Shown here: positions 1 to 64,000 of the stretch, in pieces
Layout: each line of letters starts with the position of its first letter
Numbering within the stretch: the first letter of the stretch is position 1
Made by a program: the position numbers and the translations under genes
IMG/VR virus record: IMGVR_UViG_3300024344_002032
Span: 23,859-87,858 of that record
Length of the DNA stretch: 64,000 nucleotides
Source of the DNA: a virus
Reading direction: 5' to 3' (one strand)
The notes under the pieces: model-generated
The model's database searches: none
What the model saw: the letters and a program-made list of their open reading frames with translations, nothing else
What the model was told of the DNA's origin: nothing

Positions 1-1196
1 CGTTGTTTCATATCTGTGCCTTCAGAAATTATTTCTTCTTGCTTTTCAGACTTTGTAGAAGCAACAGCTTTAGATGCTGAGCCTTTATGTTCTTTAATAG
101 GTTTAATATTTTCGTTACTAAAATTCTCAGCTACAGTTGCATATACCAACTTGATTTCTCTAAGAGTTTTAGCTCGATCGAATGTTTCAACTACTTTCAT
201 CTTCTGCTCGTTATTCATTCCAAACGCTCTAAAGAGTTTGTTTGTGAATAAGAGTTTAGCATTAAGTAAATTGACTTCATTTAGTTTTTCACGTAGATAT
301 TTCACTACCTTGCGATGCTCTTTAAGGTCTCCCTTAAGCGTTTCAACTTCTTCAGTAGTAGCTGCTGCTTCATCTTCTGTAAGTGCTTTAATCACTTCTT
401 CTAAATCAACATCTTCTTCTACTTCCTCGGCTTCGTCAACTTCTTCAGCTTCGTCAACTTCTTCTGCTTCATCTACTGATTCGTCAGCTTCATCAACTTC
501 TTCTGCTTCTTTAAGTTTTCCTTTGCCAGGATCTTCCTCATCAGAACCCGAAGCTTGCTTCACGCCAGTACCTTTACCGATACCAGATGATGTTGATTGT
601 TCATCAACTTCTTCAGCTTCGTCAACTTCTTCTGCTTCATCTACTTCTTCAGCTTCATCTACAGAATCGTCTTCAAGTTCTTTTAGGATTTCGTCTAGAT
701 CTAAGTCTTCATCCATCTCATCATCATCTTCATCTTTCATCTCATCAACTTCTTCAGCTTCATCAACTTCTTCAGTTTCAGAAATAGGTGCATATTTAAC
801 ACCATTGATTTCGATAACGCCTTCATCTTCCATCTCTTCTTCGTCGCCCATGTCATCTTCGTCGCCCATATCGTCTTCAGGTGCTTCTTCGCCCATGTCT
901 TCTTCATCACCCATATCGTCTTCAGGTGCTTCATCATCCATCTCATCACCATCGCGAGACATATACTTGCTAGCCATTTCATCAGCTTCAGGAGCTTCTT
1001 CATCTTCATCTTCATCTTCAAGTTCATCGATATCTAATTCATCGACTGCATCTTCCATTTCAGATTGAATCTTTTTAGAAAGCATAGATTTTAAACGAGG
1101 AGTAAACGCTTCTTCAAGAGCCAGTTTTGCGTTAGCAAGTGCAGTTTCACGAACCGCTTTTGCGTCAGCAATTGCATCTTTTAAAAGTTCATCCAT
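1..1196 (-). CDS. Prohead core scaffold protein, gp22-like (3' end off window)
   Basis: Scaffold protein of the T4-type prohead, around which the capsid assembles and which the prohead protease degrades. The reading frame is open from ATG at 1196 to the left edge (about 398 codons), so the C-terminus is missing. Residues 1-45 form an Ala/Lys-rich helix with EEAFTPRLKSMLSKKI, residues about 50-270 are extremely acidic with EEVDEA repeats, and the last visible part (LREKLNEVNLLNAKLL, FDRAKTLREIKLVY) is the helical segment typical of marine T4-like gp22. GGAG lies 7 nt before the ATG. It follows the protease gene as in T4; the major capsid protein would be expected next, outside the window. The long open frame on the opposite strand is a shadow of the acidic repeats. 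Confidence 0.88.
   Translation of the reverse strand, partial: MDELLKDAIADAKAVRETALANAKLALEEAFTPRLKSMLSKKIQSEMEDAVDELDIDELEDEDEDEEAPEADEMASKYMSRDGDEMDDEAPEDDMGDEEDMGEEAPEDDMGDEDDMGDEEEMEDEGVIEINGVKYAPISETEEVDEAEEVDEMKDEDDDEMDEDLDLDEILKELEDDSVDEAEEVDEAEEVDEAEEVDEQSTSSGIGKGTGVKQASGSDEEDPGKGKLKEAEEVDEADESVDEAEEVDEAEEVDEAEEVEEDVDLEEVIKALTEDEAAATTEEVETLKGDLKEHRKVVKYLREKLNEVNLLNAKLLFTNKLFRAFGMNNEQKMKVVETFDRAKTLREIKLVYATVAENFSNENIKPIKEHKGSASKAVASTKSEKQEEIISEGTDMKQ
421..780 (-). repeat. Acidic EEVDEA coding repeats in the scaffold gene
   Basis: Imperfect 18-bp units encoding Glu-Glu-Val-Asp-Glu-Ala recur in two clusters (about 421-510 and 595-665), with further copies near 740-780. Third-position differences between units show they are not fresh duplications. 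They contribute to the highly acidic middle of the scaffold protein. Confidence 0.8.
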
Positions 1197-1333
1197 TTTA
1201 ATTCTCCATAATTGGATTCAGTATAGTTATTGGGAACTATAATAAGTTGTATTAACTTCAGGTACACTTTATGATGTATTAGAATAATACGAAAGTGTAT
1301 TTCGTTTTATATAAATATATAAAACTCTAAAAA
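1197..1333 (-). promoter_or_regulatory. Structured 5' leader of the scaffold gene
   Basis: A 137-nt non-coding stretch between the bS21 gene and the scaffold gene. It contains two strong inverted repeats. One pairs 1264-1270 with 1292-1298 (ACACTTT/AAAGTGT), enclosing a second perfect 6-bp stem, 1276-1281 with 1285-1290. The other pairs 1222-1228 with 1235-1241 (TATAGTT/AACTATA, 6-nt loop). A TATTTATA element (minus strand) lies at the upstream end. This fits a separately transcribed, structured leader for a highly expressed gene. Function is inferred; only the pairing is seen. Confidence 0.5.
1310..1317 (-). promoter_or_regulatory. TATTTATA promoter-like element upstream of scaffold gene
   Basis: The minus strand reads TATTTATA here. 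The same octamer occurs in six other gaps or gene starts in the window, upstream of minus-strand genes. Its reverse complement is the T4 late promoter core TATAAATA, so polarity is uncertain; the position argues for minus-strand use. Confidence 0.35.
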
Positions 1334-1351
1334 TCAATCAAATTTTGATTG
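1328..1351 (-). terminator. Weak hairpin terminator at the end of the bS21 gene
   Basis: On the minus strand CAATCA (1351-1346) pairs with TGATTG (1340-1335) across a 5-nt loop, followed almost at once by T5 (1333-1329). The hairpin overlaps the last codons and stop of the bS21 gene. The stem is short and AT-rich, so termination is probably partial. Confidence 0.35.
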
Positions 1352-1525
1352 TCTTTTAGCTCTAGCTTTTGCTTTAGCTTTTTTCTCTTTTCTAATTTCT
1401 GATGGTTTAGTGTAAAATTCTCTTTCTCTTAATTCATAAAGAATCTTACTATCTTTAACCTTTTTTTTGAAAATTGATATTGCTTTTTCTATCGATTGTC
1501 CTTTTCGGACTTTTACTTCTATCAA
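1334..1525 (-). CDS. rpsU: Ribosomal protein bS21
   Basis: Small-subunit ribosomal protein bS21, which in bacteria sits near the mRNA exit of the 30S subunit and helps start translation. The 63-residue product begins MIEVKVRKGQSIEKAI, continues with a basic helix and EREFYTKPSEIRKEKK, and ends in a Lys/Arg-rich tail; length and motif order match bacterial bS21 throughout. Phage-encoded bS21 is known from marine phages, including pelagiphages. It lies between a head protein and the scaffold gene, a late-expression position. A role in steering host ribosomes toward phage late mRNA is inference. Confidence 0.93.
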   Translation of the reverse strand: MIEVKVRKGQSIEKAISIFKKKVKDSKILYELREREFYTKPSEIRKEKKAKAKARAKRQSKFD

Positions 1526-1533
1526 ATAAACCT

Positions 1534-2163
1534 CTACTTTTTAACTGCTTTAGTAACTGCTTGTCTTCTTTTATGTAGATATCTGTCTGAATCGTCTGTA
1601 TCACCATCATTATCTATATCTTTATCATCTCTATCTTCAAAATCATCTTCAGGTTCTACTTTGCTTGGGTCGACTTTATCCATAGCTTCATCTAAATCAT
1701 AATATCTACCAAGAATGTGTCCCATATCTTCATATAGAGATTCCATTCTTTGTTGTAGTGCGTTTGCTTCTTTTGCTATCTTTGTAAACTCACCAGAAGT
1801 ATTTCCTAATGATTTCATATTCTTATTAATTGTAACTTTGTCAAACCAATCATCGGTTTCTTGTAAAGTTGCTATACGAGCTTTTTCAGCTAACTCAGAA
1901 AGACCTTTAGCGACATCACGAAGTGATCCTTCTCTATAAATCATTTCACCCATACGGCTGAAGTTCTTTACTTCTTCTACGAATGCTCCTGCATCCACAC
2001 GTTTTTTATCTTCACCAAACCATTCACCCTCTACTAAGTCTTTCATACCGGGTACTGATACAGTATTAGATGGTCTCAATGTAACTAAACCACCAACTGT
2101 AGAAAACGGTTGTGTTCCAAAGTTTTCTTTGATTAAATCTTTCATTTTTATGTCTTTAGCCAT
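1534..2163 (-). CDS. Putative internal head protein with capsid-targeting-like N-terminus
   Basis: Unrecognised 209-residue protein. It starts MAKDIKMKDLIKENFG, a variant of the MIKLKDIIxE start shared by several neighbours and resembling T4 capsid-targeting peptides cut after an (I/L)xE site. The middle is helical. The end carries an acidic DIDNDGDTDDSD stretch, like a calcium-binding DxDxDG loop, followed by basic YLHKRRQAVTKAVKK. It has a good AGGAG ribosome site and lies inside the head module between protease and scaffold. I infer a core or internal head protein; enzymatic function cannot be seen. Confidence 0.6.
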   Translation of the reverse strand: MAKDIKMKDLIKENFGTQPFSTVGGLVTLRPSNTVSVPGMKDLVEGEWFGEDKKRVDAGAFVEEVKNFSRMGEMIYREGSLRDVAKGLSELAEKARIATLQETDDWFDKVTINKNMKSLGNTSGEFTKIAKEANALQQRMESLYEDMGHILGRYYDLDEAMDKVDPSKVEPEDDFEDRDDKDIDNDGDTDDSDRYLHKRRQAVTKAVKK

Positions 2164-2181
2164 AATTAACTCCTATATAGA

Positions 2182-2189
2182 TATAAATA
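2182..2189 (-). promoter_or_regulatory. TATTTATA promoter-like element
   Basis: Minus-strand TATTTATA 19 nt before the ATG at 2163, in a 31-nt gap between two head genes. Same octamer as at 8816, 12919, 40664, 58673 and 59936. Confidence 0.35.
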
Positions 2190-2194
2190 TAAAC

Positions 2195-3154
2195 TTATCT
2201 AAGTTTTCCTCTTTTTGAATATCTTCTGAACCCACTTCTTACTTTATTCCAAAGTACTCTCATAAAATCTCTTTCGCCTGTATGAGTATCTCTAATTGGA
2301 CCACTCATAATAGCTCTTTGTAAATCGAATGCATCATATTTTTTTGCTTTTACTCCATCCATCATTTTCTTAATTGACATTTGTGATGCTTTTCCTAAAA
2401 TCTTTGACATACCTATAATGTCTTTTTCAGCCATCTTCTGTGCTTCTGGTGAACTATAAGGTAATTGTGATGGTGAGGTAATTGGTGCTTCACTTACGGA
2501 TTCTTTTACTGGTGCTTGTCCTAACTTTTTTCTAATAACATTAATTTGTTTTTTAATTTTTTTCTGTGCTGGACTACCAGGTAATTGTTTCATAGCTTTA
2601 GCTAATAAGATAATCTGTTGCATTTCTAATGAACTCATTTTTCTAGCCATCATAATGCCTGATGTTGGATTTGATACTTCTTTTAATTGATGAGCCATCT
2701 TCAATTTTTGTTTTTTAGTATCTGAAGTACCTGTAACTTTATATCCTAATTGTTCTGCATTTTCTATTCTTGCTTTTTCGAACTTATCTCTATCTTTACC
2801 TTTAAGTTCTCCACCGAAACCCTCATCAGTTACCTTTTCAGGATCGTATTCGAAATCGGGATCTTCGGGCATTCTATAACCCTTTACAGTAACAGCTTTA
2901 GGTCTAACTGCCATAACAGTTTCTCTAACCCTTTTAGCACCATATTTAGCTATTAATCTTTTTAATTCTTCTTTTTTCACCTTATTTGGTAATCCCTTAT
3001 GTTTAGTTGAAGCATACTTTTTAGTATCTTTTTTCTTCATTCCCTTAGCGGCATCTTTTACATCCTTAGATACCTCTGAACCTTTAAGTTCACCCTTTTT
3101 ATAAGCATGAACCATTCCCATAAATCTTTGTTGTGCTTTAGACTTAGATGGCAT
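2195..3154 (-). CDS. Basic head-module protein starting MPSKSKAQQRFMGMV
   Basis: 319 residues, very lysine-rich. The first 15 residues (MPSKSKAQQRFMGMV) match a short motif common in small phage and bacterial proteins annotated as DUF3008; the rest is unassigned. It contains APVKESVSEAPITSP, one of several ESVxE sites in this region that fit the (I/L/V)xE preference of T4-type prohead proteases. The basic composition suggests DNA or scaffold contact within the head. It overlaps the next gene upstream by one base (shared 3154). Function unknown; head location inferred from context. Confidence 0.6.
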   Translation of the reverse strand: MPSKSKAQQRFMGMVHAYKKGELKGSEVSKDVKDAAKGMKKKDTKKYASTKHKGLPNKVKKEELKRLIAKYGAKRVRETVMAVRPKAVTVKGYRMPEDPDFEYDPEKVTDEGFGGELKGKDRDKFEKARIENAEQLGYKVTGTSDTKKQKLKMAHQLKEVSNPTSGIMMARKMSSLEMQQIILLAKAMKQLPGSPAQKKIKKQINVIRKKLGQAPVKESVSEAPITSPSQLPYSSPEAQKMAEKDIIGMSKILGKASQMSIKKMMDGVKAKKYDAFDLQRAIMSGPIRDTHTGERDFMRVLWNKVRSGFRRYSKRGKLR

Positions 3155-3513
3155 TACATCATCCTTTTTAATACCCTCAATATAGCTTTATGTGTATCAC
3201 CATATTGTGAATTATAATTATCTCTGTCAACTTCTACATCTATTTTAGATGCCAACATAGCTAATTGTCTAATTGCTTGTTTTCTATCACCAATCAAATA
3301 TCTTGTCATAGCATCAGCTAATTTTCTATCCATTTGTTCTGTAACAACTGGTTTATTTTCTTGATGTTTTTTCATCACACTTGATAGTGTAGGTAATGGT
3401 TCTCCAAACTCTCTATCAAGATTTTTATTTTCTGTTATAGATTCCTTTGTGGAACAACAATCTCCACCACATTCACAATCGTTTTCTTTTATTAAATCTT
3501 TTAATTTTATCAT
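3154..3513 (-). CDS. Small putative internal head protein with Cys cluster
   Basis: 119 residues starting MIKLKDLIKEND, the shared capsid-targeting-like tag with a predicted protease site after LIKE. Immediately after comes a cysteine cluster, CECGGDCC, which could bind metal. The C-terminal half is helical (AMTRYLIGDRKQAIRQLAML). It starts 2 nt after the stop of its upstream neighbour and sits in a run of genes with the same tag. No known family recognised. Confidence 0.6.
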   Translation of the reverse strand: MIKLKDLIKENDCECGGDCCSTKESITENKNLDREFGEPLPTLSSVMKKHQENKPVVTEQMDRKLADAMTRYLIGDRKQAIRQLAMLASKIDVEVDRDNYNSQYGDTHKAILRVLKRMM

Positions 3514-3514
3514 T

Positions 3515-3850
3515 TTATCTCACCTTAATACTTAAAATTTTATCAGAAATCATATTTGGCATCATTCCCATTCTAGCTCTAAACCTAATATTAAGTTTCT
3601 TTTTATCTATTACAAACTCATAATTATTAAATACTTTTGGTTTTGGCTTCAGATTAGCTACAGTTATAAAATAAAAATTATCATTCTCATGTGTTTTCTT
3701 AACTCTAAACTTTGCTTTTTCTTTTCTCGGTGGTTTAACACGTGTGAGAATATATTCAGCCTCTATAAATTTAGGATTACGAAACTGCATAACTTTTCGT
3801 ACTATAGTTGGACTTACTCGTTCCATTATGATGTCTTTTAACTTAATCAT
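3515..3850 (-). CDS. Small putative internal head protein
   Basis: 111 residues from ATG at 3850, which overlaps the upstream stop as ATGA and gives the tagged start MIKLKDIIMERV; an in-frame ATG 15 nt earlier would place five residues before the tag and is less likely. The body is basic with alternating hydrophobics suggesting beta strands (FYFITVANLKPKPKVF). The IIME site fits prohead-protease cleavage. Function unknown. Confidence 0.58.
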   Translation of the reverse strand: MIKLKDIIMERVSPTIVRKVMQFRNPKFIEAEYILTRVKPPRKEKAKFRVKKTHENDNFYFITVANLKPKPKVFNNYEFVIDKKKLNIRFRARMGMMPNMISDKILSIKVR

Positions 3851-4317
3851 TTTAGTTCTTTCCAATCTTTTGGATTACTATATCGTGATACATAATACCA
3901 CTTATTATCTTTAACCGACCAAATGTACATATATTCTGTACCACCACTCCAACGATGTCTACCCTTGAGTAAATCTTCACGATCTTTTGATTTATTTATA
4001 GCACTAGATTTTTGACCTCTATCTCGACCATGAAATACAGTTTCACCTTTTTTAGCATCACCGAACTTATGACCTGGTCCACCTTTCATACTTTTATCAA
4101 TAGAAGAAATACCAGCTCTACCAAGTTTCAGCAATTGTTTAACTTTACCTGTATTAGAATAATATCTTTTTAACATCTTACCTGCATATTCTGGATAACC
4201 ATCCCAATGTCCGTAAGTTGTAGTTACTTTACCATTTGGCTCTTCAATTCCTACATTCCATCGAGTTGCTTCTGTAATTAAAGTGCTTTCTCTGATTATA
4301 TCTTTTAACTTAATCAT
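3847..4317 (-). CDS. Small putative internal head protein
   Basis: 156 residues starting MIKLKDIIRESTLI, with a predicted cleavage site after IIRE. The body contains YGHWDGYPEYAGKML and a WSGGTEYMYIWSVKDNKWYY segment that looks like compact beta structure. It is coupled by ATGA overlaps to both neighbours, so it is probably co-translated with other tagged head proteins. I do not recognise an enzyme family. Confidence 0.58.
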   Translation of the reverse strand: MIKLKDIIRESTLITEATRWNVGIEEPNGKVTTTYGHWDGYPEYAGKMLKRYYSNTGKVKQLLKLGRAGISSIDKSMKGGPGHKFGDAKKGETVFHGRDRGQKSSAINKSKDREDLLKGRHRWSGGTEYMYIWSVKDNKWYYVSRYSNPKDWKELK

Positions 4318-5816
4318 TTTAATCCCTTAACATTTTTTGCAATATGCATTGTGAATTGACTCACACCACCTGGTCCAGCACCATGAATTGCACTACCTCT
4401 CATAGCTAATGTCATAGCTCTAATACCTTGTTGTTTAGTATAACTTTTTTGTTTCATAAGTTTCATAAATTCTTTACCATCTTTGGTGTCTGTATTAATG
4501 TAACTCATAGCTTGTTTTAAATTATTAACAAATGCTTCATTTACGGATTCATCTACTGGCATTTTTATGATTTGGTTCATAGATTTTTCCATATCTTTTA
4601 CAAGAGATGCAAGTCCAGTTCGTTTATTAGTTACAAATCCATCTACCACTCCCCAATCATTTGATTTCATAAAAGTATCAATTTTTCTTATAACACCCTT
4701 TACAAACTTTAAAGATGTCTTAAAATCTTTTTTAAGTTTTTCTCTCTTTGGATTTTTTCTTTCATTTACGAATTCTTCTTTGAATATTTTTCTACCACGT
4801 TTTTTCTGAACGACATTTAGTTTCCTAATGATATCTTTTTTCATTTTTTTCTCAGCAGGTGTTTTAAACTGATTCAAAACGTGTTGCATATAATTATCAA
4901 ATTGTTTTGGGTCTTTTAAATTTATTTCTTTTACGGATTCCACTGGTTCATACCCCCGTTTTTGTTTATCTTTACGTTTCTGTAATCCACCATCTACTTC
5001 ATAATCATCATCGTCAAAATCATAGGTTGCGTGTTCAGCACCTTGACCTTTTATATGAGGACCATTGTGAACTACGTGGTGTTTAAAAAATTCTTTTGCT
5101 TTTTTAGAGTCTTTAGGTGGTTTAACACCTTTTATCTTTTTAACTTGTTTTACTTTAGTTGGTAAAGAACCCTCTTTTAAAGGATTATACTTACCTAACA
5201 TCTTATCAATATACAATTTATCTAAATCGTGTAAAACACTTTCACCACCTTTTTGAACTTGTCTATATCCACTTTTACTTCCTAATGCTTTTGAACCTGG
5301 CTCTGGTGTATGTGCTATATCATTACCATGTTGCATATTTCCCTCAGGTGGTGTAGTGGGTTTTACTAAAATATCTTGTTCTTTATCACCTCCTGTAAAT
5401 ACAAAATCTGCAGACTCTCTTGGAATAGTATATTGAGGTGATTTGCCAAAAGCTCTTCTACCATAAACTCTTTGGTTTGGAGTAAGTGGTGGTTCATCTG
5501 ATCTAAGGTCTTTCCATGGATCTAAAACTGCATTAGTTGCAACTAACGCAGGAGTAATTTTTGTTCTTTTAAATGTTCCACCACCTAAATCTGGTTCAGG
5601 TATTTGACTACCATCTCCACCATAAATTACATCTGAAGCTGGTGCTACAATTTGTGTCATCCCTCGTGGCATTCCAGCTGGTCCTATATGTCGTCTTTCA
5701 CCATATCTTGTAAAAATACCATCTGGCCACGCATCTCCTGTATTTAATCCACCACCAACTGTAGTTAAAGATACTTCCATTAATTGTTTTTCAAATTTAT
5801 TGATAAACTTTTTCAC
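4314..5816 (-). CDS. Large head-module protein, probably proteolysed
   Basis: 500 residues, unrecognised. The N-terminus MKKFINKFEKQLMEVS ends in an LME site of the kind cut by T4-type prohead proteases. The first 180 residues are Gly/Pro-rich and low in helix (TTVGGGLNTGDAWPDG). The rest is lysine-rich helix, and two ESVxE motifs (ESVKE, ESVNEAF) lie within it as further candidate cleavage sites. It overlaps the next gene upstream by one base. Likely an internal or core protein of the head; no catalytic motif seen. Confidence 0.58.
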   Translation of the reverse strand: MKKFINKFEKQLMEVSLTTVGGGLNTGDAWPDGIFTRYGERRHIGPAGMPRGMTQIVAPASDVIYGGDGSQIPEPDLGGGTFKRTKITPALVATNAVLDPWKDLRSDEPPLTPNQRVYGRRAFGKSPQYTIPRESADFVFTGGDKEQDILVKPTTPPEGNMQHGNDIAHTPEPGSKALGSKSGYRQVQKGGESVLHDLDKLYIDKMLGKYNPLKEGSLPTKVKQVKKIKGVKPPKDSKKAKEFFKHHVVHNGPHIKGQGAEHATYDFDDDDYEVDGGLQKRKDKQKRGYEPVESVKEINLKDPKQFDNYMQHVLNQFKTPAEKKMKKDIIRKLNVVQKKRGRKIFKEEFVNERKNPKREKLKKDFKTSLKFVKGVIRKIDTFMKSNDWGVVDGFVTNKRTGLASLVKDMEKSMNQIIKMPVDESVNEAFVNNLKQAMSYINTDTKDGKEFMKLMKQKSYTKQQGIRAMTLAMRGSAIHGAGPGGVSQFTMHIAKNVKGLK

Positions 5817-6187
5817 TATCGTATCCCCATAGCTCTTCTTTTACGTAATGATTTCCTTCTCTTTCTAATCATCATAGCTTTTTTGCCACGTTTTTTCATC
5901 CAAGCTCTTTTCATAGCTCGTCTTTTCTTAACTCTTGAAGCACCAGAAACTCTTACACAAGTTTTCTTGGCTGCATTATATCTTTTATTTCTTGGGCAAA
6001 TAACTCTGAGTTTGAGTTTTTTATTACGGATGACTCTTTTACGTCTAAGTTCAGTTAGATTATTGATGATTTCGTCAATGAAGACTTCAACCATAGTATT
6101 AAATTGTTCTTCATCGTTTAGAATATCTTCAGTTACTTCATCGAAAAATCCGTTTTCAATTGACTGTTCAACAATTTTGCTAAACAT
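5816..6187 (-). CDS. Small protein with acidic N-half and very basic C-half
   Basis: 123 residues. Residues 1-45 are acidic and helical; residues about 48-123 are extremely Arg/Lys-rich (KKRRAMKRAWMKKRGKK). Such a bipolar charge pattern is common in phage internal proteins that neutralise packaged DNA, but this is inference from composition. Two cysteines (VICPRNKR, KKTCVRV) flank a short loop. It lies directly downstream of a small gene next to the prohead protease. Confidence 0.55.
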   Translation of the reverse strand: MFSKIVEQSIENGFFDEVTEDILNDEEQFNTMVEVFIDEIINNLTELRRKRVIRNKKLKLRVICPRNKRYNAAKKTCVRVSGASRVKKRRAMKRAWMKKRGKKAMMIRKRRKSLRKRRAMGIR

Positions 6188-6188
6188 T

Positions 6189-6428
6189 TTAAGCTTTCTT
6201 TAGAATTAGCTTTAATTCTATAATATATTTTTTATACGCTTTCATTAATGTCATGGCTTTTTTTCTATCACCAGCTTTATCAGCTTCTTTAATCATCATC
6301 TTAAAGTTCTTATCTAAACTGTCAATATCTTTTTGAGCAGATTTTTTAGCACCCTTATACATATTAGGTGCTTCATCTAATCTCCAATCTTTCCATTCAG
6401 CCCACATTTTTTGCGTATACTTTGGCAT
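6189..6428 (-). CDS. Small helical head-module protein
   Basis: 79 residues beginning MPKYTQKMWAEWKDWRLDEAP and continuing as a charged helix (IDSLDKNFKMMIKEADKAG). RLDEAP contains an LxE-type site. It overlaps the prohead protease stop by one base, and its position beside the protease resembles that of the small core proteins of T4, but similarity in sequence is not evident. Confidence 0.5.
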   Translation of the reverse strand: MPKYTQKMWAEWKDWRLDEAPNMYKGAKKSAQKDIDSLDKNFKMMIKEADKAGDRKKAMTLMKAYKKYIIELKLILKKA

Positions 6429-7069
6429 TACATTCCCCTAATGATATCATTTGCTATTGATTCTACTTTACACCACTGACCACACTCATTAGGATTTCTA
6501 TCATCTACTCTAACAACACTTTCATTAATTACACCCTCATTTGTTGGATGTAAGAAAGCACCTTGTGTTGATGGATTGGATACGAAATCGAATGCAATAA
6601 GTTCAAAATCAGGTTGTACTGCAACTGTTTGTTTTCCTTTTTCATCTTCATCTATAGTTTCTACTGAACCCATACCTCTTGAAGAGATACCTAACTTAAT
6701 ACCTGATCTAAATAATTCTTTTAAAATATTTCCTGCTGGTGTTGGTAAAACTTCTACTGTACCAACTAAATCGTCATTTTGCCACTTCATATCTCTAATA
6801 TTATGAGATACATTAGCCAAATTAACTACTGAACTCTCTGGATGGTCAAGTTCACCCATAGCGCGACGTTCTCTTATAAAAGTATCATTATACTTTTTTG
6901 CTTCCCTTACTAAAATCTCTTTAGGATAAATTCTACCATTCTGATTTTCAGCATTTGCTCTTTGTAAGATGCCGCTAACAATCAACTTTCCATCATTTTC
7001 TTTCATGGATTCATTAATTTGTGATGGTTGTATTTCAAATGGTAAATAATCTACTATGAGTTGTCTCAT
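6428..7069 (-). CDS. Prohead core protease, T4 gp21-like
   Basis: Serine protease that cleaves scaffold, core and capsid proteins during head maturation. 213 residues. The catalytic histidine is in GELDHPESS (His76) and the nucleophile in GIKLGISSRGMGS (Ser129/130); spacing and motifs match the gp21 family. QRANAENQNGRIYP near the N-terminus is also typical. The C-terminal region has GVINESVVRV, a possible self-cleavage site. It lies between portal and scaffold genes as in T4. The ESVxE and IIxE sites in neighbouring proteins are likely substrates. Confidence 0.9.
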   Translation of the reverse strand: MRQLIVDYLPFEIQPSQINESMKENDGKLIVSGILQRANAENQNGRIYPKEILVREAKKYNDTFIRERRAMGELDHPESSVVNLANVSHNIRDMKWQNDDLVGTVEVLPTPAGNILKELFRSGIKLGISSRGMGSVETIDEDEKGKQTVAVQPDFELIAFDFVSNPSTQGAFLHPTNEGVINESVVRVDDRNPNECGQWCKVESIANDIIRGM

Positions 7070-7079
7070 GATCGTGTCC

Positions 7080-7295
7080 TTAACTTCTTACTTTAATTAT
7101 TTCAGTTCTAATTTCTTCCAACTCTTCAATAAGTTTATCTACTTTTCCAAGAGCTTCCATTTTATTAAAACTATCTCTATCCCCATTCTTTAGGGATTCT
7201 TCACAAAATTTTTTAGTTAACGTTATAATATCTAACAACTTATAAATAAGTTGAAATTTAAAGTGCTCCCACTTTGGTTTTTGTTTCAGTTTCAC
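7080..7295 (-). CDS. Small coiled-coil head-module protein
   Basis: 71 residues, beginning MKLKQKPKWEHFKFQL and ending in a heptad-like helix (KVDKLIEELEEIRTEIIKV). No family recognised. It lies 10 nt before the prohead protease start, in the same operon as the portal and protease. Confidence 0.5.
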   Translation of the reverse strand: MKLKQKPKWEHFKFQLIYKLLDIITLTKKFCEESLKNGDRDSFNKMEALGKVDKLIEELEEIRTEIIKVRS

Positions 7296-7303
7296 AAGAA
7301 ACC

Positions 7304-7942
7304 TTAATGTAACTGACCAACTTTATTAGCTAACTTAACTAACCTTTCACTAATCTTTTTCATAGCCACATGCGTTCTTTTCCAATAGGATGTAGAATCT
7401 ACTCCTATTTCATTCTTTAAACGAATGTTCATACCGACTATACTCTCAAGAGTTTTTAATGTATCACGAACTTCCATCATAGAACGACCAATCTTTTGTT
7501 TTGGTGTCATTGATTCGTCATTTCTGTAATCGTGGTATCTACCCTCATTTACACTTTCAAGTCTCTTATCAACTTGTTTTGCTTTACCAGCTTCAACTCT
7601 CTTAATACTTATAATTCCTTTTCTACCTTTTTTAAGATTCTTAGAAACCATCATTTCTGCTGCACCTTTAGAACCTGCATCAACTATAATAGTAGCTGTA
7701 TCACCTTTATCACTAATATTGAACTTTACAGCAAATTTAGCTTCAGCAATACTGTAACCACTTTGACTTGCTATTTTATTTCTTTTCTTTTTATCTTTTT
7801 TACGTTTACCACTAAAAGCAAATGGTGTTTTTGGAGGACCTGCTCCACCATCAATAGCACCTGTTACAGATGCTTCATCTAAGTCCTGTTGGATAAGCTC
7901 GCGTATCGTATTTTTAAGTTCTTCAAATTTAGTTTGCGACAT
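7304..7942 (-). CDS. Putative prohead core / internal head protein
   Basis: 212 residues from the ATG at 7942 (MSQTKFEELKNTIREL); a longer start at 7957 is possible. Residues about 22-50 read DLDEASVTGAIDGGAGPP followed by FAFSGKRKKDKKK, a pattern I associate with small internal head proteins of T4-like phages: an LxE site, a Gly/Pro stretch, then a basic cluster. ESVNEG near residue 130 is another candidate protease site. The C-terminal 80 residues are helical. Position between portal and protease matches the T4 core-protein genes, but the family is not proven. Confidence 0.55.
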   Translation of the reverse strand: MSQTKFEELKNTIRELIQQDLDEASVTGAIDGGAGPPKTPFAFSGKRKKDKKKRNKIASQSGYSIAEAKFAVKFNISDKGDTATIIVDAGSKGAAEMMVSKNLKKGRKGIISIKRVEAGKAKQVDKRLESVNEGRYHDYRNDESMTPKQKIGRSMMEVRDTLKTLESIVGMNIRLKNEIGVDSTSYWKRTHVAMKKISERLVKLANKVGQLH

Positions 7943-8786
7943 TATCAATCTCCCCAATAAGTTGGTAATACCTCATCATAGAAACAACCTGCTTATCAGA
8001 AACAACTTTACCTTTTTTCAAACCATCGATTTGATTCATAACCTCTGTTAACTTAATTTGTGTAACTTTGTCGTCTACTTTTTTAATTTTAGATTTCAAA
8101 GTATCTTTCACTTCTTCAACCTCACTATCGACATATTCTCTTAACTTATTTGTATTAGAAATATTATTAATATATTCTTTGATTAATGTTTTCTGTTTTT
8201 CAGTTAAGTTGGAATATTTTTTATTAAATTTTTCTACTAATGTAGCATATGCTAACATTCTCAAATCTTTTTCTTGTTTTTTGAGATAGTCATATGTTTT
8301 GTTGGTTTTAGAAGATTTAGAATCAGCAGTTATGCTTTCTACAATTGTATATTTTGTTGAAACATATTTATCTGGAGCTATAGATTGTTCACTATGTGTA
8401 AATAAATTATAAATTGATGCTAAAACTTTATAATTGTTAATTTTTGTATTAAAAAAATCTTTTTCACTATAACAATTTCTAATTTCTTTAATAAGATTGT
8501 ATTTTTCCCTTTTAATAGAAGAATTATTTAACTTCTTTCTACTACCCATAACAGCATCGATCAGTGCTTCAGCACGAGATTCGGTACTATACTTGGTTTC
8601 TGTAAGTATTTTATACAATTCATACTCTTTACCGAGTTGTGTACCGTTTTTAAAATACGTTTTTACTATATCTACAGCTTTGGAACTATCTGATTCCATT
8701 AAATCTACTGTGATTTGTCTTGTTAACAACTCAAAAAGAATACCAGTATTCTTAATTTTATTGTGTTTCATCTTCTTATTTAACAT
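7929..8786 (-). CDS. Helical protein next to portal, function unknown
   Basis: 285 residues, mostly helix, beginning MLNKKMKHNKIKNTGILFELL. The IKNTGILFELLTRQ start looks like a conserved motif but I cannot assign a function. The C-terminal third is a long coiled-coil (EEVKDTLKSKIKKVDDKV). TGGAG precedes the ATG and a TATTTATA element lies 30 nt upstream. It directly follows the portal gene, where T4 has small prohead core proteins. Confidence 0.55.
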   Translation of the reverse strand: MLNKKMKHNKIKNTGILFELLTRQITVDLMESDSSKAVDIVKTYFKNGTQLGKEYELYKILTETKYSTESRAEALIDAVMGSRKKLNNSSIKREKYNLIKEIRNCYSEKDFFNTKINNYKVLASIYNLFTHSEQSIAPDKYVSTKYTIVESITADSKSSKTNKTYDYLKKQEKDLRMLAYATLVEKFNKKYSNLTEKQKTLIKEYINNISNTNKLREYVDSEVEEVKDTLKSKIKKVDDKVTQIKLTEVMNQIDGLKKGKVVSDKQVVSMMRYYQLIGEIDNVAN

Positions 8787-8815
8787 TAAAATGCTCCAGC
8801 GTTAAGTATGTCATA

Positions 8816-8823
8816 TATAAATA
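8816..8823 (-). promoter_or_regulatory. TATTTATA promoter-like element (extended TATTTATATATGAC)
   Basis: Minus-strand TATTTATATATGAC in the 52-nt gap between the portal gene and the next gene, about 30 nt before the ATG at 8786. The 14-base extension is identical to that at 58673. Confidence 0.4.
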
Positions 8824-8838
8824 TAAAAATATAAAAAA

Positions 8839-10656
8839 TTACTTTATTTTTACGTCTTTAAGTTCTTCTTTATATTCACTTTCAATCTTTTCAGCCTCAT
8901 TTATTAATTGATAGTCTTTTTGAGAAAACTTCTTCATATTCTTCTTCAAACCATCAAAATGAGCGAGTGCTAAACTTGGATTGTATTGTTTTCTTTTATC
9001 ATGTGCACCTAAAGGATCTCTACCTCTAGCTCCACTATCTTTTCCGTATTTTCCACCCTCTTTTGGTCTTCCTGCACCATTCCAACCACCTGGAGGTGAA
9101 CCACCCTCATCATCTAACTCATGTCCAGTTCTACCTGCTTGTGCATCGGATGGTGTTCCTTGTGCTTCACCACTCTTTGCAGGATCGTTACCCTCAGATT
9201 CTATCTGAGAGCGTCTAAATTTCTGTTTATAATCAAATACTATCTGATTATCCATCTCTTTAATCTTATCTTCTGTAAAATTAAATACATTCTTATAAAT
9301 CCACTCTGTAGAAACTATACCATCTTGTAACATTGAAGATGCCAATTGTGTTTTACTATTCCACAATTCAACTTTTTCGGTTTCATAAATTGTAGATGGA
9401 TTTGTAAGATTCAATTCAAAATTAACTAAGTCTGCATCTTGATAACCTTGTGAGTATAGATGAACAATAGCTATCTTAGTTAACTCTGATACAGTAATTC
9501 TTTGAATTCTTTCAATCGTTCTTGCAAACCTTACATCTTCTGCTGCAAGTGTTGCTTTACTTCCAAGTGATTCTTCATATCCAAGAAATGCTTTTGGAAC
9601 ACGAAGTGCTGCTAACATTTTATTCTTTAGATACTCAATATCTTCCACAGCTTCATAATTCAAACCTGGAAGTGATTCAATTCTCGTTCCACTATCTCCA
9701 CCACGAACAGGTAAGAAGAAATCTTCAGTAATATTTTGCATATTATATTTTAGATTATATTCACCAGTTGCTTGGTCGATGATAGGTGTTTTCTTCATCT
9801 TATTCAAAATCTTTTGCATATAGTTATCAACTTCTGCAGGTGGAATGTTTCCAATATCAATTTGGAAAACTCTCTTTTCAGGTGCTCTCATAATTCTATG
9901 AATCATCATAGCATCTTCCATAAGAGATAATTGTTTCCAAACTTTTCTACCTTGTTCAATCATCGACTTACCATATGGTAAGAAGTTAGAATCTGAAAGT
10001 AATCTGAAGTGTGCTACTTCAAAATTCTCTAATTCCATTTGATGAGGTTTCTGAGTACTATATGCTGAATGTTGATCTCCACCTTGTTCTAATATAAACT
10101 TAACATAATGTGGATTATTTTCATCAAGACCCTCTACCCTAGCTACATCGTATGCTGAAAGTGGTGCTACATTTGTAATACCATATTTTTCGTTAATTTC
10201 TAATTGTAAAAAGAAATCACCATACTTACACATATTGCGAACCCAAGGCCACAAGTTAAATTCAATATTCAATACATCATAAAATAAATTTTGTAGTATT
10301 GATTTAATATTGTCGTTATCAGTTGTTACTTCTAAAACACTTCCGTATTCACTTTTCATTGTTGATTCATCAGCGTATATATCTAATGCTGAAGAAACGA
10401 TACCATCACTATCCATCGATTCATAGTCTTTAAATAAACCCAACCTTAATGCTTTCTTGTGAACTGCATCCGAAGTTACGGAAGCACCATAACCAGAATA
10501 CAATTTTTGAAATCTATCAATAAGATTGTTTTTTGCTATATGCTGAATTTTATCTGTATCAGCTATCTTTAGTTTCTTACCACCAACATTCCTAACAATT
10601 ACGTTTGTTGAGAATAGTCGTTGTAGTCTTCCAAATAATGATTTATCAGCCATCAT
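8839..10656 (-). CDS. Portal protein, T4 gp20-like
   Basis: Dodecameric portal through which DNA enters and leaves the head, and on which the prohead is nucleated. 605 residues. The signature region EDFFLPVRGGDSGTRIESLP and the following RVPKAFLGYEESLGSKA are characteristic of gp20-type portals; the N-terminus (residues 1-150) and clip/stem region also fit. The last 140 residues are a Gly/Pro-rich linker followed by a charged helix. Two adjacent ATG codons at 10656/10653 follow an AGAGGT ribosome site. It starts 9 nt after the terminase reading frame, as expected for a T4-like order. Confidence 0.93.
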   Translation of the reverse strand: MMADKSLFGRLQRLFSTNVIVRNVGGKKLKIADTDKIQHIAKNNLIDRFQKLYSGYGASVTSDAVHKKALRLGLFKDYESMDSDGIVSSALDIYADESTMKSEYGSVLEVTTDNDNIKSILQNLFYDVLNIEFNLWPWVRNMCKYGDFFLQLEINEKYGITNVAPLSAYDVARVEGLDENNPHYVKFILEQGGDQHSAYSTQKPHQMELENFEVAHFRLLSDSNFLPYGKSMIEQGRKVWKQLSLMEDAMMIHRIMRAPEKRVFQIDIGNIPPAEVDNYMQKILNKMKKTPIIDQATGEYNLKYNMQNITEDFFLPVRGGDSGTRIESLPGLNYEAVEDIEYLKNKMLAALRVPKAFLGYEESLGSKATLAAEDVRFARTIERIQRITVSELTKIAIVHLYSQGYQDADLVNFELNLTNPSTIYETEKVELWNSKTQLASSMLQDGIVSTEWIYKNVFNFTEDKIKEMDNQIVFDYKQKFRRSQIESEGNDPAKSGEAQGTPSDAQAGRTGHELDDEGGSPPGGWNGAGRPKEGGKYGKDSGARGRDPLGAHDKRKQYNPSLALAHFDGLKKNMKKFSQKDYQLINEAEKIESEYKEELKDVKIK

Positions 10657-10665
10657 TTACCTCTT

Positions 10666-11049
10666 TTAATTAAGTAGCCATTCTAATGATTCATTTTTTC
10701 TATTTTCACCTACGCCAGGTTTCCAATTCCAAGAATCGTTATCTTTTTCATCAGGAGAATAAATACCCTGATGTGCATTTACATTTGAGAGAGTTCTTTT
10801 TGATAATTCAATACCCTCTGCTCTCAATCTCAATGCAGTTTCTCTTATCCACAATCCCATAGCAAAAGACATTACCAAGTCATCATTATATCCTTGCATT
10901 GCTTCTGCTCTCTGTCCATTATAAATAAAAACAAACAATTCATCTATCAATCTATGTGATTGAACTTGAACAGCTTTTTCTCTAAAAAATTCTTCTAATT
11001 TTGCTATAACTAACGGTCTTGTCTTCATAGACATTGTAAAACCAGGCAC
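10666..11049 (-). CDS. Terminase large subunit, C-terminal fragment
   Basis: Second half of the broken terminase gene (127 residues). It carries the end of the RNase H-like nuclease domain, including GYNDDLVMSFAMGLWIRE, whose Asp pair supplies the third catalytic carboxylate of T4 gp17-type nucleases. Removing one copy of the 37-bp duplication at 11015-11088 joins it in frame to the upstream part, giving about 527 residues in total. By itself this fragment cannot package DNA. Its nominal start lies inside the duplicated sequence and is probably not a real initiation site. Confidence 0.8.
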   Translation of the reverse strand: MPGFTMSMKTRPLVIAKLEEFFREKAVQVQSHRLIDELFVFIYNGQRAEAMQGYNDDLVMSFAMGLWIRETALRLRAEGIELSKRTLSNVNAHQGIYSPDEKDNDSWNWKPGVGENRKNESLEWLLN

Positions 11050-12286
11050 CAGGTCTTGTCTTCATAGACATTGTAAAACCAGGCACCATCTGTCTTTCTT
11101 CTCTATAGTGCTTATTAGTTATTTGCCTTTCAGTATCAACATACTTTAAATCTTTTGATGTGTAGAATAAATTTTGATATTCTCTATCTATTATTTGTTG
11201 AATTGCTGCCCAACCAATATTATTATTCTCCACAACAAGTAGTGCTTCATTATACTCTTGAGCTATGTTAACTAACATATTACCATAGTCTCTTGTAGAA
11301 ACTCTACCTTTATATTCTGCTACTTGATTACAACTTTCTAAATCTATAACATGAAAAGCAGAATAATCTGTAGAATCTCCTCTACTAACGTCAGCACATA
11401 CTATATAATCTTTTGTGTAATTTGGCGGCTCCCAAATCCACAAGTTACTATCAATACCACGTTTTTCGATAGGTTCTTTACACGTGCTATTTTTCATTTC
11501 TTCTAAAATAATACCATCAATAACATTTTGTCCAGAAGTGATAAAATCACAATCACATTCTTGAGCTGCTAATGATGGACCTAACAATGAATCTTGTTCA
11601 TCTCTCCATTCTTGTTCTCTATCAGGATGTACAGTCCAATGTAGTCTTGTGAAATTAAAATCATTTAAACCATCTTCTGCATCAACCCAAGTTCTATGAA
11701 ACCAATTACCAACACCATTTGGTGTTGAAAGTGCAATACATTGTCCACCAGTTGATAACGTCTGAGATGCTGCTGCCCATATCGTATCAATCTTATCAAT
11801 AAATGCTGCCTCATCAAGTATCAATAATGATAGTGCCTCTGAACGACCACTATCTTCACCACTTGATACAGCTTTTATTTGAGAACCATTCTTGTATCTC
11901 AAACTTAATTTGTTATCTTCAACACAAGGTTGCTTTAACCAACTTGGTAAGTTTGCGTGCATCACACGAACCTTTGTTACCAAGTTTTTTGCTACTTCTT
12001 GTTTCGTAGCAATAACCAAGATATTTTTATCTTGGTGAAACGTCATCATCCATAAAGAATATCCAGCAGTTAATGTAGATATACCTAGCTGCCTAGCTTT
12101 CAAAATAATTTGAAATCTATGCTGCATAAATTCTTCTACAGTTTTCTCCTGAAAATCATAAAGTGAAAAAGGTATTTTACCCTTAATAGGATGTTGTATA
12201 AATGAATATTTCTTTAAGAAATATACTGGATCATTTGCACATCTTACATATTCTTTCTTTATAATCTCTTTATAGTTTTTATCCAT
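10982..12286 (-). CDS. Terminase large subunit, N-terminal part (frameshifted)
   Basis: DNA-packaging motor ATPase, gp17 type. Residues 64-71 ARQLGIST form the Walker A region, residues 154-160 LLILDEA Walker B, and LALSTPNG-like ALSTPNGVGNWF the coupling motif. The nuclease domain starts at YIVCADVSRGDST (Asp299) and continues to LVVENNNIGWAAIQQI. The true frame is lost at about residue 408, where a 37-bp tandem duplication shifts it; the last residues (from GAWFYNVYEDKT) are out-of-frame reading of the second copy. ATG at 12286 overlaps the upstream stop as TAATG. As it stands the product lacks its last nuclease residue. Confidence 0.9.
   Translation of the reverse strand: MDKNYKEIIKKEYVRCANDPVYFLKKYSFIQHPIKGKIPFSLYDFQEKTVEEFMQHRFQIILKARQLGISTLTAGYSLWMMTFHQDKNILVIATKQEVAKNLVTKVRVMHANLPSWLKQPCVEDNKLSLRYKNGSQIKAVSSGEDSGRSEALSLLILDEAAFIDKIDTIWAAASQTLSTGGQCIALSTPNGVGNWFHRTWVDAEDGLNDFNFTRLHWTVHPDREQEWRDEQDSLLGPSLAAQECDCDFITSGQNVIDGIILEEMKNSTCKEPIEKRGIDSNLWIWEPPNYTKDYIVCADVSRGDSTDYSAFHVIDLESCNQVAEYKGRVSTRDYGNMLVNIAQEYNEALLVVENNNIGWAAIQQIIDREYQNLFYTSKDLKYVDTERQITNKHYREERQMVPGFTMSMKTRPGAWFYNVYEDKTVSYSKIRRIF
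11015..11088 (-). repeat. Perfect 37-bp tandem duplication disrupting the terminase gene
   Basis: Bases 11015-11051 and 11052-11088 are identical, head to tail. 37 is not a multiple of three, so the second copy shifts the terminase frame. Deleting either copy restores MVPGFTMSMKTRPLVIAKLE and a full-length terminase. Either a recent slippage mutation or an assembly artefact. Confidence 0.95.
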
Positions 12287-12606
12287 TAGTGTATCTTTGG
12301 ATTACGTATTAATACATACACTGCTTTTGCGTTACAAGCTACTTCTTTTAATGAAAAATCATATTGTGTTCCAACTGTTAAATGTGCAAGATTTACTCTT
12401 CCACCGCCCGATAAATCAGCGTGTCCAGTTGTTGATGATTCTCCTACAATAAGTGCACCTGCGCCATAATTAGAAGCTGTAAAGCTACCCGTAGCATTAT
12501 TAACTGTTTGGATACCCTTATATTTTCCAGGATGTCCAAATTTTTGAAAATGATCGTAATCACTTGGATGAACATTCTGAGATGAGCTAGGTTGTAAGTT
12601 AGCCAT
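12286..12606 (-). CDS. Small Gly/Ser-rich protein, possibly structural
   Basis: 106 residues, rich in Gly, Ser, Thr and Asn, with beta-like segments (GAGALIVGESSTTGHADL, YVLIRNPKIH). It starts MANLQPSSSQNVHPSD. The composition is like that of small virion decoration or adaptor proteins. It is coupled to the terminase by TAATG. No specific family recognised; structural role is inference. Confidence 0.5.
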   Translation of the reverse strand: MANLQPSSSQNVHPSDYDHFQKFGHPGKYKGIQTVNNATGSFTASNYGAGALIVGESSTTGHADLSGGGRVNLAHLTVGTQYDFSLKEVACNAKAVYVLIRNPKIH

Positions 12607-12615
12607 ATTATTCTC

Positions 12616-12915
12616 CTATCGACTACCAGCTCTTTTTATGCCAGTAGATTTTAATATTTCGTTAAATGTATATGAAGTTTTAACTCCCCCAAATTCTAAA
12701 GAATCTAAATCGTCAATTTTTAAAAATTTCTGAATTACAAATTCAAAAATAATCATTGCTTCTTCAAACCTTTCACTATCCTCTTCTAAACCCTCTACAT
12801 CAGATAAATAAATCTCTGCTAACTGTTTCATATCACTCAAAACAGTATGTATTTCGTTACAAGTCTGTCCAGGAACGAGGTAGTAATTATTCTTTTTAAA
12901 GTAAAGGTTCTTCAT
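12616..12915 (-). CDS. Small protein of unknown function upstream of terminase
   Basis: 99 residues starting MKNLYFKKNNYYLVPG, with an acidic helical middle (YLSDVEGLEEDSERFEEA). No Shine-Dalgarno sequence is visible before the ATG at 12915, and a TATTTATA element begins only 4 nt upstream, so the transcript may be nearly leaderless or the true start may lie further in. Position suggests a packaging or head-completion role; nothing in the sequence proves it. Confidence 0.45.
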   Translation of the reverse strand: MKNLYFKKNNYYLVPGQTCNEIHTVLSDMKQLAEIYLSDVEGLEEDSERFEEAMIIFEFVIQKFLKIDDLDSLEFGGVKTSYTFNEILKSTGIKRAGSR

Positions 12916-12918
12916 ATA

Positions 12919-12926
12919 TATAAATA
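12919..12926 (-). promoter_or_regulatory. TATTTATA promoter-like element
   Basis: Minus-strand TATTTATATATATGA overlaps the presumed ATG at 12915. If it is a -10 element, transcription would start at or inside the annotated coding region. Confidence 0.3.
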
Positions 12927-12927
12927 G

Positions 12928-13452
12928 TTATTCTATTTCTTTTAGTGTTTTTCTGATAAATTCTTCTGCTTTATCAGCCATTTCTTTCATTTGTTCTTGA
13001 TTTTGTGTCCATTTTTCCTTTTCCATTTCTAAATCTTGAACTCCAACTTGTTCTTGAAACTCTATTTTAGCATTTTTCCACTCATCTAAAGATACCAACA
13101 AATCTTCAAGATATGCTTTCTGATTTCTTTTTACTTTACCGTTTTCCCACTCTTCATACTTACCCTCTATACGAAGTTTGTTTTCAAAATTAATCTGACA
13201 ATCAAAACAATGATTGTATAGTAACCACATCTTATTATCTAAACGTTTCTTCATTGTCTTCTTACAAGATGGACAAAACCAGGGCATCCTAGCATCTTTC
13301 ATAATATCAGATAGTCTATCTACCTTATCACCGTGCTTTGCTACCTCTTTCTTACCCTCATAACCAACCATCACTCTTTTTTCTGGAGTTTTTCCACTAA
13401 TTAAATCACCGAGAACCTTATTTTCTCTTTCTGAACTTTTACTATAACCCAT
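12928..13452 (-). CDS. Zinc-ribbon protein upstream of terminase
   Basis: 174 residues. A four-cysteine zinc ribbon, WFCPSCKKT then YNHCFDCQI, lies at about residues 58-85 and is followed by a long charged helix. Such proteins can act as small terminase-like or DNA-binding factors, and this one lies three genes before the terminase in the same operon, but the family does not fix a role. The ATG is 4 nt downstream of the large fusion gene's stop. Confidence 0.6.
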   Translation of the reverse strand: MGYSKSSERENKVLGDLISGKTPEKRVMVGYEGKKEVAKHGDKVDRLSDIMKDARMPWFCPSCKKTMKKRLDNKMWLLYNHCFDCQINFENKLRIEGKYEEWENGKVKRNQKAYLEDLLVSLDEWKNAKIEFQEQVGVQDLEMEKEKWTQNQEQMKEMADKAEEFIRKTLKEIE

Positions 13453-13456
13453 ATAT

Positions 13457-16400
13457 TTACCTACTAAATTTTAATGCACCTACTATTTGATTTACTGGTG
13501 CAAATGCACCTGTAAATTTATACATTTTACCTTTATATTTAAAAACTAATCCCTCTGATGGAACTATGGATGCAGTTCCACCTATAGAATTTATTTTTTC
13601 TAAATTTTTCTTTAACAAACTTATTTTTTTAATATCCTTTGATGTTTTTAAACCAGATATTGCAGATTTCAAATCTTTTTTAATCTTTTGAACTGCTTTT
13701 TTTGGATTAACTGCCAAAAATCCCTCTAAATTCTTTAATATTTCTGCACCTAACTCTAAGAATAATAACTCAAGTGGTTTTATATTATTATAAGCTAACT
13801 TTTTATGATCAAACTTATCAACACCTTTAGTCCAACTCAAAAATTTATCATGTTTAATACTTTTTTTATCTAATCTGAACGACTTATCTAAATAAGCCCA
13901 CCTTTTTACTAATGATTCTAAAACAATTCTTGGAATCTTGTACTTATGTTGTTTTGCAGCATTAAAGATATATTCTCTCCAATACATCTCATTATGCATA
14001 CCCAAAGTATCATTATCCTTCAGTCTATAAATAGTCTGTAACTTTCTCAACTTCGATAAAAAATATTTTTTCTTTTTACTGAAGTCTTGGACTTTAGGTA
14101 AGTTTAAAACTACTGGTTTAGATACCTTAAATCTCTTTTGGATATTAGCGTTTGCTTGTCTAATCATTCCCTCTAACATTCTTGCACTATCTGTTACTTG
14201 ACTTTTTACAGTTCCATCTTCGTGAATCTCTACACTACCATGAAAGAATAATTCAGATACATCATAATCAATAACGTTTGCTGTAGCAGGATACATAATC
14301 TCTAAGTTCATCCATTTACTACCATTACCAAATACCTTTTCTTTTTGTTTATCTGATAATTTACCTATTGCATTCTCTAAATCTTTCATAGAACCAACAA
14401 ATGCTTTTTCTATATCACCTCTACCACTAAATACACTTTTCATACCAGCTACATTCAATGAGGTTTTACCAAACATCTTTAGATGTCCTTTATTGCGAGC
14501 CCCTCTTAGTTCTCCATCTATATAACTTACCATTAGGTTTTGTCCGTCAAGTTTCTCTGTAACATTATCTTCACGACTTAGTTTTCCCTCTAAACTCATA
14601 TTGATGATGTTTTTAAAATCACCAAAAGTTAGATTGTTGTCATCGAAAGGATGACTCATGTGACCTGCTGCTCCTCCCATTAATAATAACTCCTTTTTTT
14701 GTGGATTTAAATCTAATTCTTGTGTCCACCAATCTGGTGTAAACAATTTTGTTTCTGATAAACTTTTTCGATATTTCTGTGCTGCTTTAGAACCCTTATT
14801 CTTTGCTACCCATCTAACTGCACTTTGACGACTAATTGTTTTCTTTCTTCCTCTTGGGTTTGGATTCTTTACGGTGTCTGGAGCAGATATTTTCTTTTTT
14901 GCATCAGCTTTCTTTTTCTTGTGTGCTTTATAAGCTCTATAAGCACCAAACGAAACACCAGCTGCCATAGTTGCAGCACTACCTAAAACTTTTGTATAAG
15001 GTGCAGTCAAACCTGTAGTAGCACCTACAGCAGTTAACACTAAGAACTTAGTTCCCATCTCACCACTAAATAAATCTGCCATTGAATACTCACCAGCGGC
15101 TGCTGCAGTAGCTGCTGCAGATAAATCTAAATCATACTCTGGATCTCCGATGAATGTCATCTTAGTCCAAGCATAAGTTACACCAGCAGCTGCGGCTACA
15201 CCCATTACTCTTTTTAATTTTGGATGTTTTTGTAAATAATCATCTAATTTTTTTAATCCTTTTTCTTTCTTCTGTCCAAACTTTGTTTTTGCTAATTTCT
15301 TTGCTACTTTATCAGGAACATAATTAAGAACTTTCTGATATGCTTGGAAACCTTTTTTTGCACCATCTAATACTTTATCTACACTAAAATCATTTAACTT
15401 TGCAATAGAAAAAGTATTCTTATTCATCATTGTTTTTCTAACTTTAGATAATGGTTGTTTTCCTTTTTTAGACCAATCTTTTAGAAAGTTATTAAACTTA
15501 ACTCCCTCTTCTAATAACATACCATCTACTTCAAGAAGAAACTTTACCTCATCATCTAAATTAAAGACTTCTTTCAAATCACCATACAATTCTGTATTCT
15601 TTTCAGCATTATGTTTACCAGGTAAAACTGGTTGTGCTACATCAACTCCTGTCGTTTCACTAAAGTCATCTTTTAACCCAAACCACTTGACAATCTCAAA
15701 ACCTACATTGTTTAACACCCTATTCTCTACATTCTTTTTATACTTTGCGATAGCTACATTTTTGGGTGTATGTAAGTTTCCGTATGATATAGCAGGTACA
15801 GTATTTAATCTTATTGAAAAATCTAATAATGGATCCATAGCTTCTTTACTAATCATATAATTTATAACTTGCCAACCAAGTCCATCAAAATTTTTCTCTA
15901 ACCACTCTTTAGAACTTTTTTTATAATCAGTAAAACTTATATGAAATGTTGGTGGTCCATCATCTACAGGAGAACCAGACATCACACTACTTTCTTTTAT
16001 AATCTCTTTTATTTTATCTAAATTATTATCAATGAATTCGTACAACTTTTTAAACTTGTTATGCATCATAGTAAAGATACCTTTATCAAAGTATCCAAAT
16101 GCTTGTCTGAATAGTTTTTCTCTATTCTTTTTATATTGTGGTGAACCAAGTAAATCTCTCATTACCGTTCCACTTACTTCTTTACCACCAACTTTGATTG
16201 ATACGTGAGGTGCTGTAAGAACATATCCATTATCCTCATATCCTCTCATCTTGTTTTTGTTCTTTTTATAATCTTGAAAGTATTTACCACCTGATAATCT
16301 ACCAGCATCTTTAGCACCAAATATGTAAATAACTGCTGTAGTATCTTTATCATATTTCTTTAATACATTCTTTGCTACGTAAGGTGATTTTTCTTGTATG

Positions 16401-16777
16401 ATACGATTCTTAGGAATACCCATCTTAACCATATGACGAACCTTTTCACTAAAGTTCATTGGATGTCTTGGTGGTTGTTTTATATTAGATGTAGTGATAT
16501 ATGCATCATCTACTTGTTTAGATAACCATTGGTAGGTTTTCAAATGGTGGGGCCCAAACGGTTGAAACCGTCCACCATAAATGCCTACAACCTTTTTTAT
16601 TTTAGGCAAGTTTTCCTCAATTTCACTAACTGAATATACGGATCTTTGACCAGTCTTGTCAAGCCTTTTTTTCGCTTTTTTTATCTTTTTTTGACTTTGT
16701 GATGGTAACATCCCTGCGGGCGCACCAAACTCTTCCTCTATAAAAGGTTTCACAAGCCATTCAGTTAATTTATTCAT
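13457..16777 (-). CDS. Nucleotidylyltransferase - hydrophobic linker - ligase-like fusion protein
   Basis: 1106 residues with three parts. Residues about 62-215 form a HxGH-superfamily nucleotidylyltransferase: GIYGGRFQPFGPHHLK (65-80), YIFGAKDAGR and SGTVMRDLLGS, as in NMN or cytidylyl transferases. Residues about 515-620 hold two Ala/Gly-rich hydrophobic stretches. Residues about 705-1106 look like a covalent nucleotidyltransferase (DNA/RNA ligase superfamily): motif I EKLDGQN (Lys near 742), RNKG, a WMNLEIMYP segment and EGLVFKYKGKMYKF near the end as motifs IV/V. The N-terminus (KLTEWLVKPFIEEEFG) resembles the local capsid-targeting tags. Start overlaps the upstream stop as TAATG. NAD or nucleic-acid end metabolism is plausible; the substrate is unknown. 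Confidence 0.72.
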   Translation of the reverse strand: MNKLTEWLVKPFIEEEFGAPAGMLPSQSQKKIKKAKKRLDKTGQRSVYSVSEIEENLPKIKKVVGIYGGRFQPFGPHHLKTYQWLSKQVDDAYITTSNIKQPPRHPMNFSEKVRHMVKMGIPKNRIIQEKSPYVAKNVLKKYDKDTTAVIYIFGAKDAGRLSGGKYFQDYKKNKNKMRGYEDNGYVLTAPHVSIKVGGKEVSGTVMRDLLGSPQYKKNREKLFRQAFGYFDKGIFTMMHNKFKKLYEFIDNNLDKIKEIIKESSVMSGSPVDDGPPTFHISFTDYKKSSKEWLEKNFDGLGWQVINYMISKEAMDPLLDFSIRLNTVPAISYGNLHTPKNVAIAKYKKNVENRVLNNVGFEIVKWFGLKDDFSETTGVDVAQPVLPGKHNAEKNTELYGDLKEVFNLDDEVKFLLEVDGMLLEEGVKFNNFLKDWSKKGKQPLSKVRKTMMNKNTFSIAKLNDFSVDKVLDGAKKGFQAYQKVLNYVPDKVAKKLAKTKFGQKKEKGLKKLDDYLQKHPKLKRVMGVAAAAGVTYAWTKMTFIGDPEYDLDLSAAATAAAAGEYSMADLFSGEMGTKFLVLTAVGATTGLTAPYTKVLGSAATMAAGVSFGAYRAYKAHKKKKADAKKKISAPDTVKNPNPRGRKKTISRQSAVRWVAKNKGSKAAQKYRKSLSETKLFTPDWWTQELDLNPQKKELLLMGGAAGHMSHPFDDNNLTFGDFKNIINMSLEGKLSREDNVTEKLDGQNLMVSYIDGELRGARNKGHLKMFGKTSLNVAGMKSVFSGRGDIEKAFVGSMKDLENAIGKLSDKQKEKVFGNGSKWMNLEIMYPATANVIDYDVSELFFHGSVEIHEDGTVKSQVTDSARMLEGMIRQANANIQKRFKVSKPVVLNLPKVQDFSKKKKYFLSKLRKLQTIYRLKDNDTLGMHNEMYWREYIFNAAKQHKYKIPRIVLESLVKRWAYLDKSFRLDKKSIKHDKFLSWTKGVDKFDHKKLAYNNIKPLELLFLELGAEILKNLEGFLAVNPKKAVQKIKKDLKSAISGLKTSKDIKKISLLKKNLEKINSIGGTASIVPSEGLVFKYKGKMYKFTGAFAPVNQIVGALKFSR

Positions 16778-16980
16778 TACTTTATTACCAATGAAGCTAA
16801 TACTACTTTACCTTTTTTCTTTTTACCACTTACAACGTCTTGTAAATCATTACCCTTAAATTGTAGTTTTGCAGTAAGCTTTCTACCTTTAACAGTAATA
16901 TAATTCTTACCAATCATTTCAAAAGGTATATTAGTCTCTTGTTCAATAGCTTCGTTTATGATGTCTTTTAGTTTAATCAT
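16777..16980 (-). CDS. Tiny tagged protein, putative internal head protein
   Basis: 67 residues starting MIKLKDIINEAIEQE, the shared tag with an IINE site, followed by a small basic beta-rich body (KNYITVKGRKLTAKLQF). It is coupled to its neighbours by overlaps on both sides, between the endolysin and the 1106-residue fusion. If the tag is cut, a 57-residue peptide would be left in the head. Function unknown. Confidence 0.55.
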   Translation of the reverse strand: MIKLKDIINEAIEQETNIPFEMIGKNYITVKGRKLTAKLQFKGNDLQDVVSGKKKKGKVVLASLVIK

Positions 16981-17459
16981 ACTGAAAGTGCCCTCTTATA
17001 CCAACCGAATATGAATCGTTCTTGTTCGGGTTTCTTATTTACTAAATCATAATAGTGTTTTAATCTGTAACAGCGAACTCTTTCTAATTCAGGTGTATGT
17101 TTTGCTAATGCTGCTTTTGTACCAGGTCCGAATCCACCATCTACAGATATATCACCACCTTTACCATTAATTGCTCTCTGTAAAATCTTGACTGCAGTAC
17201 CTCTACCTTGATTTACACACATATCAAAAAATATATGTTTTAAATCGTCAGGTAAATCATCTACTTTATTCTTATCCCAATAATCTCTTTTGTAGATTTC
17301 TTTTGCACCATCTTCTGTTAAGTTCTTGATATCTACATCAGGATAGAATCGTTTTGCAATACCAAAATTAGTTTCACCACCTAAATCAGTTGGGTCGTGA
17401 ACGTATCCGCCCTCGTGATGTAAGGTTACTTCAATTATCTCATCAAATGTTGTTAACAT
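16977..17459 (-). CDS. Endolysin, GH108-type muramidase
   Basis: Cell-wall hydrolase that cuts the glycan backbone of peptidoglycan. 160 residues from ATG at 17459, preceded by AGGAG at 6 nt; an upstream in-frame start at 17552 would read into the preceding kinase gene and is unlikely. HHEGGYVHDPTDLGGETNFG near residues 12-31 is the GH108 signature with catalytic Glu in EGG. The second half (FFDMCVNQGRGTAVKILQRA, GGFGPGTKAALA) fits the PG-binding-3 domain paired with GH108. No signal peptide, so a holin elsewhere would be needed. Confidence 0.9.
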   Translation of the reverse strand: MLTTFDEIIEVTLHHEGGYVHDPTDLGGETNFGIAKRFYPDVDIKNLTEDGAKEIYKRDYWDKNKVDDLPDDLKHIFFDMCVNQGRGTAVKILQRAINGKGGDISVDGGFGPGTKAALAKHTPELERVRCYRLKHYYDLVNKKPEQERFIFGWYKRALSV

Positions 17460-17460
17460 T

Positions 17461-18198
17461 TTAGACTCCTTGTTTTTTGAGGATTTTTTGTTTTTCAATC
17501 CATCGCTTTGCAATAGGATTTTTAATAGGTTTTTTAATAAATTTATCAACACCTTTTTTCACCAATATATTAAATTTGTTTTGTGCTTGTTTTGCATCTA
17601 AAGTTTTACTGTTATCTACTATCAAAAAGTTTTGTTTGAAAAGATTTTGAAATCTACCTAAATTTTTCTGAACATCTTCCCAAGATTTTTGTAATAACTT
17701 TGGTGGTAGTACTCTATCTCTTTCTTGATTTCTTTTTTGTGCTACTTCTAATGAAGTATTCACAAAGATCATATAAGTATCATAACCATCTTCTTCAAGT
17801 TCTCTTTTCATTTTAGCAAGTTTACCAAAGTCGTGACCAGTGCCATCAATAATCATACCTAATTTTCCGTCTTTATATAACTTCATCCGTTGAGCGGTAA
17901 GTTCTTTACTATAATCTCTTAATCCACTTTGACCTTTTGCTGTCAAATCTTTAAATACTTCATCTGGCATTTTATCTAAATCAGTACCAAATCCAAACTT
18001 TTTTAATAGAAATTTTAACTCTTTATCTGAGTTTACCATTTTCATACCAGAAGCAGAAATGTTAAGTCTATCTGGAATACCAAAAAGCTGCTTAACAACG
18101 AAAGTCTTACCACTTCCTGGACCGCCAGCAAGAAAAACTGCTTTAAATATGCCAGGATCGTTTACACCCTCTAATAATATATCCATTAACTTAATCAC
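17461..18198 (-). CDS. P-loop kinase (zeta-toxin/polynucleotide-kinase-like) with capsid-targeting-like tag
   Basis: 245 residues starting at GTG 18198 (CTGGAG 6 nt before), giving MIKLMDILLEGVNDPG, the local tag with an LLE site. The kinase follows at once: FLAGGPGSGKTFVVKQLF (Walker A, about residues 23-40), MIIDGTGHDFGKLAKMK (Walker B-like) and an arginine-rich lid, AQKRNQERDRVLPP. Overall order fits the zeta-toxin / AAA_33 / nucleotide or polynucleotide kinase group; the substrate is not evident. The tag suggests packaging into the head. It lies beside the nucleotidylyltransferase-ligase fusion. Confidence 0.72.
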   Translation of the reverse strand: MIKLMDILLEGVNDPGIFKAVFLAGGPGSGKTFVVKQLFGIPDRLNISASGMKMVNSDKELKFLLKKFGFGTDLDKMPDEVFKDLTAKGQSGLRDYSKELTAQRMKLYKDGKLGMIIDGTGHDFGKLAKMKRELEEDGYDTYMIFVNTSLEVAQKRNQERDRVLPPKLLQKSWEDVQKNLGRFQNLFKQNFLIVDNSKTLDAKQAQNKFNILVKKGVDKFIKKPIKNPIAKRWIEKQKILKKQGV

Positions 18199-18229
18199 AA
18201 AAAACTCCAGTATGTTACTAATAAATATC

Positions 18230-19717
18230 TTATTTAGTAAAAACCTTTACTCCATAACGATCTTCAAAGTCTTGTGCATCTTTCTCATCATTGACGATTG
18301 GTTGACCTTTTATATTCAAACTTGTATTTAAAACCATAGGACAACCTGTTTCTTTATAAAATTCTTTAATTAATCTGTAATAATTAGGATTATCTTCTTT
18401 AGAAACAGTTTGAACTCTTGATGTTCCGTCAACATGACAAATAGCAGGATATTTATCAGGATACTTACAATTTGCTACAAACTGCATAAACTGAGACTTA
18501 CGAACTGGCATATCAAATATCTCATGAGCGTGTTCTTCCAATACACTTGGTGCGAATGGTCTAAATTCTTGTCTATGTTTAATCTTATTTACTTTATCTT
18601 TTATATCTTTACCTCTTGGATCAGCAAGTAAACTTCTATTACCTAATGCTCGTGGACCATATTCAGCTTTACCATTTGCTACACCAACTATGTTACCCTT
18701 TAGTAACTCACCAAGAACTTTCTTTACAGGATATCTACCTTTTATATTATGTCCGATAAAACATTGTTCAAAGTTAATCTTATCACCATAAACATAAGCT
18801 GCTGAACCTAATGATGAACCTGCATCACCTGGATTTGGCATAATCCATATATCTGGATACATATGTTTAGCTACAAGTGTATTAGCTACACAATTTAATG
18901 CAACTCCACCCATATAAACACAATTATTTGTTTGAGGAACTAATAACTTTGCTAATTTCATAATTTTTAATATTTCTTCTTCACATATCCGTTGAACATT
19001 AGCAGCGATAGTAAAATTCCATTCGTCTGATTCATCGTCTGGATAATATTGAGAATCCCAATCTAAACATCCCCTATGTAAATTTCGTTTAAGGTTTAAA
19101 GTGTCATCATTAAAGAAACTATCCCGTATCTCATATGATATGTGTTCATCCCATTTTCCCCAACCAGCCATACCCATTAGGATGTATTCATCTTCTTGTG
19201 GTTTCAATTCTAATCTTTGTGTCATAGCTGAATACCATAAACCTAATGAATGTGGATACTTTCTACTCCACTTTTTTTCAAACTTACCATCCTTTACGTA
19301 CCAAATAGTAGCACAATCCCACTCACCGATTGCATCTATTACTACAACAACTGCTTCATCAAATGGTGAAGTGTAATATCCTGCTGATGCGTGTGATAGA
19401 TGATGATGAACATAATGTATTTTTTGGTTTATACCAAATTGTTTTAGATACTGTTTAGGTGTATTTTGTCTTGTGAAGACTTCACTATATTGACCTGCGT
19501 AAAGTTGTCGTGTCTTTTTGAGATATGGTTTTTCAAACCAAACTACTTTATCTGGTTTACCAAAAGATAGAGCTTCATCTATTATCTCTTGATTTAGATC
19601 CGAATCGTTTTTCTTACCACTATATCTTTCTGAATGTGCTCCGAATAGTATTTCACCATCTTCAATGACACAAACTGCCGCATCGTGGTTTAATGCGTTA
19701 ATGCCTAATATTCTCAT
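18230..19717 (-). CDS. Carbamoyltransferase, NodU/CmcH family
   Basis: Transfers carbamoyl from carbamoyl phosphate, through carbamoyl-adenylate, to a hydroxyl of a sugar or natural product. 495 residues. N-terminal domain starts MRILGINALNHDAAVCVIED and has the HHLSHASAGYY histidines; the C-terminal YrdC-like part has GKAEYGPRALGNRSLLADPR and QEFRPFAPSVLEE, both hallmarks of NodU/CmcH/TobZ. It lies at the downstream end of the modification block, 8 nt after a B12-type radical SAM gene. An O-carbamoylated sugar is the most likely product. Confidence 0.92.
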   Translation of the reverse strand: MRILGINALNHDAAVCVIEDGEILFGAHSERYSGKKNDSDLNQEIIDEALSFGKPDKVVWFEKPYLKKTRQLYAGQYSEVFTRQNTPKQYLKQFGINQKIHYVHHHLSHASAGYYTSPFDEAVVVVIDAIGEWDCATIWYVKDGKFEKKWSRKYPHSLGLWYSAMTQRLELKPQEDEYILMGMAGWGKWDEHISYEIRDSFFNDDTLNLKRNLHRGCLDWDSQYYPDDESDEWNFTIAANVQRICEEEILKIMKLAKLLVPQTNNCVYMGGVALNCVANTLVAKHMYPDIWIMPNPGDAGSSLGSAAYVYGDKINFEQCFIGHNIKGRYPVKKVLGELLKGNIVGVANGKAEYGPRALGNRSLLADPRGKDIKDKVNKIKHRQEFRPFAPSVLEEHAHEIFDMPVRKSQFMQFVANCKYPDKYPAICHVDGTSRVQTVSKEDNPNYYRLIKEFYKETGCPMVLNTSLNIKGQPIVNDEKDAQDFEDRYGVKVFTK

Positions 19718-19725
19718 TATAACCT

Positions 19726-21012
19726 CTAACCATTAAATGAACTATACTCCATAGACTCTGGATTTAATTTGTTTAACCAATGATACAAATCTTCAAACCT
19801 TGCTTCTAAATCTTTATTTCTAGCCAACAACTTTCCACTTTCTTTTTCATATAAGTTTACATGACTTTTTGATGGATAAGACTGAACATATTCTCTAAAC
19901 CTTTTATGTATTATCTCTACACCATAGAAATCAGGATTCATATAAATAGGTGTGCCAGGATAAGGTGTGAATAATAAACAAATCCACTTATCAGGTTTTA
20001 AATCTAATACAAACTTCTTTGTTGCTTCTATTGATTCTTTTGTTTCACCAGGTAAACCTGTAATAATATAAACCTTAGCTTTCATTCCCCACTTCTGTAT
20101 AACTTGAACTGCATCTTTGTGCATATTATTAGTTGCTTTACCAGCTTTATTAATAAGTTTTAGTATGTCGTCATCTGCTGATTCGAATCCTATACCAACT
20201 TCTCTACAACCTGCATGATATAATAACTCACAATACTCATCATTTAATAATACTGAACTAATGGAACATCTAAATCTGATATCCAATTCGTGTAACATTG
20301 GTGCTAATCTTTCGAACCTTTTTTTATCTATGATTATATTATCGTCTAAAAATCTAAAATGTTTTACACCATACTTATCAATCATAAGTTTTATTTCTTC
20401 TACGATATTCTCAGCACTTCTAAATCTTGTTTTTTGTTGTAGGTTAGCACAAAAAGCACAAGCGAAAGGGCAACCTCTACTTGACATAAGTGTTGCACCA
20501 ATCACATTACTTTCATAGTTGTATCCACCCCACAAATCTGCACTAGCTGCTCTATGGTCAGGTAATAAATGTCTAGCTGGATGTGGTATTGTATCTAAAT
20601 CAACAACTCTATCACCTCTATGAACACCTGTAGGTTTATCTGTACATATTTTAGTTATGATTGCTTCTGCTTCATCTTGAACTACACAATCGAAATGATC
20701 GACACAATCATCTGGTAACCAAGTTGCGTGAGGACCACCAATAATAGTATATGCTTTATCACCATATTTCTTTTTGATATTACTAGCCACTTCTTTCATG
20801 TCATCTATTTGTGGTGTAACTGCAGTTAAACAATAGATATCACCTGGTGGTGGATTATCATATGTATTGAAGTCTTCTCTTAAATCCCACAACTCACATT
20901 CAAAACCATCTCTTTCTAAGACAGCCGCAATGTATAATGGACCCAAAGGTGCGTATGCAAATTGTTTTGCATCCATTTTAGCATCGGGATTTACTATAAT
21001 TACCTTTTCCAT
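19726..21012 (-). CDS. B12-binding-type radical SAM protein
   Basis: 428 residues from ATG at 21012 (MEKVIIVNPDAK), which overlaps the upstream stop as TAATG and has GGAGAG before it. Residues about 1-130 form a cobalamin-binding-like Rossmann domain (APLGPLYIAAVLERDGF) without a clear cobalt-ligand DxHxxG. The radical SAM cluster motif is RGCPFACAFCAN near residue 185. Many family members are methyltransferases or carry out C-C bond chemistry. Co-transcribed with the amidinotransferase and carbamoyltransferase. Confidence 0.88.
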   Translation of the reverse strand: MEKVIIVNPDAKMDAKQFAYAPLGPLYIAAVLERDGFECELWDLREDFNTYDNPPPGDIYCLTAVTPQIDDMKEVASNIKKKYGDKAYTIIGGPHATWLPDDCVDHFDCVVQDEAEAIITKICTDKPTGVHRGDRVVDLDTIPHPARHLLPDHRAASADLWGGYNYESNVIGATLMSSRGCPFACAFCANLQQKTRFRSAENIVEEIKLMIDKYGVKHFRFLDDNIIIDKKRFERLAPMLHELDIRFRCSISSVLLNDEYCELLYHAGCREVGIGFESADDDILKLINKAGKATNNMHKDAVQVIQKWGMKAKVYIITGLPGETKESIEATKKFVLDLKPDKWICLLFTPYPGTPIYMNPDFYGVEIIHKRFREYVQSYPSKSHVNLYEKESGKLLARNKDLEARFEDLYHWLNKLNPESMEYSSFNG

Positions 21013-22031
21013 TAATTTTCTCTCCAAACATCAGCAGTTACACAATGAAATGAACCACCAAGCGTTCTTGAATGTCTTATTTGTAAAGGAACACTATCAA
21101 TTTTATGTTTTTGCAATAATTTTCGTAATTTTACTTGACTTTTATCCAAAATAACTGTATTTTCATCAATTGACAACAAATTTAACCCAATCCAAGTCGA
21201 TGCGTGATTAAAATCACCATAATATCCGATATCTTCACAAGGTGGACACCAAATCTTATCCCAACTCTTCAAAACTTCTGGCATATTGTCTTCATTTACT
21301 CTTTCTGGGTTCAATAAACACAATCCCTCTCTCAAAAGAGCTATAGTTGAATCAATATGAACATAAGAATACATATTTTCAAGAACATGAACCTTATATT
21401 CATCACCTAAAAAGTTTTGTAACCATTTTGCACCAAGTTTATTACCTGTGTTCGATAATAAATATAAGATATCATCGTTACATCTTAAAATATTTGCTGC
21501 ATCAAAGATTGGTTCTGCATTTGTAAGTGTTAACTCATCTAAGTTATATCTCTGATAGTTATCATCAGTTAATCTTGGTTTTGGTGCTGATACCCATCTT
21601 GCACCATCTTTCATATAGTCAATAAACTGATCTCTGAATCCAAATGTTTCAAAATAACGAGACCTTAAAGTCATTGGTGATTCTATAATTGTATCACCGA
21701 TTACTGTAACACTATCTCTTGGACAAAATGTATAATATCCGTCTGACATCCAATCTGGTGTTTGAAATATTTTTGTATTTTCCATAGGTTTCATTCTACG
21801 AACTTTAATGTTGAAAAAAGTTTTTAGAGATTGAGAAAGAATATCCAAATCTTCTTTTGTTTCTTCTATAACTTGTTCGGGATAATATCCTACATACACA
21901 TCGTCAATATTATTCATATGTGCATAATTAATACAATGTAAATCTTTACTTTTAATTGGATTGTTTGCATACTCTGCAGTTCCAACAAAGACTTCTCTTA
22001 ATCTATCCCATTCGTTATTAACTCTAACCAT
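21012..22031 (-). CDS. Amidinotransferase (glycine/inosamine type)
   Basis: Transfers the amidino group of arginine to an amine, as in creatine biosynthesis or StrB1 in streptomycin biosynthesis. 339 residues, close to the family length. The triad is visible: Asp177 in EPIFDAANIL, His225 in SYVHIDSTIALLREG and the nucleophile Cys330 in LGGSFHCVTAD. Placed between two radical SAM genes with single-base overlaps. An amino-sugar or amino-cyclitol acceptor would fit the nearby PLP aminotransferases, but the acceptor cannot be seen. Confidence 0.9.
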   Translation of the reverse strand: MVRVNNEWDRLREVFVGTAEYANNPIKSKDLHCINYAHMNNIDDVYVGYYPEQVIEETKEDLDILSQSLKTFFNIKVRRMKPMENTKIFQTPDWMSDGYYTFCPRDSVTVIGDTIIESPMTLRSRYFETFGFRDQFIDYMKDGARWVSAPKPRLTDDNYQRYNLDELTLTNAEPIFDAANILRCNDDILYLLSNTGNKLGAKWLQNFLGDEYKVHVLENMYSYVHIDSTIALLREGLCLLNPERVNEDNMPEVLKSWDKIWCPPCEDIGYYGDFNHASTWIGLNLLSIDENTVILDKSQVKLRKLLQKHKIDSVPLQIRHSRTLGGSFHCVTADVWREN

Positions 22032-23176
22032 TAGAAAAATCCTTTTTCATGTCCAGTCTTCAATTCATTTTCTGAATACTTGTAATGACCATCACTTATT
22101 CTAGCTGCATATTTATTGTAATCATAATATCTACATTGACTACTACATTTTTTCCAACTAAGAAAGTTTTTCATCTTGTCCAACAAATCATCTCTCTGTA
22201 AAAAATCAAGTCCATTTTCTATCCAATCATCAATAACATAATCTTGATTTCCTAAATGTTCACAACACCACAAAACATTACCATTAGAATTTACAACCAC
22301 ATAAAATAAAGGTGCAAAGCATTGTTTTACGTGATGTGTCCAATCTATATCAGACCAAGAATAATTCTCTATATTAGAACTTGGTTCATTAATTAATTTT
22401 GAATGTCGTTGTTTACCAAACGTTCCTTTGTAACTTATACCTTTTTCTTCACAATAATTTCTAACTTCAACTTCTACCTCTTCCCAAGTATACCCATCAG
22501 GTGGTTCTAATGTTCTTTTACCAGCTCTTTCCATTGTTGCAGTTCTATCACTAAAATAAACAATTCTTTGAAAATATTCATCAAAACCCATTTCAACTGC
22601 TAAATCAACATTAGCTTTTAAATCAGAAATTTCTTTGTTGTAATCATTAATCAAAACTTTATAAGTAAAAAAAGTACCATAACTTTGAAACTGATTCATT
22701 TTTTCGGATATACTTTTTTTAACCTTTTCTAAGTTACCTTTTCTTATAATAAAATATTTTTCTGGATCTGCAGTATCAATATCTATACCTACCCAACTTG
22801 GTTTATAATCTTCTGTAAAATTTAGATGTCTAAATCTTGCTCCATTAGTTATTAATCCTACCTTATATCCTTTTCTTAAAACATGATTTATAATTTTATC
22901 AGCATCTTTATGATCTAATGGTTCTCCACCTCCTGAAAAGGTAACATCATTAATACCATCGGGTAAATTATCTATAAAATTTATCCAATCCTCAGTAGTT
23001 GCTTTATCAGGATTATGTTCTCTAAATATTTCCGAATTACAATAATAGCAAGCTTGATGACAAGTATTAGTTATTTGCAATTCAATACTTAATGGTACTG
23101 GTGTTTTACCATGATTTATAATATCATTTAATCTTTCGAAATGATATTGTGCTTTGTTGACTAATCCCTCACTCAC
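22031..23176 (-). CDS. Radical SAM protein with SPASM-like C-terminus
   Basis: 381 residues. The cluster motif is TNTCHQACYYCNSE near residue 35-45, followed by VTFSGGGEPLDHK. The C-terminal part holds several cysteines (WCCEHLG, KKCSSQCRYYDY) as in SPASM/twitch domains that bind auxiliary iron-sulfur clusters. Such proteins often modify peptides or small alcohols and amines. It overlaps the amidinotransferase start by one base and the SGNH gene upstream by four. Confidence 0.88.
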   Translation of the reverse strand: MSEGLVNKAQYHFERLNDIINHGKTPVPLSIELQITNTCHQACYYCNSEIFREHNPDKATTEDWINFIDNLPDGINDVTFSGGGEPLDHKDADKIINHVLRKGYKVGLITNGARFRHLNFTEDYKPSWVGIDIDTADPEKYFIIRKGNLEKVKKSISEKMNQFQSYGTFFTYKVLINDYNKEISDLKANVDLAVEMGFDEYFQRIVYFSDRTATMERAGKRTLEPPDGYTWEEVEVEVRNYCEEKGISYKGTFGKQRHSKLINEPSSNIENYSWSDIDWTHHVKQCFAPLFYVVVNSNGNVLWCCEHLGNQDYVIDDWIENGLDFLQRDDLLDKMKNFLSWKKCSSQCRYYDYNKYAARISDGHYKYSENELKTGHEKGFF

Positions 23177-24024
23177 AATAATTTCCTTATATCATCAATT
23201 AAAAAATCTACTACATCAGAATGAATTTGTTTACCATCATGACCATTATCTCTTGCTTTATCATTAGATTTGTTATGTATAATTTTTAAACTATCTTTTT
23301 CTATAAATCCAAAAGGTTTATTACCACTTTCAAAATCACCAGACCAAGTCCAATGATAAACGGGAACATCTAAAGCTTTCCATAAAGTATCTACAGAATA
23401 GAAATTAAAAAAAGTATCTTTATAAACTTCTCCATATTCTTTTAACCATCTAGTTTTATACCAACGACTATCTTTATTTGAAATATCACTATTCACTTTA
23501 AAATTAATAAAATTTAATTGAGAGTGAAAGGATTTTTTAAATGTAGGTAGTCGTAGAGTATGTGCAAAGCTTCTTCTAAAAGCTTGTGGCCATTGATAAA
23601 TTACTAATTTTGGTTTATGTTTAATTAAGTTTTTAACATACAATATAGTATTGTTATAACAAATATCACTACCACTACCATGTTTTGCTAAATTAAAAAC
23701 ATCAATACCAAGTTCTTTACATAACTTCTCACACCATATATCCTTTTGATATAATCCAACACCCTCTGTATAACTACAACCAAATACTAAAGCAAAGTCT
23801 TTATCTAAATCATTTATGTTTTTAGTTCTATATCCCCATTCATTAAAATTATATACTAAGTCTTCACTATTTTCATATTCCCAACCAGGTTTATTATTTT
23901 TATTATACTCTGCTTCAGAATCAGTACTCCAAAATTTTAATGTTTGTGATTGAACCTCATCATCAATTAATATAGGATAATCTTTGAACTTCCTCTGCTT
24001 CAATTTTAATAATCTCAGCTTCAC
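23173..24024 (-). CDS. SGNH/GDSL-like hydrolase
   Basis: 283 residues from a GTG start at 24024 overlapping the upstream stop (GTGA). VFGCSYTEGVG has the block I serine, NLAKHGSGSD supplies the Gly/Asn region, and the end (GHDGKQIHSDVVDFL) supplies the Asp-x-x-His pair. Members act as esterases or, in polysaccharide loci, as acetyl transferases or deacetylases for glycans. Neighbours point to a glycan substrate. A second SGNH-type protein lies at 39141-40028. Confidence 0.7.
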   Translation of the reverse strand: MKLRLLKLKQRKFKDYPILIDDEVQSQTLKFWSTDSEAEYNKNNKPGWEYENSEDLVYNFNEWGYRTKNINDLDKDFALVFGCSYTEGVGLYQKDIWCEKLCKELGIDVFNLAKHGSGSDICYNNTILYVKNLIKHKPKLVIYQWPQAFRRSFAHTLRLPTFKKSFHSQLNFINFKVNSDISNKDSRWYKTRWLKEYGEVYKDTFFNFYSVDTLWKALDVPVYHWTWSGDFESGNKPFGFIEKDSLKIIHNKSNDKARDNGHDGKQIHSDVVDFLIDDIRKLL

Positions 24025-24740
24025 TTGAAAACCTTTCTTTTAGATATATCATAATAATTTTCCCAACTATAAACATCTTCATTTACTTCTGGTACTGAAT
24101 CTATTAGTAATATTCCTCTAGCAGCATCTTCAGGTATCATATTCATATGCCAACCTATAATAGCAAATTCATCATCTCCATAATGTACATTCATATTACG
24201 ACCATCATGACTTGCAAGTTTTAACCATTCATATTCTTTTTTATCATCGGTTAGTATCATACCACCTGCACCAATCGGAATTCTTTTTTTAACTTGAAAA
24301 GATACTACTTGTAAAGCACCATCACCAACATACATATCTTTTGTCCATCTTGTAGCACCATCTACAAGATTAAATGGTTCTAAATCATAAATACCTTTCC
24401 ATTTTATATCTTCAAACTTAACTTCAAAACCTGCATTTATAACAGTCATTGGAACTGAAATATAAGTTCTTGATGGAACTGTAATTGTAGTTGGAAAATC
24501 TTTTTGATTTCCATACATAGCTTGATAATACTTTAAACATAAAAATATTCCACTACTTGAACTATTTACAGCAACACCATATTTACTACCTGCAAACTTT
24601 GCTACCTTTTTTTCAAAAATATCAATGATATCAATTGGGTCTGAAAAATCATATCCAGCTTCTTTTAATTCAGTAAGTTCTGAACGTTCTTTTTTTCCTA
24701 ATTTTCCATAAGGCCAAGGTAAGTATTTTACATCATCCAT
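24021..24740 (-). CDS. DegT/DnrJ/EryC1-type aminotransferase-like protein, short
   Basis: 239 residues, against about 370 for the family. The PLP region is present: VNSSSSGIFLCLKYY (phosphate-binding) and SFQVKKRIPIGAGGMILT, with the candidate Schiff-base lysine. The family end, about 130 residues that complete the second subdomain, is missing. It could be an active minimal form, a partner for another subunit or a decayed sugar aminotransferase. The short PLP-like protein at 28364-29071 lies four genes away. Confidence 0.75.
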   Translation of the reverse strand: MDDVKYLPWPYGKLGKKERSELTELKEAGYDFSDPIDIIDIFEKKVAKFAGSKYGVAVNSSSSGIFLCLKYYQAMYGNQKDFPTTITVPSRTYISVPMTVINAGFEVKFEDIKWKGIYDLEPFNLVDGATRWTKDMYVGDGALQVVSFQVKKRIPIGAGGMILTDDKKEYEWLKLASHDGRNMNVHYGDDEFAIIGWHMNMIPEDAARGILLIDSVPEVNEDVYSWENYYDISKRKVFK

Positions 24741-25866
24741 TTTTTTCTACCATGTTTATATAATCATCTCTATCTGATTTTTTAAATTTATTTTCTGGAT
24801 ATATTCCTGGTATTTTATTATAATCTTGTGCAAAAGTACTCCATGTTGATTGTCCAAATTTAATTAAAAATGAACAATGAGCTAAAGAAAACAAATCCAC
24901 TATATTTTTGAAAACATATCTATGAAATCCAGATGGTGCTTCCAAACTTTTATTGCGTCTCATTTCTCTCCTAATTACAGGTGAAGAATTAACAATACTA
25001 TCATAATCAACAATATCATATTTATCATAAAATATTTGTAAATTACTTTTAGGAATATCTGTACTAATATAAAACTTTTGATTTGGGTTTATTTTTAACA
25101 TCTCATCCATCACATACATATAAGTACTATTATTAATAGCAGTATAACCAATTGAATCTCCTGTATACTTACATATAAAATTTCCATTCTCATCAACCCA
25201 ACCCTTTAATTCTTCCACACGTTCCTCTAATGTTTGTGATTTATTTTTTCCAGCTACATTTATATCTATTGTATCTAATAGTTCTTTATGATCAAGTTTC
25301 CAATCTATTGGTTCACCATTTCTAAAATTTTTATCATCATCTTCATCTCTATGAACTCCAGTAGGCCATCTTCGTATATGTATTCCTACAACATTTTTTG
25401 TATTTTGTTTTATATATTTATCGACAACTTTATTTTCAATAGTTATTAATTGGAAAGGTCTACTTATTAATTCAGGAGTATCACCTACAAATTCACTAAA
25501 TTCATCTATAAAATTAAATCCAAAATCTGCATACCAATCTTTATTTATATCTAACCTATAATCTTTGGTTTTTGACATTTTACCCATTAATTTTTTCGTA
25601 ATTGGATCGTGTCCATAATAAAATTTTGCTGCTATAACATTATATCTTTTATCTCTTAAATCATCTGTTTTAACAATAGATGTGTGTGGAATATTCAAAT
25701 ATTGTAATTCTGGCCAAAAAGCTTGTTCAACTAATATATTAAATTTAAAATTATTAACTTTATTTATACCATAAGCTATTTCCCAATGCATAAGTCTATT
25801 ACACAATCCTGTATCTTCTGGTAACATAGACCCACCCCAGGGTTCTTTCCATCTTAAATTATTCAT
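24733..25866 (-). CDS. Fucosyltransferase-like protein (HxRR motif)
   Basis: 377 residues from the ATG at 25866. GIHIRRWPTGVHR near residue 160 resembles the conserved HxRRxD peptide of GT11/GT23 and O-fucosyltransferases, where it binds the GDP-fucose phosphate. FYISTDIPKSNLQIFYDKY and FSLAHCSFLIKFGQSTWS are in the right order for the C-terminal donor domain of these GT-B enzymes. The N-terminus GLCNRLMHWEIAYG fits the usual GxGNxL start. Family assignment is by motif only. Confidence 0.6.
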   Translation of the reverse strand: MNNLRWKEPWGGSMLPEDTGLCNRLMHWEIAYGINKVNNFKFNILVEQAFWPELQYLNIPHTSIVKTDDLRDKRYNVIAAKFYYGHDPITKKLMGKMSKTKDYRLDINKDWYADFGFNFIDEFSEFVGDTPELISRPFQLITIENKVVDKYIKQNTKNVVGIHIRRWPTGVHRDEDDDKNFRNGEPIDWKLDHKELLDTIDINVAGKNKSQTLEERVEELKGWVDENGNFICKYTGDSIGYTAINNSTYMYVMDEMLKINPNQKFYISTDIPKSNLQIFYDKYDIVDYDSIVNSSPVIRREMRRNKSLEAPSGFHRYVFKNIVDLFSLAHCSFLIKFGQSTWSTFAQDYNKIPGIYPENKFKKSDRDDYINMVEKNG

Positions 25867-26503
25867 CAATTCTTTTTTTCCATGTTTCAGGTAATTCTCT
25901 ATCTTGTTCTAAAGAAAAGCCTGTCAATACATATCTTTCTGCTAAAGCCCATGTATTTGTTGGTGTTACCCAATGTCCTATTCTAGCACCATGATTTGTT
26001 AACACTAATCTATTTGGATTTGGTAATATTGTGCTTATATTATTGTTTTTTGTAAAATGCAATAACCCACCCCAATCATATTTCCATTGTGTATCATTGA
26101 CATAAAATATGTATCCACACAAACCCATATAATCATCATAATGTAATCTGATAAAATCTTTACCATCGTTTTGATATTTATTTGCTTGATGCATAAATCT
26201 ATCAACTTTGTTTTCTGTAAGTTTAAGCATACGTGGTTTTATATAATCTTCGAAAACTTGTTCAAATATTTCATGTTTTAATATAGACTTACTATCCCAC
26301 ATATGAGCTAAATAATCTTCATTTTCTGATGGGAAGTTTTTATCATTTTCTGTTTTCCAAATTTCATATCTTCCTTGTCTGATTTGTGTAACCTCTTCAT
26401 AATCTTTTGCATATCTACAGACATCATTTATTTTATTGTACATATGCTCAGGTAATAAATCATCAATTATTACATAACCATTTTTTTCATAATCAGAGAA
26501 CAT
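25859..26503 (-). CDS. 2-oxoglutarate/Fe(II) oxygenase-like protein
   Basis: 214 residues of the prolyl-4-hydroxylase/double-stranded beta-helix type. The iron triad is visible: His121 and Asp123 in LHYDDYMGLCG and His177 in GARIGHWVTP, with Arg190 in AERYVLTGF as the 2-oxoglutarate ligand. Likely hydroxylates a small molecule, sugar or protein side chain. One of three such proteins within 5 kb; it overlaps its neighbours on both sides. Confidence 0.82.
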   Translation of the reverse strand: MFSDYEKNGYVIIDDLLPEHMYNKINDVCRYAKDYEEVTQIRQGRYEIWKTENDKNFPSENEDYLAHMWDSKSILKHEIFEQVFEDYIKPRMLKLTENKVDRFMHQANKYQNDGKDFIRLHYDDYMGLCGYIFYVNDTQWKYDWGGLLHFTKNNNISTILPNPNRLVLTNHGARIGHWVTPTNTWALAERYVLTGFSLEQDRELPETWKKRIDE

Positions 26504-27401
26504 GATTTTCCTTATACCATTTGATTGTCTTTTCTAATCCCTCTTTCAATGTGTATTTACATTTCCAACCTAACTCATTCATTATCTTTGTAGAATCAAT
26601 TTTACGTACTGGTATCATTGGTTTCATACCACCTACGTATTCTATTGGTGCATCATAGTTTTCAATTTCCATACACATTGATAATACTTCATTTACAGAA
26701 TGGGCTGTATTACTTCCAATGTTCCATATAGAATAATCATCTACTTTTTTGACAATAAGTTCTAAAGCAGTAACCACATCATCTATATGAATCAAATCTC
26801 TTATTTCAGAACCATCTCCCCAAACTTTAATTGGATTATGTTTATCTACTACTTTTCTAATTGTAGCAGGTGTTACATGACATTTATCAAAATCCCATTT
26901 ATCTCCAGGTCCAAATATATTCGCAGGTCTAACAACTATACACTGCATAGTTTTATCTAAACGATTAGAATACATATCACATAATACTTCTGCATATCTT
27001 TTCATCCAACCAACAGGAAAATATGCAGGATATGGTTCATCAAAAATATAGTCAGTTTCTTTTACTGATCTCTCATTTGATGGTGGATAAATTGTAGAAC
27101 TACTGATAAAAATAAACTTCTTCACACCACTATGATAAGAAGCATCCATTACATTAGCATTCATAGCGACATTTGGTGTAACGTGAACTAATGGTGATTT
27201 CTCTGTATCAAAAGCGTTTGATGTATTTGCTGCACAATGAATGACAGTATCATAACCCTCAATAATACTTTTACATTTACTTAATGATGTTAAATCTGCA
27301 TCCTTTGAACCAATACCATCAACATCCATTCCTTTTTCTTTTAAGTGTATATATAAATTTGAACCAATCAAACCTGTATATCCTGTTATTAATATTCTCA
27401 T
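26493..27401 (-). CDS. NAD-dependent sugar epimerase/dehydratase (SDR), catalytic Tyr replaced
   Basis: 302 residues, extended SDR. ITGYTGLIGSNLYIHL at the start binds NAD; IHCAANTSN and RPANIFGPGDKWDF are family motifs and the end matches GDP-fucose synthase/UDP-sugar epimerases. The usual YxxxK is read as VGWMK: the lysine is there but the tyrosine position holds Val. Either a different residue serves as the acid/base or the protein has another role. The paralogue at 37129-38055 shows the same kind of change. Confidence 0.85.
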   Translation of the reverse strand: MRILITGYTGLIGSNLYIHLKEKGMDVDGIGSKDADLTSLSKCKSIIEGYDTVIHCAANTSNAFDTEKSPLVHVTPNVAMNANVMDASYHSGVKKFIFISSSTIYPPSNERSVKETDYIFDEPYPAYFPVGWMKRYAEVLCDMYSNRLDKTMQCIVVRPANIFGPGDKWDFDKCHVTPATIRKVVDKHNPIKVWGDGSEIRDLIHIDDVVTALELIVKKVDDYSIWNIGSNTAHSVNEVLSMCMEIENYDAPIEYVGGMKPMIPVRKIDSTKIMNELGWKCKYTLKEGLEKTIKWYKENHVL

Positions 27402-28363
27402 AATGCTGCCCCATATGTTAAAGGAAATCCATTTCTAAAATGACTTGTATCATTATTTATTATTATTTGATAAGCCATTATTAATTCTTTTATACCATCA
27501 TCTAAATTATATTTAGGTAGCCAACCTGTGCTTTCTACTTTTTCATTACTTACAATGTAATCTCTTTTGTCAGGATCCTCATAATAATCAGAATAAGTAA
27601 TAGCAAAATCTGAAATATATTTTTTAATCAACTCAGCTAATTGTTGTTTGTTAATATTTGCATCCGATAATCCTACATTGAATATCTCACCTCTATGTAT
27701 ATCACGAAGAACAACCATCCATTCAAATACTGAAGCTACATCTCTGATATGAATATAGTTACGAACTGCTTTTCTTTCAAAGATAGTAATATATTTATCC
27801 GTCAATGCTTTATAAACAAATTCATTAACTAATAAATCTAATCTCATTCTTGGTGATACACCAAACACCGTAGCAAATCTAAAGATAATTGCATTACCAT
27901 TTTGTAATAATATATCTTCTGCATTACATTTGGTTATTCCATAATGACTAATTGGTTGTAATTTTTGGTTTTCCTTACATATACCACTTGAACGAGTTCC
28001 ATAACCACTATTTGTATTTGGAAAAATAATAGTTTGTTCTTTAGATGTATTAGTTATTAAATCATATATCTGATTATAATTTACCTCTTCTGCTAATTGT
28101 TTATCTTTTTCACAAGCAGGAAAACCAACTATCGCAGCCAATGGTATTATCACATCTGCTTTCTGTACATACTCATTTAATTTTTTATAATCTCTAACAT
28201 CACCGTATACAAATTTAAAATTAGATTTATAGCATAAATCACTCAATGTTAATTGATTATACATTAAGTTATCATATACAGTTACATCATATCCCTTATT
28301 TACTAAAAGAGGTGTAATAACTGATCCTAAATATCCTGCTCCACCTGTAATTAATATATTCAT
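27398..28363 (-). CDS. NAD-dependent sugar epimerase/dehydratase (SDR)
   Basis: 321 residues, extended SDR with a complete signature: ITGGAGYLGSVITPLL (NAD binding), HYGITKCNAED (YxxxK) and RFATVFGVSPRMR. Acts on a nucleotide-sugar, by family an epimerase or 4,6-dehydratase. Overlaps the next SDR gene by four bases (ATGA), so the two are co-translated and may catalyse successive steps. Confidence 0.88.
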   Translation of the reverse strand: MNILITGGAGYLGSVITPLLVNKGYDVTVYDNLMYNQLTLSDLCYKSNFKFVYGDVRDYKKLNEYVQKADVIIPLAAIVGFPACEKDKQLAEEVNYNQIYDLITNTSKEQTIIFPNTNSGYGTRSSGICKENQKLQPISHYGITKCNAEDILLQNGNAIIFRFATVFGVSPRMRLDLLVNEFVYKALTDKYITIFERKAVRNYIHIRDVASVFEWMVVLRDIHRGEIFNVGLSDANINKQQLAELIKKYISDFAITYSDYYEDPDKRDYIVSNEKVESTGWLPKYNLDDGIKELIMAYQIIINNDTSHFRNGFPLTYGAAL

Positions 28364-29071
28364 CTAATGTATGTAATCTCCTATATGTTTTGAAATACAT
28401 AATCTATTTACTTCTGTACCTCTATTTAATTCTTTATGTTCGTCTCCACCAAAAGCAAACCCAACACAATCACTTTGTTCTAAATTGTGTTCTTTACAAA
28501 ATTTTTTAGATTCATTTCCCCATGTTTTCCAAGCATAATCTGGTTCAAACTCTTCTAATAATTTAATACCAATATATGCTGATAAATGATTGAATTGTTT
28601 CCATTCATTCATAATGTGTATATTATCATCATGATATTTTCGTGAATATCTCACACCAGCTCTTAATTTATTAGCATCATGAAAACCTTTACTCAAACTA
28701 AAGGTAATATCTTCAATACAACTATATTTTGAAAAATCAAAATCAATATTTTTTGCAATTAAATACCAAGCACAATCAATTAATACAGGAGCTCCTACTT
28801 CTTCACACTTGTCTAATACTTCTTTCATTCTTGGATGTTCTTTACAATAATCAGAAAATGGTAAACTTATAATAACTGCGTCATTAAAAGAAATACCTGC
28901 ATCATCAATATAATCCCAATCATGATATTTCTTCCAATTAGCTTTATGATAAAAGAACTCACCTTTAAAACATTTAAATCTTCTTTTGTTGTGTCTCATC
29001 CAAAATGAATCAAATGCTTGACTTGTTCCATTAATATAAGCCTTATATTTAAAATCCTCTAAACCACTCAA
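28364..29071 (-). CDS. PLP aminotransferase-like protein, 5' end uncertain or frameshifted
   Basis: 235 residues from TTG at 29071. VLIDCAWYLIAKNIDF and TFSLSKGFHDANKLRAG resemble the PLP-binding Asp and the Ser-x-Lys Schiff-base segment of fold-type I aminotransferases. The frame is open, protein-like and without an ATG up to 29235 (AAA GCT GTT; includes DVSHFWNTILKKINTEKDD), so the TTG is probably not the true start. Deleting one A in the A5 run near 29235 would fuse it in frame with the gene upstream. Hence a homopolymer error, a +1 frameshift or a rare start codon. Confidence 0.5.
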   Translation of the reverse strand: MSGLEDFKYKAYINGTSQAFDSFWMRHNKRRFKCFKGEFFYHKANWKKYHDWDYIDDAGISFNDAVIISLPFSDYCKEHPRMKEVLDKCEEVGAPVLIDCAWYLIAKNIDFDFSKYSCIEDITFSLSKGFHDANKLRAGVRYSRKYHDDNIHIMNEWKQFNHLSAYIGIKLLEEFEPDYAWKTWGNESKKFCKEHNLEQSDCVGFAFGGDEHKELNRGTEVNRLCISKHIGDYIH

Positions 29072-29222
29072 TTTATTATACTTAGATGCCTTTATATATT
29101 TATCAAATACATTACAAAATCCTTGTGATATTGTCTTAGCTTGGAAAAATAATACATTACCATAATCATCTTTCTCTGTATTTATTTTTTTTAAAATAGT
29201 ATTCCAAAAATGACTAACATCT

Positions 29223-29750
29223 TTATCTGGAACAGCTTTTTAATTTATCAGGATCTAACTCTGAATAAAATTCCTTTTGTCGTTTTTTTATAAATTCATA
29301 TTCTTTAGCTTGTGCATCAAAATCTTCTCTCAGAATACAAGGTATCAAAACTTCATTAATATCAATATGTGGATATTGTGTTAATAAAATATGTTTTACA
29401 CAAACCATACGATGAGATCCATCCCACATTTCATAATCGCCTGTATCAAATTGTGGTCTAATACATATAGGTTCTTTCATACCATGTTCAAGAATACTTC
29501 CTTCCATCATTTCATATTCCCAAGTAGCTTGTTTTTTAAAATCTTCTGGACTATACCAATTATGAATAAACATTTCAGCATCTACTGCACCAACTCTTTT
29601 AGGACTTGTATGATTGCCAGGATGTACTTTACCATCATTACCAGTCCAACGACCAGTTCTTATTACTAAATGTTTCATTTTAATATAAAGTACTTCTTCT
29701 CTAACTTCTTCAAAGATATTTTCTATTGCTAAAAATTTTAATTCTTCCAT
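29223..29750 (-). CDS. ParB/sulfiredoxin-fold-like protein
   Basis: 175 residues. EMWDGSHRMVCVKHILL around residue 118 resembles the DGxHR motif of the ParB/sulfiredoxin nucleotide-binding fold. The preceding part (HGMKEPICIRPQFD) fits the strand before it. Family members include ParB, Srx and DNA-modification accessory proteins; the role here is unknown. It ends in an A5 run one base out of frame with the PLP-like protein downstream, so the two may be one gene. Confidence 0.5.
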   Translation of the reverse strand: MEELKFLAIENIFEEVREEVLYIKMKHLVIRTGRWTGNDGKVHPGNHTSPKRVGAVDAEMFIHNWYSPEDFKKQATWEYEMMEGSILEHGMKEPICIRPQFDTGDYEMWDGSHRMVCVKHILLTQYPHIDINEVLIPCILREDFDAQAKEYEFIKKRQKEFYSELDPDKLKSCSR

Positions 29751-29761
29751 TATATATGTCC

Positions 29762-30280
29762 TTATATATGTCCTGTTAATTGTAATGAATATCTATAGTC
29801 TATTCCTATATTTGATGCAGCGTGTTCCATATCGCCTGGCCACCAAACCCAATATCCTGCTTTCCAATCTACAATTGGTTTACCATTCACTTCAAGATAG
29901 TGACCAGGTTTCCAATCTTCTAACAAAAGTAAAACTCTCTCTGATTGACGTTGCGTAAGATTAAATTTTTTTGTATATTCTTGATATAAATCTGCGTGTG
30001 TAGGTAATATAACTCCTGTTTCCATTCTGTAAAAGTTAGCGCCAATATCTTTCCAACCAAAATCTTTTTCTAGCCACTCTACTATTTTAGATGTCCAACT
30101 CGGATGTTTCTCACCATGAGGACACATAGCTCCAGTAAAAAGTTCATCGGGATGTGTGTATCCCTCTTTTCTCCATCTTTTCATATCTTGAGGATTATTA
30201 TGAACAACTTTATAATAATTTAAATCTTTATATTGTTCATCCCAAAATGGTTCAATACTTCCTAATCTAAATTTACTCAT
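29762..30280 (-). CDS. 2-oxoglutarate oxygenase/hydroxylase-like protein
   Basis: 172 residues from the ATG at 30280, just inside the stop of the upstream oxygenase; a longer start at 30355 would add 25 unlikely residues. His95 and Asp97 in LPTHADLYQEY, His153 in PGDMEHAASN and Arg163 in YRYSLQLTG form a complete iron/2-oxoglutarate set, in the style of aspartyl/asparaginyl hydroxylases. VLLLLEDWKPGHYLEVNG supplies the central strands. Probably hydroxylates a precursor within this locus. Confidence 0.75.
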   Translation of the reverse strand: MSKFRLGSIEPFWDEQYKDLNYYKVVHNNPQDMKRWRKEGYTHPDELFTGAMCPHGEKHPSWTSKIVEWLEKDFGWKDIGANFYRMETGVILPTHADLYQEYTKKFNLTQRQSERVLLLLEDWKPGHYLEVNGKPIVDWKAGYWVWWPGDMEHAASNIGIDYRYSLQLTGHI

Positions 30281-30965
30281 CATATAATCTCGTGTGTGTA
30301 TATTCATCAGAATCATAAATACTTCTATGTGGTGGATCGTTTTCATCATAATCACTTGAACTAATATAGTAAAAAATTCTCAATGCAGTTCTTACCTGAT
30401 TCTTAGGACAAGTTAATTGTTTTACTGAATGGTATGGTGATTCTTTTTTATTTTCAAACATTATAAATCGATTAAACATTGGTGCTACTTCATCAATCAA
30501 CTCTCCATGCCTACCAGTCCAATATTGTTGATGACCACCCCAAGTTTCTTTCCAATCTGGATTTAAAAATAAAAAACAAGTTAATTTTCTATGTAATCTT
30601 AATCTATCATTCCAATTGAAATCATGATGAATTTTTAAATCTTTACCTTTTCTAAATCTACTAAATCCTGCTCCAACTAAGTGAGGGTCTGGCATCAGTC
30701 CTACAATACCTGTAAGTTGTTCTAATTCATAAATAAATTCTCCACTATGAAATAAATCGTAAGTTATTTTATGTGCAGTTTTTGTATAAAATAAATCATT
30801 ATACTCTTCCATAGCAGAACCAGCTCTACTGAATAATGTCCATCCACCTTTTGGTGCACTTAAACATTCATCGTGTAATTCTAAACAAGTTTTTTCATCT
30901 AAGAAATTATCTACATAGATAAAGGGAACTTCAGATTCATCCCATTGTCTTTTTTTGTAAATCAC
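30273..30965 (-). CDS. 2-oxoglutarate/Fe(II) oxygenase (P4H-like)
   Basis: 230 residues from GTG at 30965, overlapping the radical SAM gene upstream by 29 bases. KIHHDFNWND holds His113/Asp115, SPYHSVKQL His179 and VRTALRIFYY Arg192: the complete facial triad and 2-oxoglutarate arginine of 2OG-FeII_Oxy_3 proteins. RKLTCFLFLNPDW and WGGHQQYW are typical. Members in polysaccharide loci hydroxylate sugars or lipids, or proteins. Confidence 0.88.
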   Translation of the reverse strand: MIYKKRQWDESEVPFIYVDNFLDEKTCLELHDECLSAPKGGWTLFSRAGSAMEEYNDLFYTKTAHKITYDLFHSGEFIYELEQLTGIVGLMPDPHLVGAGFSRFRKGKDLKIHHDFNWNDRLRLHRKLTCFLFLNPDWKETWGGHQQYWTGRHGELIDEVAPMFNRFIMFENKKESPYHSVKQLTCPKNQVRTALRIFYYISSSDYDENDPPHRSIYDSDEYTHTRLYDE

Positions 30966-32904
30966 CTTTATTGTTCTCCATTATTGATTTATAACGACCT
31001 TCTTTTCTTCCCCACCAAAATAAATCTCTACACCATTTAATATAATCACCTTTATAATTCTTTCCAGCATTTGAATCAACTGTTAATTCATAACCACCAT
31101 TAGTTAAAGGTTTTCCTTTATTAATAACATCGTGAATATTATATGGTAACTTTAATTTATATGGATATTTTTTATCTGGATTAACTATTGCATTTTTTTG
31201 AAAATAAATTACAGTATCAAGAATAGTTTCATCTGAAATATAATTACTTTCTAAAATAAAATCTTTAATTTCTTGATAAAATAAATCTACTTTTTTCCAA
31301 ATCTTTACAATAGAACCCTCATCAAATTCCCAAGTTCTTTTATCTTCTAAATACCATCCCCAATGACGATCATTAATAAACACATCTTTTAATGCAACTT
31401 TAAACTCTTTTATCTCTTTACCTAAGACCGTATCTTGTTTATTAGAAAAATATTTATGTAATTTTTTATAAAAATCTTCAAAAGTTATATTAGAATAATT
31501 CTTTAAAAATCTAGACACAAACTGAGTTAAACCAAAGAAATGAGTTATCATTATAAACCATCTAAATTCATGTGCTTGTAACAATTCATCAAAACTCATA
31601 GTAGCTGTTTGAATCGCTATATTTTCCTCTTCACTTTCATCTATTTCAGTTTCAGTTATATGATAATACAATGCTTTAGTCTTGGTATATTTAATTTTAT
31701 ACTTATCAATATATTCTGGATCACCAAATGGTGTATTTGGTAATATACTCAATGGATAAATTCCTAAATAATTATGAAGTCCATAATTCATCAATTTAAA
31801 TATACCATCTTTAAAACTATCAAGAGTTTCTTCTGGCAAACCAACAATTAATTCTGCATATATCGGTAAATTAATTTCATTACATTTATCAATAAATTCT
31901 TTCATATCATCACCAACAATATTTTTTCTCATTACTGCTTTTAAAGTATCTGGATTAAATGATTGTAAAGCCATAGTTAATCCTTTTGCCATATTACCAT
32001 CTTTTAATTTTTGAGCAATAGGTATAAGTTTTATTCCTCTATCTTTTGCCCAATCATTTCGAAACACCATTGGAAAACCATATTTCTTTTTCAATTCAAC
32101 TAAAAGTTCTGCTATTTTATAATCTCTTTCAAAATATAATCCAAAATTAGAATCTGCATTATCAATATACTCAACTTTATTTTCTGCCATCCACATAAAT
32201 TCTTTTTGTATCTTCTGATAACTTTGTGGTTTTATTTTTTGAAAATATAAATCCCCAATCTCACAATAAGTACATCTATAAGGACAACCTCTAACAGATT
32301 CTACTGTAGCAGTGAAAACATATTTATCTTTCCACTTATCAACAAATCTATCCATCAATCCATTTAGATATGGACTTGGCATAGAATCAATATCTGCAAT
32401 TCTTTGTTGAGTTGGATTTGTTTTAAATTTATCATCTTTAAGTTTGTATGTAATACCATTTACTTTTGACCAATCTTTATCTTTTAAATTTTCTAATAAA
32501 ATTTGTTCAAAAGTTAATTCTCCCTCACCATGAACTAAAATATCAACATACGGATGTTCTTTAAAAAAATCTTGTTCATGTTTTAATCTATCTGCTGATG
32601 GTTGATGTTGTCCACCATAAATAATAATACAATCTGGATATTTTTCTTTTACTTTTGTTGCAACTTCATTATTAAATGCCCAATTCCAAACAAAACAAGA
32701 AAATCCAATTACTGATGGATTGTCAATATCATCAACAAATTTATCTATCTCATCACGAACAAATAAAATATCAGTAAGATTATAATTCTTTTCTATAGTT
32801 TTATTTGTTTGACAATGAGACCAAAGCAAACCTGTAGAGTATGGTAAACGAACTTGTCTACCATCAAAAACATATGATGCTTCAATTAGATATAAGTTTT
32901 TAAT
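30937..32904 (-). CDS. B12-binding-type radical SAM protein, probable AUU start
   Basis: The first in-frame TTG, at 32829, would cut into the cobalamin-binding domain: the codons before it read LIEASYVFDG and RQVRLPYSTG, exactly the expected N-terminus. The frame is open upstream to a stop at 32910, with no ATG, GTG or TTG; AGGAG lies 6 nt before an ATT at 32904. I therefore give 655 residues with an AUU start. The iron-sulfur motif is RGCPYRCTYCEIG. The gene overlaps the end of the UDP-sugar dehydrogenase and is followed by an oxygenase. Confidence 0.82.
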   Translation of the reverse strand: MKNLYLIEASYVFDGRQVRLPYSTGLLWSHCQTNKTIEKNYNLTDILFVRDEIDKFVDDIDNPSVIGFSCFVWNWAFNNEVATKVKEKYPDCIIIYGGQHQPSADRLKHEQDFFKEHPYVDILVHGEGELTFEQILLENLKDKDWSKVNGITYKLKDDKFKTNPTQQRIADIDSMPSPYLNGLMDRFVDKWKDKYVFTATVESVRGCPYRCTYCEIGDLYFQKIKPQSYQKIQKEFMWMAENKVEYIDNADSNFGLYFERDYKIAELLVELKKKYGFPMVFRNDWAKDRGIKLIPIAQKLKDGNMAKGLTMALQSFNPDTLKAVMRKNIVGDDMKEFIDKCNEINLPIYAELIVGLPEETLDSFKDGIFKLMNYGLHNYLGIYPLSILPNTPFGDPEYIDKYKIKYTKTKALYYHITETEIDESEEENIAIQTATMSFDELLQAHEFRWFIMITHFFGLTQFVSRFLKNYSNITFEDFYKKLHKYFSNKQDTVLGKEIKEFKVALKDVFINDRHWGWYLEDKRTWEFDEGSIVKIWKKVDLFYQEIKDFILESNYISDETILDTVIYFQKNAIVNPDKKYPYKLKLPYNIHDVINKGKPLTNGGYELTVDSNAGKNYKGDYIKWCRDLFWWGRKEGRYKSIMENNKGDLQKKTMG

Positions 32905-34159
32905 TATTGTCTCCTATACGTATTACTTTACATCCCTCTTTATCTGGAATGTATCTCCATGGATCAATAATTATCGACTCATCATCAAAAGGGAAGTTTA
33001 CAAAGTCCTCATGCTTAGTTCCGATAAAATAACATTGAGGAAGTCCATCATACTCTGACATATCTTGCCAATCACCAAAAGGTTCATCTATATAAGGATC
33101 ATACATAGTTGCAGACAAACCTCTTTCTTTTAAAATATTAGATAATAATATTGACGGGCTTCCTGTAGTAATATTAGTTTGTGGTTTAAATGATTTACCA
33201 AGTATTGTTATAGGTAATCCATTTGATTCCTTTTCAATCATATCAGCTAACCACTCTGTCTGAACTTCTCTCTGTTTCATTATATTATCAAACCAATTAA
33301 ACCTCAATCCAAGTTCATCACTCAACCAACTCAATGCTATGTTATCTCTTGGATGACAACCACCACCATCTCCCATACCACCACTTAGATACTTGTCTGA
33401 GATAATACGTTTGTTACACATCTTTAGTGCATTCATTACTTCATCTACATTTGTATTTGGTAGATGATGACACATCTCCATAAGTGTATTTACATATGCT
33501 ATCTTAGTTCCTATAAAAGTATTATAAGCAACCTTAATTAATTCTGCGTTCTCAATAGTTGTTTCGTAGAATGGTGCATGATTAATTGTTCTGTAAAACT
33601 TCTTTGCTTTTTTTGCAGCTTCTTCATCATCTACACCAAACAAAATAATCTCTGGTCTAAGAAAGTCTTCCATTGTAGTTCCCATAGCAATAAAGAATGG
33701 ATTATAACATAGTTTAGTATACTCACTTAATAAAGGTTTTATATCTCTTCGTATTGTGCCAGGAAGAACTGTAGATATAACAATTACAGTCATTTCTTTT
33801 TTCTGTTGAAACAACTCATAGTCAAGTTCAGTTAAACCATCAATCAAATAACTATAATCAAAATCTTCTCTTTCATCAGGTATTCTTGTTGTTCCCTCAA
33901 ACTTCTCACCATGTGGTGTCTGTATAGGAACAAATATAATATCTGAATGTTCTACTAATTCTTTTACACTCTTGATTTCTATATTACTTTTATCTAAATA
34001 ATCTTGAGCCCATATTTCTTTATATGGAAGTTTCTTAGTGTCAAGTATTTTCTTAACACTTGGTGAAGGATCGTAACCTATAACTTTATGACCTCTTATT
34101 TCTACTGCTAAAGCACAAGGTAATCCTAATTTTCCTAAACCCATAAATCCTACGTTCAT
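32900..34159 (-). CDS. UDP-glucose/GDP-mannose dehydrogenase family protein
   Basis: NAD-dependent four-electron oxidation of a nucleotide sugar to its uronic acid. 419 residues, full family length. MNVGFMGLGKLGLPCALAV is the NAD-binding start, Lys209 in AELIKVAYNTFIGTK and the nucleophile Cys268 in GGMGDGGGCHPRDN are in place, and GKSFKPQTNITTGSPS is the C-terminal UDP-binding motif. Supplies a uronic-acid donor for the glycan locus. Overlaps the neighbour downstream of it (radical SAM) and is coupled by ATGA to the one upstream. Confidence 0.93.
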   Translation of the reverse strand: MNVGFMGLGKLGLPCALAVEIRGHKVIGYDPSPSVKKILDTKKLPYKEIWAQDYLDKSNIEIKSVKELVEHSDIIFVPIQTPHGEKFEGTTRIPDEREDFDYSYLIDGLTELDYELFQQKKEMTVIVISTVLPGTIRRDIKPLLSEYTKLCYNPFFIAMGTTMEDFLRPEIILFGVDDEEAAKKAKKFYRTINHAPFYETTIENAELIKVAYNTFIGTKIAYVNTLMEMCHHLPNTNVDEVMNALKMCNKRIISDKYLSGGMGDGGGCHPRDNIALSWLSDELGLRFNWFDNIMKQREVQTEWLADMIEKESNGLPITILGKSFKPQTNITTGSPSILLSNILKERGLSATMYDPYIDEPFGDWQDMSEYDGLPQCYFIGTKHEDFVNFPFDDESIIIDPWRYIPDKEGCKVIRIGDNN

Positions 34160-35259
34160 TTTGATATCTCCGTTAAATCTTTTATAAATTCTCTTTCAAA
34201 AATTAAGTCAAAATCTAAAAAATTATTTTTATTATGTATTAATTTATCTTCTACACTTTTATATAATTCAGATAAATATTCATTACTCATATTACACAAT
34301 CTTTTAATTTCTTTTTGTACAAATCTAAATCTTACATCATTATCTTCTATCTCATCATATGATTCATCAAACCATTCTGGAAAAGTTTCGAATCCATATT
34401 TTTTTAATAATTTTAAATAACCAATACCCACATCACTAAATACTATAAATGGATGATAATAAAACAATGGTTTATTTATTTTCTCTGAAAGCATCGTTCC
34501 ACTATTAGTTTCAGCAACTATAGAAAAATAACAATCTTGATGATACTCCACTAAATTATCAGTTAAAAGATTTGACTCACCATTTAAAATTCTTTTTTTA
34601 TCATCTTTGTGAGACCAGCTATTTGGTAAAATAACATCTTTATCTAAATAAGAAATGTGTCCTTGTTCTTTTACAAAATTATTCTCTTGATAAAAATTCC
34701 ACATTTCATCTCTCGATGTAGTCTTTCTACCCATCAAACATATAAATTTTTTACTAAGTTCTTCATTTTCTCTTACATATGTATCTGTACATTCATGTGT
34801 GTGTAATTCTCTATTAGCGCATGTACATTCTTTACTTGACCACCCTTTTTTAGGTCCTCTCATAGTTAACATTCTAAGTAGATAAGATTGAAAATATATT
34901 ACATTTATTTTTTCTTTAATACCCATTGTTTTACACCAATCAGAATAATGTTTTTCAACATGATAATCATTAGTAATAAATAAAATATCTTGTGGTGGTA
35001 TCTTCGCTTCTTTAAGAACTTTATGTAAATTTATATGTAATTTACAATCCATCCAATGTGCTTCTGTATCTTCGATTATTACAACGAATCTTTTATTTTG
35101 TTCTTTCATCTCTTTATATTTTTCAATAAATAAATCAACATATAAGCTATCAGCAATATCTAGTTCAAATCTATTTTTATCTGGATACACAACACAATTA
35201 TCAAGTAAATATTTCCAAGAATTTGAAGTCATTGATTTTCCATAATCTTCAAACATCAT
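34156..35259 (-). CDS. GT-B-like putative glycosyltransferase, paralogue 1 of 5
   Basis: 367 residues, the shorter type of a five-member family in this window. Shared motifs: FICLMGRKTTSRDE in the middle, LSEKINKPLFYYHPFIVF, GFETFPEWFDESYDEIEDND and an RLCNMSNEYL end region. The SEK...HPF...G order resembles the donor-binding end of fucosyltransferase-like GT-B enzymes, but I cannot name a CAZy family. Two ATG codons lie together at 35259/35256. Function is inferred from context. Confidence 0.5.
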   Translation of the reverse strand: MMFEDYGKSMTSNSWKYLLDNCVVYPDKNRFELDIADSLYVDLFIEKYKEMKEQNKRFVVIIEDTEAHWMDCKLHINLHKVLKEAKIPPQDILFITNDYHVEKHYSDWCKTMGIKEKINVIYFQSYLLRMLTMRGPKKGWSSKECTCANRELHTHECTDTYVRENEELSKKFICLMGRKTTSRDEMWNFYQENNFVKEQGHISYLDKDVILPNSWSHKDDKKRILNGESNLLTDNLVEYHQDCYFSIVAETNSGTMLSEKINKPLFYYHPFIVFSDVGIGYLKLLKKYGFETFPEWFDESYDEIEDNDVRFRFVQKEIKRLCNMSNEYLSELYKSVEDKLIHNKNNFLDFDLIFEREFIKDLTEISK

Positions 35260-36316
35260 AAATCCTTTTAATTTTATCTGTAAATTGTTTTATTATTTCC
35301 TCACAGCTGAATAATACCTTTTGATTGTGAATACATTTTTCTTCAACCGATTCACAAATCTTGTGAAGTTCCTCTTGATTCATAGTACCAACTCTTAGTA
35401 TTTCCTTTTTAATAAAAGCATCTCTTTTATCCATATCTTCTATCTCATCGTAAGACTCATCAAATAATTCTGGAAATGTTTCAAACCCATAATCTCTTAA
35501 TTGTTTTAATGCACCAACAGAACACATCATAATAAATGGGTGTCCATGAGCTAATACCTTTGTTGTTTTTTCTGTTAAAAATAATGAATTAGGTGCAACA
35601 GTCCATTTGTTAGATTCTGGTATAAATGAAAAATAGGAACGATTAAAATAATATCCTAAATTATCTGTTTTTGCTGTAGAATTTCTTTGAGTAATATTTT
35701 TTATTATTCCACTATCTTCTAATACTATTGGATCCTTCCATTCATTGTTTCCAATATAACTAATATAATTACTATCCCATAAATTATTATCATTAAAAAA
35801 TTTCTGTAAAGAGTTTCTATGTCGTGAATAGATTCCCATAAGACACATAAAATTTCTGTTAGGGTGTATAGGTCTATCTTTATATTTTATTATTTCATGA
35901 ATATTAGTTAATTTATATTCAAGTGCTCTATGTTGAAATAAACTTGGATGTCCTATTACATTCATTTTATATTTTATATTTTTTTGTTCACACCATTTAT
36001 TATATAATGTTTCAAAGTTACAATCTTCCGTCATCAAAATAACTTTTTTTGCATTTATATTTTCTAATAAAAAATTATGTAATTTTGTAAATGAATCTTC
36101 ACCACTACGATTAAAAATATCACACTCCCAATATTCATTTAAATCTATTAATATAAATGATTTATCCAAACTATCCATTTTATTAATAGCTTCAAGTAAT
36201 TCTTTTTCTTTTACTGGATTATCTTCTAATTCATAATTAAAAGGTCTTTCATCAAAAATAAAAATTTTATCAGTAATCAGTTTTTGTATATTAGAATTAA
36301 AATTATCCAAGTACAT
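35249..36316 (-). CDS. GT-B-like putative glycosyltransferase, paralogue 2 of 5
   Basis: 355 residues, most like the gene directly downstream. It shows FMCLMGIYSRHRNSLQ, LTEKTTKVLAHGHPFIMM, LRDYGFETFPELFDESYD and a VGTMNQEELHK end. The N-terminal half (NAKKVILMTEDCNFETLYNKW) fits a Rossmann-like acceptor domain. Overlaps the SDR gene upstream by 14 bases. Tandem duplication with its neighbour is likely, with clear divergence since. Confidence 0.5.
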   Translation of the reverse strand: MYLDNFNSNIQKLITDKIFIFDERPFNYELEDNPVKEKELLEAINKMDSLDKSFILIDLNEYWECDIFNRSGEDSFTKLHNFLLENINAKKVILMTEDCNFETLYNKWCEQKNIKYKMNVIGHPSLFQHRALEYKLTNIHEIIKYKDRPIHPNRNFMCLMGIYSRHRNSLQKFFNDNNLWDSNYISYIGNNEWKDPIVLEDSGIIKNITQRNSTAKTDNLGYYFNRSYFSFIPESNKWTVAPNSLFLTEKTTKVLAHGHPFIMMCSVGALKQLRDYGFETFPELFDESYDEIEDMDKRDAFIKKEILRVGTMNQEELHKICESVEEKCIHNQKVLFSCEEIIKQFTDKIKRIYDV

Positions 36317-37139
36317 ATTTTTTACCTTTTAAATCTTTACCTATCATCTCTATAATGTATTTAGAAAATTTACTCAATCGAAAACCTTTTTTAAAACAAA
36401 ATGATCCTACATTCAAATTAAATTGTTTATAATAAAATTTACACAACTCTTCACCTAACGATTTAGTAAATTGATATTCATCTACATATATATCATCCTT
36501 TGGCATACAACTAATATAAAATATCTGAGCATATTTGGAATTTTCCCATTTATGTCCTATAAATTCTGTAATTCTTTCGTTATTTCTCCTATCTATATCT
36601 TCTTTATGTTGACCATGAATAGCAAATTCAAGCATATTTTTAGTACTAATAACATTAGCATCAAGTGAATCCATAGGAAACGAAATACCAGTATGTTGAT
36701 ATTCTTTAAAATGATCAACATTTTTAGCTACATCAAGTACATGAGTTAATCCTGCACAATGAATTATTATATCTGGATTTCCAATTTGATAACCATTTGT
36801 ATGATAGTTTTCTGGCTGACCAAGATCACAATCTAATAAATTATCAAAAACTCTACCAGTTCTTCGTCTTACTTTCATACTACCATCTTTATCTTTATGA
36901 TCTGGTCTTCTGTATGGTTTGGCTATATCACAAACTAAATACCTAACACCTAACATTTTTTTTGAATCATCTATTTTTTTACTAGTAGAATAATTGTCAA
37001 GAGAAATAATGTTAAGTTTAACATCTTTCTTTCCATCATATTCATAGTCTGCTTGAAAATTGAGTAATTCTCTAATCACACTTCTCCCAATAACACCTCC
37101 TCCGCCAGTTACTAATACTCTTAAAGAACTATCCTTCAT
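36303..37139 (-). CDS. NAD-dependent SDR, epimerase/dehydratase-like
   Basis: 278 residues. VTGGGGVIGRSVIRELL binds NAD, IIHCAGLTHVLDVAK and EYQFTKSLGEELCKFYY (YxxxK) are in order. The C-terminal substrate domain is short compared with ordinary extended SDRs, and residues about 60-125 hold a charged insertion (PDHKDKDGSMKVRRRTGR). Reaction likely on a nucleotide sugar; specificity unknown. Overlaps its neighbours by 11 and 14 bases. Confidence 0.8.
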   Translation of the reverse strand: MKDSSLRVLVTGGGGVIGRSVIRELLNFQADYEYDGKKDVKLNIISLDNYSTSKKIDDSKKMLGVRYLVCDIAKPYRRPDHKDKDGSMKVRRRTGRVFDNLLDCDLGQPENYHTNGYQIGNPDIIIHCAGLTHVLDVAKNVDHFKEYQHTGISFPMDSLDANVISTKNMLEFAIHGQHKEDIDRRNNERITEFIGHKWENSKYAQIFYISCMPKDDIYVDEYQFTKSLGEELCKFYYKQFNLNVGSFCFKKGFRLSKFSKYIIEMIGKDLKGKKYVLG

Positions 37140-38055
37140 TTGAATACCACTCTATAGTTTCTGTAATTCCATCTTCTAGTGTATAGTTTGGTTTAAACCC
37201 AACCGACTCTGCTCTACTTGTATCCATTTGTCGTCTCATATCACCATTTGGTTTTGTTGTATCATAATCTATTTCTTGTTCAAAATAATTTGCGATTATC
37301 TCTGCAATATCTGAAATTCTTACCTCTTTACCACTACCAAGATTTACTGGTACATTTATTTTATTTTCAACCATGTGTAACATACCACGAGCTACATCTT
37401 TAGAATAAATAAAATCTCTTATAGGTGAACCATCACCCCATACCTCTAATATATCATTGTTGTCGTGATATGCTTTTTTAATTAATGAAGCTATAACAGT
37501 AGATTCATCTCCAAAATTATCGTGAGGTCCATATATGTTAGCAGGTCTAACTATAGATATATTATCATATCCATATGTAGCTCTAATAGCATAACAACTT
37601 AACTCACCCATCCGTTTTATATAAGCTGGAACTTTATCATTCTCACTTGGAACTTTATTCCATACATCATCTTCTTTATAATATTCACTTGGTGGATAAA
37701 CTCCGATTGAACTTGTGTATAAAAACCAATCTGGTTTCCATTGTCCAACTGCCTGTATAACATTAGTATCAAACTGTACCATTGGTAAATAATCTGCAGG
37801 TTTTTCTTTTGCTCTAAGTGGTGAACCTTTAATTCCTGCTAAATGATAAACATGATCATAATCTGCAATTATACTTGTATTGGTTTTAAATGTCATATCA
37901 CAAGGTTCATAATCAACATTATCTGGCAAATCTTGTGGTATCTTAAAACCAACATCTGCAACACAAACCTCATCGTAAACCTTAGAACACAACTCTGTAA
38001 GTTGTCTTCCAACCATTCCTCTTCCACCTATTATGAGTGCAGTTTTATTTATCAT
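37129..38055 (-). CDS. NAD-dependent SDR, epimerase-like, catalytic Tyr displaced
   Basis: 308 residues from ATG at 38055 (MINKTALIIGGRGMVGRQL), with GGAG 9 nt upstream; an ATG at 38070 is also in frame. DHVYHLAGIKGSP and RPANIYGPHDNFGDE are SDR motifs and the end fits GDP-fucose synthase-like enzymes. YxxxK is read PAYIK: the residue four before the lysine is Pro and a Tyr sits two before it. The paralogue at 26493-27401 has a similar change (VGWMK), so this may mark a distinct subgroup. Confidence 0.84.
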   Translation of the reverse strand: MINKTALIIGGRGMVGRQLTELCSKVYDEVCVADVGFKIPQDLPDNVDYEPCDMTFKTNTSIIADYDHVYHLAGIKGSPLRAKEKPADYLPMVQFDTNVIQAVGQWKPDWFLYTSSIGVYPPSEYYKEDDVWNKVPSENDKVPAYIKRMGELSCYAIRATYGYDNISIVRPANIYGPHDNFGDESTVIASLIKKAYHDNNDILEVWGDGSPIRDFIYSKDVARGMLHMVENKINVPVNLGSGKEVRISDIAEIIANYFEQEIDYDTTKPNGDMRRQMDTSRAESVGFKPNYTLEDGITETIEWYSNEG

Positions 38056-38575
38056 TATAATAGTCTCCATACTCTATCAATAAAGTTGACCTATCAGCAT
38101 TATATGCATTTTCAAATTCTCTAAATATATCATCTGGCTCTTCTAATAACACTACGTCTACTTCATGTAACATTGATTTAAAACTCATAGTATAATCTTG
38201 TGTATGTTGAACACCACCATTAAGTGGATTCTTAGAACCAATTGAAGTTCTCATAATAACTTTAGGTTTAAATGTACCCTCTGTCATATGTTGCATTTTA
38301 TCTAAGTGGTTTACCAAACTATCCATACACCTTAACATAAAATCAAATCGTGGAAAACAACAAATAGGAACTAAACCATTCATAGCCATTCCTGTACACA
38401 TACCCATTTGAACTTCTTCAAATACTGGTACTTCAATCCTTTTATCAATATCTATTGTTTTTAAAGTATTGTATATTGCATTACCACTATAAGCAACTGA
38501 TTGTCCGATAAAAGTTGTATCTTCTTTTTTAGCCAACCACTCCATACTTCTTATTAGTTCATCTTTATACTTCAT
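38045..38575 (-). CDS. Thiamine-diphosphate enzyme, beta-like (Pyr) subunit, minimal
   Basis: 176 residues from the ATG at 38575, whose A is shared with the stop of the alpha-like gene (TAATG). It matches the pyrimidine-binding domain of pyruvate-dehydrogenase E1 beta/transketolase: FIGQSVAYSGNAIYNTL, RIEVPVFEEVQMGMCTGMAM with the conserved Glu that activates thiamine diphosphate, and IMRTSIGSKNPLNGG. The transketolase C-terminal domain is missing. Works with the neighbour as one enzyme. Confidence 0.8.
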   Translation of the reverse strand: MKYKDELIRSMEWLAKKEDTTFIGQSVAYSGNAIYNTLKTIDIDKRIEVPVFEEVQMGMCTGMAMNGLVPICCFPRFDFMLRCMDSLVNHLDKMQHMTEGTFKPKVIMRTSIGSKNPLNGGVQHTQDYTMSFKSMLHEVDVVLLEEPDDIFREFENAYNADRSTLLIEYGDYYNDK

Positions 38576-39159
38576 TAGAATAACACCCAATTTCCTGTTC
38601 CATGATGTGGGTAATCACTTTTATATTCATAGTGATATACATCTGCTGGTACTGTTTGCTTTCCACCCCAAGTTTCATCAACTGGAGTATTAGTGGAAAG
38701 ATTATTATCTTCAATTACAAACTCTAAAGGTAAGTTAAAGTTTCTGGCATATTTATATGTCTCATAAAACAATCCTGTTTCAAAAGTCATATCACCCACA
38801 AAACACCAAACCTTATTCTCCTCACCTTTCATTTTAATTGACATAGCAGTTCCAAGAGCTATCGGTAATATTCCACCAACAATAGATGATGAATAGAATT
38901 TTGGTTTATCTGAATATACACTCATACTCTTACCACGAACAATCATATCCATAAGTGTATCTCTTGGAATACCATGCAGTAATGCATGATAATGATTTCT
39001 CCAACTACAAAATACCCAATCATCTTTATCAATGTTTTTAAATATTTCAATTAATGGTTCTTCATTATTAGAACTTAAATGAACTGGTGCTTTAATCTCA
39101 CCAGCTTCATATCTCTCTTTAACTTCTGTTTCAAAGTCTATTAAATATTGTTTATCCAT
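38575..39159 (-). CDS. Thiamine-diphosphate enzyme, alpha-like (PP) subunit, minimal
   Basis: 194 residues. The thiamine-diphosphate motif GDMTFETGLFYETYKYARNF and EDNNLSTNTP is clear, and HYHALLHGIPRDTLMDM and SSIVGGILPIALGTAMS fit E1-alpha/transketolase-type subunits, though this form is only about half to two-thirds the usual length. Together with the next gene it should form a heteromeric lyase, decarboxylase or ketol transferase, perhaps building a branched or higher-carbon sugar. Overlaps the SGNH gene upstream by 19 bases. Confidence 0.8.
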   Translation of the reverse strand: MDKQYLIDFETEVKERYEAGEIKAPVHLSSNNEEPLIEIFKNIDKDDWVFCSWRNHYHALLHGIPRDTLMDMIVRGKSMSVYSDKPKFYSSSIVGGILPIALGTAMSIKMKGEENKVWCFVGDMTFETGLFYETYKYARNFNLPLEFVIEDNNLSTNTPVDETWGGKQTVPADVYHYEYKSDYPHHGTGNWVLF

Positions 39160-40028
39160 TTTGACACTACCTCTTTTGCAAATTTGTTATGTGCTATATT
39201 AGATGGATGTTCATCTACTGCTGATCCATCTCTATTTTTTCTATCTCCTGTAATATATCTTTCTTCAAATGGTAGATTATCTACACTCCATTCTGTTATA
39301 CCACCTAATTTTTTGTGAAACCAAAAATTATCCCAATCTATCATTTTCCACAGGTGTCTTATTTCGATAGGATATCTTGGTATCTTTGGTAATTGATAAA
39401 ATATATTCCAACCACCAAACATTTTGTATTTAATATCTTTAGATTTAAAATACCATTGTAGTCTTAAAATATGTTCTAAAGTTTTTGTTACAGAAAATAC
39501 TTCATTACTATAATATTTGTAATGATACTTTGACATCGATTCTTTAGCATAACTATGCTTTAACCACATCATATTTTTATTAATTCTTGTAACTGCTTCC
39601 CAATTTATATTACCCTCACCCGTACCTCCGCCATCTAATGCTGGTATAAAGTGTGTAAGTAAATTTTTATCTGTTTTACTACTAGCGTCAATTATATCTA
39701 CTAAAAATTCTTCTCTTTCAGGTGCAGTTAATTGAACACAAACATAATCAACTTTTAAATTTAATTCTAATAATTGTTCTACTTTATAAATTACTGCTCT
39801 TGATATGTAACCATTACCTGCTCCTGGTAAAGCAGTATTATATACTTTAGATTTTGGAATGATATCTTCTAAATGTAATGCCCAACTTTTATAACCACTC
39901 TCAGGTTGATAATCATCAAGATTATCCTGCATACCATGAGAAGCATAATCTATACAATTTCTTGTTTCAGTAAAACTACATCCAGCTGTAACTATATTTT
40001 TCTTAACTCCTTTATATCTGATACTCAT
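39141..40028 (-). CDS. SGNH/GDSL-like hydrolase
   Basis: 295 residues. VTAGCSFTETRNCIDYA holds the block I serine, NTALPGAGNGYISRAV the Gly/Asn region and AVDEHPSNIAHNKFAKEVV the Asp-x-x-His pair. Architecture parallels the SGNH-like gene at 23173-24024 but sequences have diverged. Possible esterase or acyl-transfer role on glycan; no signal peptide, so cytoplasmic or virion-associated. The ATG overlaps the cupin gene stop by ATGA. Confidence 0.72.
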   Translation of the reverse strand: MSIRYKGVKKNIVTAGCSFTETRNCIDYASHGMQDNLDDYQPESGYKSWALHLEDIIPKSKVYNTALPGAGNGYISRAVIYKVEQLLELNLKVDYVCVQLTAPEREEFLVDIIDASSKTDKNLLTHFIPALDGGGTGEGNINWEAVTRINKNMMWLKHSYAKESMSKYHYKYYSNEVFSVTKTLEHILRLQWYFKSKDIKYKMFGGWNIFYQLPKIPRYPIEIRHLWKMIDWDNFWFHKKLGGITEWSVDNLPFEERYITGDRKNRDGSAVDEHPSNIAHNKFAKEVVSKWINNI

Positions 40029-40543
40029 CTATCTCTCGCACTCAATATTGGTTTAACTCCAGTAGGCCAATCAATACCCAATCTAACATCATTCCATTTC
40101 AATGTCTCTTGTCCATCAATATCAACATAATCTTCTGGATAAGATTGTGTATAATGAAACAAACATTCATCACTTAGACAGAGATGTCCATTAGCAAAAC
40201 CTGGTGGTACTAAAACACTCAAATGATTTCTATCTGTAATTGTAAAGCTATCCCATTTTAAATAATTGACTGAATCGGGACGATTGTCCACTACGACTAA
40301 ATATATTTCTCCCCACACACAACTGATATATTTCCAAGTAACACCATCTGTGTGTAATCCACGTAATACATCTTTTCTAGAACGGGTAAATTTAGATATT
40401 TTCCATATATTATTTTTTGGTAAAAGATTACGACCTTTTTCCCAAAACGTCCACATTTCACCACGATAATCGTGAAATGGTTTTGGTTGAAGTAATTTCA
40501 CCTCAGGAAGTATTTCTGATCCTGTAACTTTAGTTTTAAACAT
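40025..40543 (-). CDS. RmlC-like cupin sugar epimerase/isomerase
   Basis: 172 residues from ATG at 40543. FHDYRGEMWTFWEKGRN, VLRGLHTDGVTWKYISCVWG and VPPGFANGHLCLSD are the dTDP-4-keto-6-deoxyglucose 3,5-epimerase (RmlC) motifs in order, including the His of RGLH. The exact sugar is unknown. In-frame upstream ATG at 40570 would add MPPELEAFF, encoded by the leader hairpin, and is unlikely because GGAGG sits ideally 7 nt before 40543. This is the only gene in the block with a long structured leader, so it may be separately controlled. Confidence 0.85.
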   Translation of the reverse strand: MFKTKVTGSEILPEVKLLQPKPFHDYRGEMWTFWEKGRNLLPKNNIWKISKFTRSRKDVLRGLHTDGVTWKYISCVWGEIYLVVVDNRPDSVNYLKWDSFTITDRNHLSVLVPPGFANGHLCLSDECLFHYTQSYPEDYVDIDGQETLKWNDVRLGIDWPTGVKPILSARDR

Positions 40544-40568
40544 AAAAAAAGCCTCCAATTCAGGAGGC
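40544..40568 (-). terminator. Rho-independent terminator / ribosome-site hairpin before the cupin gene
   Basis: Six GC-rich base pairs (GCCTCC/GGAGGC), a 6-nt loop (TGAATT) and seven T on the minus strand, ending directly at the ATG. Could end transcription or hide the GGAGG site; both would repress the cupin gene. Confidence 0.65.
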
Positions 40569-40663
40569 ATCAACTAATTTGATGCCACTCTTGTTTTATA
40601 GTCATTTGTGTAGAGAGTTTGGACTTTCAAGTTTTCACTTGGGTTAGCTCTACCCGACTCATA
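40544..40663 (-). promoter_or_regulatory. Riboswitch-like structured leader with competing hairpins and terminator
   Basis: Minus-strand leader of the cupin gene. Upstream part: GTAGAG (40653-40648) pairs with CTCTAC (40615-40610), enclosing a CAAGT-GAAA-ACTTG hairpin (40641-40628). Then GGCATCAA (40586-40579) pairs perfectly with TTGATGCC (40573-40666 counted downward as 40573-40566). Its last three bases also form the start of a second hairpin, GCCTCC (40568-40563)/GGAGGC (40556-40551), followed by T7. The second hairpin contains the GGAGG ribosome site. The two hairpins exclude each other, as in attenuators and riboswitches. Known ligand class not recognised. Confidence 0.6.
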
Positions 40664-40671
40664 TATAAATA
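40664..40671 (-). promoter_or_regulatory. TATTTATA promoter-like element before the structured leader
   Basis: Minus-strand TATTTATATATGA just after the stop of the upstream gene and immediately before the structured leader, where a -10 element would place transcription start at the leader's first stem. Confidence 0.4.
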
Positions 40672-40674
40672 TCA

Positions 40675-41973
40675 TTATTGCGTTAAAAAATACAGTTTAT
40701 TATACAAATCTGTAAATGGATTAGGATTATATTCTAAAATTCGTCTCCAATTATGTAATAGTACTTCATCCATACTATAATACCATTTATGTATCTCTTG
40801 TTTACTCATATTACACAATCTTTTAATTTCATCTACTATCATCAACATTCTTTTTTCACAATCTTTTTCTTTATCATATGATTCATCAATCCAGGGAGAA
40901 AAAGATTTAAATCCTAATCTTCTTAAACTATCCAATGAGTTTGGTGGACCTATCCAAATAAACGGATGAAACTGCCCAAGTGGTTTCCAAAACTTTTCAT
41001 CAGGATGAAACCAGGGTGTATCAAAACTTGTAGAAGTAACTAAAGAAAAATATGCATCATTATAAGTTTTAGGATAAATTCCTTTCCAAGAAGATATATA
41101 ACCATCAACCAAAATATCACTTGGAATATCTATTATCATTGGTGATTTTTCTTTTACCTTTTCCCAATATGGTTTAATTTCTTCTTTTAATTTATCTGAA
41201 TATATTGGTGTTTTCCAATTTCTCGAAGATGGTTTCCAGTCATCTCCATCTTCTGTATTTATTCTATCTATCGATCCTAAACTAACTAAACCTTTATCTA
41301 ATAAATTTTCTTTTAATAAAAAAGATATCAATACCGTTCTATGTAATTTTGGTGATCTATTATAACATAAAAAATAGTTATTTCTTATTTTTTCATAATC
41401 AAGATTTTCTAATTTATTAATTCTACAATCAGATGTTGCGTGTTTATAATCTTGTCGATAAACTGTAGATACGTGGTTGTAATAATAATCTATACTAAAA
41501 ATATTATCTGTTTGTTTTATATTTGGATTATTAGTTAAAAACATAAAATTGTTTTCGGAAATAGAATTATCATTACAAAATTTATTAACATCTTTATAAA
41601 AGTCTTTATGATTATCTCCCTCATGAATATAAGATATACACAATATAGCATTACCATTTTGAATATCTTTAAATACATCTTTATTAATAAGTTCTAGTAA
41701 AGATTCGAATAAATCAGTATGTACACTTTGTGGTTCTACCACATAAATGTATTTTTTACTTCTATCATTAGTTAATACTATTTTAAATTCACTTTGATAG
41801 TTTTTATAATTTTGTTCACCAACTGCTTTTGTTATTAAAAAACCAAAATGACTAAATGTAAATCCTTTATTATTCGGTGTACAATTTGGAATTAAATTTA
41901 ATTCTTCAGCTGATTGATTTTTCCAAACTATATCTTTAGATAAACAATCGTAATATAACCTTATTTCTTTCAC
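40675..41973 (-). CDS. GT-B-like putative glycosyltransferase, paralogue 3 of 5
   Basis: 432 residues. Shared motifs: YFLCYNRSPKLHRTVLIS, PDEKFWKPLGQFHPFIWI, LRRLGFKSFSPWIDESYD and RLCNMSKQEIHKWYYS. In this member the SEK lysine motif is DEK. The N-terminal region differs from the larger paralogues. It is coupled by ATGA to paralogue 4. Last gene of the transcript before the terminator/leader of the cupin gene. Confidence 0.5.
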   Translation of the reverse strand: MKEIRLYYDCLSKDIVWKNQSAEELNLIPNCTPNNKGFTFSHFGFLITKAVGEQNYKNYQSEFKIVLTNDRSKKYIYVVEPQSVHTDLFESLLELINKDVFKDIQNGNAILCISYIHEGDNHKDFYKDVNKFCNDNSISENNFMFLTNNPNIKQTDNIFSIDYYYNHVSTVYRQDYKHATSDCRINKLENLDYEKIRNNYFLCYNRSPKLHRTVLISFLLKENLLDKGLVSLGSIDRINTEDGDDWKPSSRNWKTPIYSDKLKEEIKPYWEKVKEKSPMIIDIPSDILVDGYISSWKGIYPKTYNDAYFSLVTSTSFDTPWFHPDEKFWKPLGQFHPFIWIGPPNSLDSLRRLGFKSFSPWIDESYDKEKDCEKRMLMIVDEIKRLCNMSKQEIHKWYYSMDEVLLHNWRRILEYNPNPFTDLYNKLYFLTQ

Positions 41974-43523
41974 TTAACTACTTTTTCATAAACTTTTAAA
42001 AATTGTAAACCACTTTTTTGTAAATGCGTATTTGTCATAAAATGATTATAATTATGAATCAATGTATCTGATTGTTCTCCATACCAATCTAATAATTCAT
42101 TAATTGACATATCACATAACCTTTGCATTTCTTTTAATAAAAGAGTAGTTCTTTTTTCAGGAATATATTCTGTATCATAATACTCATCTATAAAAGGTTC
42201 AAAAGTTTTATAACCATTTTTTCTAAGATATTTCATTGTATCTGGATTTGTCCATGTTAGAAAAGGATGAAAATTAAGTATACACTTATAAATTTTCTCT
42301 GAATAAAATACCATATTTGTAGAATAATGCCAAGTTTCATATACATAAGAAAACATTGTATTCTTATATATTTCACTATCCCAATGATGGAATGAATCAA
42401 GAGTATCAAAATGTTTTTTATCAACTGTTAAAGGAAGTTTAAGTAAAAAATCTTTTACATTTTTTGCAGAACGTACTTTATAAAGAAATTTACTTCTACC
42501 TAAATCTGTTAATTCTGGTTTAAGTCTTGTTTGATACTCATCTACTATATCTGCTAATCGTGGGAAATCTTTTAATGTTTTATTAAATTCATAATCATCC
42601 AAACTAGCACAATCACTAAAAGTTACCTCACCCTCATTAGCCATTTCAATTTTACTTCTATCTAAATCTTTAAAGACAGAACGGATATCCCATTTAGCAA
42701 GAATAGCTGACACAGAACCTTTTTCTAATAAATTAAAATAATTAAGTGCCATATGATGAAATACTCTTGGCATCTTCCATCTTCTCATCAAACAAAGATA
42801 GTGTTTTAACTTATCTATATTTTTAAATTTATAATTAAAGTTATCTTCAAATGTATCTTCTAAATGTGAATAATCTGATGATATTGCTCTTTCACACCAA
42901 TCTAATAATATCCAATTAACTGGAGTCTTATTATTTTCTTCACACCATTTTTTATAATTTTCAGGATCTTTATGATTAGCACTTAATATAACAATTTTAT
43001 CGACAGGAAAATTTTCTTCTTCAGCACGTTTATGAATAGTTTCTGCAATATGTGGATTGTCTCCCATATCAATTCTACTTAACCAATCACTACCATCCAT
43101 TGGAAATCCCTCAAATGACATATCAATAGTTACTAATACCTTACCATCTCTAATATGTTGTTTTGTATGTTCTTTAATATTATGAAACAAAGTACCTCTT
43201 TCATTTTCACCACCACACCAAAGTCTTGGCCCTCCGTTTGTAGCTATCAAATATACAAATGATTCACCATCTTTTATAAAATCTGTAGTATCCTTATGGG
43301 TTAAATCATATCTAATAGATAAATGTCTACTTAATATATTAACAATATTGTGCCAAGCGTTTGTTGGCTGATAGTTTGAATCAAATAGTGGAAGTGTGTC
43401 TGAATCATTTGGGTATGTTCCATCAGGAGAAAAACCACTAAAGTCTTTCTGTATAACTTTTTTTATTTCTGGTTCTTGAGAATAATTGTAATAATCCCAA
43501 CCGAATTTAATAGTCTTGTTCAT
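41970..43523 (-). CDS. GT-B-like putative glycosyltransferase, paralogue 4 of 5
   Basis: 517 residues. Starts with FGWDYYNYSQEPEIKKVI and a NDSDTLPLFDSNYQPT region shared only with paralogue 5, then ATDMSFEG-like VTIDMSFEGFPMDGSDW, YLCLMRRWKMPRVFHHM, YSEKIYKCILNFHPFLTW, IDEYYDTEYIPEKR and RLCDMSINELLDWYGE. It is coupled by ATGA overlaps on both sides. A nucleotide-sugar transferase is the best guess; no catalytic residue can be named. Confidence 0.5.
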   Translation of the reverse strand: MNKTIKFGWDYYNYSQEPEIKKVIQKDFSGFSPDGTYPNDSDTLPLFDSNYQPTNAWHNIVNILSRHLSIRYDLTHKDTTDFIKDGESFVYLIATNGGPRLWCGGENERGTLFHNIKEHTKQHIRDGKVLVTIDMSFEGFPMDGSDWLSRIDMGDNPHIAETIHKRAEEENFPVDKIVILSANHKDPENYKKWCEENNKTPVNWILLDWCERAISSDYSHLEDTFEDNFNYKFKNIDKLKHYLCLMRRWKMPRVFHHMALNYFNLLEKGSVSAILAKWDIRSVFKDLDRSKIEMANEGEVTFSDCASLDDYEFNKTLKDFPRLADIVDEYQTRLKPELTDLGRSKFLYKVRSAKNVKDFLLKLPLTVDKKHFDTLDSFHHWDSEIYKNTMFSYVYETWHYSTNMVFYSEKIYKCILNFHPFLTWTNPDTMKYLRKNGYKTFEPFIDEYYDTEYIPEKRTTLLLKEMQRLCDMSINELLDWYGEQSDTLIHNYNHFMTNTHLQKSGLQFLKVYEKVVK

Positions 43524-45169
43524 AATACTTTATATAACTCCATAATTTTATTTATTGTTTCTTTGGCTGGGTTTAATTTAACAAAATGTTTAAAGTTGTG
43601 AACAAGAACATCTGCTTGTTTAACATACCAATCCAATAATTGTGTTTTACTCATCTCACATAATCTATTAACTTCTGATAACAACATCTTTGACCTTTTA
43701 TCAAAATCTTTTTCATCATCATAACTTTCATCAATATATGGTGAAAATGTTTTATAACCTAAATTTTTTAACTGTTTAAGTGAACCATAATTTGAAACTA
43801 AAAGAAATGGATGAAAACACATTATATCTTTCCAAATTTTTTCTGTTAGATATATCGTATCGTTACTTGTAGCAAATGTATTATAAGTATATGAAAAGAA
43901 AGTGTTATTGTAAAAACTTTCATCCCAAGCTGTAAATCCATTCACATCATCAAAAGATTTTTTATCAATATACAATGGTAATTTGTTTAGTAAATCTTTA
44001 ATATTATCATGATGTTTAATTTCGTCATTATTAAATAATTCACATTGTAAATTAATAGTTAAAGAAAACTTATCAATTATATCTTTATCAGAAATAATTT
44101 TATTAAGTTCGTAATCTGTATTATCTTTTAATTTATCTTTTAATTTTTCTGATATATATGGTGAATTAAATAATCTTTCTTTTGATAAAATAAATGAAGT
44201 TAAACCTTTTTCGTGCAATCCATGATAGTTTAATCCTAATGAATGAAATAGTCTCCAATCCTTAACTAATTTACAAAGACATAAAAAACTTTTCATATCA
44301 GATAAATTATCTTTTTTATAATTAAAAGCCTCTTCAAATTTATTTTCAGCCCACTTATCTAAAGAATCAACACCTATATTAATTTCTGGATTAACATCAT
44401 CAGTTGAAACTCCAAAACCATTCCAAACATCTATTGTACTTAAATGATATTTGTTAAGATTAGGTATAGGATTTGGTTCACGATTTTTCATAATAACTTC
44501 TGTCCAATTAAGAACCATTTGATTCATAGATTTATATTTGTCTTCTATCTTATAATTGGATGTTAAATAAACTATATTATCTAATGGAAAATTTTCTTTA
44601 GTTGCTAAATTATAAATTTCTTCTCCTATGTGTTCATAGTAACCTGCTTCCGATATTGACATATCATCTATAGATTGCATTGGAAATCCCTCATCTGACA
44701 TATCCACTACTAATAAAACTTTACCTTTTCTGATATATTCTTTAGTATGTTGTTTTATGTTAATAAATAATTTACCTCTGTCTTCTTTCCAATTATGAGG
44801 TCCAGATTTAGTTCCGATGATATAAATAAAAGGTATATCTTTTTTAATAAGATGTGTTGTATCGAAATTATATACCTTAAAGTTTTGATTATAAAAATAT
44901 CTCATTACACTATATAAATTATGCCAATCATTAGTTGTTTCATAATCATCAAACAATGGTAATGTATCAGCATCGTTTGACCAAATATTAGTTGGTCTAA
45001 TATGAGAAAATTTTTCTTCCATAATCTTTTGTATATTTGATTGTTGAGACCAATTATAATAATCCCAACCAAAATAAACATCATCTAAAAGACTTTGATC
45101 GACATATAAAGGATATGGTGATATACCATTGTTTGCTAAAGTTATATCATCAATCATAAACAAATTCAT
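43520..45169 (-). CDS. GT-B-like putative glycosyltransferase, paralogue 5 of 5
   Basis: 549 residues, closest to paralogue 4 over its whole length: FGWDYYNWSQQ, NDADTLPLFDDYETTNDW, LLVVDMSDEGFPMQS, FLCLCKLVKDWRLFHSL, LTEKIWKDIMCFHPFLLV, FSPYIDESYDDEKDFDKR and RLCEMSKTQLLDWY. Clearly a tandem duplicate of the gene downstream of it. Overlaps a radical SAM gene upstream by 20 bases. Confidence 0.5.
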   Translation of the reverse strand: MNLFMIDDITLANNGISPYPLYVDQSLLDDVYFGWDYYNWSQQSNIQKIMEEKFSHIRPTNIWSNDADTLPLFDDYETTNDWHNLYSVMRYFYNQNFKVYNFDTTHLIKKDIPFIYIIGTKSGPHNWKEDRGKLFINIKQHTKEYIRKGKVLLVVDMSDEGFPMQSIDDMSISEAGYYEHIGEEIYNLATKENFPLDNIVYLTSNYKIEDKYKSMNQMVLNWTEVIMKNREPNPIPNLNKYHLSTIDVWNGFGVSTDDVNPEINIGVDSLDKWAENKFEEAFNYKKDNLSDMKSFLCLCKLVKDWRLFHSLGLNYHGLHEKGLTSFILSKERLFNSPYISEKLKDKLKDNTDYELNKIISDKDIIDKFSLTINLQCELFNNDEIKHHDNIKDLLNKLPLYIDKKSFDDVNGFTAWDESFYNNTFFSYTYNTFATSNDTIYLTEKIWKDIMCFHPFLLVSNYGSLKQLKNLGYKTFSPYIDESYDDEKDFDKRSKMLLSEVNRLCEMSKTQLLDWYVKQADVLVHNFKHFVKLNPAKETINKIMELYKVL

Positions 45170-46403
45170 CCAAGTCAGGAATATAATTAATTATGTGTTG
45201 TTTTCTGTGCATATCAAGTTTTTTTGTATAAATTTTAAATTTGTATATTGCTTCTTCATCATCTAAAGTTTCTTGAAGTGTCGATAAATTACTTTTTAAA
45301 ATTCCTAACCATTGTTCTTCACCTGCACTCCACTCTACATCTTTTTTACTCTCAATAAAATTATCTATTCTCCCTATAGCAAGATTTTTTAATTTAGTTG
45401 GTAATATTCTACAATCATACCAATTAGGATATGTTACCCAATTACTAAAAGGAATTCTCCAAAAACCCAAATCACCTAATGAGTATACCCACTCTAATAA
45501 CTTATCATAATTCAAAACATTCAATGCTTGAAATGTAGAATGAACTTGTAAATCCATACTAAGTCCCTTTTTCCAATCAGATACCTGTTTTATATTTTTT
45601 TCTATCTTATCCCATCTAGATGGATATCTAATATAATCATCAACTTCTTTGTAACCATCAATACTCACTCCAAGATAAATATGTCTAAATTCTTTCCATA
45701 TATAAAACAACTCATCTTTTAATACAGTAAGATTTGTTGTATAAAATAAAACCATATTTTTTGCAATACCATGCTTAATACATTGGTTAAGAAAATCTGT
45801 ATGTTCTTTTATGATTAAAGGTTCTCCACCAAGAAAATTAACTTGCTTTAAATGCTTAAAATTATTTTCAAAGAAATCATCACTTAAAAATCTATCATCT
45901 ACTGATATGTTTGTTGTCGGTAATTCAAAATTATCCTTATATAATAATTTAGATTCTTTTTCCCATAAGTTAGAATTATCTACATTACACATTCTACATA
46001 TCAAATTACATTTATTACCTACAGTAAAATCTAAAAAAGTAACATATGGATCGTCAATCCGACCCTTATCATTCATAGACTCTAACATAATCTCTTTATA
46101 GAAACCACTTGCTAAAGTATTATTCCAAATAGTTCTATAACTTTCAGCACCATTATCCTCTGTTTGCCAACATCTAAAACAACCAGGGTCTTTTTTGTTT
46201 TCTAATATGTTTTTTCTTATTCTTGTATGTACATCACTATTAAATGCTTTTTCCATAGTAAAGTGTGGATTTGTAATTGATATTGGATTACCATCTTTGT
46301 CTTCTGGTATTTCATAATTATTACAACAAACTCTAACCTGTCCTTTTTGATCAAAGCTTAATGAAGTAAATAAATGTGAACAAAAATATTTTAAATCTTC
46401 CAT
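45150..46403 (-). CDS. Radical SAM protein, twitch/SPASM-like
   Basis: 417 residues. Cysteines near the N-terminus (KYFCSHLFTSLSF, VRVCCNNYE, GCFRCWQTE) come before the radical SAM cluster motif GNKCNLICRMCNVDNS near residue 145, followed by VNFLGGEPLIIKE. The same layout is in the genes at 49636, 51053 and 52376: an N-terminal cysteine region, then the barrel. Peptide or small-molecule modification is typical of such proteins. Confidence 0.88.
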   Translation of the reverse strand: MEDLKYFCSHLFTSLSFDQKGQVRVCCNNYEIPEDKDGNPISITNPHFTMEKAFNSDVHTRIRKNILENKKDPGCFRCWQTEDNGAESYRTIWNNTLASGFYKEIMLESMNDKGRIDDPYVTFLDFTVGNKCNLICRMCNVDNSNLWEKESKLLYKDNFELPTTNISVDDRFLSDDFFENNFKHLKQVNFLGGEPLIIKEHTDFLNQCIKHGIAKNMVLFYTTNLTVLKDELFYIWKEFRHIYLGVSIDGYKEVDDYIRYPSRWDKIEKNIKQVSDWKKGLSMDLQVHSTFQALNVLNYDKLLEWVYSLGDLGFWRIPFSNWVTYPNWYDCRILPTKLKNLAIGRIDNFIESKKDVEWSAGEEQWLGILKSNLSTLQETLDDEEAIYKFKIYTKKLDMHRKQHIINYIPDLDEFVYD

Positions 46404-48634
46404 TAGTGTTTTCCTGTCATAAAAGTTCTTTTTAAATTAATTTTATATTTTTCAATATCTAAAGCATCAAGATAATTTGGTACACCATATTTCTTTTGTA
46501 AATATTCTTCATCCTCATATCTATCATTTAAATTTCCAATATCATGAAATCTATCATGAAAACTAATATCATATAAACTAATAAGAGTTTGTTCTTCTTT
46601 AGTTTGTGATAAATGAATGTGACCAGGATGAACTGGATTTTTATCCTCTTTAAATTTTCTAATAATCTGTTGTCTTCTATCTGTCCATGCTTGTTTATGT
46701 GAATATTTATATTTAATAGGTAATTGTATATGTACTGTTTTCTTTGCTCTCTCATCTATCGTTAATTTATTATCTATAGATAATCTATAAGTACCATCAA
46801 AATTTGATTCCCATTTAAACTTAGTAACCATTCTAGCACCATCTATATTTCTTTCACTATAATCTTCATCAAACTCAACCTCTATTTCATAAGGACCATT
46901 TAACTGATGCATTAACCAACACCAAACTCTTATTTCATTTCTTGTTTCTATTTTTATAGTATCTTCTATACTGACTGAAGGATCGTATTCTCCTGTTTCT
47001 GGTATATTAGCAAACTCCAAATAAGGAACATTATAATCTATATCTTTTATAGCAAATTGATGTGGAAATTGTCTTCTATTATGTGTTTGTTGCCAAAATG
47101 TTCCATTATGTTTTGGAGTCCATTCTTTAAATTCTTTTTGATTAAATATAGAATCCTTATCTTTAAACTTCAAATATTTTATATCATCACTTACAGTCCA
47201 AAACCCTGAATAATATATCTTATATATGTTCAAAAACATATGACATAACTTTAATCTTAAAAATCTATTAATATATGTATTTTTTAAATCCCAACTAATC
47301 CAATCATAAAATATATTTCCCAAATCAGTAATATTAAATACATCTCTATATTGATCAAGTGCCGTACCTGGAGTTACTCCTGCAGGAAATTGATTTGCTG
47401 CTACTACAGGAATATAATGTTTGTTCTTATATAAGAAATATAAACTGATTATCCAATCAACGTGATTTTCTTTTGGGTATCCTGATATCCAATTAGCATC
47501 CATACGAATACCATTTCTCCAACATGCTTCCCAAAGTTGTTCTACTCCCTCAACTGTCTGTCTCTTTTCTATAACCTCAAGTATCTTAGGTGTTCCACTC
47601 TCCACTCCAATAGACAACCACTTAAATCCTGCTTTAGAAGCTACTTTCATTAAATCATTATTCATCTCTTTATGTGTTCTTGCATAACCACCAAAACTTA
47701 AATCTTTTAGTCTTGGGTCTTTCTCTACTTCTTTAGCCATCTCATTTACAAATACTTTGAATTGTGGCATAGAACCATTGACAAGAGAATCTACAAATGA
47801 GAAGTGTGTAACTCCATACTTGTTAACTTGTTCAAGAACTTCTTCTTTAATATCAAGACCTTTTCTAAATCTAAAAATTCTTGTCTCTGAACAAAATGTA
47901 CATTTATAAGTACAACCACGTGAACCTTGTAATGGTAAATGTGTATGTCCCTCATAATGAAATTGTGCATATGCTGGCAAGTCTACACCATCCCAATTAG
48001 CATTTGGTATAACAGTTAAATCTTTTTGTGGTTCTCTCATACCTGTAGATATTGGTTCTCCGTAATCATCCCATGTCCATATACCACTTACTTCTTTATA
48101 ATCTGTTTTATTTTCATAACAATCTACCAAATCATTTATAATTAACTCACCCTCAGTATCACAAGAAACTTTAATCCAATATCTATCTGGTTCTCCCTCA
48201 GGTGTAGATTGTCTCAAACCACCTTTAGGTGCATTCCAACAATAAGCACCACCATAAAAAATATGTATTTTTGGATTTTTATTATACAATCGTTTAGCAA
48301 TATAATCTGTTACTACAATGTTTGAGAAGTAAGTTGTAAATGTAACAATATCAAACTGTGCCATTTCTTCTATCAACGTATCCCAATACTCTTTATAAGC
48401 AGGAAGAATTCTATCTTCAAAAGAATGATCATTAGTCCAAAAGAAATGACCAGTTGGTGCCCACAATTCTTCTTGTGAATCTTGGTCTACGTGTATAGCA
48501 GATAGTAAGTTAACATGAAATTGTTTTACTTTTCTACCTTTGGTTTTTAAAGCACCAGCTAATAAACCAAGACTTAGTGGTGGTGTTTCTAAAGACCAAG
48601 CGGGACACATTACTACTGCTACTTTAGCTTTCAT
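46403..48634 (-). CDS. B12-binding-type radical SAM protein, long C-terminal extension
   Basis: 743 residues. Residues about 1-190 form a cobalamin-binding-type Rossmann domain (PAWSLETPPLSLGLLAGAL); the cluster motif QGSRGCTYKCTFCSETRIF lies near residue 240. After the barrel (ending about residue 450) there is a 290-residue extension with a likely beta-rich region (GPYEIEVEFDEDYSERNI) that I cannot assign. Overlaps its two neighbours by one and eleven bases. Confidence 0.88.
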   Translation of the reverse strand: MKAKVAVVMCPAWSLETPPLSLGLLAGALKTKGRKVKQFHVNLLSAIHVDQDSQEELWAPTGHFFWTNDHSFEDRILPAYKEYWDTLIEEMAQFDIVTFTTYFSNIVVTDYIAKRLYNKNPKIHIFYGGAYCWNAPKGGLRQSTPEGEPDRYWIKVSCDTEGELIINDLVDCYENKTDYKEVSGIWTWDDYGEPISTGMREPQKDLTVIPNANWDGVDLPAYAQFHYEGHTHLPLQGSRGCTYKCTFCSETRIFRFRKGLDIKEEVLEQVNKYGVTHFSFVDSLVNGSMPQFKVFVNEMAKEVEKDPRLKDLSFGGYARTHKEMNNDLMKVASKAGFKWLSIGVESGTPKILEVIEKRQTVEGVEQLWEACWRNGIRMDANWISGYPKENHVDWIISLYFLYKNKHYIPVVAANQFPAGVTPGTALDQYRDVFNITDLGNIFYDWISWDLKNTYINRFLRLKLCHMFLNIYKIYYSGFWTVSDDIKYLKFKDKDSIFNQKEFKEWTPKHNGTFWQQTHNRRQFPHQFAIKDIDYNVPYLEFANIPETGEYDPSVSIEDTIKIETRNEIRVWCWLMHQLNGPYEIEVEFDEDYSERNIDGARMVTKFKWESNFDGTYRLSIDNKLTIDERAKKTVHIQLPIKYKYSHKQAWTDRRQQIIRKFKEDKNPVHPGHIHLSQTKEEQTLISLYDISFHDRFHDIGNLNDRYEDEEYLQKKYGVPNYLDALDIEKYKINLKRTFMTGKH

Positions 48635-49643
48635 TTATCTCTTCTTTTTTTATTATTCTAAACTCTTCATTTTTTCTTGTTTTAGGTATTATAACATCCG
48701 TTCCACAAGTACAATGATTTTTAGGACATATAACAGGACTTCCTATATGATTTAAATCTTCTACTTTCCAAGTATTAATATTACTAAATATATCACTAAC
48801 ACCACAACTACCAGCGCTAACATCACCTCTTGGACTTATAAAAATTGCATCATTTAAATAACAAGTCCATCCTTGAAAATTAGTTAATTTTTCTGCTGAT
48901 AATCTATTAGAATTTACAGGTCTGACTTTACCATCGTTCCAAACCTCTAAACTATAAGCAGGTTTGAACTTTCTTCTTTCATTTACCTTTCCCCATTTCC
49001 TCATATAACCATCTGTCTCCTTAAAAAAGTCATTTTTCCAATCTTCATCATAATCCCACATCTCTGCACTTGTAGATAAATCTTTTAATAATGGGACCCA
49101 TTCTACAACACAATTATCCATTTCGTCATAAATCTTTTTACCAATATCAATACATTCTTGAAATCTACTCTCTTCCATCATAATTCTCAATGCTAAATAA
49201 TTCATTTTATCTTGTAAAAATTTAGCATTCTTAATATATTTATCATACTTAATATATTCAATATGATAACTTGCTACAACATCTTGAAAGTAATAATAAT
49301 TATCTAACCACCAATTTAAAGGGTTACTTAAATTTGTATTAATAGCTAAAAGTGGTGTATTACATTTTTCGTGTAAAAATTTTGCTATTGGTATAAGTGG
49401 TTTCCAATAAGTTGGTTCACCTCCTGAAAAAAAGAACTTAAATGATTCATAACCAAGTGATTGATATTTTGATATCATAATATCTAAAAATTCTATATAC
49501 TTGTCTGTATCTTTATTTAAATTATTGCCACCCCAATTACCCTCATTACAATAAGAGCATCTAAAGTTACACCAATCATTAACTTGCCAAGTAACATTCA
49601 TATACTTGTTTTCACCTGGTAATATTTTTAATAACTCAGTCAT
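48624..49643 (-). CDS. Radical SAM protein
   Basis: 339 residues. DWCNFRCSYCNEGNWGG near residues 28-40 is the iron-sulfur motif and FKFFFSGGEPTYWKP the SAM-binding GGEP. Auxiliary cysteines near the end (AGSCGVSD, CPKNHCTCGTD) suggest an extra cluster. Has no N-terminal cysteine region, unlike its neighbours. Confidence 0.88.
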   Translation of the reverse strand: MTELLKILPGENKYMNVTWQVNDWCNFRCSYCNEGNWGGNNLNKDTDKYIEFLDIMISKYQSLGYESFKFFFSGGEPTYWKPLIPIAKFLHEKCNTPLLAINTNLSNPLNWWLDNYYYFQDVVASYHIEYIKYDKYIKNAKFLQDKMNYLALRIMMEESRFQECIDIGKKIYDEMDNCVVEWVPLLKDLSTSAEMWDYDEDWKNDFFKETDGYMRKWGKVNERRKFKPAYSLEVWNDGKVRPVNSNRLSAEKLTNFQGWTCYLNDAIFISPRGDVSAGSCGVSDIFSNINTWKVEDLNHIGSPVICPKNHCTCGTDVIIPKTRKNEEFRIIKKEEINES

Positions 49644-51063
49644 CTATCCACCAATTAGGTGTTTGTAAATGTAAATCAAGACTTCTTTCGTACTCTTCCT
49701 TTAAATCTTCAAATTCTAAAAAGGTATCAAAAAAACTATGTCCTCTAACCTTATCCATAAAGTTTGTGTATTGATAAAACATATATCTCTGATTTTCTTC
49801 TGTTTGTTCTACACCTTGACAATATTTTCCGTAACTACCATGTGCTTCCCAATTACTTTCTAAGTAAGAAATAATTTTATTAGCTGCACCATGTAAATCT
49901 AAATATTTATTATCATATGTAGAATAATCATAAAATTCTCTATAACGTTCTGCAGCAACTCCTCTATAACTCCAGGGAATTACTGTTGCTCTTAAATGTA
50001 ATGGTTGATCTATTATTATAGGCCAAAATGCTACTTCCCTTTTTAACTCTAAACGATTTAACCATCTCATTATTTTATAAGTTTCAAACATATTATATAC
50101 CTGAAATACATTATATATCTGAATCCTTACTTTATTTGGTAGTTGTATTAATTTTTTAAAATTAGTTTCTATATCTTTCCATACTGAACCATATCTTATA
50201 TATTCTTGTGAAGTTTTATAACCATCAATACTAACCTGAACCTCACTCTTATCAAAGAAAGATAATTTATCATATAAATTCATATTCCAAGTTGTAAGGT
50301 TAGTAGTAAATGATACATGACATTCTTTATTACCTATTTCAATTAAATGATTTATCATATCATCATTTGCTTTTATTATACTTGGTTCACCACCTGTTAC
50401 ATACAATCTTTTTAATGTTGGTGCTATCTTCTTAAAGTTATCTAAGAACTTTGGATTCTCATGCCACATCATATTAATTTTTGATATTTCATATTCTGAT
50501 GGATACCACATATCATATAACCAACTTGGCATAGAAGTTCCATACTTCTTAACTATATCTAATCGTTCAGCATTAATCCTACTACTACTATATCCCCAAC
50601 ACATTGTACATTTGAGATTACAATGATTACCTAATCTAAGTTCTAAACTATTTAATGTATCTTTAATAAATCCATCGTCATCCATCATCTTTATATTATT
50701 CTCTATGATATCTTTCATATGAGAATATACACCATCATCACTCATATAACTTTTTATACTGTCTAATCTTGTACTTGTTGGTGCGTCATGACCACCATAT
50801 GTCTTTTCTAAATTTTCAACATTCCAACATACATTACATTCTTGTATTTGTTCTCCATTTAAAAGTTTTTTTCTAATATCTCTCATGTGTTTAGAATTCC
50901 AAACTTCATCTATATCATCAGTAGCTACATTAAATGTAGAACCATCATCTTTCTTTAAATGTAAGTTTTCATTTTGAGCACAACATATCTTCATAGAACC
51001 ATCAGTATTATTATTTAGGTTCATAAAAGGAAACGGACAAAATGTTTTTGATTTAATGTTCAT
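49636..51063 (-). CDS. Radical SAM protein, twitch-like
   Basis: 475 residues from ATG at 51063 (MNIKSKTFCPFPFMNLNNN); the longer frame would need a TTG. N-terminal cysteine region (FCPFPFM, KICCAQNEN, CNVCWNVENL), then GNHCNLKCTMCWGYSSS near residue 150 and YVTGGEPSIIKAND. Very similar plan to 51053-52288 and 52376-53881, so the three probably arose by duplication. Confidence 0.86.
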   Translation of the reverse strand: MNIKSKTFCPFPFMNLNNNTDGSMKICCAQNENLHLKKDDGSTFNVATDDIDEVWNSKHMRDIRKKLLNGEQIQECNVCWNVENLEKTYGGHDAPTSTRLDSIKSYMSDDGVYSHMKDIIENNIKMMDDDGFIKDTLNSLELRLGNHCNLKCTMCWGYSSSRINAERLDIVKKYGTSMPSWLYDMWYPSEYEISKINMMWHENPKFLDNFKKIAPTLKRLYVTGGEPSIIKANDDMINHLIEIGNKECHVSFTTNLTTWNMNLYDKLSFFDKSEVQVSIDGYKTSQEYIRYGSVWKDIETNFKKLIQLPNKVRIQIYNVFQVYNMFETYKIMRWLNRLELKREVAFWPIIIDQPLHLRATVIPWSYRGVAAERYREFYDYSTYDNKYLDLHGAANKIISYLESNWEAHGSYGKYCQGVEQTEENQRYMFYQYTNFMDKVRGHSFFDTFLEFEDLKEEYERSLDLHLQTPNWWIDD

Positions 51064-52288
51064 AATCTCTAAAAAATTCAAGTTCAGGAGCTACTTGGTA
51101 TAAAGACTCTCCTCTTAGTTTATCTAATGGTGTATTCCTATCTATAAAATCAGGTACAAGATTTTCATAATTCTCTTGTTGTAAGAAATCAAGAACTGAT
51201 TCAAATCCTCTTTTTGCAGCACCATCTCCAAAGTTATCATCAATCCATTTTATATGATCTGTATATTTGTTAATAAATTTCTTTCTTTCTTTTGGTGGTA
51301 TAATCTGTATTCTATATTCTGTAGGATAAGTCAATATATTCATTCTAACATTTTGTGGTTCTAATAATCCTTTATCAATCCATTCTTTATGAAAGTCTGG
51401 TAAATGATATACATTCATAATACTGACTGTAGGTGTTATTTCAAAGTATACATCAGGACATTCTTTTATCATTCGTCTACGATTCTCTTCTATTACATCC
51501 CAATTAGTTCCTGCCCTAATCAACTCACCTCTTGCACCCATAGCATCAAGACTTGCAGCTATTCTTACATCTTTAAAACTATTCCAATACTCTAATATAG
51601 ATTTCTTTTTAAAATAAAGATTACTAAAGTTAGTTGTATATCTAAGTCTTACATCAATATCATTCTCAATCCAAAAATCTAATATCTTGTAATGTTCTTC
51701 TGTAATAATTGGTTCACCACCTGCCCAACATGCTTCCTCTACTGTCAATAACAATGGTTGTAAATCATCCCAAAATTTTTTATTCTCTAAGATATTCATC
51801 ATCTTTGGGTCTTCGGGTGTATAACCATATAATTTTACGTGTTCTTCATACCAAGCACTACTTAATTCTGGTCCACAAGTTCTACATCTAAAATTACAAA
51901 TATTAGAAACTCTAATATCCATATAACCCATATTTAATTCTTCTACAGTTCCATCAACTTGTGTAGTCTCTACTCTATCCCAATGTTTTCCATAATATTG
52001 ATTAACCATATTTCTTAATGTAAATACATTAGACTTTTCCATCTCATAACATCTACTACATTCTTTAGTCTCATCGTCATTTAACATATTCTTTCTAAGT
52101 TGTCTATACTTTTCGTTATTCCAAATCTCTGCTAAACTATTATCATTTAAATTACCATATTCAACTGTACTATCCGACATACAACAAGGAAATGCTTTAC
52201 CACTTGGCCACACGTGTGTGTGTATCCAGGGCATCATACAGAATACTTTTGATTCTTTAAGTTTTAATATTTTATCTCTAATACTCAT
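51053..52288 (-). CDS. Radical SAM protein, twitch-like
   Basis: 411 residues. FCMMPWIHTHVWPSGKAFPC, AEIWNNEKYRQLRKNML and CSRCYEMEK form the N-terminal cysteine region; SNICNFRCRTCGPELSS near residue 130 is the cluster motif and ACWAGGEPIITEEH the SAM site. The ATG at 52288 overlaps the stop of the 34-residue ORF upstream. Confidence 0.9.
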   Translation of the reverse strand: MSIRDKILKLKESKVFCMMPWIHTHVWPSGKAFPCCMSDSTVEYGNLNDNSLAEIWNNEKYRQLRKNMLNDDETKECSRCYEMEKSNVFTLRNMVNQYYGKHWDRVETTQVDGTVEELNMGYMDIRVSNICNFRCRTCGPELSSAWYEEHVKLYGYTPEDPKMMNILENKKFWDDLQPLLLTVEEACWAGGEPIITEEHYKILDFWIENDIDVRLRYTTNFSNLYFKKKSILEYWNSFKDVRIAASLDAMGARGELIRAGTNWDVIEENRRRMIKECPDVYFEITPTVSIMNVYHLPDFHKEWIDKGLLEPQNVRMNILTYPTEYRIQIIPPKERKKFINKYTDHIKWIDDNFGDGAAKRGFESVLDFLQQENYENLVPDFIDRNTPLDKLRGESLYQVAPELEFFRDYEH

Positions 52289-52392
52289 TATTTGTATATA
52301 AAAGGATCTCTCTTTTTCAATTCTTTAATCTTTTTTCTATATCTTATTTCTAATCGTATTTTAGAAACTAATTTTTTAATCCACTTTATCAT
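52288..52392 (-). CDS. Small basic peptide of 34 residues between two radical SAM genes
   Basis: ATG at 52392 lies inside the last codons of the upstream radical SAM gene; the stop overlaps the ATG of the next one (TAATG). The 35 codons fill the 87-nt gap exactly, arguing that it is translated. The product, MIKWIKKLVSKIRLEIR... ending ELKKRDPFIYK, is a basic amphipathic helix with a short C-terminal tail. No recognised function; perhaps an accessory peptide, or a substrate of one of the flanking enzymes. Confidence 0.55.
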   Translation of the reverse strand: MIKWIKKLVSKIRLEIRYRKKIKELKKRDPFIYK

Positions 52393-53881
52393 TTTGTTTT
52401 CTCCTTAACATTTCAGCTCTTCTTTGTTCTAATCGAATAGCTCTTTGTGTTTTAGTAGTGCTTTGTCTACAACTATTATAAAATTCTTCATACTCAGGAA
52501 ATGCTTTCAAAAAATCTGTATCTCTTCTCTTATCATGTTCAGTAAAGAAATTATAAAAATCACTTCTTCCTTTTCTAAGATAATCCTCACTAACTTCTGC
52601 TGATTTAAAATAATCTACAACTCTTCTAAACTTTTCTACTTCTAATGTTTTAAATTTAGTATTATCTTCATCATTCTGAAAATTCATCATAAACTCTAAG
52701 TGTCTATTCATATAATGAGTAAAATCTTCTTTAGGTAAAATATTCATATCATAGTGTGGTGGTTCTTTTAAATATGGTGTATCCATCTGTATTCTCTGAA
52801 GTGGTATTGGTTGATTTATATTACCACGTTCTTTTGCACCTTTATCGTTATACTTTTCTCTCCACTTTAATATCTGCTCTAATAATGAATCAAAATTAGA
52901 AACACATAAATTATTAAAAGTAATCATTAATGATAATTTAGAATCTTTAATTTCAGTTAAATACTTATCAAAATTTCTCTTAAATAATTCTATATCTAAA
53001 CCATTTCTTATATATTCAGCTTTATCTTTATCCCAAGTATCTATAGAAGTAAATAGTTTAAACTCTTTTACTTTTTTCTCCTCTATAATTGGTTTTAACT
53101 TTTCTATAAACCTATCAAAGAGTTTTGGATTTGCACCAAGATTAGAATTTATGTTTAACTCAAGATTTGGCATAGGGTTCTTATTAATCTCATCTAATAA
53201 TCTATATGTACTACCATGTATTGTTGGTTCACCACCTGTAATCCTTAATATATTTAATGTCTTAGAAACTTCTGGCCACCACTTCCACCATGCTTCAATA
53301 TATGGATTATCTTCTTCTGATTCATATAACTTGTCAATAAACCAATCTACATCATATGTGCCAGTATAATTCTTTGTATAAGGACCAAATTTTTTAATCT
53401 CATCTAAAAATCTTGAACTGTATCTTGGATGACAATAACCACATTTAAAGTTACAAGAATTTCCAAATGAAAGTTCAATGTATTCTGGATTAACATTCAT
53501 ATCCCAGGGGTTATTTATGATATCATCTAATCTACTTTTATCTCCCTCATGTATTGATAGTGTTCTTTGTTTTCTATCACTTATATAATCAGAACCCATA
53601 GATTCTACATTCCAACAATAAGTACATCCTGCAGGTTTCTCACCCTCTAACATCATCTTTCGTTCTAACTTCTTTTGTTTGGTATTGTGTAAAGCAGATG
53701 GATTGTCTTTCAACTCATCTAAAGGAATAACGTGTGGTTGTGGATGGTAACAGCTATGAGTCTCACCTAAATGTAGATAGATGGTAACATGATGCCATTT
53801 GGCAAGACAAAAAGTAGGACTTGTTCTTGCTTCTATCTGTGGTAAAATCTCTTTTATACGATCGTGTTCGTAATTACTCAT
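52376..53881 (-). CDS. Radical SAM protein, twitch-like
   Basis: 501 residues from ATG at 53881 (MSNYEHDRIKE), overlapping the upstream stop. N-terminal cysteine region FCLAKWHHVTIYLHLGETHS...CY, CTYCWNVESMG, then SFGNSCNFKCGYCHPRYSS near residue 145 and ILRITGGEPTIHGST. C-terminal 90 residues are charged helix. First radical SAM gene after the three galactosyltransferase-like genes, overlapping the last of them. Confidence 0.88.
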   Translation of the reverse strand: MSNYEHDRIKEILPQIEARTSPTFCLAKWHHVTIYLHLGETHSCYHPQPHVIPLDELKDNPSALHNTKQKKLERKMMLEGEKPAGCTYCWNVESMGSDYISDRKQRTLSIHEGDKSRLDDIINNPWDMNVNPEYIELSFGNSCNFKCGYCHPRYSSRFLDEIKKFGPYTKNYTGTYDVDWFIDKLYESEEDNPYIEAWWKWWPEVSKTLNILRITGGEPTIHGSTYRLLDEINKNPMPNLELNINSNLGANPKLFDRFIEKLKPIIEEKKVKEFKLFTSIDTWDKDKAEYIRNGLDIELFKRNFDKYLTEIKDSKLSLMITFNNLCVSNFDSLLEQILKWREKYNDKGAKERGNINQPIPLQRIQMDTPYLKEPPHYDMNILPKEDFTHYMNRHLEFMMNFQNDEDNTKFKTLEVEKFRRVVDYFKSAEVSEDYLRKGRSDFYNFFTEHDKRRDTDFLKAFPEYEEFYNSCRQSTTKTQRAIRLEQRRAEMLRRKQNDKVD

Positions 53882-55301
53882 CCACAAACCTCACATTAAT
53901 CATTTTATGATTTTTATAAACTTCTTCAATATTATCTATTTTATATTTCATATTTTTTACACCATATTGATCATTATCAATATCAATTTTATTCTCTTGC
54001 ATTTCTAATCTATATAATCTCTCATTTACTTGAGTAGTATCTTTTGCAAATGTATCACCTACTATACCCTCATCTTCGTGTGGTAAACATTTAAATCTAC
54101 TAAATCTTCTATGTGGAACAACTGTAAATGGTATTTTGTCAATAACTTCTTGAGTTATACTAGCAGTATTTCCATTCCACAATTGACCATGATTTTCATA
54201 ACCACTTTTATCAATAATAAATTTATAATCTTTAACAGTTTCAAAATCATAATCCAACACTACTTCGTCTCTATGATTTATTATCTTAAAATAAGCTAAA
54301 CTACCATTAAATGTTTTATGATATTCATTATTGTCATCTCCTTTACCAAGAAACATATCAGAACCACCATATCTTTTAAGTGGTGTAAAATATTCTAATG
54401 GTGATTCTGTTCCTGTACCATGTCTTGTATCAGAATCTTCTCCGTTTATTTGTAATCTTATATGTTTCTTTCTATCGTCAACTTTAACATTAACTAATGT
54501 CCATTCATTAGGATATCTTTTAGCCCAACTATATAATATATCATTCTTCCAACTCCACATTGTATTGGATATTGCTCTTGCATTAGTATAACTAATTGTA
54601 TGATCCCACCCTCTTCTACAAAAAATTGGATATTGTAAATGTTTATGATTATCATCCCCAATTAAATATTGATTATCATAATCATGTTGTGGTTTAACTA
54701 ACATTTCAATTTCAAAATTTCTACTATTGAAATTATGTAATGATCTTGATGATGGTATTTTAACGTAACTATATCCTAAATTGAGAATACTTGTTACTCC
54801 TGGTCCTTTAAGATATCTATCATTTGTCATTCCTTTTAAATGACATCTCCAAAACAAATCATCGTCTTCCATTCCCCATCCCCAATAGTTGGCATGGTAT
54901 CCATTTACTTTTTCAAATTGTTCTATAGTAAATAAAACAACACCACCAAAGTATTCTACATCTCTGAGATTATAATCCCATTGTGATAAGTAAGTTGCTA
55001 TGTGAACTGGATTGTCTTTTGGATAACTATAGTCTGCACCATCTTCAGGTAACATATCTACATCATGAAATGCTACATAATCACAACCCTCTTCTTTAGC
55101 TGCTAGAAATGCAGCATTTTTTGTACCACTTCGATTGAATAATTTATCATCTACTTGATGACCAATAAAAATTTTGTGTTTTATATTCCTATCATTAAGA
55201 AATTTAGTTAGATAGGGAACTAATGTATCTAAATGTTTTTTTCTAACACCATCACCAGTATCTCTATAAGGAATGCAGACACCCAAATAATGTTCTGACA
55301 T
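53874..55301 (-). CDS. GT7 (beta-1,4-galactosyltransferase-like) with inserted LamG-like domain, copy A
   Basis: 475 residues. Residues 1-150 match beta4GalT: GVCIPYRDTGDG, AFHDVDMLPED (DVD 80-82), YFGGVVLFTIEQFEKVNGYH and NYWGWGMEDDDLFWRC (140-148). About 200 residues of jellyroll-like strands follow (FEIEMLVKPQHDYDNQ, NEWTLVNVKVDDRKKHIRL). Then VPHRRFSRF and YGVKNMKYKIDNIEE resume, matching the end of beta4GalT (DGLNSLTYQV in the human enzyme). So the LamG-like part looks inserted, not appended. Metal and acceptor residues look intact. Confidence 0.82.
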   Translation of the reverse strand: MSEHYLGVCIPYRDTGDGVRKKHLDTLVPYLTKFLNDRNIKHKIFIGHQVDDKLFNRSGTKNAAFLAAKEEGCDYVAFHDVDMLPEDGADYSYPKDNPVHIATYLSQWDYNLRDVEYFGGVVLFTIEQFEKVNGYHANYWGWGMEDDDLFWRCHLKGMTNDRYLKGPGVTSILNLGYSYVKIPSSRSLHNFNSRNFEIEMLVKPQHDYDNQYLIGDDNHKHLQYPIFCRRGWDHTISYTNARAISNTMWSWKNDILYSWAKRYPNEWTLVNVKVDDRKKHIRLQINGEDSDTRHGTGTESPLEYFTPLKRYGGSDMFLGKGDDNNEYHKTFNGSLAYFKIINHRDEVVLDYDFETVKDYKFIIDKSGYENHGQLWNGNTASITQEVIDKIPFTVVPHRRFSRFKCLPHEDEGIVGDTFAKDTTQVNERLYRLEMQENKIDIDNDQYGVKNMKYKIDNIEEVYKNHKMINVRFVDE

Positions 55302-56860
55302 TACAACTCCACACTAATCAATGTAGTATTATCTGATAATTCCTTTTTATCTACAAACTTATATTTTAAAGTATTTAATCCGTCAATGTGCCAATCTTCT
55401 AAACCATTCTTTACTTTATTAAAAAATCTTGTTTGATTTCCTCTTGTCTCTGGATGTATCCAATGTAATCCGTCAGCTGCCCAAGCAGATTTCTTATGTT
55501 CTTGTGATGAAAAACCACCATATCTACGATGTGGTATACTCAAAAAAGTTCCCAACGATCCCACCTTTTGTCCTTTTTTAGCTCCAACTATATCACCACT
55601 ATTAAACCAACCACTATTATCTAAAACTTGATTTCCTACAATATGTTTGAAATCATAATATAAAAGTAAATTATTAGAACTTACATACTCATCAAAACTA
55701 TCAGTTAAACTTTTTATATAATTGTTATTATATAATGACTTAACTTCTTTCATATCTAAAGCACTATTCCAAATAGCAACCTCAGATATCTTTCCTTTAA
55801 AATTATAAGAGTATTCTTTATTATCTGAATGAGCACAACCTAAATAAATAAAATCTTCTTTTGTATAATCATATAACTTTTCTATCTTTTTAGAATCTAC
55901 TATCTCACCATTTTGATAGAAAGTGAATCTATCTGCTTCTTTGTTATAAACCATAGTTAAATGATTAAAGTATTCTGTTTCTATATCTGTAAGGATTGCT
56001 TGTGATTTTAAATCAGAATCAAATATATCTGCTTTATATCTTCTATGACTTGTATAAGATAAACCACAATGATAACCAGGTATAGAAAAAACAAAATGTT
56101 CATCATATGGTATATCCTCTACTTGATGTTGTGTATCTGGTTTTAAACTAACTGTAACACTAAAGCTATTTTGAGTTAATTTTTTAAGTTCATCCGTAAC
56201 AGTTATTTTTACATAATCGTCAAAACCATCAAAAATTAAAAAATCATAAAGGTTTTGATTTTTCACACCAAAAAACTTATTATCTATTGGTAATCCTGCT
56301 TCTTTACATCTAAACAATAAGTCATCATCCTCAAATCCCCATCCCCAATAGTTATTTGATCTACCATTTACTAATTCATATTGATCTCTTGTAAATAAAG
56401 TTACACCACCAAAGTAATCAGCAAATTGTAATTGATAATCGTATTCACTTGTATAACCAGCAAGATGTATTGGATAGTGTTCAGGATAAGAATAGTCAAC
56501 ATCTTTTTCTGGCAATAAGTCAACATCATGAAATGCATAATGAGTAAAATCCCAATCAGAACATTTATGGTCTCTCCATTTCCTACGAAAAGATTTAGCT
56601 AAACTATAACTTGTTCTTGTTCTTAACTCAGAATCAAAGTTTTGTCTATTAGATGGATATTCTTTTCTTATAGTTGAAGCGAAACCAATATTTAATAACT
56701 TACCCTGATTAAATGATTTGTTATCTGATTGTTCTACTACAAAAATATGATAATCTGTATCTTTATCAGAAAAAAACTTATCTATATGCTTGATAAATCT
56801 ATCAAGTTGTTTTTTTCTATTCCGATACGGAACTATTATCGCTAGCTTCGACTTTTTCAT
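55301..56860 (-). CDS. GT7 (beta-1,4-galactosyltransferase-like) with inserted LamG-like domain, copy B
   Basis: 519 residues from ATG at 56860 (MKKSKLAIIVPYRNRKKQLD), the start aligned with the other copies. AFHDVDLLPEKD (DVD 112-114), YFGGVTLFTRDQYELVNG and NYWGWGFEDDDLLFRC (to 180) are canonical. Residues about 205-390 are the LamG-like jellyroll (FSVTVSLKPD, FTFYQNGEIVDSKK, GKISEVAIWNSALDM). The GT7 end returns at SIPHRRYGGFSS and DGLNTLKYKFVDKKEL. Overlaps a small gene by 44 bases. Confidence 0.83.
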   Translation of the reverse strand: MKKSKLAIIVPYRNRKKQLDRFIKHIDKFFSDKDTDYHIFVVEQSDNKSFNQGKLLNIGFASTIRKEYPSNRQNFDSELRTRTSYSLAKSFRRKWRDHKCSDWDFTHYAFHDVDLLPEKDVDYSYPEHYPIHLAGYTSEYDYQLQFADYFGGVTLFTRDQYELVNGRSNNYWGWGFEDDDLLFRCKEAGLPIDNKFFGVKNQNLYDFLIFDGFDDYVKITVTDELKKLTQNSFSVTVSLKPDTQHQVEDIPYDEHFVFSIPGYHCGLSYTSHRRYKADIFDSDLKSQAILTDIETEYFNHLTMVYNKEADRFTFYQNGEIVDSKKIEKLYDYTKEDFIYLGCAHSDNKEYSYNFKGKISEVAIWNSALDMKEVKSLYNNNYIKSLTDSFDEYVSSNNLLLYYDFKHIVGNQVLDNSGWFNSGDIVGAKKGQKVGSLGTFLSIPHRRYGGFSSQEHKKSAWAADGLHWIHPETRGNQTRFFNKVKNGLEDWHIDGLNTLKYKFVDKKELSDNTTLISVEL

Positions 56861-57053
56861 TTCTTCTTGGTGGTCTATTTGGATTACCCTCAACTTGCGC
56901 TTTTAATAGATTGTAAAATTCATAATAATACCACTCTATTCTTTCTTGATGTTGAACTAAATCAAGTTCAAGTAATGTATCTTCCATTGTTTGTAAAGAT
57001 GTAGCAATACTTTCAAGAGATTTTACTAATCTATCTATTTGTTGTTCTTCCAT
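56817..57053 (-). CDS. Small coiled-coil protein between galactosyltransferase-like genes
   Basis: 78 residues from ATG at 57053, preceded by AGGAG at 5 nt; the longer frame to 57083 runs into the upstream gene. MEEQQIDRLVKSLESIATS and TMEDTLLELDLVQHQERI form a charged helix; the tail is Pro/Arg/Glu-rich. Function unknown. It overlaps the start of copy B, so translation may be coupled. Confidence 0.55.
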   Translation of the reverse strand: MEEQQIDRLVKSLESIATSLQTMEDTLLELDLVQHQERIEWYYYEFYNLLKAQVEGNPNRPPRRNEKVEASDNSSVSE

Positions 57054-57061
57054 AAGAACTC

Positions 57062-58651
57062 CTATGTTATTATTTCTAACCATTCATGGTTTGTTTCATA
57101 TTCTTTTCTACTACCAAGTTTGTAGTCTAAATTATTTAAACCTATATCATCTATATCTATTGTACCTAACCTAACTTCACCAAAAAATATATCCCCATTT
57201 TGTAATATATCTGGATCATATGATTTTAATTGTGTAAGAATATGTTCTTTATAATTTAATTCTTTTCCATCATCTAAAGTTTTATATACACCAAATCTTC
57301 GCATAGGTACTTTTATTTCATTCCCTAATATTATTTCTTCTTTATCGTGAGTTATAAATTTGTTACCAACCATTTTAGCTTTATTACCTATTAGAGCTAA
57401 TCTCTCTGTACTACCAAAGGGAAATTTATCAGTATTCCAATCTCTATACTTATTTTTACCACTTCTATCAGCTTTTTGTTTTGCTATATATTGATTAGGA
57501 TTTTTAGTATTGGTAGTAAAAACTCCATTGTTTTCATTTCGTGTTTCATCTAATATGAAACTTCCGTAACCTTTATCACATCTATAAAATAATAATGGAT
57601 TATATCTTAAATCTTCTATCTTATCCACATATAATGTTCTAACATCTTCTAAATTTAAATTAGTATTCCAAAAAGAAATTTCACTAATATCACCTGTAAA
57701 ACAATGTTCTTTTTCTGAATCTGAACCAATATAAAACCATTCATCTTTAAAATCTTCTAATGTAGTTATTTTTTTAATATCAATTAAAGAACCATTTATA
57801 TATGCTTTAAACTCTTTACTATCTTTATCATATACCATACATAAATGATACCATTCATTTGGTATTCTATAATCTTCTATTACATAAGCATTATTTTTAT
57901 CATCCCAAAGAGTAAATTTAAACTTATCTTCTGGAGTATAAGTTATACCAAATCCTATAGGTGGCCTTGTAAAAATAAATTGTTCATAATCATTATGTTT
58001 TGGGTTTACCCATATAGAAAAAGAAAAACTTTTACTTGTTAAACCATTTATAGAATCTGAAGTTTCTATTTCTATACAAGTATTTCTTTCAAGAGTAATT
58101 TTATTTAAATCTTTTCTTATATAATTGTTATGTAAATAAATTTGCTCAAATGAATATCTTGAATTTTTTGATACTGATGAAATATCTATAAAGTTTTCTA
58201 ATGGTAATTCTTTCTCAACCATTCTATGCAACAAATCATTATCTTCATATCCCCAACCCCAATATTCATCAGAAAATCCATTGATTTGTTCAAAGTGTTC
58301 TTTATTGATTAAGAATACTCCACTAATAAACTCTTCGTATGGAATATATTGATCATCTACAATTGAAGCTAAATGAGTTGGTTCATCAGTATAGGAATAA
58401 TCACACTCATCTGTCATAGGTAATAGGTTAACATCGTGAAAGCAGAAGTAATCAAAATCATCTTTAATTACATCAAAAACTGAATTAAACAATTGACCTC
58501 TATTAAAAGGTCTATCGTCTCTTTGTTCTGCTACGATAATTTGATAATCGATTCCTTTATTTTCTAAAAAGGAATCCATATGTGGTATGAAAATGTCTAA
58601 TTGTTTACGTCTATCACGATACGGAACAATTATTGCTAATCTTTTATCCAT
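57062..58651 (-). CDS. GT7-like protein with inserted LamG-like domain, copy C (altered active site)
   Basis: 529 residues. LAIIVPYRDRRKQLDIF, FCFHDVNLLPMT and DEYWGWGYEDNDLLHRM follow the beta4GalT order, but DVD is DVN (73-75) and EDDD is EDND (131-139), changing residues used for metal and acceptor. LamG-like strands occupy about 190-375 (FSFSIWVNPKH, FKAYINGSLIDIKK, GDISEISFWNTNLNL). The GT7 end is IKVPMRRFGVYKT and IGLNNLDYKLGSRKEY; the His seen in copies A and B (PHRR) is Met. Likely weak, altered or inactive. TATTTATA lies 22 nt before its ATG. Confidence 0.8.
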   Translation of the reverse strand: MDKRLAIIVPYRDRRKQLDIFIPHMDSFLENKGIDYQIIVAEQRDDRPFNRGQLFNSVFDVIKDDFDYFCFHDVNLLPMTDECDYSYTDEPTHLASIVDDQYIPYEEFISGVFLINKEHFEQINGFSDEYWGWGYEDNDLLHRMVEKELPLENFIDISSVSKNSRYSFEQIYLHNNYIRKDLNKITLERNTCIEIETSDSINGLTSKSFSFSIWVNPKHNDYEQFIFTRPPIGFGITYTPEDKFKFTLWDDKNNAYVIEDYRIPNEWYHLCMVYDKDSKEFKAYINGSLIDIKKITTLEDFKDEWFYIGSDSEKEHCFTGDISEISFWNTNLNLEDVRTLYVDKIEDLRYNPLLFYRCDKGYGSFILDETRNENNGVFTTNTKNPNQYIAKQKADRSGKNKYRDWNTDKFPFGSTERLALIGNKAKMVGNKFITHDKEEIILGNEIKVPMRRFGVYKTLDDGKELNYKEHILTQLKSYDPDILQNGDIFFGEVRLGTIDIDDIGLNNLDYKLGSRKEYETNHEWLEIIT

Positions 58652-58672
58652 TAAAACCTACTTTTTGTCATA

Positions 58673-58680
58673 TATAAATA
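58673..58680 (-). promoter_or_regulatory. TATTTATA promoter-like element (TATTTATATATGAC)
   Basis: In the 62-nt gap between the Hint protein gene and the GT7-like operon, 22 nt before the ATG at 58651. The 14-base extended form is identical to that at 8816. Confidence 0.42.
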
Positions 58681-58713
58681 TATAATAAAATTACCAAAAT
58701 AAATTATATTTAA

Positions 58714-59907
58714 TTAAATTGCAGTTCCACCTACTCCTGGATCTTCAACGAATGTATGTGCTGAATCTGATACTGGTGCACTCTCACTACCTTTATTATG
58801 AACTAATACATTTTCTGCAAAATATGTGTTGTTACCATCCACATCTACATTTACAATTTCTATTTCTTCTTCTATTTCTTCTATAGTATCTATTGAAATT
58901 TCTTTCATATCTTTATCATGCATAATTTGACCAACTTTTAGATTACGAACATATTCCCAACACCAAAATTCTTTACTATCTTTTCCCTCTGTTTCTAAAT
59001 AAAATCCCTCTGGAATTTTAACAAAAAATGGATGTTCACCTGTAACTTTTATTTCACCATTAATAAGAAAATAACTATCAGCAAAATCAAAGAACATATT
59101 AATTATTTTAGATGTAACCACTTCAGATTCACCTAACTCTGTAATACAATATTCAGCAAATGATACTTCACTTGCAATCATTGGATGTTCATCTTCTGTT
59201 TTTGCATTTGGCATTCTCATAGAAAGAAGTTCATCACCAATAGCTAATTCTTGTATTTCTCTTTGTGTTCCATCTGCTAATGTAAGTTTAGTATCTGGTG
59301 TAAAACAAGTAATAGCAACACTATTGTATGTATCTTCTACTTGAGTAACACCAACAATATATTTATTATAATTTGTTGCGTGATCATTAAATCCACTTGA
59401 TACTCTATCGTCAACATATGCTGCTGACATAGATACTTTAAAATCTCTTGTATGTGCTGCTGAGAACTCAGGTCTTGTACCATCTCCATCACCTGGTACA
59501 CCAGATGTTCTATTTGATATTGCACCTGCTGTAAACGAACCTGTATAATTTGGTTGTGTCGCTGAAGAAGTATTATAAACTGTACCAGCAGATCCTGATA
59601 ATTGGATAGCGTGCCAAACAAAGTTATGATGCCAAGTTCCTATTCTTGAAAGAAATCGTGAACCTGCATCAGAAAATTCCATTTTAACTATTTCATTAGT
59701 TCCTTCATCATGAAATTTACTTTTTGAAAGTGCTGCGGTTACTGATGAAATAGAGAAATCCGACATTTTAAAATCATTGCCGCTAGTAGTACCACCAGCG
59801 TCTGCACGCAATTTTGAATCTGCTGTAGTATCACTACTAACATTTGCTGGATCTGTAGCTCTTCTCAGTTTTCCTAACGATAAATTTTGTCCTGAATCAG
59901 TTGCCAT
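58714..59907 (-). CDS. Virion-like protein with C-terminal Hint (intein-like) domain and short tail
   Basis: 397 residues. Residues 1-200 are Ser/Thr/Gly-rich, starting SGQNLSLGKLRRA with FKMSDFSISSV, the style of phage fibre or adaptor proteins. Residues 201-371 form a Hint domain: Cys201 in TCFTPDTKLTLADGTQREI, block B VTGEHPFFVK, and GNNTYFAENVLVHNK ending in His370-Asn371. A 26-residue tail follows; its first residue is Lys, not the Ser, Thr or Cys needed for standard splicing. So cleavage at either end is more likely than splicing (bacterial intein-like type A). Confidence 0.82.
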   Translation of the reverse strand: MATDSGQNLSLGKLRRATDPANVSSDTTADSKLRADAGGTTSGNDFKMSDFSISSVTAALSKSKFHDEGTNEIVKMEFSDAGSRFLSRIGTWHHNFVWHAIQLSGSAGTVYNTSSATQPNYTGSFTAGAISNRTSGVPGDGDGTRPEFSAAHTRDFKVSMSAAYVDDRVSSGFNDHATNYNKYIVGVTQVEDTYNSVAITCFTPDTKLTLADGTQREIQELAIGDELLSMRMPNAKTEDEHPMIASEVSFAEYCITELGESEVVTSKIINMFFDFADSYFLINGEIKVTGEHPFFVKIPEGFYLETEGKDSKEFWCWEYVRNLKVGQIMHDKDMKEISIDTIEEIEEEIEIVNVDVDGNNTYFAENVLVHNKGSESAPVSDSAHTFVEDPGVGGTAI

Positions 59908-59935
59908 TAATTGTTCCTATATATAGTTTGTCATT

Positions 59936-59943
59936 TATAAATA
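59936..59943 (-). promoter_or_regulatory. TATTTATA promoter-like element
   Basis: Minus-strand TATTTATAAATGACA between the GT-B gene and the Hint protein gene, 29 nt before the ATG at 59907. Confidence 0.38.
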
Positions 59944-61002
59944 TCAAGAATTATATATTTCTAAATATTTGTTCACCCATTCTTTTTTATCCGTATACCT
60001 ATCTAATTTATCTTTTAGATAATCAATGTAACCTTGTCTTTTATTTATGTCTAATTCACATATTTGTTTCCAACACTCTTCAAATTTTTCTTTTGTAGAA
60101 GCTCTAAATGGATATTCTATCTCATTTAACCAATCTTCTGATAATATAGGTATTTTACCATAATCAACTGCTTGAAATATACTATAACCAAATGGTTCGT
60201 ATATGTGAGCTGAATGTGATATTCCCCAATCATCTCTTTGTAAAAAACTCTCTAATCTTTCCCACCTATATTGATATAACCTTGATTTATTAAATTTTAA
60301 ATTTAATTTTTCTTTCCATTCTTTAAAATGATCTACTCTTGTAAAAAAATAAGATGGAATGTCTTCTAAAAAATGAGGTGCTTTTCTTGTTTCCATTCTT
60401 GAACAAAAACCAACTCTATTACTTTCTACTGCTTTACTATCTCCTTTAAACTCATAAAAATTTGGTATGTCTATAATATCATAATCTTTATGATAAGTGG
60501 TATCACTTAAACCTATCCATATAGTCTTTTTAGCTATATCTAACATTTCTTTTTCCCAACTATCATCTGCTGAAAAATGTTTTAACCAAGATAAACCCAA
60601 ATCTTTATGTGCTCTTAATGATTTATAAAGAGAGCAATGCATCACATTAGATTCTATCTTATCTGCATTATCTAATATAACCTTTGTTGGTTCATAATAA
60701 CTATGAAGTATATGAATCTTTTCTGCACCATTAAGTATTGTATAAAAATCTGGATGATTTCTATAAATTGCTTCTACACAAATCGTACTATATGGAAAAT
60801 GCTTTATATCTTTATCTGTATTTAATCTATTTCTATCTATTAATAGAAAAAAAGGTTTATTTAATTTAGGTGCTATTTCTTTAATCCAATAATTAACCCA
60901 AACATCAGAACCACCACCTATATTAGAAGCTCCGCCTGTACTATAATAAACATCATATTCTTTTAATGATATTGTTCCTGCAATTAATTTTATTGACGAC
61001 AT
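59944..61002 (-). CDS. GT-B glycosyltransferase, GT4-like
   Basis: 352 residues. TGGASNIGGGSDVWVNYWIKE near the start is a typical Gly-rich acceptor loop; HIYEPFGYSIFQAVDYGKIP near residue 275 is the EPFGxxxxEA donor motif, with Gln in place of the second Glu. VGFCSRMETRKAPHFLEDIP is the strand before it. Sits between two Hint-protein genes, its start overlapping the upstream end by 13 bases, so its target may be virion proteins made from neighbouring genes. Confidence 0.78.
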   Translation of the reverse strand: MSSIKLIAGTISLKEYDVYYSTGGASNIGGGSDVWVNYWIKEIAPKLNKPFFLLIDRNRLNTDKDIKHFPYSTICVEAIYRNHPDFYTILNGAEKIHILHSYYEPTKVILDNADKIESNVMHCSLYKSLRAHKDLGLSWLKHFSADDSWEKEMLDIAKKTIWIGLSDTTYHKDYDIIDIPNFYEFKGDSKAVESNRVGFCSRMETRKAPHFLEDIPSYFFTRVDHFKEWKEKLNLKFNKSRLYQYRWERLESFLQRDDWGISHSAHIYEPFGYSIFQAVDYGKIPILSEDWLNEIEYPFRASTKEKFEECWKQICELDINKRQGYIDYLKDKLDRYTDKKEWVNKYLEIYNS

Positions 61003-61688
61003 AAGTAACCGTTTGCAAAATATGTGTGTATATTTCTTAAACCAAGAGTTACTATTTCAAAATCACCATGCATTTTTTCTATTGTTGTAACTTCTTCTAA
61101 TTCAAAATTTGAAGTAACCATTTTATCTCCTATTTCTACAGCTTGTGCTTGCCACCACTCAAATGTTTGAAGTTTATCTTTCCAAACAAATGCTGGATGT
61201 TTTTCTGTAGTATAATATTTTTCATTTATGTTCACATATCTACTGATAAAATCAAATGTTAATTGTTTTACCAAACCCACATCTTTTGTAAAACCATCTA
61301 AATTTTCTATACTATATTCTCTATAATTCTCTTCTGTCATATCAGGCATTACTGCTGAACACACTTCATCATCTATCAGTAAATCTTCAACTAACTTGAT
61401 ACTTCCATCTGCCATAAGTATTTCAGTTCCAACTAAAACACAAGAATTATATTTGTAACTATAAAACTCATTCATTCCATATGGTCCTGCAAGTAGATTA
61501 GCTCTTGAAGTACTTCCCTCTGTATTAGCTCTTGCTGAATATTCAGATGAAAGACCAGCTAAATCACTATTAGCAGTTTGGTCATTAAAATCCATCGCTT
61601 CACTTGTTTGTGTTGTCGTACCATCACCTGACATAATTTCATAATTAAGCATTCCAACAGATATTGTTCCTGAGCTTGGTAGTGTCAT
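60990..61688 (-). CDS. Small fibre-like module with C-terminal Hint domain lacking His-Asn
   Basis: 232 residues. MTLPSSGTISVGMLNYEI and GPYGMNEFYSYKYN resemble short repeats found in phage tail proteins. The Hint domain runs from Cys83 (CVLVGTEILMADGSIKLVE) through block B TTEKHPAFVW to NIHTYFANGYLCRQ at the C-terminus. The His-Asn at the end is missing, so only N-terminal cleavage or thioester chemistry is expected, as in intein-like type B domains. The last codons overlap the start of the GT-B gene. Confidence 0.8.
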   Translation of the reverse strand: MTLPSSGTISVGMLNYEIMSGDGTTTQTSEAMDFNDQTANSDLAGLSSEYSARANTEGSTSRANLLAGPYGMNEFYSYKYNSCVLVGTEILMADGSIKLVEDLLIDDEVCSAVMPDMTEENYREYSIENLDGFTKDVGLVKQLTFDFISRYVNINEKYYTTEKHPAFVWKDKLQTFEWWQAQAVEIGDKMVTSNFELEEVTTIEKMHGDFEIVTLGLRNIHTYFANGYLCRQ

Positions 61689-61689
61689 T

Positions 61690-61959
61690 TTATAATCCTA
61701 AACTGCCGCTAAACTCTCCCTGCATAGAAGATGATAGGTATAATTCATACATTTCTTCTTTTTGTGTATTATTCCACGAACCTGTAAATTCGGATAAAAT
61801 ATAATCTCTACCAAATTTAGATGATGTCTTTGGATAAACAGTATTCAAAGTTTCTATTGTTTGAAATAAATCTACATTACGAGATCCAGAATACCAATCT
61901 ACTAACCAATCAGGATACCAACCATATGGTATTGATCCTGAATATTGCCTTTTAGCCAT
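61690..61959 (-). CDS. Small aromatic-rich protein downstream of tail fibre
   Basis: 89 residues, rich in Tyr, Trp and Ser (SIPYGWYPDWLVDWYSGSRN), overlapping the tail-fibre stop by eight bases and ending one base before the Hint-module gene. Position suggests a small virion or fibre-attachment protein. No family recognised. Confidence 0.5.
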   Translation of the reverse strand: MAKRQYSGSIPYGWYPDWLVDWYSGSRNVDLFQTIETLNTVYPKTSSKFGRDYILSEFTGSWNNTQKEEMYELYLSSSMQGEFSGSLGL

Positions 61960-64000
61960 TTTGTAACTCCTTTATTTGTTTTTCTTGTTTGTTAACTTTA
62001 TCTGTAAGTTCATTGACTGCATTAACTAAAACACCAACTAAATTTGAATATTTTAAAGAAAGTTCTCCATATTGAGGATCTTCTTCTACAAGTTCAGGTA
62101 AAACTTTTTGAACTTCTTGTGCTATCATACCTACTTGTCTTCCTACTGGATTATCTACTAAGCTTTTACCATATCTATCTGGCGCTATTTCTTCAGGCTT
62201 TTTCCAATCAAATCTAACACCTCTTAATTGATTTATTAAGTTTAATGAACCAGAAATAAATTCTATATTTTTCTTAGATCTTCTATCAGAATATGCTGTT
62301 ATATTACTTGTAGCGTAAATTTCTCCAGTTACGTGTAATGCATAACTTGGATTTTTTATATTAATACCTACTCTATTTTCGTGAGTTGCACCAAATTTAG
62401 TTCTTGGATATGCTATAAAACAATAATCGTGATTAGTATTACTTGGTTCTGAAGCACTTCCTGTCCAAGCATTTCCTACAATAAGAGGTCCACCACGAAA
62501 CATACCAGCACAATTATTTTCTTGCCAATCTGATCCATCTAAACCAATATCACCGCCAACACATTCACCAAGAACTCCAGCAACGTGTCCTCTATTTACA
62601 ATACCAAAGACACCTACAGCTGCAGCACCACCAGCTCCTCTACTATTTGAACCAATTACTGAAGCATTTACTTCATTGTCAGCTAAATTACCACCTAAAT
62701 TAGAACTAATTCCCATTATACCTGCATCATATCTTCTAGGACCACAAGTTCCTTCTGCTCCACCTAGCCAAGTTCCACCAATACCATGAGCTGACGGATC
62801 TGAAGAACCACCACCGCCAGAATGAATATACCAATGTCTTAATCTACCAGGTGTTACATAAAGGTCATTTTCATAATCCACATTAATAGCCATATCTGTA
62901 TCAGTACCAGCTATGATGTGGCATTTATTAGCTGTAGACCCATCACCAACTTGTGCAGTTCCATAAGATATAGTCAAACCTTCATCAATATCCGTTACAT
63001 CATCAGCAATTACAATTTTTGAATTACCTTGATCTAATAAAACTTTATCTCCACCTGTAAGTGTGGTAGTACCTAATGTCCACCCACCTACTGTTCCTGA
63101 TGTAGCTTTTAATACACCTGCATTTGTAACACTAAATTCAGCATCAGCGAAAGTTGAATCTCCCATTTGGATACCAGTTCCTGGTATTAAACCTATATAA
63201 TCTGCATCTGATCCTGCAGATAATTTATCATTTGCTAAAGTCCATCCACCTATAGTTCCACTTGTTGATGTTATTGCACCACCACTACTTACTTGGAAAA
63301 CACTATTAATGTTAAGTGAACCACCAGTAATAGTTATATTACTTGCAGTCATCGCACCATCTTTAGTAACTTGAAATGGTGCTGAACCCTGCGTTGCGTT
63401 TCCAATCCACATATCCCCATCAGTATCTACTCTGAAAATACTATTACTACTACCGATTGACAAACCACCACCCGTAATCGTTATATCACTTGCAGTAACT
63501 GCTCCATCTTTAGTAACTTGAAATGGTGCTGAACCCTGTGTAGCGTGTCCTATCCATAAATCTCCATCACTAGCTACTCTGAAAATACTATTACTACTTC
63601 CTACTGACAGTTCACCACCAGAAATTGTTATATTACTTGCTGTAACTGCTCCATCTTTAGTAACTTGAAATGGTGCTGAACCTTGAGTTGCGTGTCCTAT
63701 CCATAAATCTCCATCAGTATCTACTCTCAAAATACTATTACTACTACCTATACTTAACGAACCACCAGTAATTGAACCATTAAAGGATGCTGCTCCACTT
63801 GCATCAATTGAAACATTACTACCTATTGTAATAGTTCCGTCTGCTGCAAGCGTCATTTTATTGGTGGTATTATTTCTTAAATTAATTGCACCACTTGTAA
63901 TCTGAACATTTGATTTACTTGAACCAACTTCTCCAACAATTACTGCACCACTTGATAGTTGTATAGTATCAACATTATTTTCCCTTATAGTTATTCCACT
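61952..64000 (-). CDS. Tail fibre protein with repeats and S74 self-cleaving chaperone (5' end off window)
   Basis: Receptor-binding or side-fibre protein. The frame is open to the right edge (no stop in the 48 codons above the first ATG at 63856), so the start is outside. Near the edge, a beta-rich repeat region (SSGAVIVGEVGSSKSNVQIT) leads into three nearly identical 49-residue units (GSAPFQVTKDGAVTASN). A Gly-rich knob follows (HWYIHSGGGGSSDP, GVFGIVNRGHVAGVLGE). The end has the S74 intramolecular chaperone: AYSDRRSKKNIEF, GVRFDWK and QVGMIAQEVQKVLPELVEE, then a trimer helix. The chaperone should cut itself off after folding. Confidence 0.9.
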   Translation of the reverse strand, partial: SGITIRENNVDTIQLSSGAVIVGEVGSSKSNVQITSGAINLRNNTTNKMTLAADGTITIGSNVSIDASGAASFNGSITGGSLSIGSSNSILRVDTDGDLWIGHATQGSAPFQVTKDGAVTASNITISGGELSVGSSNSIFRVASDGDLWIGHATQGSAPFQVTKDGAVTASDITITGGGLSIGSSNSIFRVDTDGDMWIGNATQGSAPFQVTKDGAMTASNITITGGSLNINSVFQVSSGGAITSTSGTIGGWTLANDKLSAGSDADYIGLIPGTGIQMGDSTFADAEFSVTNAGVLKATSGTVGGWTLGTTTLTGGDKVLLDQGNSKIVIADDVTDIDEGLTISYGTAQVGDGSTANKCHIIAGTDTDMAINVDYENDLYVTPGRLRHWYIHSGGGGSSDPSAHGIGGTWLGGAEGTCGPRRYDAGIMGISSNLGGNLADNEVNASVIGSNSRGAGGAAAVGVFGIVNRGHVAGVLGECVGGDIGLDGSDWQENNCAGMFRGGPLIVGNAWTGSASEPSNTNHDYCFIAYPRTKFGATHENRVGINIKNPSYALHVTGEIYATSNITAYSDRRSKKNIEFISGSLNLINQLRGVRFDWKKPEEIAPDRYGKSLVDNPVGRQVGMIAQEVQKVLPELVEEDPQYGELSLKYSNLVGVLVNAVNELTDKVNKQEKQIKELQNG
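63326..63766 (-). repeat. Three tandem 147-bp repeats in the tail fibre
   Basis: Three units with 147-bp period; landmarks recur exactly at 63357, 63504 and 63651. Each codes 49 residues around WIGHATQGSAPFQV. A shorter, diverged fourth unit (GGSLNINSVFQV) follows downstream. They suggest length variation of the fibre shaft by recombination. Confidence 0.9.

Follow-up and report, generated by a model that had tools for sequence, protein, structure and literature searches.

A candidate riboswitch-type leader RNA at the head of nucleotide-sugar operons in T4-like marine phages

Results

A structured leader precedes an rmlC-like phage gene

Comparison of a 64,000-nucleotide stretch of viral DNA (the window) with related phage records points to a riboswitch-type cis-regulatory RNA of T4-like marine phages that would act by transcription termination combined with masking of the ribosome binding site, a reading to which we assign a probability of roughly 0.6. 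As is expected of a riboswitch, the RNA is structurally conserved with covarying pairs and occupies the 5′ leader of genes that form a functionally coherent set, and sequence comparison establishes its predicted fold, including a pseudoknot.

All elements of the leader, together with the ATG of the rmlC-like gene, are read on the minus strand of the window (40671-40543). The outer stem, P1, is formed by AGTC (40659-40656) and GACT (40603-40600) and spans 40600-40659. Inside it lies P2 (GTAGAG, 40653-40648, with CTCTAC, 40615-40610; span 40610-40653), which encloses P3, a hairpin with a GAAA loop in which CAAGT (40641-40637) pairs with ACTTG (40632-40628; span 40628-40641). The 5′ strand of the pseudoknot (40616-40622) consists of CCA (40622-40620), a bulged AA and CT (40617-40616), and its 3′ strand is AGTGG (40589-40585); an extra pair between 40615 and 40590 is possible. 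Two hairpins follow. P4, which is antiterminator-like, has 8 bp formed by GGCATCAA (40586-40579) and TTGATGCC (40573-40566; span 40566-40586), and the terminator-like P5, recovered by a terminator scan, has 6 bp formed by GCCTCC (40568-40563) and GGAGGC (40556-40551). P5 and the T7 tract at 40550-40544 together span 40544-40568, and the ATG of the rmlC-like gene follows at 40543-40541. Measured from P1, the RNA extends over about 75 nt through the pseudoknot and over 116 nt when the whole T-tract is included.

Much of this picture had been anticipated in a first-pass annotation. Its 8-bp and 6-bp hairpins, their three-base overlap, the T7 tract and the ATG are correct to the base, and its 6-bp stem enclosing a GAAA-capped hairpin is present, as is the TATTTATA element at the start of the leader. 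P2 to P5 were recognized correctly, and the outer stem P1 and the pseudoknot were missed. The folding energy of the window leader is only marginally distinguished from that of shuffled sequences (z = -1.66, with 15 of 200 shuffles folding equally well), so that one sequence is unable to settle the structure and the comparison of relatives is decisive.

Immediately upstream of P1, at 40660-40671 on the minus strand, TATTTATATATG is probably a promoter motif of the phage; it contains TATTTATA at 40671-40664. Although gaps account for only about 3% of the window, eight of the 12 occurrences of TATTTATA on its minus strand are intergenic, as are all five occurrences of the longer form TAYTTATATA on this strand. 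This enrichment in gaps suggests that TATTTATA is probably the promoter of the phage. The promoter-type motif TATTTATA(TAT) is found on the minus strand at window positions 58680, 40671, 12926, 8823 and 1317, and the promoter motif lies upstream of the RNA in 17 of 17 members, from which we infer that the transcript starts at or near P1. Read on the opposite strand, the motif gives TATAAATA, the word of T4 late promoters.

Distribution of the RNA among related phages

Using the RmlC protein as the query, we retrieved 13 other viral loci. The leader stands immediately 5′ of rmlC in five of them (L001, L006, L009, L010 and L011), and a pattern scan revealed another in L016, which precedes a gene other than rmlC. 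A covariance model built from the sequences of five relatives was then searched against whole records. The RNA was detected in 12 of the 13 other rmlC-carrying phage records (E ≤ 1.4e-7); in seven (L003, L004, L005, L007, L008, L012 and L013) it is located farther upstream of rmlC, where the operon begins. The RNA was not found in the 30-kb contig of L002, in which a homolog of rmlC is present. Members are well separated in these searches of whole records, scoring at least 44.8 bits, with everything else at 18.7 bits or less. Further pattern scanning yielded six more leaders (L201, L213, L215, L209, L223 and L228). When duplicates are merged (L001 is identical to the window leader, L010 to that of L009 and L213 to that of L201), the collection comprises 17 distinct leaders, 16 of which are distinct within the aligned stretch.

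All members derive from one phage lineage, which is represented by marine viral contigs numbering in the hundreds. The window phage is T4-like by its portal, terminase and head protease, and the nearest terminases from isolates, at 58-59% identity, belong to Microcystis and Flavobacterium phages, in which the RNA is absent. Searches elsewhere were negative. A DNA similarity search of a phage collection with the locus found nothing, and searches with two member leaders gave short chance matches only. One match to a member leader, in S-CAM9, was rejected, as it lies inside a coding region of a genome that has no covariance-model match, and two weak model matches, of 18.4 and 18.8 bits, among phages that had been isolated or assembled were set aside; the RNA was not matched in the isolated phages that were checked. 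Loose pattern scans of viral contigs produced many chance matches in coding DNA, which were discarded on reading, and a pattern scan of bacterial genomes produced four matches, all judged to be chance. Covariance-model scans of 398 genomes of the phylum of a Coxiellaceae MAG and of 292 genomes of the phylum of a Nostocales MAG, both run with strict filters and without a positive control, gave none, and the RNA was not found in the approximately 700 bacterial genomes checked in all.

Covariation supports the fold and a pseudoknot

Over all 20 pairs of the alignment, 94.6% of cells hold standard pairs and 11 pairs show two-sided changes. Control pairings in which the partners were slid by 1-3 columns were paired in 34-49% of cells with one or two two-sided pairs, and none of 500 shuffles reached the covariation score. 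P1 (AGUC/GACU) is paired in every member and is invariant in sequence, which leaves it unproven by covariation. Two-sided changes are present in five of the six P2 pairs, where 96.9% of cells are paired and the forms diverge as far as GUAGAG/CUCUAC, GUGGUG/CACCAC and UAUGAU/AUCAUA, with 2-5 steps per varying pair on the RmlC tree. P3 shows two-sided changes in four of its five pairs (85% of cells paired); L209, L223 and L228 carry a CUC-UUCG-GAG hairpin in its place.

The pseudoknot, formed in the window by CCAAACT and AGTGG, pairs CCA-AA-CY with RG-UGG across the alignment. In total, 96.2% of its cells are paired, with A-U/U-A and C-G/U-A exchanges, the U-A version of the varying pair being the window's own, and the possible sixth pair shows a C-G/G-C exchange. 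As the alignment model excluded the pseudoknot, these counts are independent of it, whereas those for P1-P3 lean on an alignment fitted to P1-P3. Covarying pairs each require 2-7 changes on the RmlC tree, which argues that the pattern is not a single ancient event, with the qualification that this tree could be wrong for the RNA if recombination occurred. The unpaired segments TAAC, AAAG-CC and CTATAAA are strongly conserved, as a binding pocket would predict.

The pseudoknot shares bases with a predicted terminator switch

The last two G residues of the pseudoknot 3′ strand (40586-40585) double as the first bases of P4, so that the pseudoknot connects the aptamer-like domain with the predicted switch. 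The 3′ arm of P4 in turn overlaps the 5′ arm of P5 at 40568-40566 in the window, and the ribosome site GGAGG lies within the 3′ arm of P5. Through these shared bases the predicted expression platform is mutually exclusive with the aptamer-like fold, as is characteristic of riboswitches.

The arrangement recurs among the relatives. A P4 of 6-8 bp is present in 17 of 17 members, and automatic scoring found the exact 3-nt overlap of P4 and P5 in 14 of 17, in both cases with differing sequences. The other three (L201, L215 and L013) went unscored for the exact overlap because the script had favoured an extended P4; by eye, L201 and L215 retain a hairpin before a T-tract, and L013 has a hairpin at the ribosome site without a T-tract. 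Considered alone, P4 has an energy of about -5 to -10 kcal/mol and P5 of about -5 to -14 kcal/mol. The first-pass annotation had proposed that an aptamer-like region precedes two hairpins that exclude each other, and had set compensatory changes beforehand as the test; such changes are seen across homologous leaders, and the stems and T-tract are retained in nearly all of them. In the L006 leader (approximately 2918-3000) the first terminator-like hairpin is followed by another, CTCTCATAA/TTATGGGAG, which precedes a T9 tract and rmlC and likewise contains the ribosome site.

The RNA heads operons for nucleotide-sugar metabolism

The first gene behind the leader in the window (40028-40543, minus strand) encodes a protein of the dTDP-4-dehydrorhamnose 3,5-epimerase family (PF00908, E = 2.2e-33) whose match to TIGR01221 falls short of the cut-off. 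Behind it on the same strand, the remaining genes of the first part of the operon span 36303-40028 and comprise an SGNH-like candidate (39141-40028) with no family match in Pfam or NCBIfam, followed by genes assigned with these two collections: a split thiamine enzyme with E1 alpha-like (38575-39159) and E1 beta-like (38045-38590) parts, and NAD epimerases at 37129-38070 and 36303-37139. Homologs of these genes lie behind the RNA in the other members. The alpha-like and beta-like genes (38045-39159) are together covered by a single PHROG, phrog_34187, whose function is unknown.

In every member rmlC is downstream of the RNA, as one of genes 1-4, or as gene 10 in L013; it is gene 2 wherever readable in L201, L213, L215, L209, L223 and L228. 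The members fetched with RmlC are biased towards this association; L016 and the six just named, which came solely from the RNA pattern, are not. A split E1 alpha protein is encoded in nearly all of the operons and NAD epimerases in most, and some also include a GDP-mannose-dehydratase-like or DegT-family enzyme. We would guess that the split E1 enzymes, together with the 3,6-dideoxysugar-type enzymes of relatives, hint at a branched deoxysugar pathway. The operon context fits a possible response to a metabolite or to the state of the host; the first gene differs among members and so does not point to one ligand. Elsewhere on the minus strand of the window, at 18230-23176 and 45150-49643, the late-type phage genes have among them a carbamoyltransferase and several radical SAM enzymes, including one that has a B12-binding domain, which is an unusual biosynthetic load.

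Discussion

A model for control by the leader, and its alternatives

Sequence comparison establishes the predicted chain of mutually exclusive pairings and the association of the RNA with the operon, and a mechanism can be proposed on this basis. Transcription from the phage promoter would begin at P1 or close to it, and P1, P2, P3 and the pseudoknot would fold into a compact, aptamer-like unit. A pseudoknot stabilized, presumably by bound ligand, would occupy the two G residues that open P4 and weaken this hairpin, which would free the shared GCC and allow terminator P5 to form; transcription would then stop before the operon, and P5 would also mask the ribosome site. Without such stabilization P4 would form, P5 would be blocked and the genes for nucleotide-sugar synthesis (rmlC, E1 alpha/beta and epimerases) would be expressed. 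Switching would be driven by a small molecule, its binding would turn the genes off, and the ligand would probably belong to the sugar pathway. Weighing against the model are the invariance of P1, the lack of a T-tract in L013, the second hairpin of L006, the three members left unscored for the exact overlap, the variable first gene and the restriction of the members to one lineage. It is possible, though we hold it to be the less likely outcome, that the RNA represents a new riboswitch class, so far confined to phages, whose ligand is a nucleotide sugar or an end product of the deoxysugar pathway for which the operon itself codes.

Conserved structure and a switch would appear identical if the same fold were the binding site of a phage or host protein that chooses between P4 and P5, making the leader a protein-controlled attenuator or an autoregulatory element. 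T4-like phages use RNA-binding regulators, and protein contacts could explain the conserved loops. However, the operon has no recognizable gene for an RNA-binding regulator, and a pseudoknot with conserved loop bases seems more typical of small-molecule aptamers, and we regard protein control as a minority prospect. Somewhat less probable is a constitutive structured leader, whose partial terminator or stability hairpins would tone down or protect the mRNA while sensing no signal. The marginal advantage of the window fold over shuffles would suit such a leader, and a terminator coincident with the ribosome site could merely lower expression; a static terminator, however, would have no need of a conserved pseudoknot, conserved loops or the 3-nt overlap of P4 and P5.

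The short ATG frame ATGAGTCGGGTAGAGC within the window leader raises the matter of attenuation by ribosome stalling on a leader peptide. The frame has no preceding ribosome site, and by inspection most members, more than half, lack its ATG and the encoded peptides do not resemble one another. We rejected this explanation, which we consider scarcely credible, for want of a conserved start codon. Descent from wcaG, manA or another Rfam family would be in keeping with the shared setting, near sugar genes of T4-like marine phages (PMC2864571). Such an origin is nevertheless very improbable, given that the wcaG and manA models miss the leaders in 18 records and that Rfam gives no gathering-level match.

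Significance of a possibly sugar-responsive phage leader

Few riboswitches have been reported in phages, and we found no nucleotide-sugar-sensing phage riboswitch in the open-licence literature. The riboswitch-type leader proposed here is a compact RNA with a sharply defined, testable switch. It offers a direct route to asking whether phages sense host metabolites when they remodel surface sugars, and the common operon shortens the list of candidate ligands. A sugar-sensing class, if true, would let the phage match the synthesis of surface sugars to the sugar-nucleotide pool of its host.

Comparison with known riboswitches and riboswitch candidates

No description of the leader RNA was found in the literature, a search restricted to open-licence papers, and its novelty is for that reason probable rather than certain. 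A survey of related pelagimyophages reported no riboswitches, using a tool limited to established classes (PMC7029224). In the window, an Rfam 15 scan gave no gathering-level match, including none of the glnA type, and scans of members at a permissive threshold gave low, scattered scores only.

The wcaG RNA, which the first-pass annotation had offered as a lead, is a riboswitch candidate from DNA of marine and T4-like cyanophages that is typically located 5′ of exopolysaccharide genes, and manA RNA is another from marine and cyanophage DNA, located before mannose/fructose and nucleotide genes (PMC2864571). The leader resembles wcaG RNA as a marine phage riboswitch candidate near sugar genes, but the lead did not hold, as neither model matches any leader. 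Among the 18 member records, searched with E up to 10, nothing exceeded the 42-bit gathering cut-off of wcaG (RF01761), the best chance match (13.2 bits) being away from the leaders. For manA (RF01745, gathering cut-off 55.2 bits) no leader was matched in the same records, and the model length of 192 contrasts with about 75 nt for the leader. A manA-like match below that cut-off is present in the 216-kb record of L009 (G009:C1:181997-182193; 44.7 bits, E = 2.4e-11), with a weaker neighbour at 181814-181998; it is separate from the leader.

Phage Melnitz and its relatives carry a glutamine (glnA-type) riboswitch (PMC9004378). Like the leader it occurs in marine T4-related phages, whereas it belongs to a known aptamer class and has another gene context. 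In pseudoknot riboswitches with an antiterminator/terminator platform, such as those of the preQ1 type, one strand of the pseudoknot shares bases with the expression platform. Although its helices and conserved bases differ from theirs and it has no Rfam match, the leader shows an overlap of pseudoknot and platform like that of these RNAs.

Follow-up and report, generated by a model that had tools for sequence, protein, structure and literature searches.

The DNA analysed here, referred to as the window, is a stretch of 64,000 nucleotides from a virus record of 87,858 bases, in which it occupies positions 23859-87858. Profile searches of the window matched Portal_T4 (266 bits), Peptidase_S77 (95 bits) and the T4-type Terminase_6N (47 bits). 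The window thus encodes a T4-type portal, a prohead protease and a terminase, and its source, an aquatic phage, is therefore T4-like.

Three split proteins and their surroundings

The sequence-only reading had placed three tandem GT7/LamG proteins at 53874-58651. The three ORFs, designated A, B and C, are present there on the minus strand and are transcribed in the order C, B and A (Table 1). Pfam domains follow in the order GT7N, GT7C and Laminin_G_3 in each protein, and GT7N and GT7C scored above the cut-offs in all three. Laminin_G_3 (PF13385) was above the cut-off in B (56.0 bits) and C (82.3 bits) and just under the cut-off of 27.6 in A (26.3 bits). Profiles of the core, the insert and the tail, made from relatives other than the window and L007 sequences, recovered the order core, insert and tail in all three proteins, the bit scores for insert/tail being 88.9/53.6 in A, 174.7/70.8 in B and 74.7/43.8 in C. 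The insert comprises about 230-290 residues when the linkers are counted. All three proteins are soluble by hydropathy.

The motifs that had been ascribed to all three proteins are less uniform. DVD and WGWGxEDDD hold for A and B, and C has HDVN and WGWGYEDND instead. The C-terminal pair PHRR and DGLNTLKYK is found as such in B, and its counterparts are PHRR/YGVKNMKYK in A and PMRR/IGLNNLDYK in C. Window B also has about 37 extra residues between GT7N and GT7C (around residues 78-113; 56555-56662), which are not found in the other aligned relatives and are modelled with low confidence.

Table 1. Features of the split GT7 locus and adjacent genes in the window.
Feature	Position	Strand	Remarks
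Radical SAM protein directly after A	52376..53887	-	homologous gene after A in most relatives
Protein A, 475 aa	53874..55301	-	split GT7, paralogue clade A, predicted active
A, GT7 second part	53877..54125	-	residues 393-475; PHRR 396, metal His 408, YGVKNMKYK
A, inserted LamG-like jellyroll and linking strands	54126..54812	-	residues ~164-392
A, GT7 first part	54813..55301	-	residues 1-163; HDVD at 79, WGWGMEDDD at 140
Protein B, 530 aa	55301..56893	-	TTG start; split GT7, clade B, predicted active
B, GT7 second part	55304..55543	-	residues 451-530; PHRR 454, metal His 466, DGLNTLKYK 504
B, inserted jellyroll	55544..56254	-	residues 214-450
B, GT7 first part	56270..56893	-	residues 1-208; HDVD at 122, WGWGFEDDD at 183
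Protein C, 529 aa	57062..58651	-	split GT7, clade C; DVN, Asp for metal His; catalysis doubtful
C, GT7 second part	57065..57316	-	residues ~446-529; PMRR 449, IGLNNLDYK
C, inserted jellyroll and linkers	57317..58174	-	residues ~160-445; LamG 198-337
Putative glycosyltransferase, upstream	59944..61002	-	weak GT1 match, E 0.16
Tail fibre protein with S74 chaperone domain	61952..63856	-	upstream of the cassette

The cassette sits inside a sugar-biosynthesis island of about 48 kb, beside the tail fibre gene. The island contains radical SAM and B12-radical SAM enzymes, epimerases, a UDP-sugar dehydrogenase and sugar-nucleotide enzymes, together with a NolO-like carbamoyltransferase (18230-19717, minus strand; PHROG 1601, E 1e-106), an aminotransferase-like protein and a cytidylyltransferase-like protein. 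Radical SAM genes of the SPASM and B12-binding types are unusually numerous among the sugar-biosynthesis genes on the minus strand at 13457-53887. Beside the cassette, the minus-strand ORFs at 58714-59907 and 60990-61688 have tail-like N-termini followed by Hint (intein/hedgehog-type) domains that score below the Pfam cut-offs.

No multi-pass membrane protein was evident in the window island or among 557 neighbour ORFs, which means that neither a flippase nor a polymerase of the phage was seen. A cytoplasmic acceptor would account for this, but so would export by the host, and the result does not discriminate between the possible targets. Pelagimyophages and cyanomyophages have a similar large island in their structural gene region, where radical SAM genes occur together with those for tail fibres and glycosyltransferases; in pelagimyophages it was named the host recognition cluster and interpreted as a means of O-chain modification, and unlike the island described here, it comes without mention of a galactosyltransferase or LamG in the text (PMC7029224). 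In other aquatic jumbo phages, virion glycosylation has been raised as a possibility (PMC12619734).

The GT7 fold around the jellyroll

AlphaFold models were obtained for A (pLDDT 93.4, pTM 0.90) and B (pLDDT 83.5, pTM 0.80). The A model aligned with bovine B4GALT1 at Z 28.1 and 1.9 Å over 218 residues (model 1-475 against chain 177-402), and the B model aligned with bovine B4GALT1 1tvy at Z 27.4 and 2.9 Å over 221 residues (model 9-530 against chain 174-398). Jellyroll structures, namely 4dqa, PAPP-A, PTX3 and laminin LG (Z about 16-23), matched the inserts and aligned to the middle of each chain only, at about 164-392 in A and 214-450 in B; the inserts adopt a ConA-like jellyroll fold in both predicted structures. 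Since the alignments with B4GALT1 use both chain ends and the jellyroll lies mid-chain, the GT7 fold of A and B closes around both ends, as had been expected of a structure prediction. A complete GT-A/GT7 fold including the C-terminal segment was thus found in A and B by predicted structure and in C by profile only. A circularly permuted jellyroll, considered for the DxSGxxNxG motif at the end of the insert, was set aside because the pentraxin alignments run in order.

GT7 proteins with an empty site were searched for with a tail profile made from insert-bearing phage proteins only. It matched bacterial insert-less GT7s immediately after the core, with the best i-E of 3e-8 (L121). The gap between core and tail in insert-less GT7s is about -2 to 5 residues, a corrected value for which the tail model also held L025, and in the viral insert-less relatives L025 and L138 the tail is likewise continuous with the core. 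This contiguous tail is the strongest sequence evidence pointing to an insertion. The same tail profile gave no B4GALT match among PDB sequences; sequence alone therefore does not tie the tail to the animal enzymes, to which it is linked through structure and the bacterial intermediates. We consider it confirmed, by models for A and B and by profiles for C, that in all three proteins a LamG/pentraxin-like jellyroll splits the GT7 domain. A true interruption of the catalytic domain, as opposed to a mere fusion, is upheld by the predicted structures, by the insert-less homologues and by the trees described below.

The site taken up by the insert is the beta-hairpin that immediately precedes the metal-binding His. 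In B the insert is located between strands E204-208 and E455-463, about 10 residues ahead of the metal His466, which is presumably the equivalent of the metal ligand His347 of bovine B4GALT1, a match supported by the alignment. B4GALT7 and B4GALT1 are the nearest solved structures by sequence. These animal beta-1,4-galactosyltransferases (CAZy GT7), which are Golgi membrane enzymes, share with A and B the GT-A fold over the whole domain, DVD, WGWGxEDDD, the metal His, the YFGG Tyr and a DGLN-type C-terminal segment, but have no jellyroll insert. Insert-less bacterial (L112, L113, L115 and L121) and viral (L025, L138 and L139) GT7s have a core of the same family with a contiguous tail; unlike in the split proteins, their hairpin is a short turn. 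The jellyrolls of LamG, pentraxin and PAPP-A (PF13385) match the insert, but there they form a separate domain, outside glycosyltransferase folds among the matches listed. The split GT7 belongs to a known enzyme family, and its interrupted architecture is apparently undescribed.

Relatives, paralogues and cassette order

A domain search had been proposed for GT7 split by LamG in other genomes, and it was productive: 196 distinct full-length relatives with core, insert and tail were found, with an interruption of 191-336 residues (median 249). As so many distinct relatives share the insert, chance or misassembly is excluded. The first scan gave 19 viral loci, and an alignment-based scan yielded 439 confirmed stretches; 80 of these were retained. 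Because retrieval was biased toward insert-bearing relatives of B, the proportions given below are no population estimates; several loci also share one contig.

Species-level bacterial and archaeal genomes contributed 29 loci only, the chromosomal ones of which match the core alone. The insert-bearing ones lie on MAG contigs (L106-L110), at least three of which (L106, L107 and L109) share their neighbouring genes with the viral loci and are therefore probably viral contigs placed in bacterial bins. On these three, the cassette and phage-like neighbours lie on contigs binned as Flavobacteriales or Pelagibacterales MAGs. In catalogued phage genomes, tblastn found no match for A or B and, for C, three weak matches to the jellyroll part only. 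A BFVD structure search gave no full-length match among the matches listed, which were GT7-only or jellyroll-only, and no description of the split-GT7/jellyroll architecture was found among open-licence PMC papers. Since the split GT7 recurs in many uncultivated phages and was not found in catalogued isolates or genuine bacterial genes, it looks like an undescribed, phage-specific design as far as the collections searched show.

The tree of core plus tail has three clades: A with 25 rows (SH-aLRT 99), B with 37 rows (80) and C with 24 rows (98). A tree of the inserts alone gave the same groups A, B and C with the least possible number of changes, so each insert travelled with its own enzyme. 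In a larger tree with viral insert-less proteins, the presence of the insert needs two changes, though there may have been only one. A single origin of the insertion followed by duplication into three paralogues is compatible with these trees.

Of 96 loci, 49 have the order C-B-A and 38 have B-A. Upstream in the relatives there are a GT2-like gene (83 loci) and a methyltransferase gene (69 loci), and in 26 related loci the cassette is preceded by a homologue of the putative glycosyltransferase at 59944..61002. Downstream there is a radical SAM protein homologous to that at 52376-53887 (88 loci), usually followed by a free jellyroll protein. In many of the loci L029-L105 the free jellyroll, recognised by an insert profile match, comes directly after the radical SAM gene at about 8.2-9.4 kb. 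Five loci (L076:6554-8719, L079:6867-8981, L086:3167-5305, L091:6855-8993 and L103:3084-5231) encode proteins of about 710 aa with a jellyroll of the insert family at the N-terminus; in the L076 protein the remainder after the jellyroll is a radical SAM enzyme. The jellyroll is a module common to the cassette, occurring in GT7 inserts, in free proteins and in some radical SAM fusions.

Catalysis and the role of the jellyroll

The metal-binding and catalytic residues (D.D, ED and H) are intact in 25/25 proteins of clade A, in 36/37 of clade B and in 9/24 of clade C. Window A and B are among the proteins with intact DVD, WGWGxED and metal His. In window C the motif reads DVN, the metal His is replaced by Asp, and Phe stands at the position of the YFGG Tyr; this Tyr is invariant in clades A and B and altered in part of C. 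Therefore, A and B are predicted to be active galactosyltransferases, and activity of C is doubtful or lost. The YFGG Tyr, which we take to be Tyr289 of the bovine enzyme, favouring Gal over GalNAc, suggests UDP-Gal as the donor for A and B. C is, judging from its residues, a GT7 homologue that is not classed as a working GT7 enzyme, and it is now probably a non-catalytic or weakly active partner.

In B4GALT1, the flexible loop forming the acceptor site comes after the metal His. As the insertion is upstream of this His, the jellyroll may lie near the acceptor site, and the proposal of the sequence-only reading that the insert binds the acceptor beside the active site fits the insertion point. 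Polypeptide GalNAc-transferases have a ricin-type lectin domain, a carbohydrate-recognition module of their own that guides the acceptor. They may be regarded as a functional analogue of the split GT7, although they belong to another GT family, use another lectin fold and carry it as a C-terminal fusion.

Taken as a whole, the explanation to which we give about an even chance is as follows. A single insertion would have placed a LamG/pentraxin-type jellyroll in the beta-hairpin of a phage GT7, just ahead of the metal-binding His, and duplication would then have yielded three paralogues retained as a C-B-A cassette. A and B, by their conserved residues, would fold as metal-dependent GT-A galactosyltransferases using UDP-Gal, and the jellyroll would stand on the two hairpin strands beside the catalytic centre, where its most likely role is to hold a glycan or a glycosylated protein as the acceptor. 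Galactose would thereby go to a particular target that the sugar-biosynthesis island of the phage makes or modifies, and C would serve as a non-catalytic or weakly active partner. The insert of A and B would thus be a built-in module for acceptor recognition or docking, and the enzymes would decorate a phage-directed glycan, the target being perhaps a virion protein or a host surface glycan. Against acceptor binding, the insert columns conserved across the clades are mostly structural-looking (Gly, Trp and Asp), the inserts diverge to 23% mean identity, and the presence of the same module elsewhere in the cassette suits a docking role equally well. The B4GALT fold tolerates a whole lectin-like domain in its catalytic core, next to the acceptor-site loop, and aquatic phages have retained the split form in at least three paralogues. 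Should the insert determine the choice of acceptor, it would be a natural model for reprogramming GT7 specificity and a handle on the glycan islands of T4-like aquatic phages, whether these serve to change the host O-chain or to decorate the virion.

It is possible, though somewhat unlikely, that the jellyroll is a protein-protein docking module without sugar binding that scaffolds C, B, A, the radical SAM protein and the free jellyroll, C being structural. One jellyroll family does occur in the three GT7s, in the downstream free protein at most loci and in several radical SAM fusions, and C retains the fold and the jellyroll while its catalytic residues erode. However, binding of glycans or other ligands is also common among LamG and pentraxin-type folds, and fast divergence of an insert is more usual for ligand recognition, although co-evolving partners could also produce it. 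A more specific proposal, which we regard as unlikely, is that the cassette from C through the radical SAM gene to the free jellyroll constitutes a new type of phage machinery for glycosylation, in which the jellyrolls would recognise a phage-made acceptor such as a tail fibre or adhesin, the virion glycan would be made in the cytoplasm and C would be a dead organiser.

It is very unlikely that the split proteins have ceased to be enzymes and are virion components, namely receptor-binding lectins derived from a glycosyltransferase and encoded with tail fibres. The adjacent S74 tail fibre gene, the name given to this type of island in pelagimyophages (PMC7029224) and the loss of catalytic residues in C agree with such a role, but these residues are retained in 61/62 A and B proteins, and mean identity is much higher in the core (0.495) than in the insert (0.23), as would be expected if they are enzymes. 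A simple fusion, in which the whole GT7 domain would precede the jellyroll and the C-terminal segment would form a small domain of its own, agrees with the Pfam GT7 models, which stop before the insert, and with the PDB search by the tail profile alone, but this outcome, which the sequence-only reading had named as its refutation, was looked for in the A and B models and not seen, and it is rejected as practically untenable because the alignments of A and B reach the C-terminus of B4GALT1 and the tail, which carries the metal His, is contiguous with the core in insert-less homologues.

As a minor observation in the related loci, L135 (3691-8709) and its neighbours encode tail-fibre-like proteins that are very long and repetitive, with GDGTDLTI as the repeat; one has 1672 aa.
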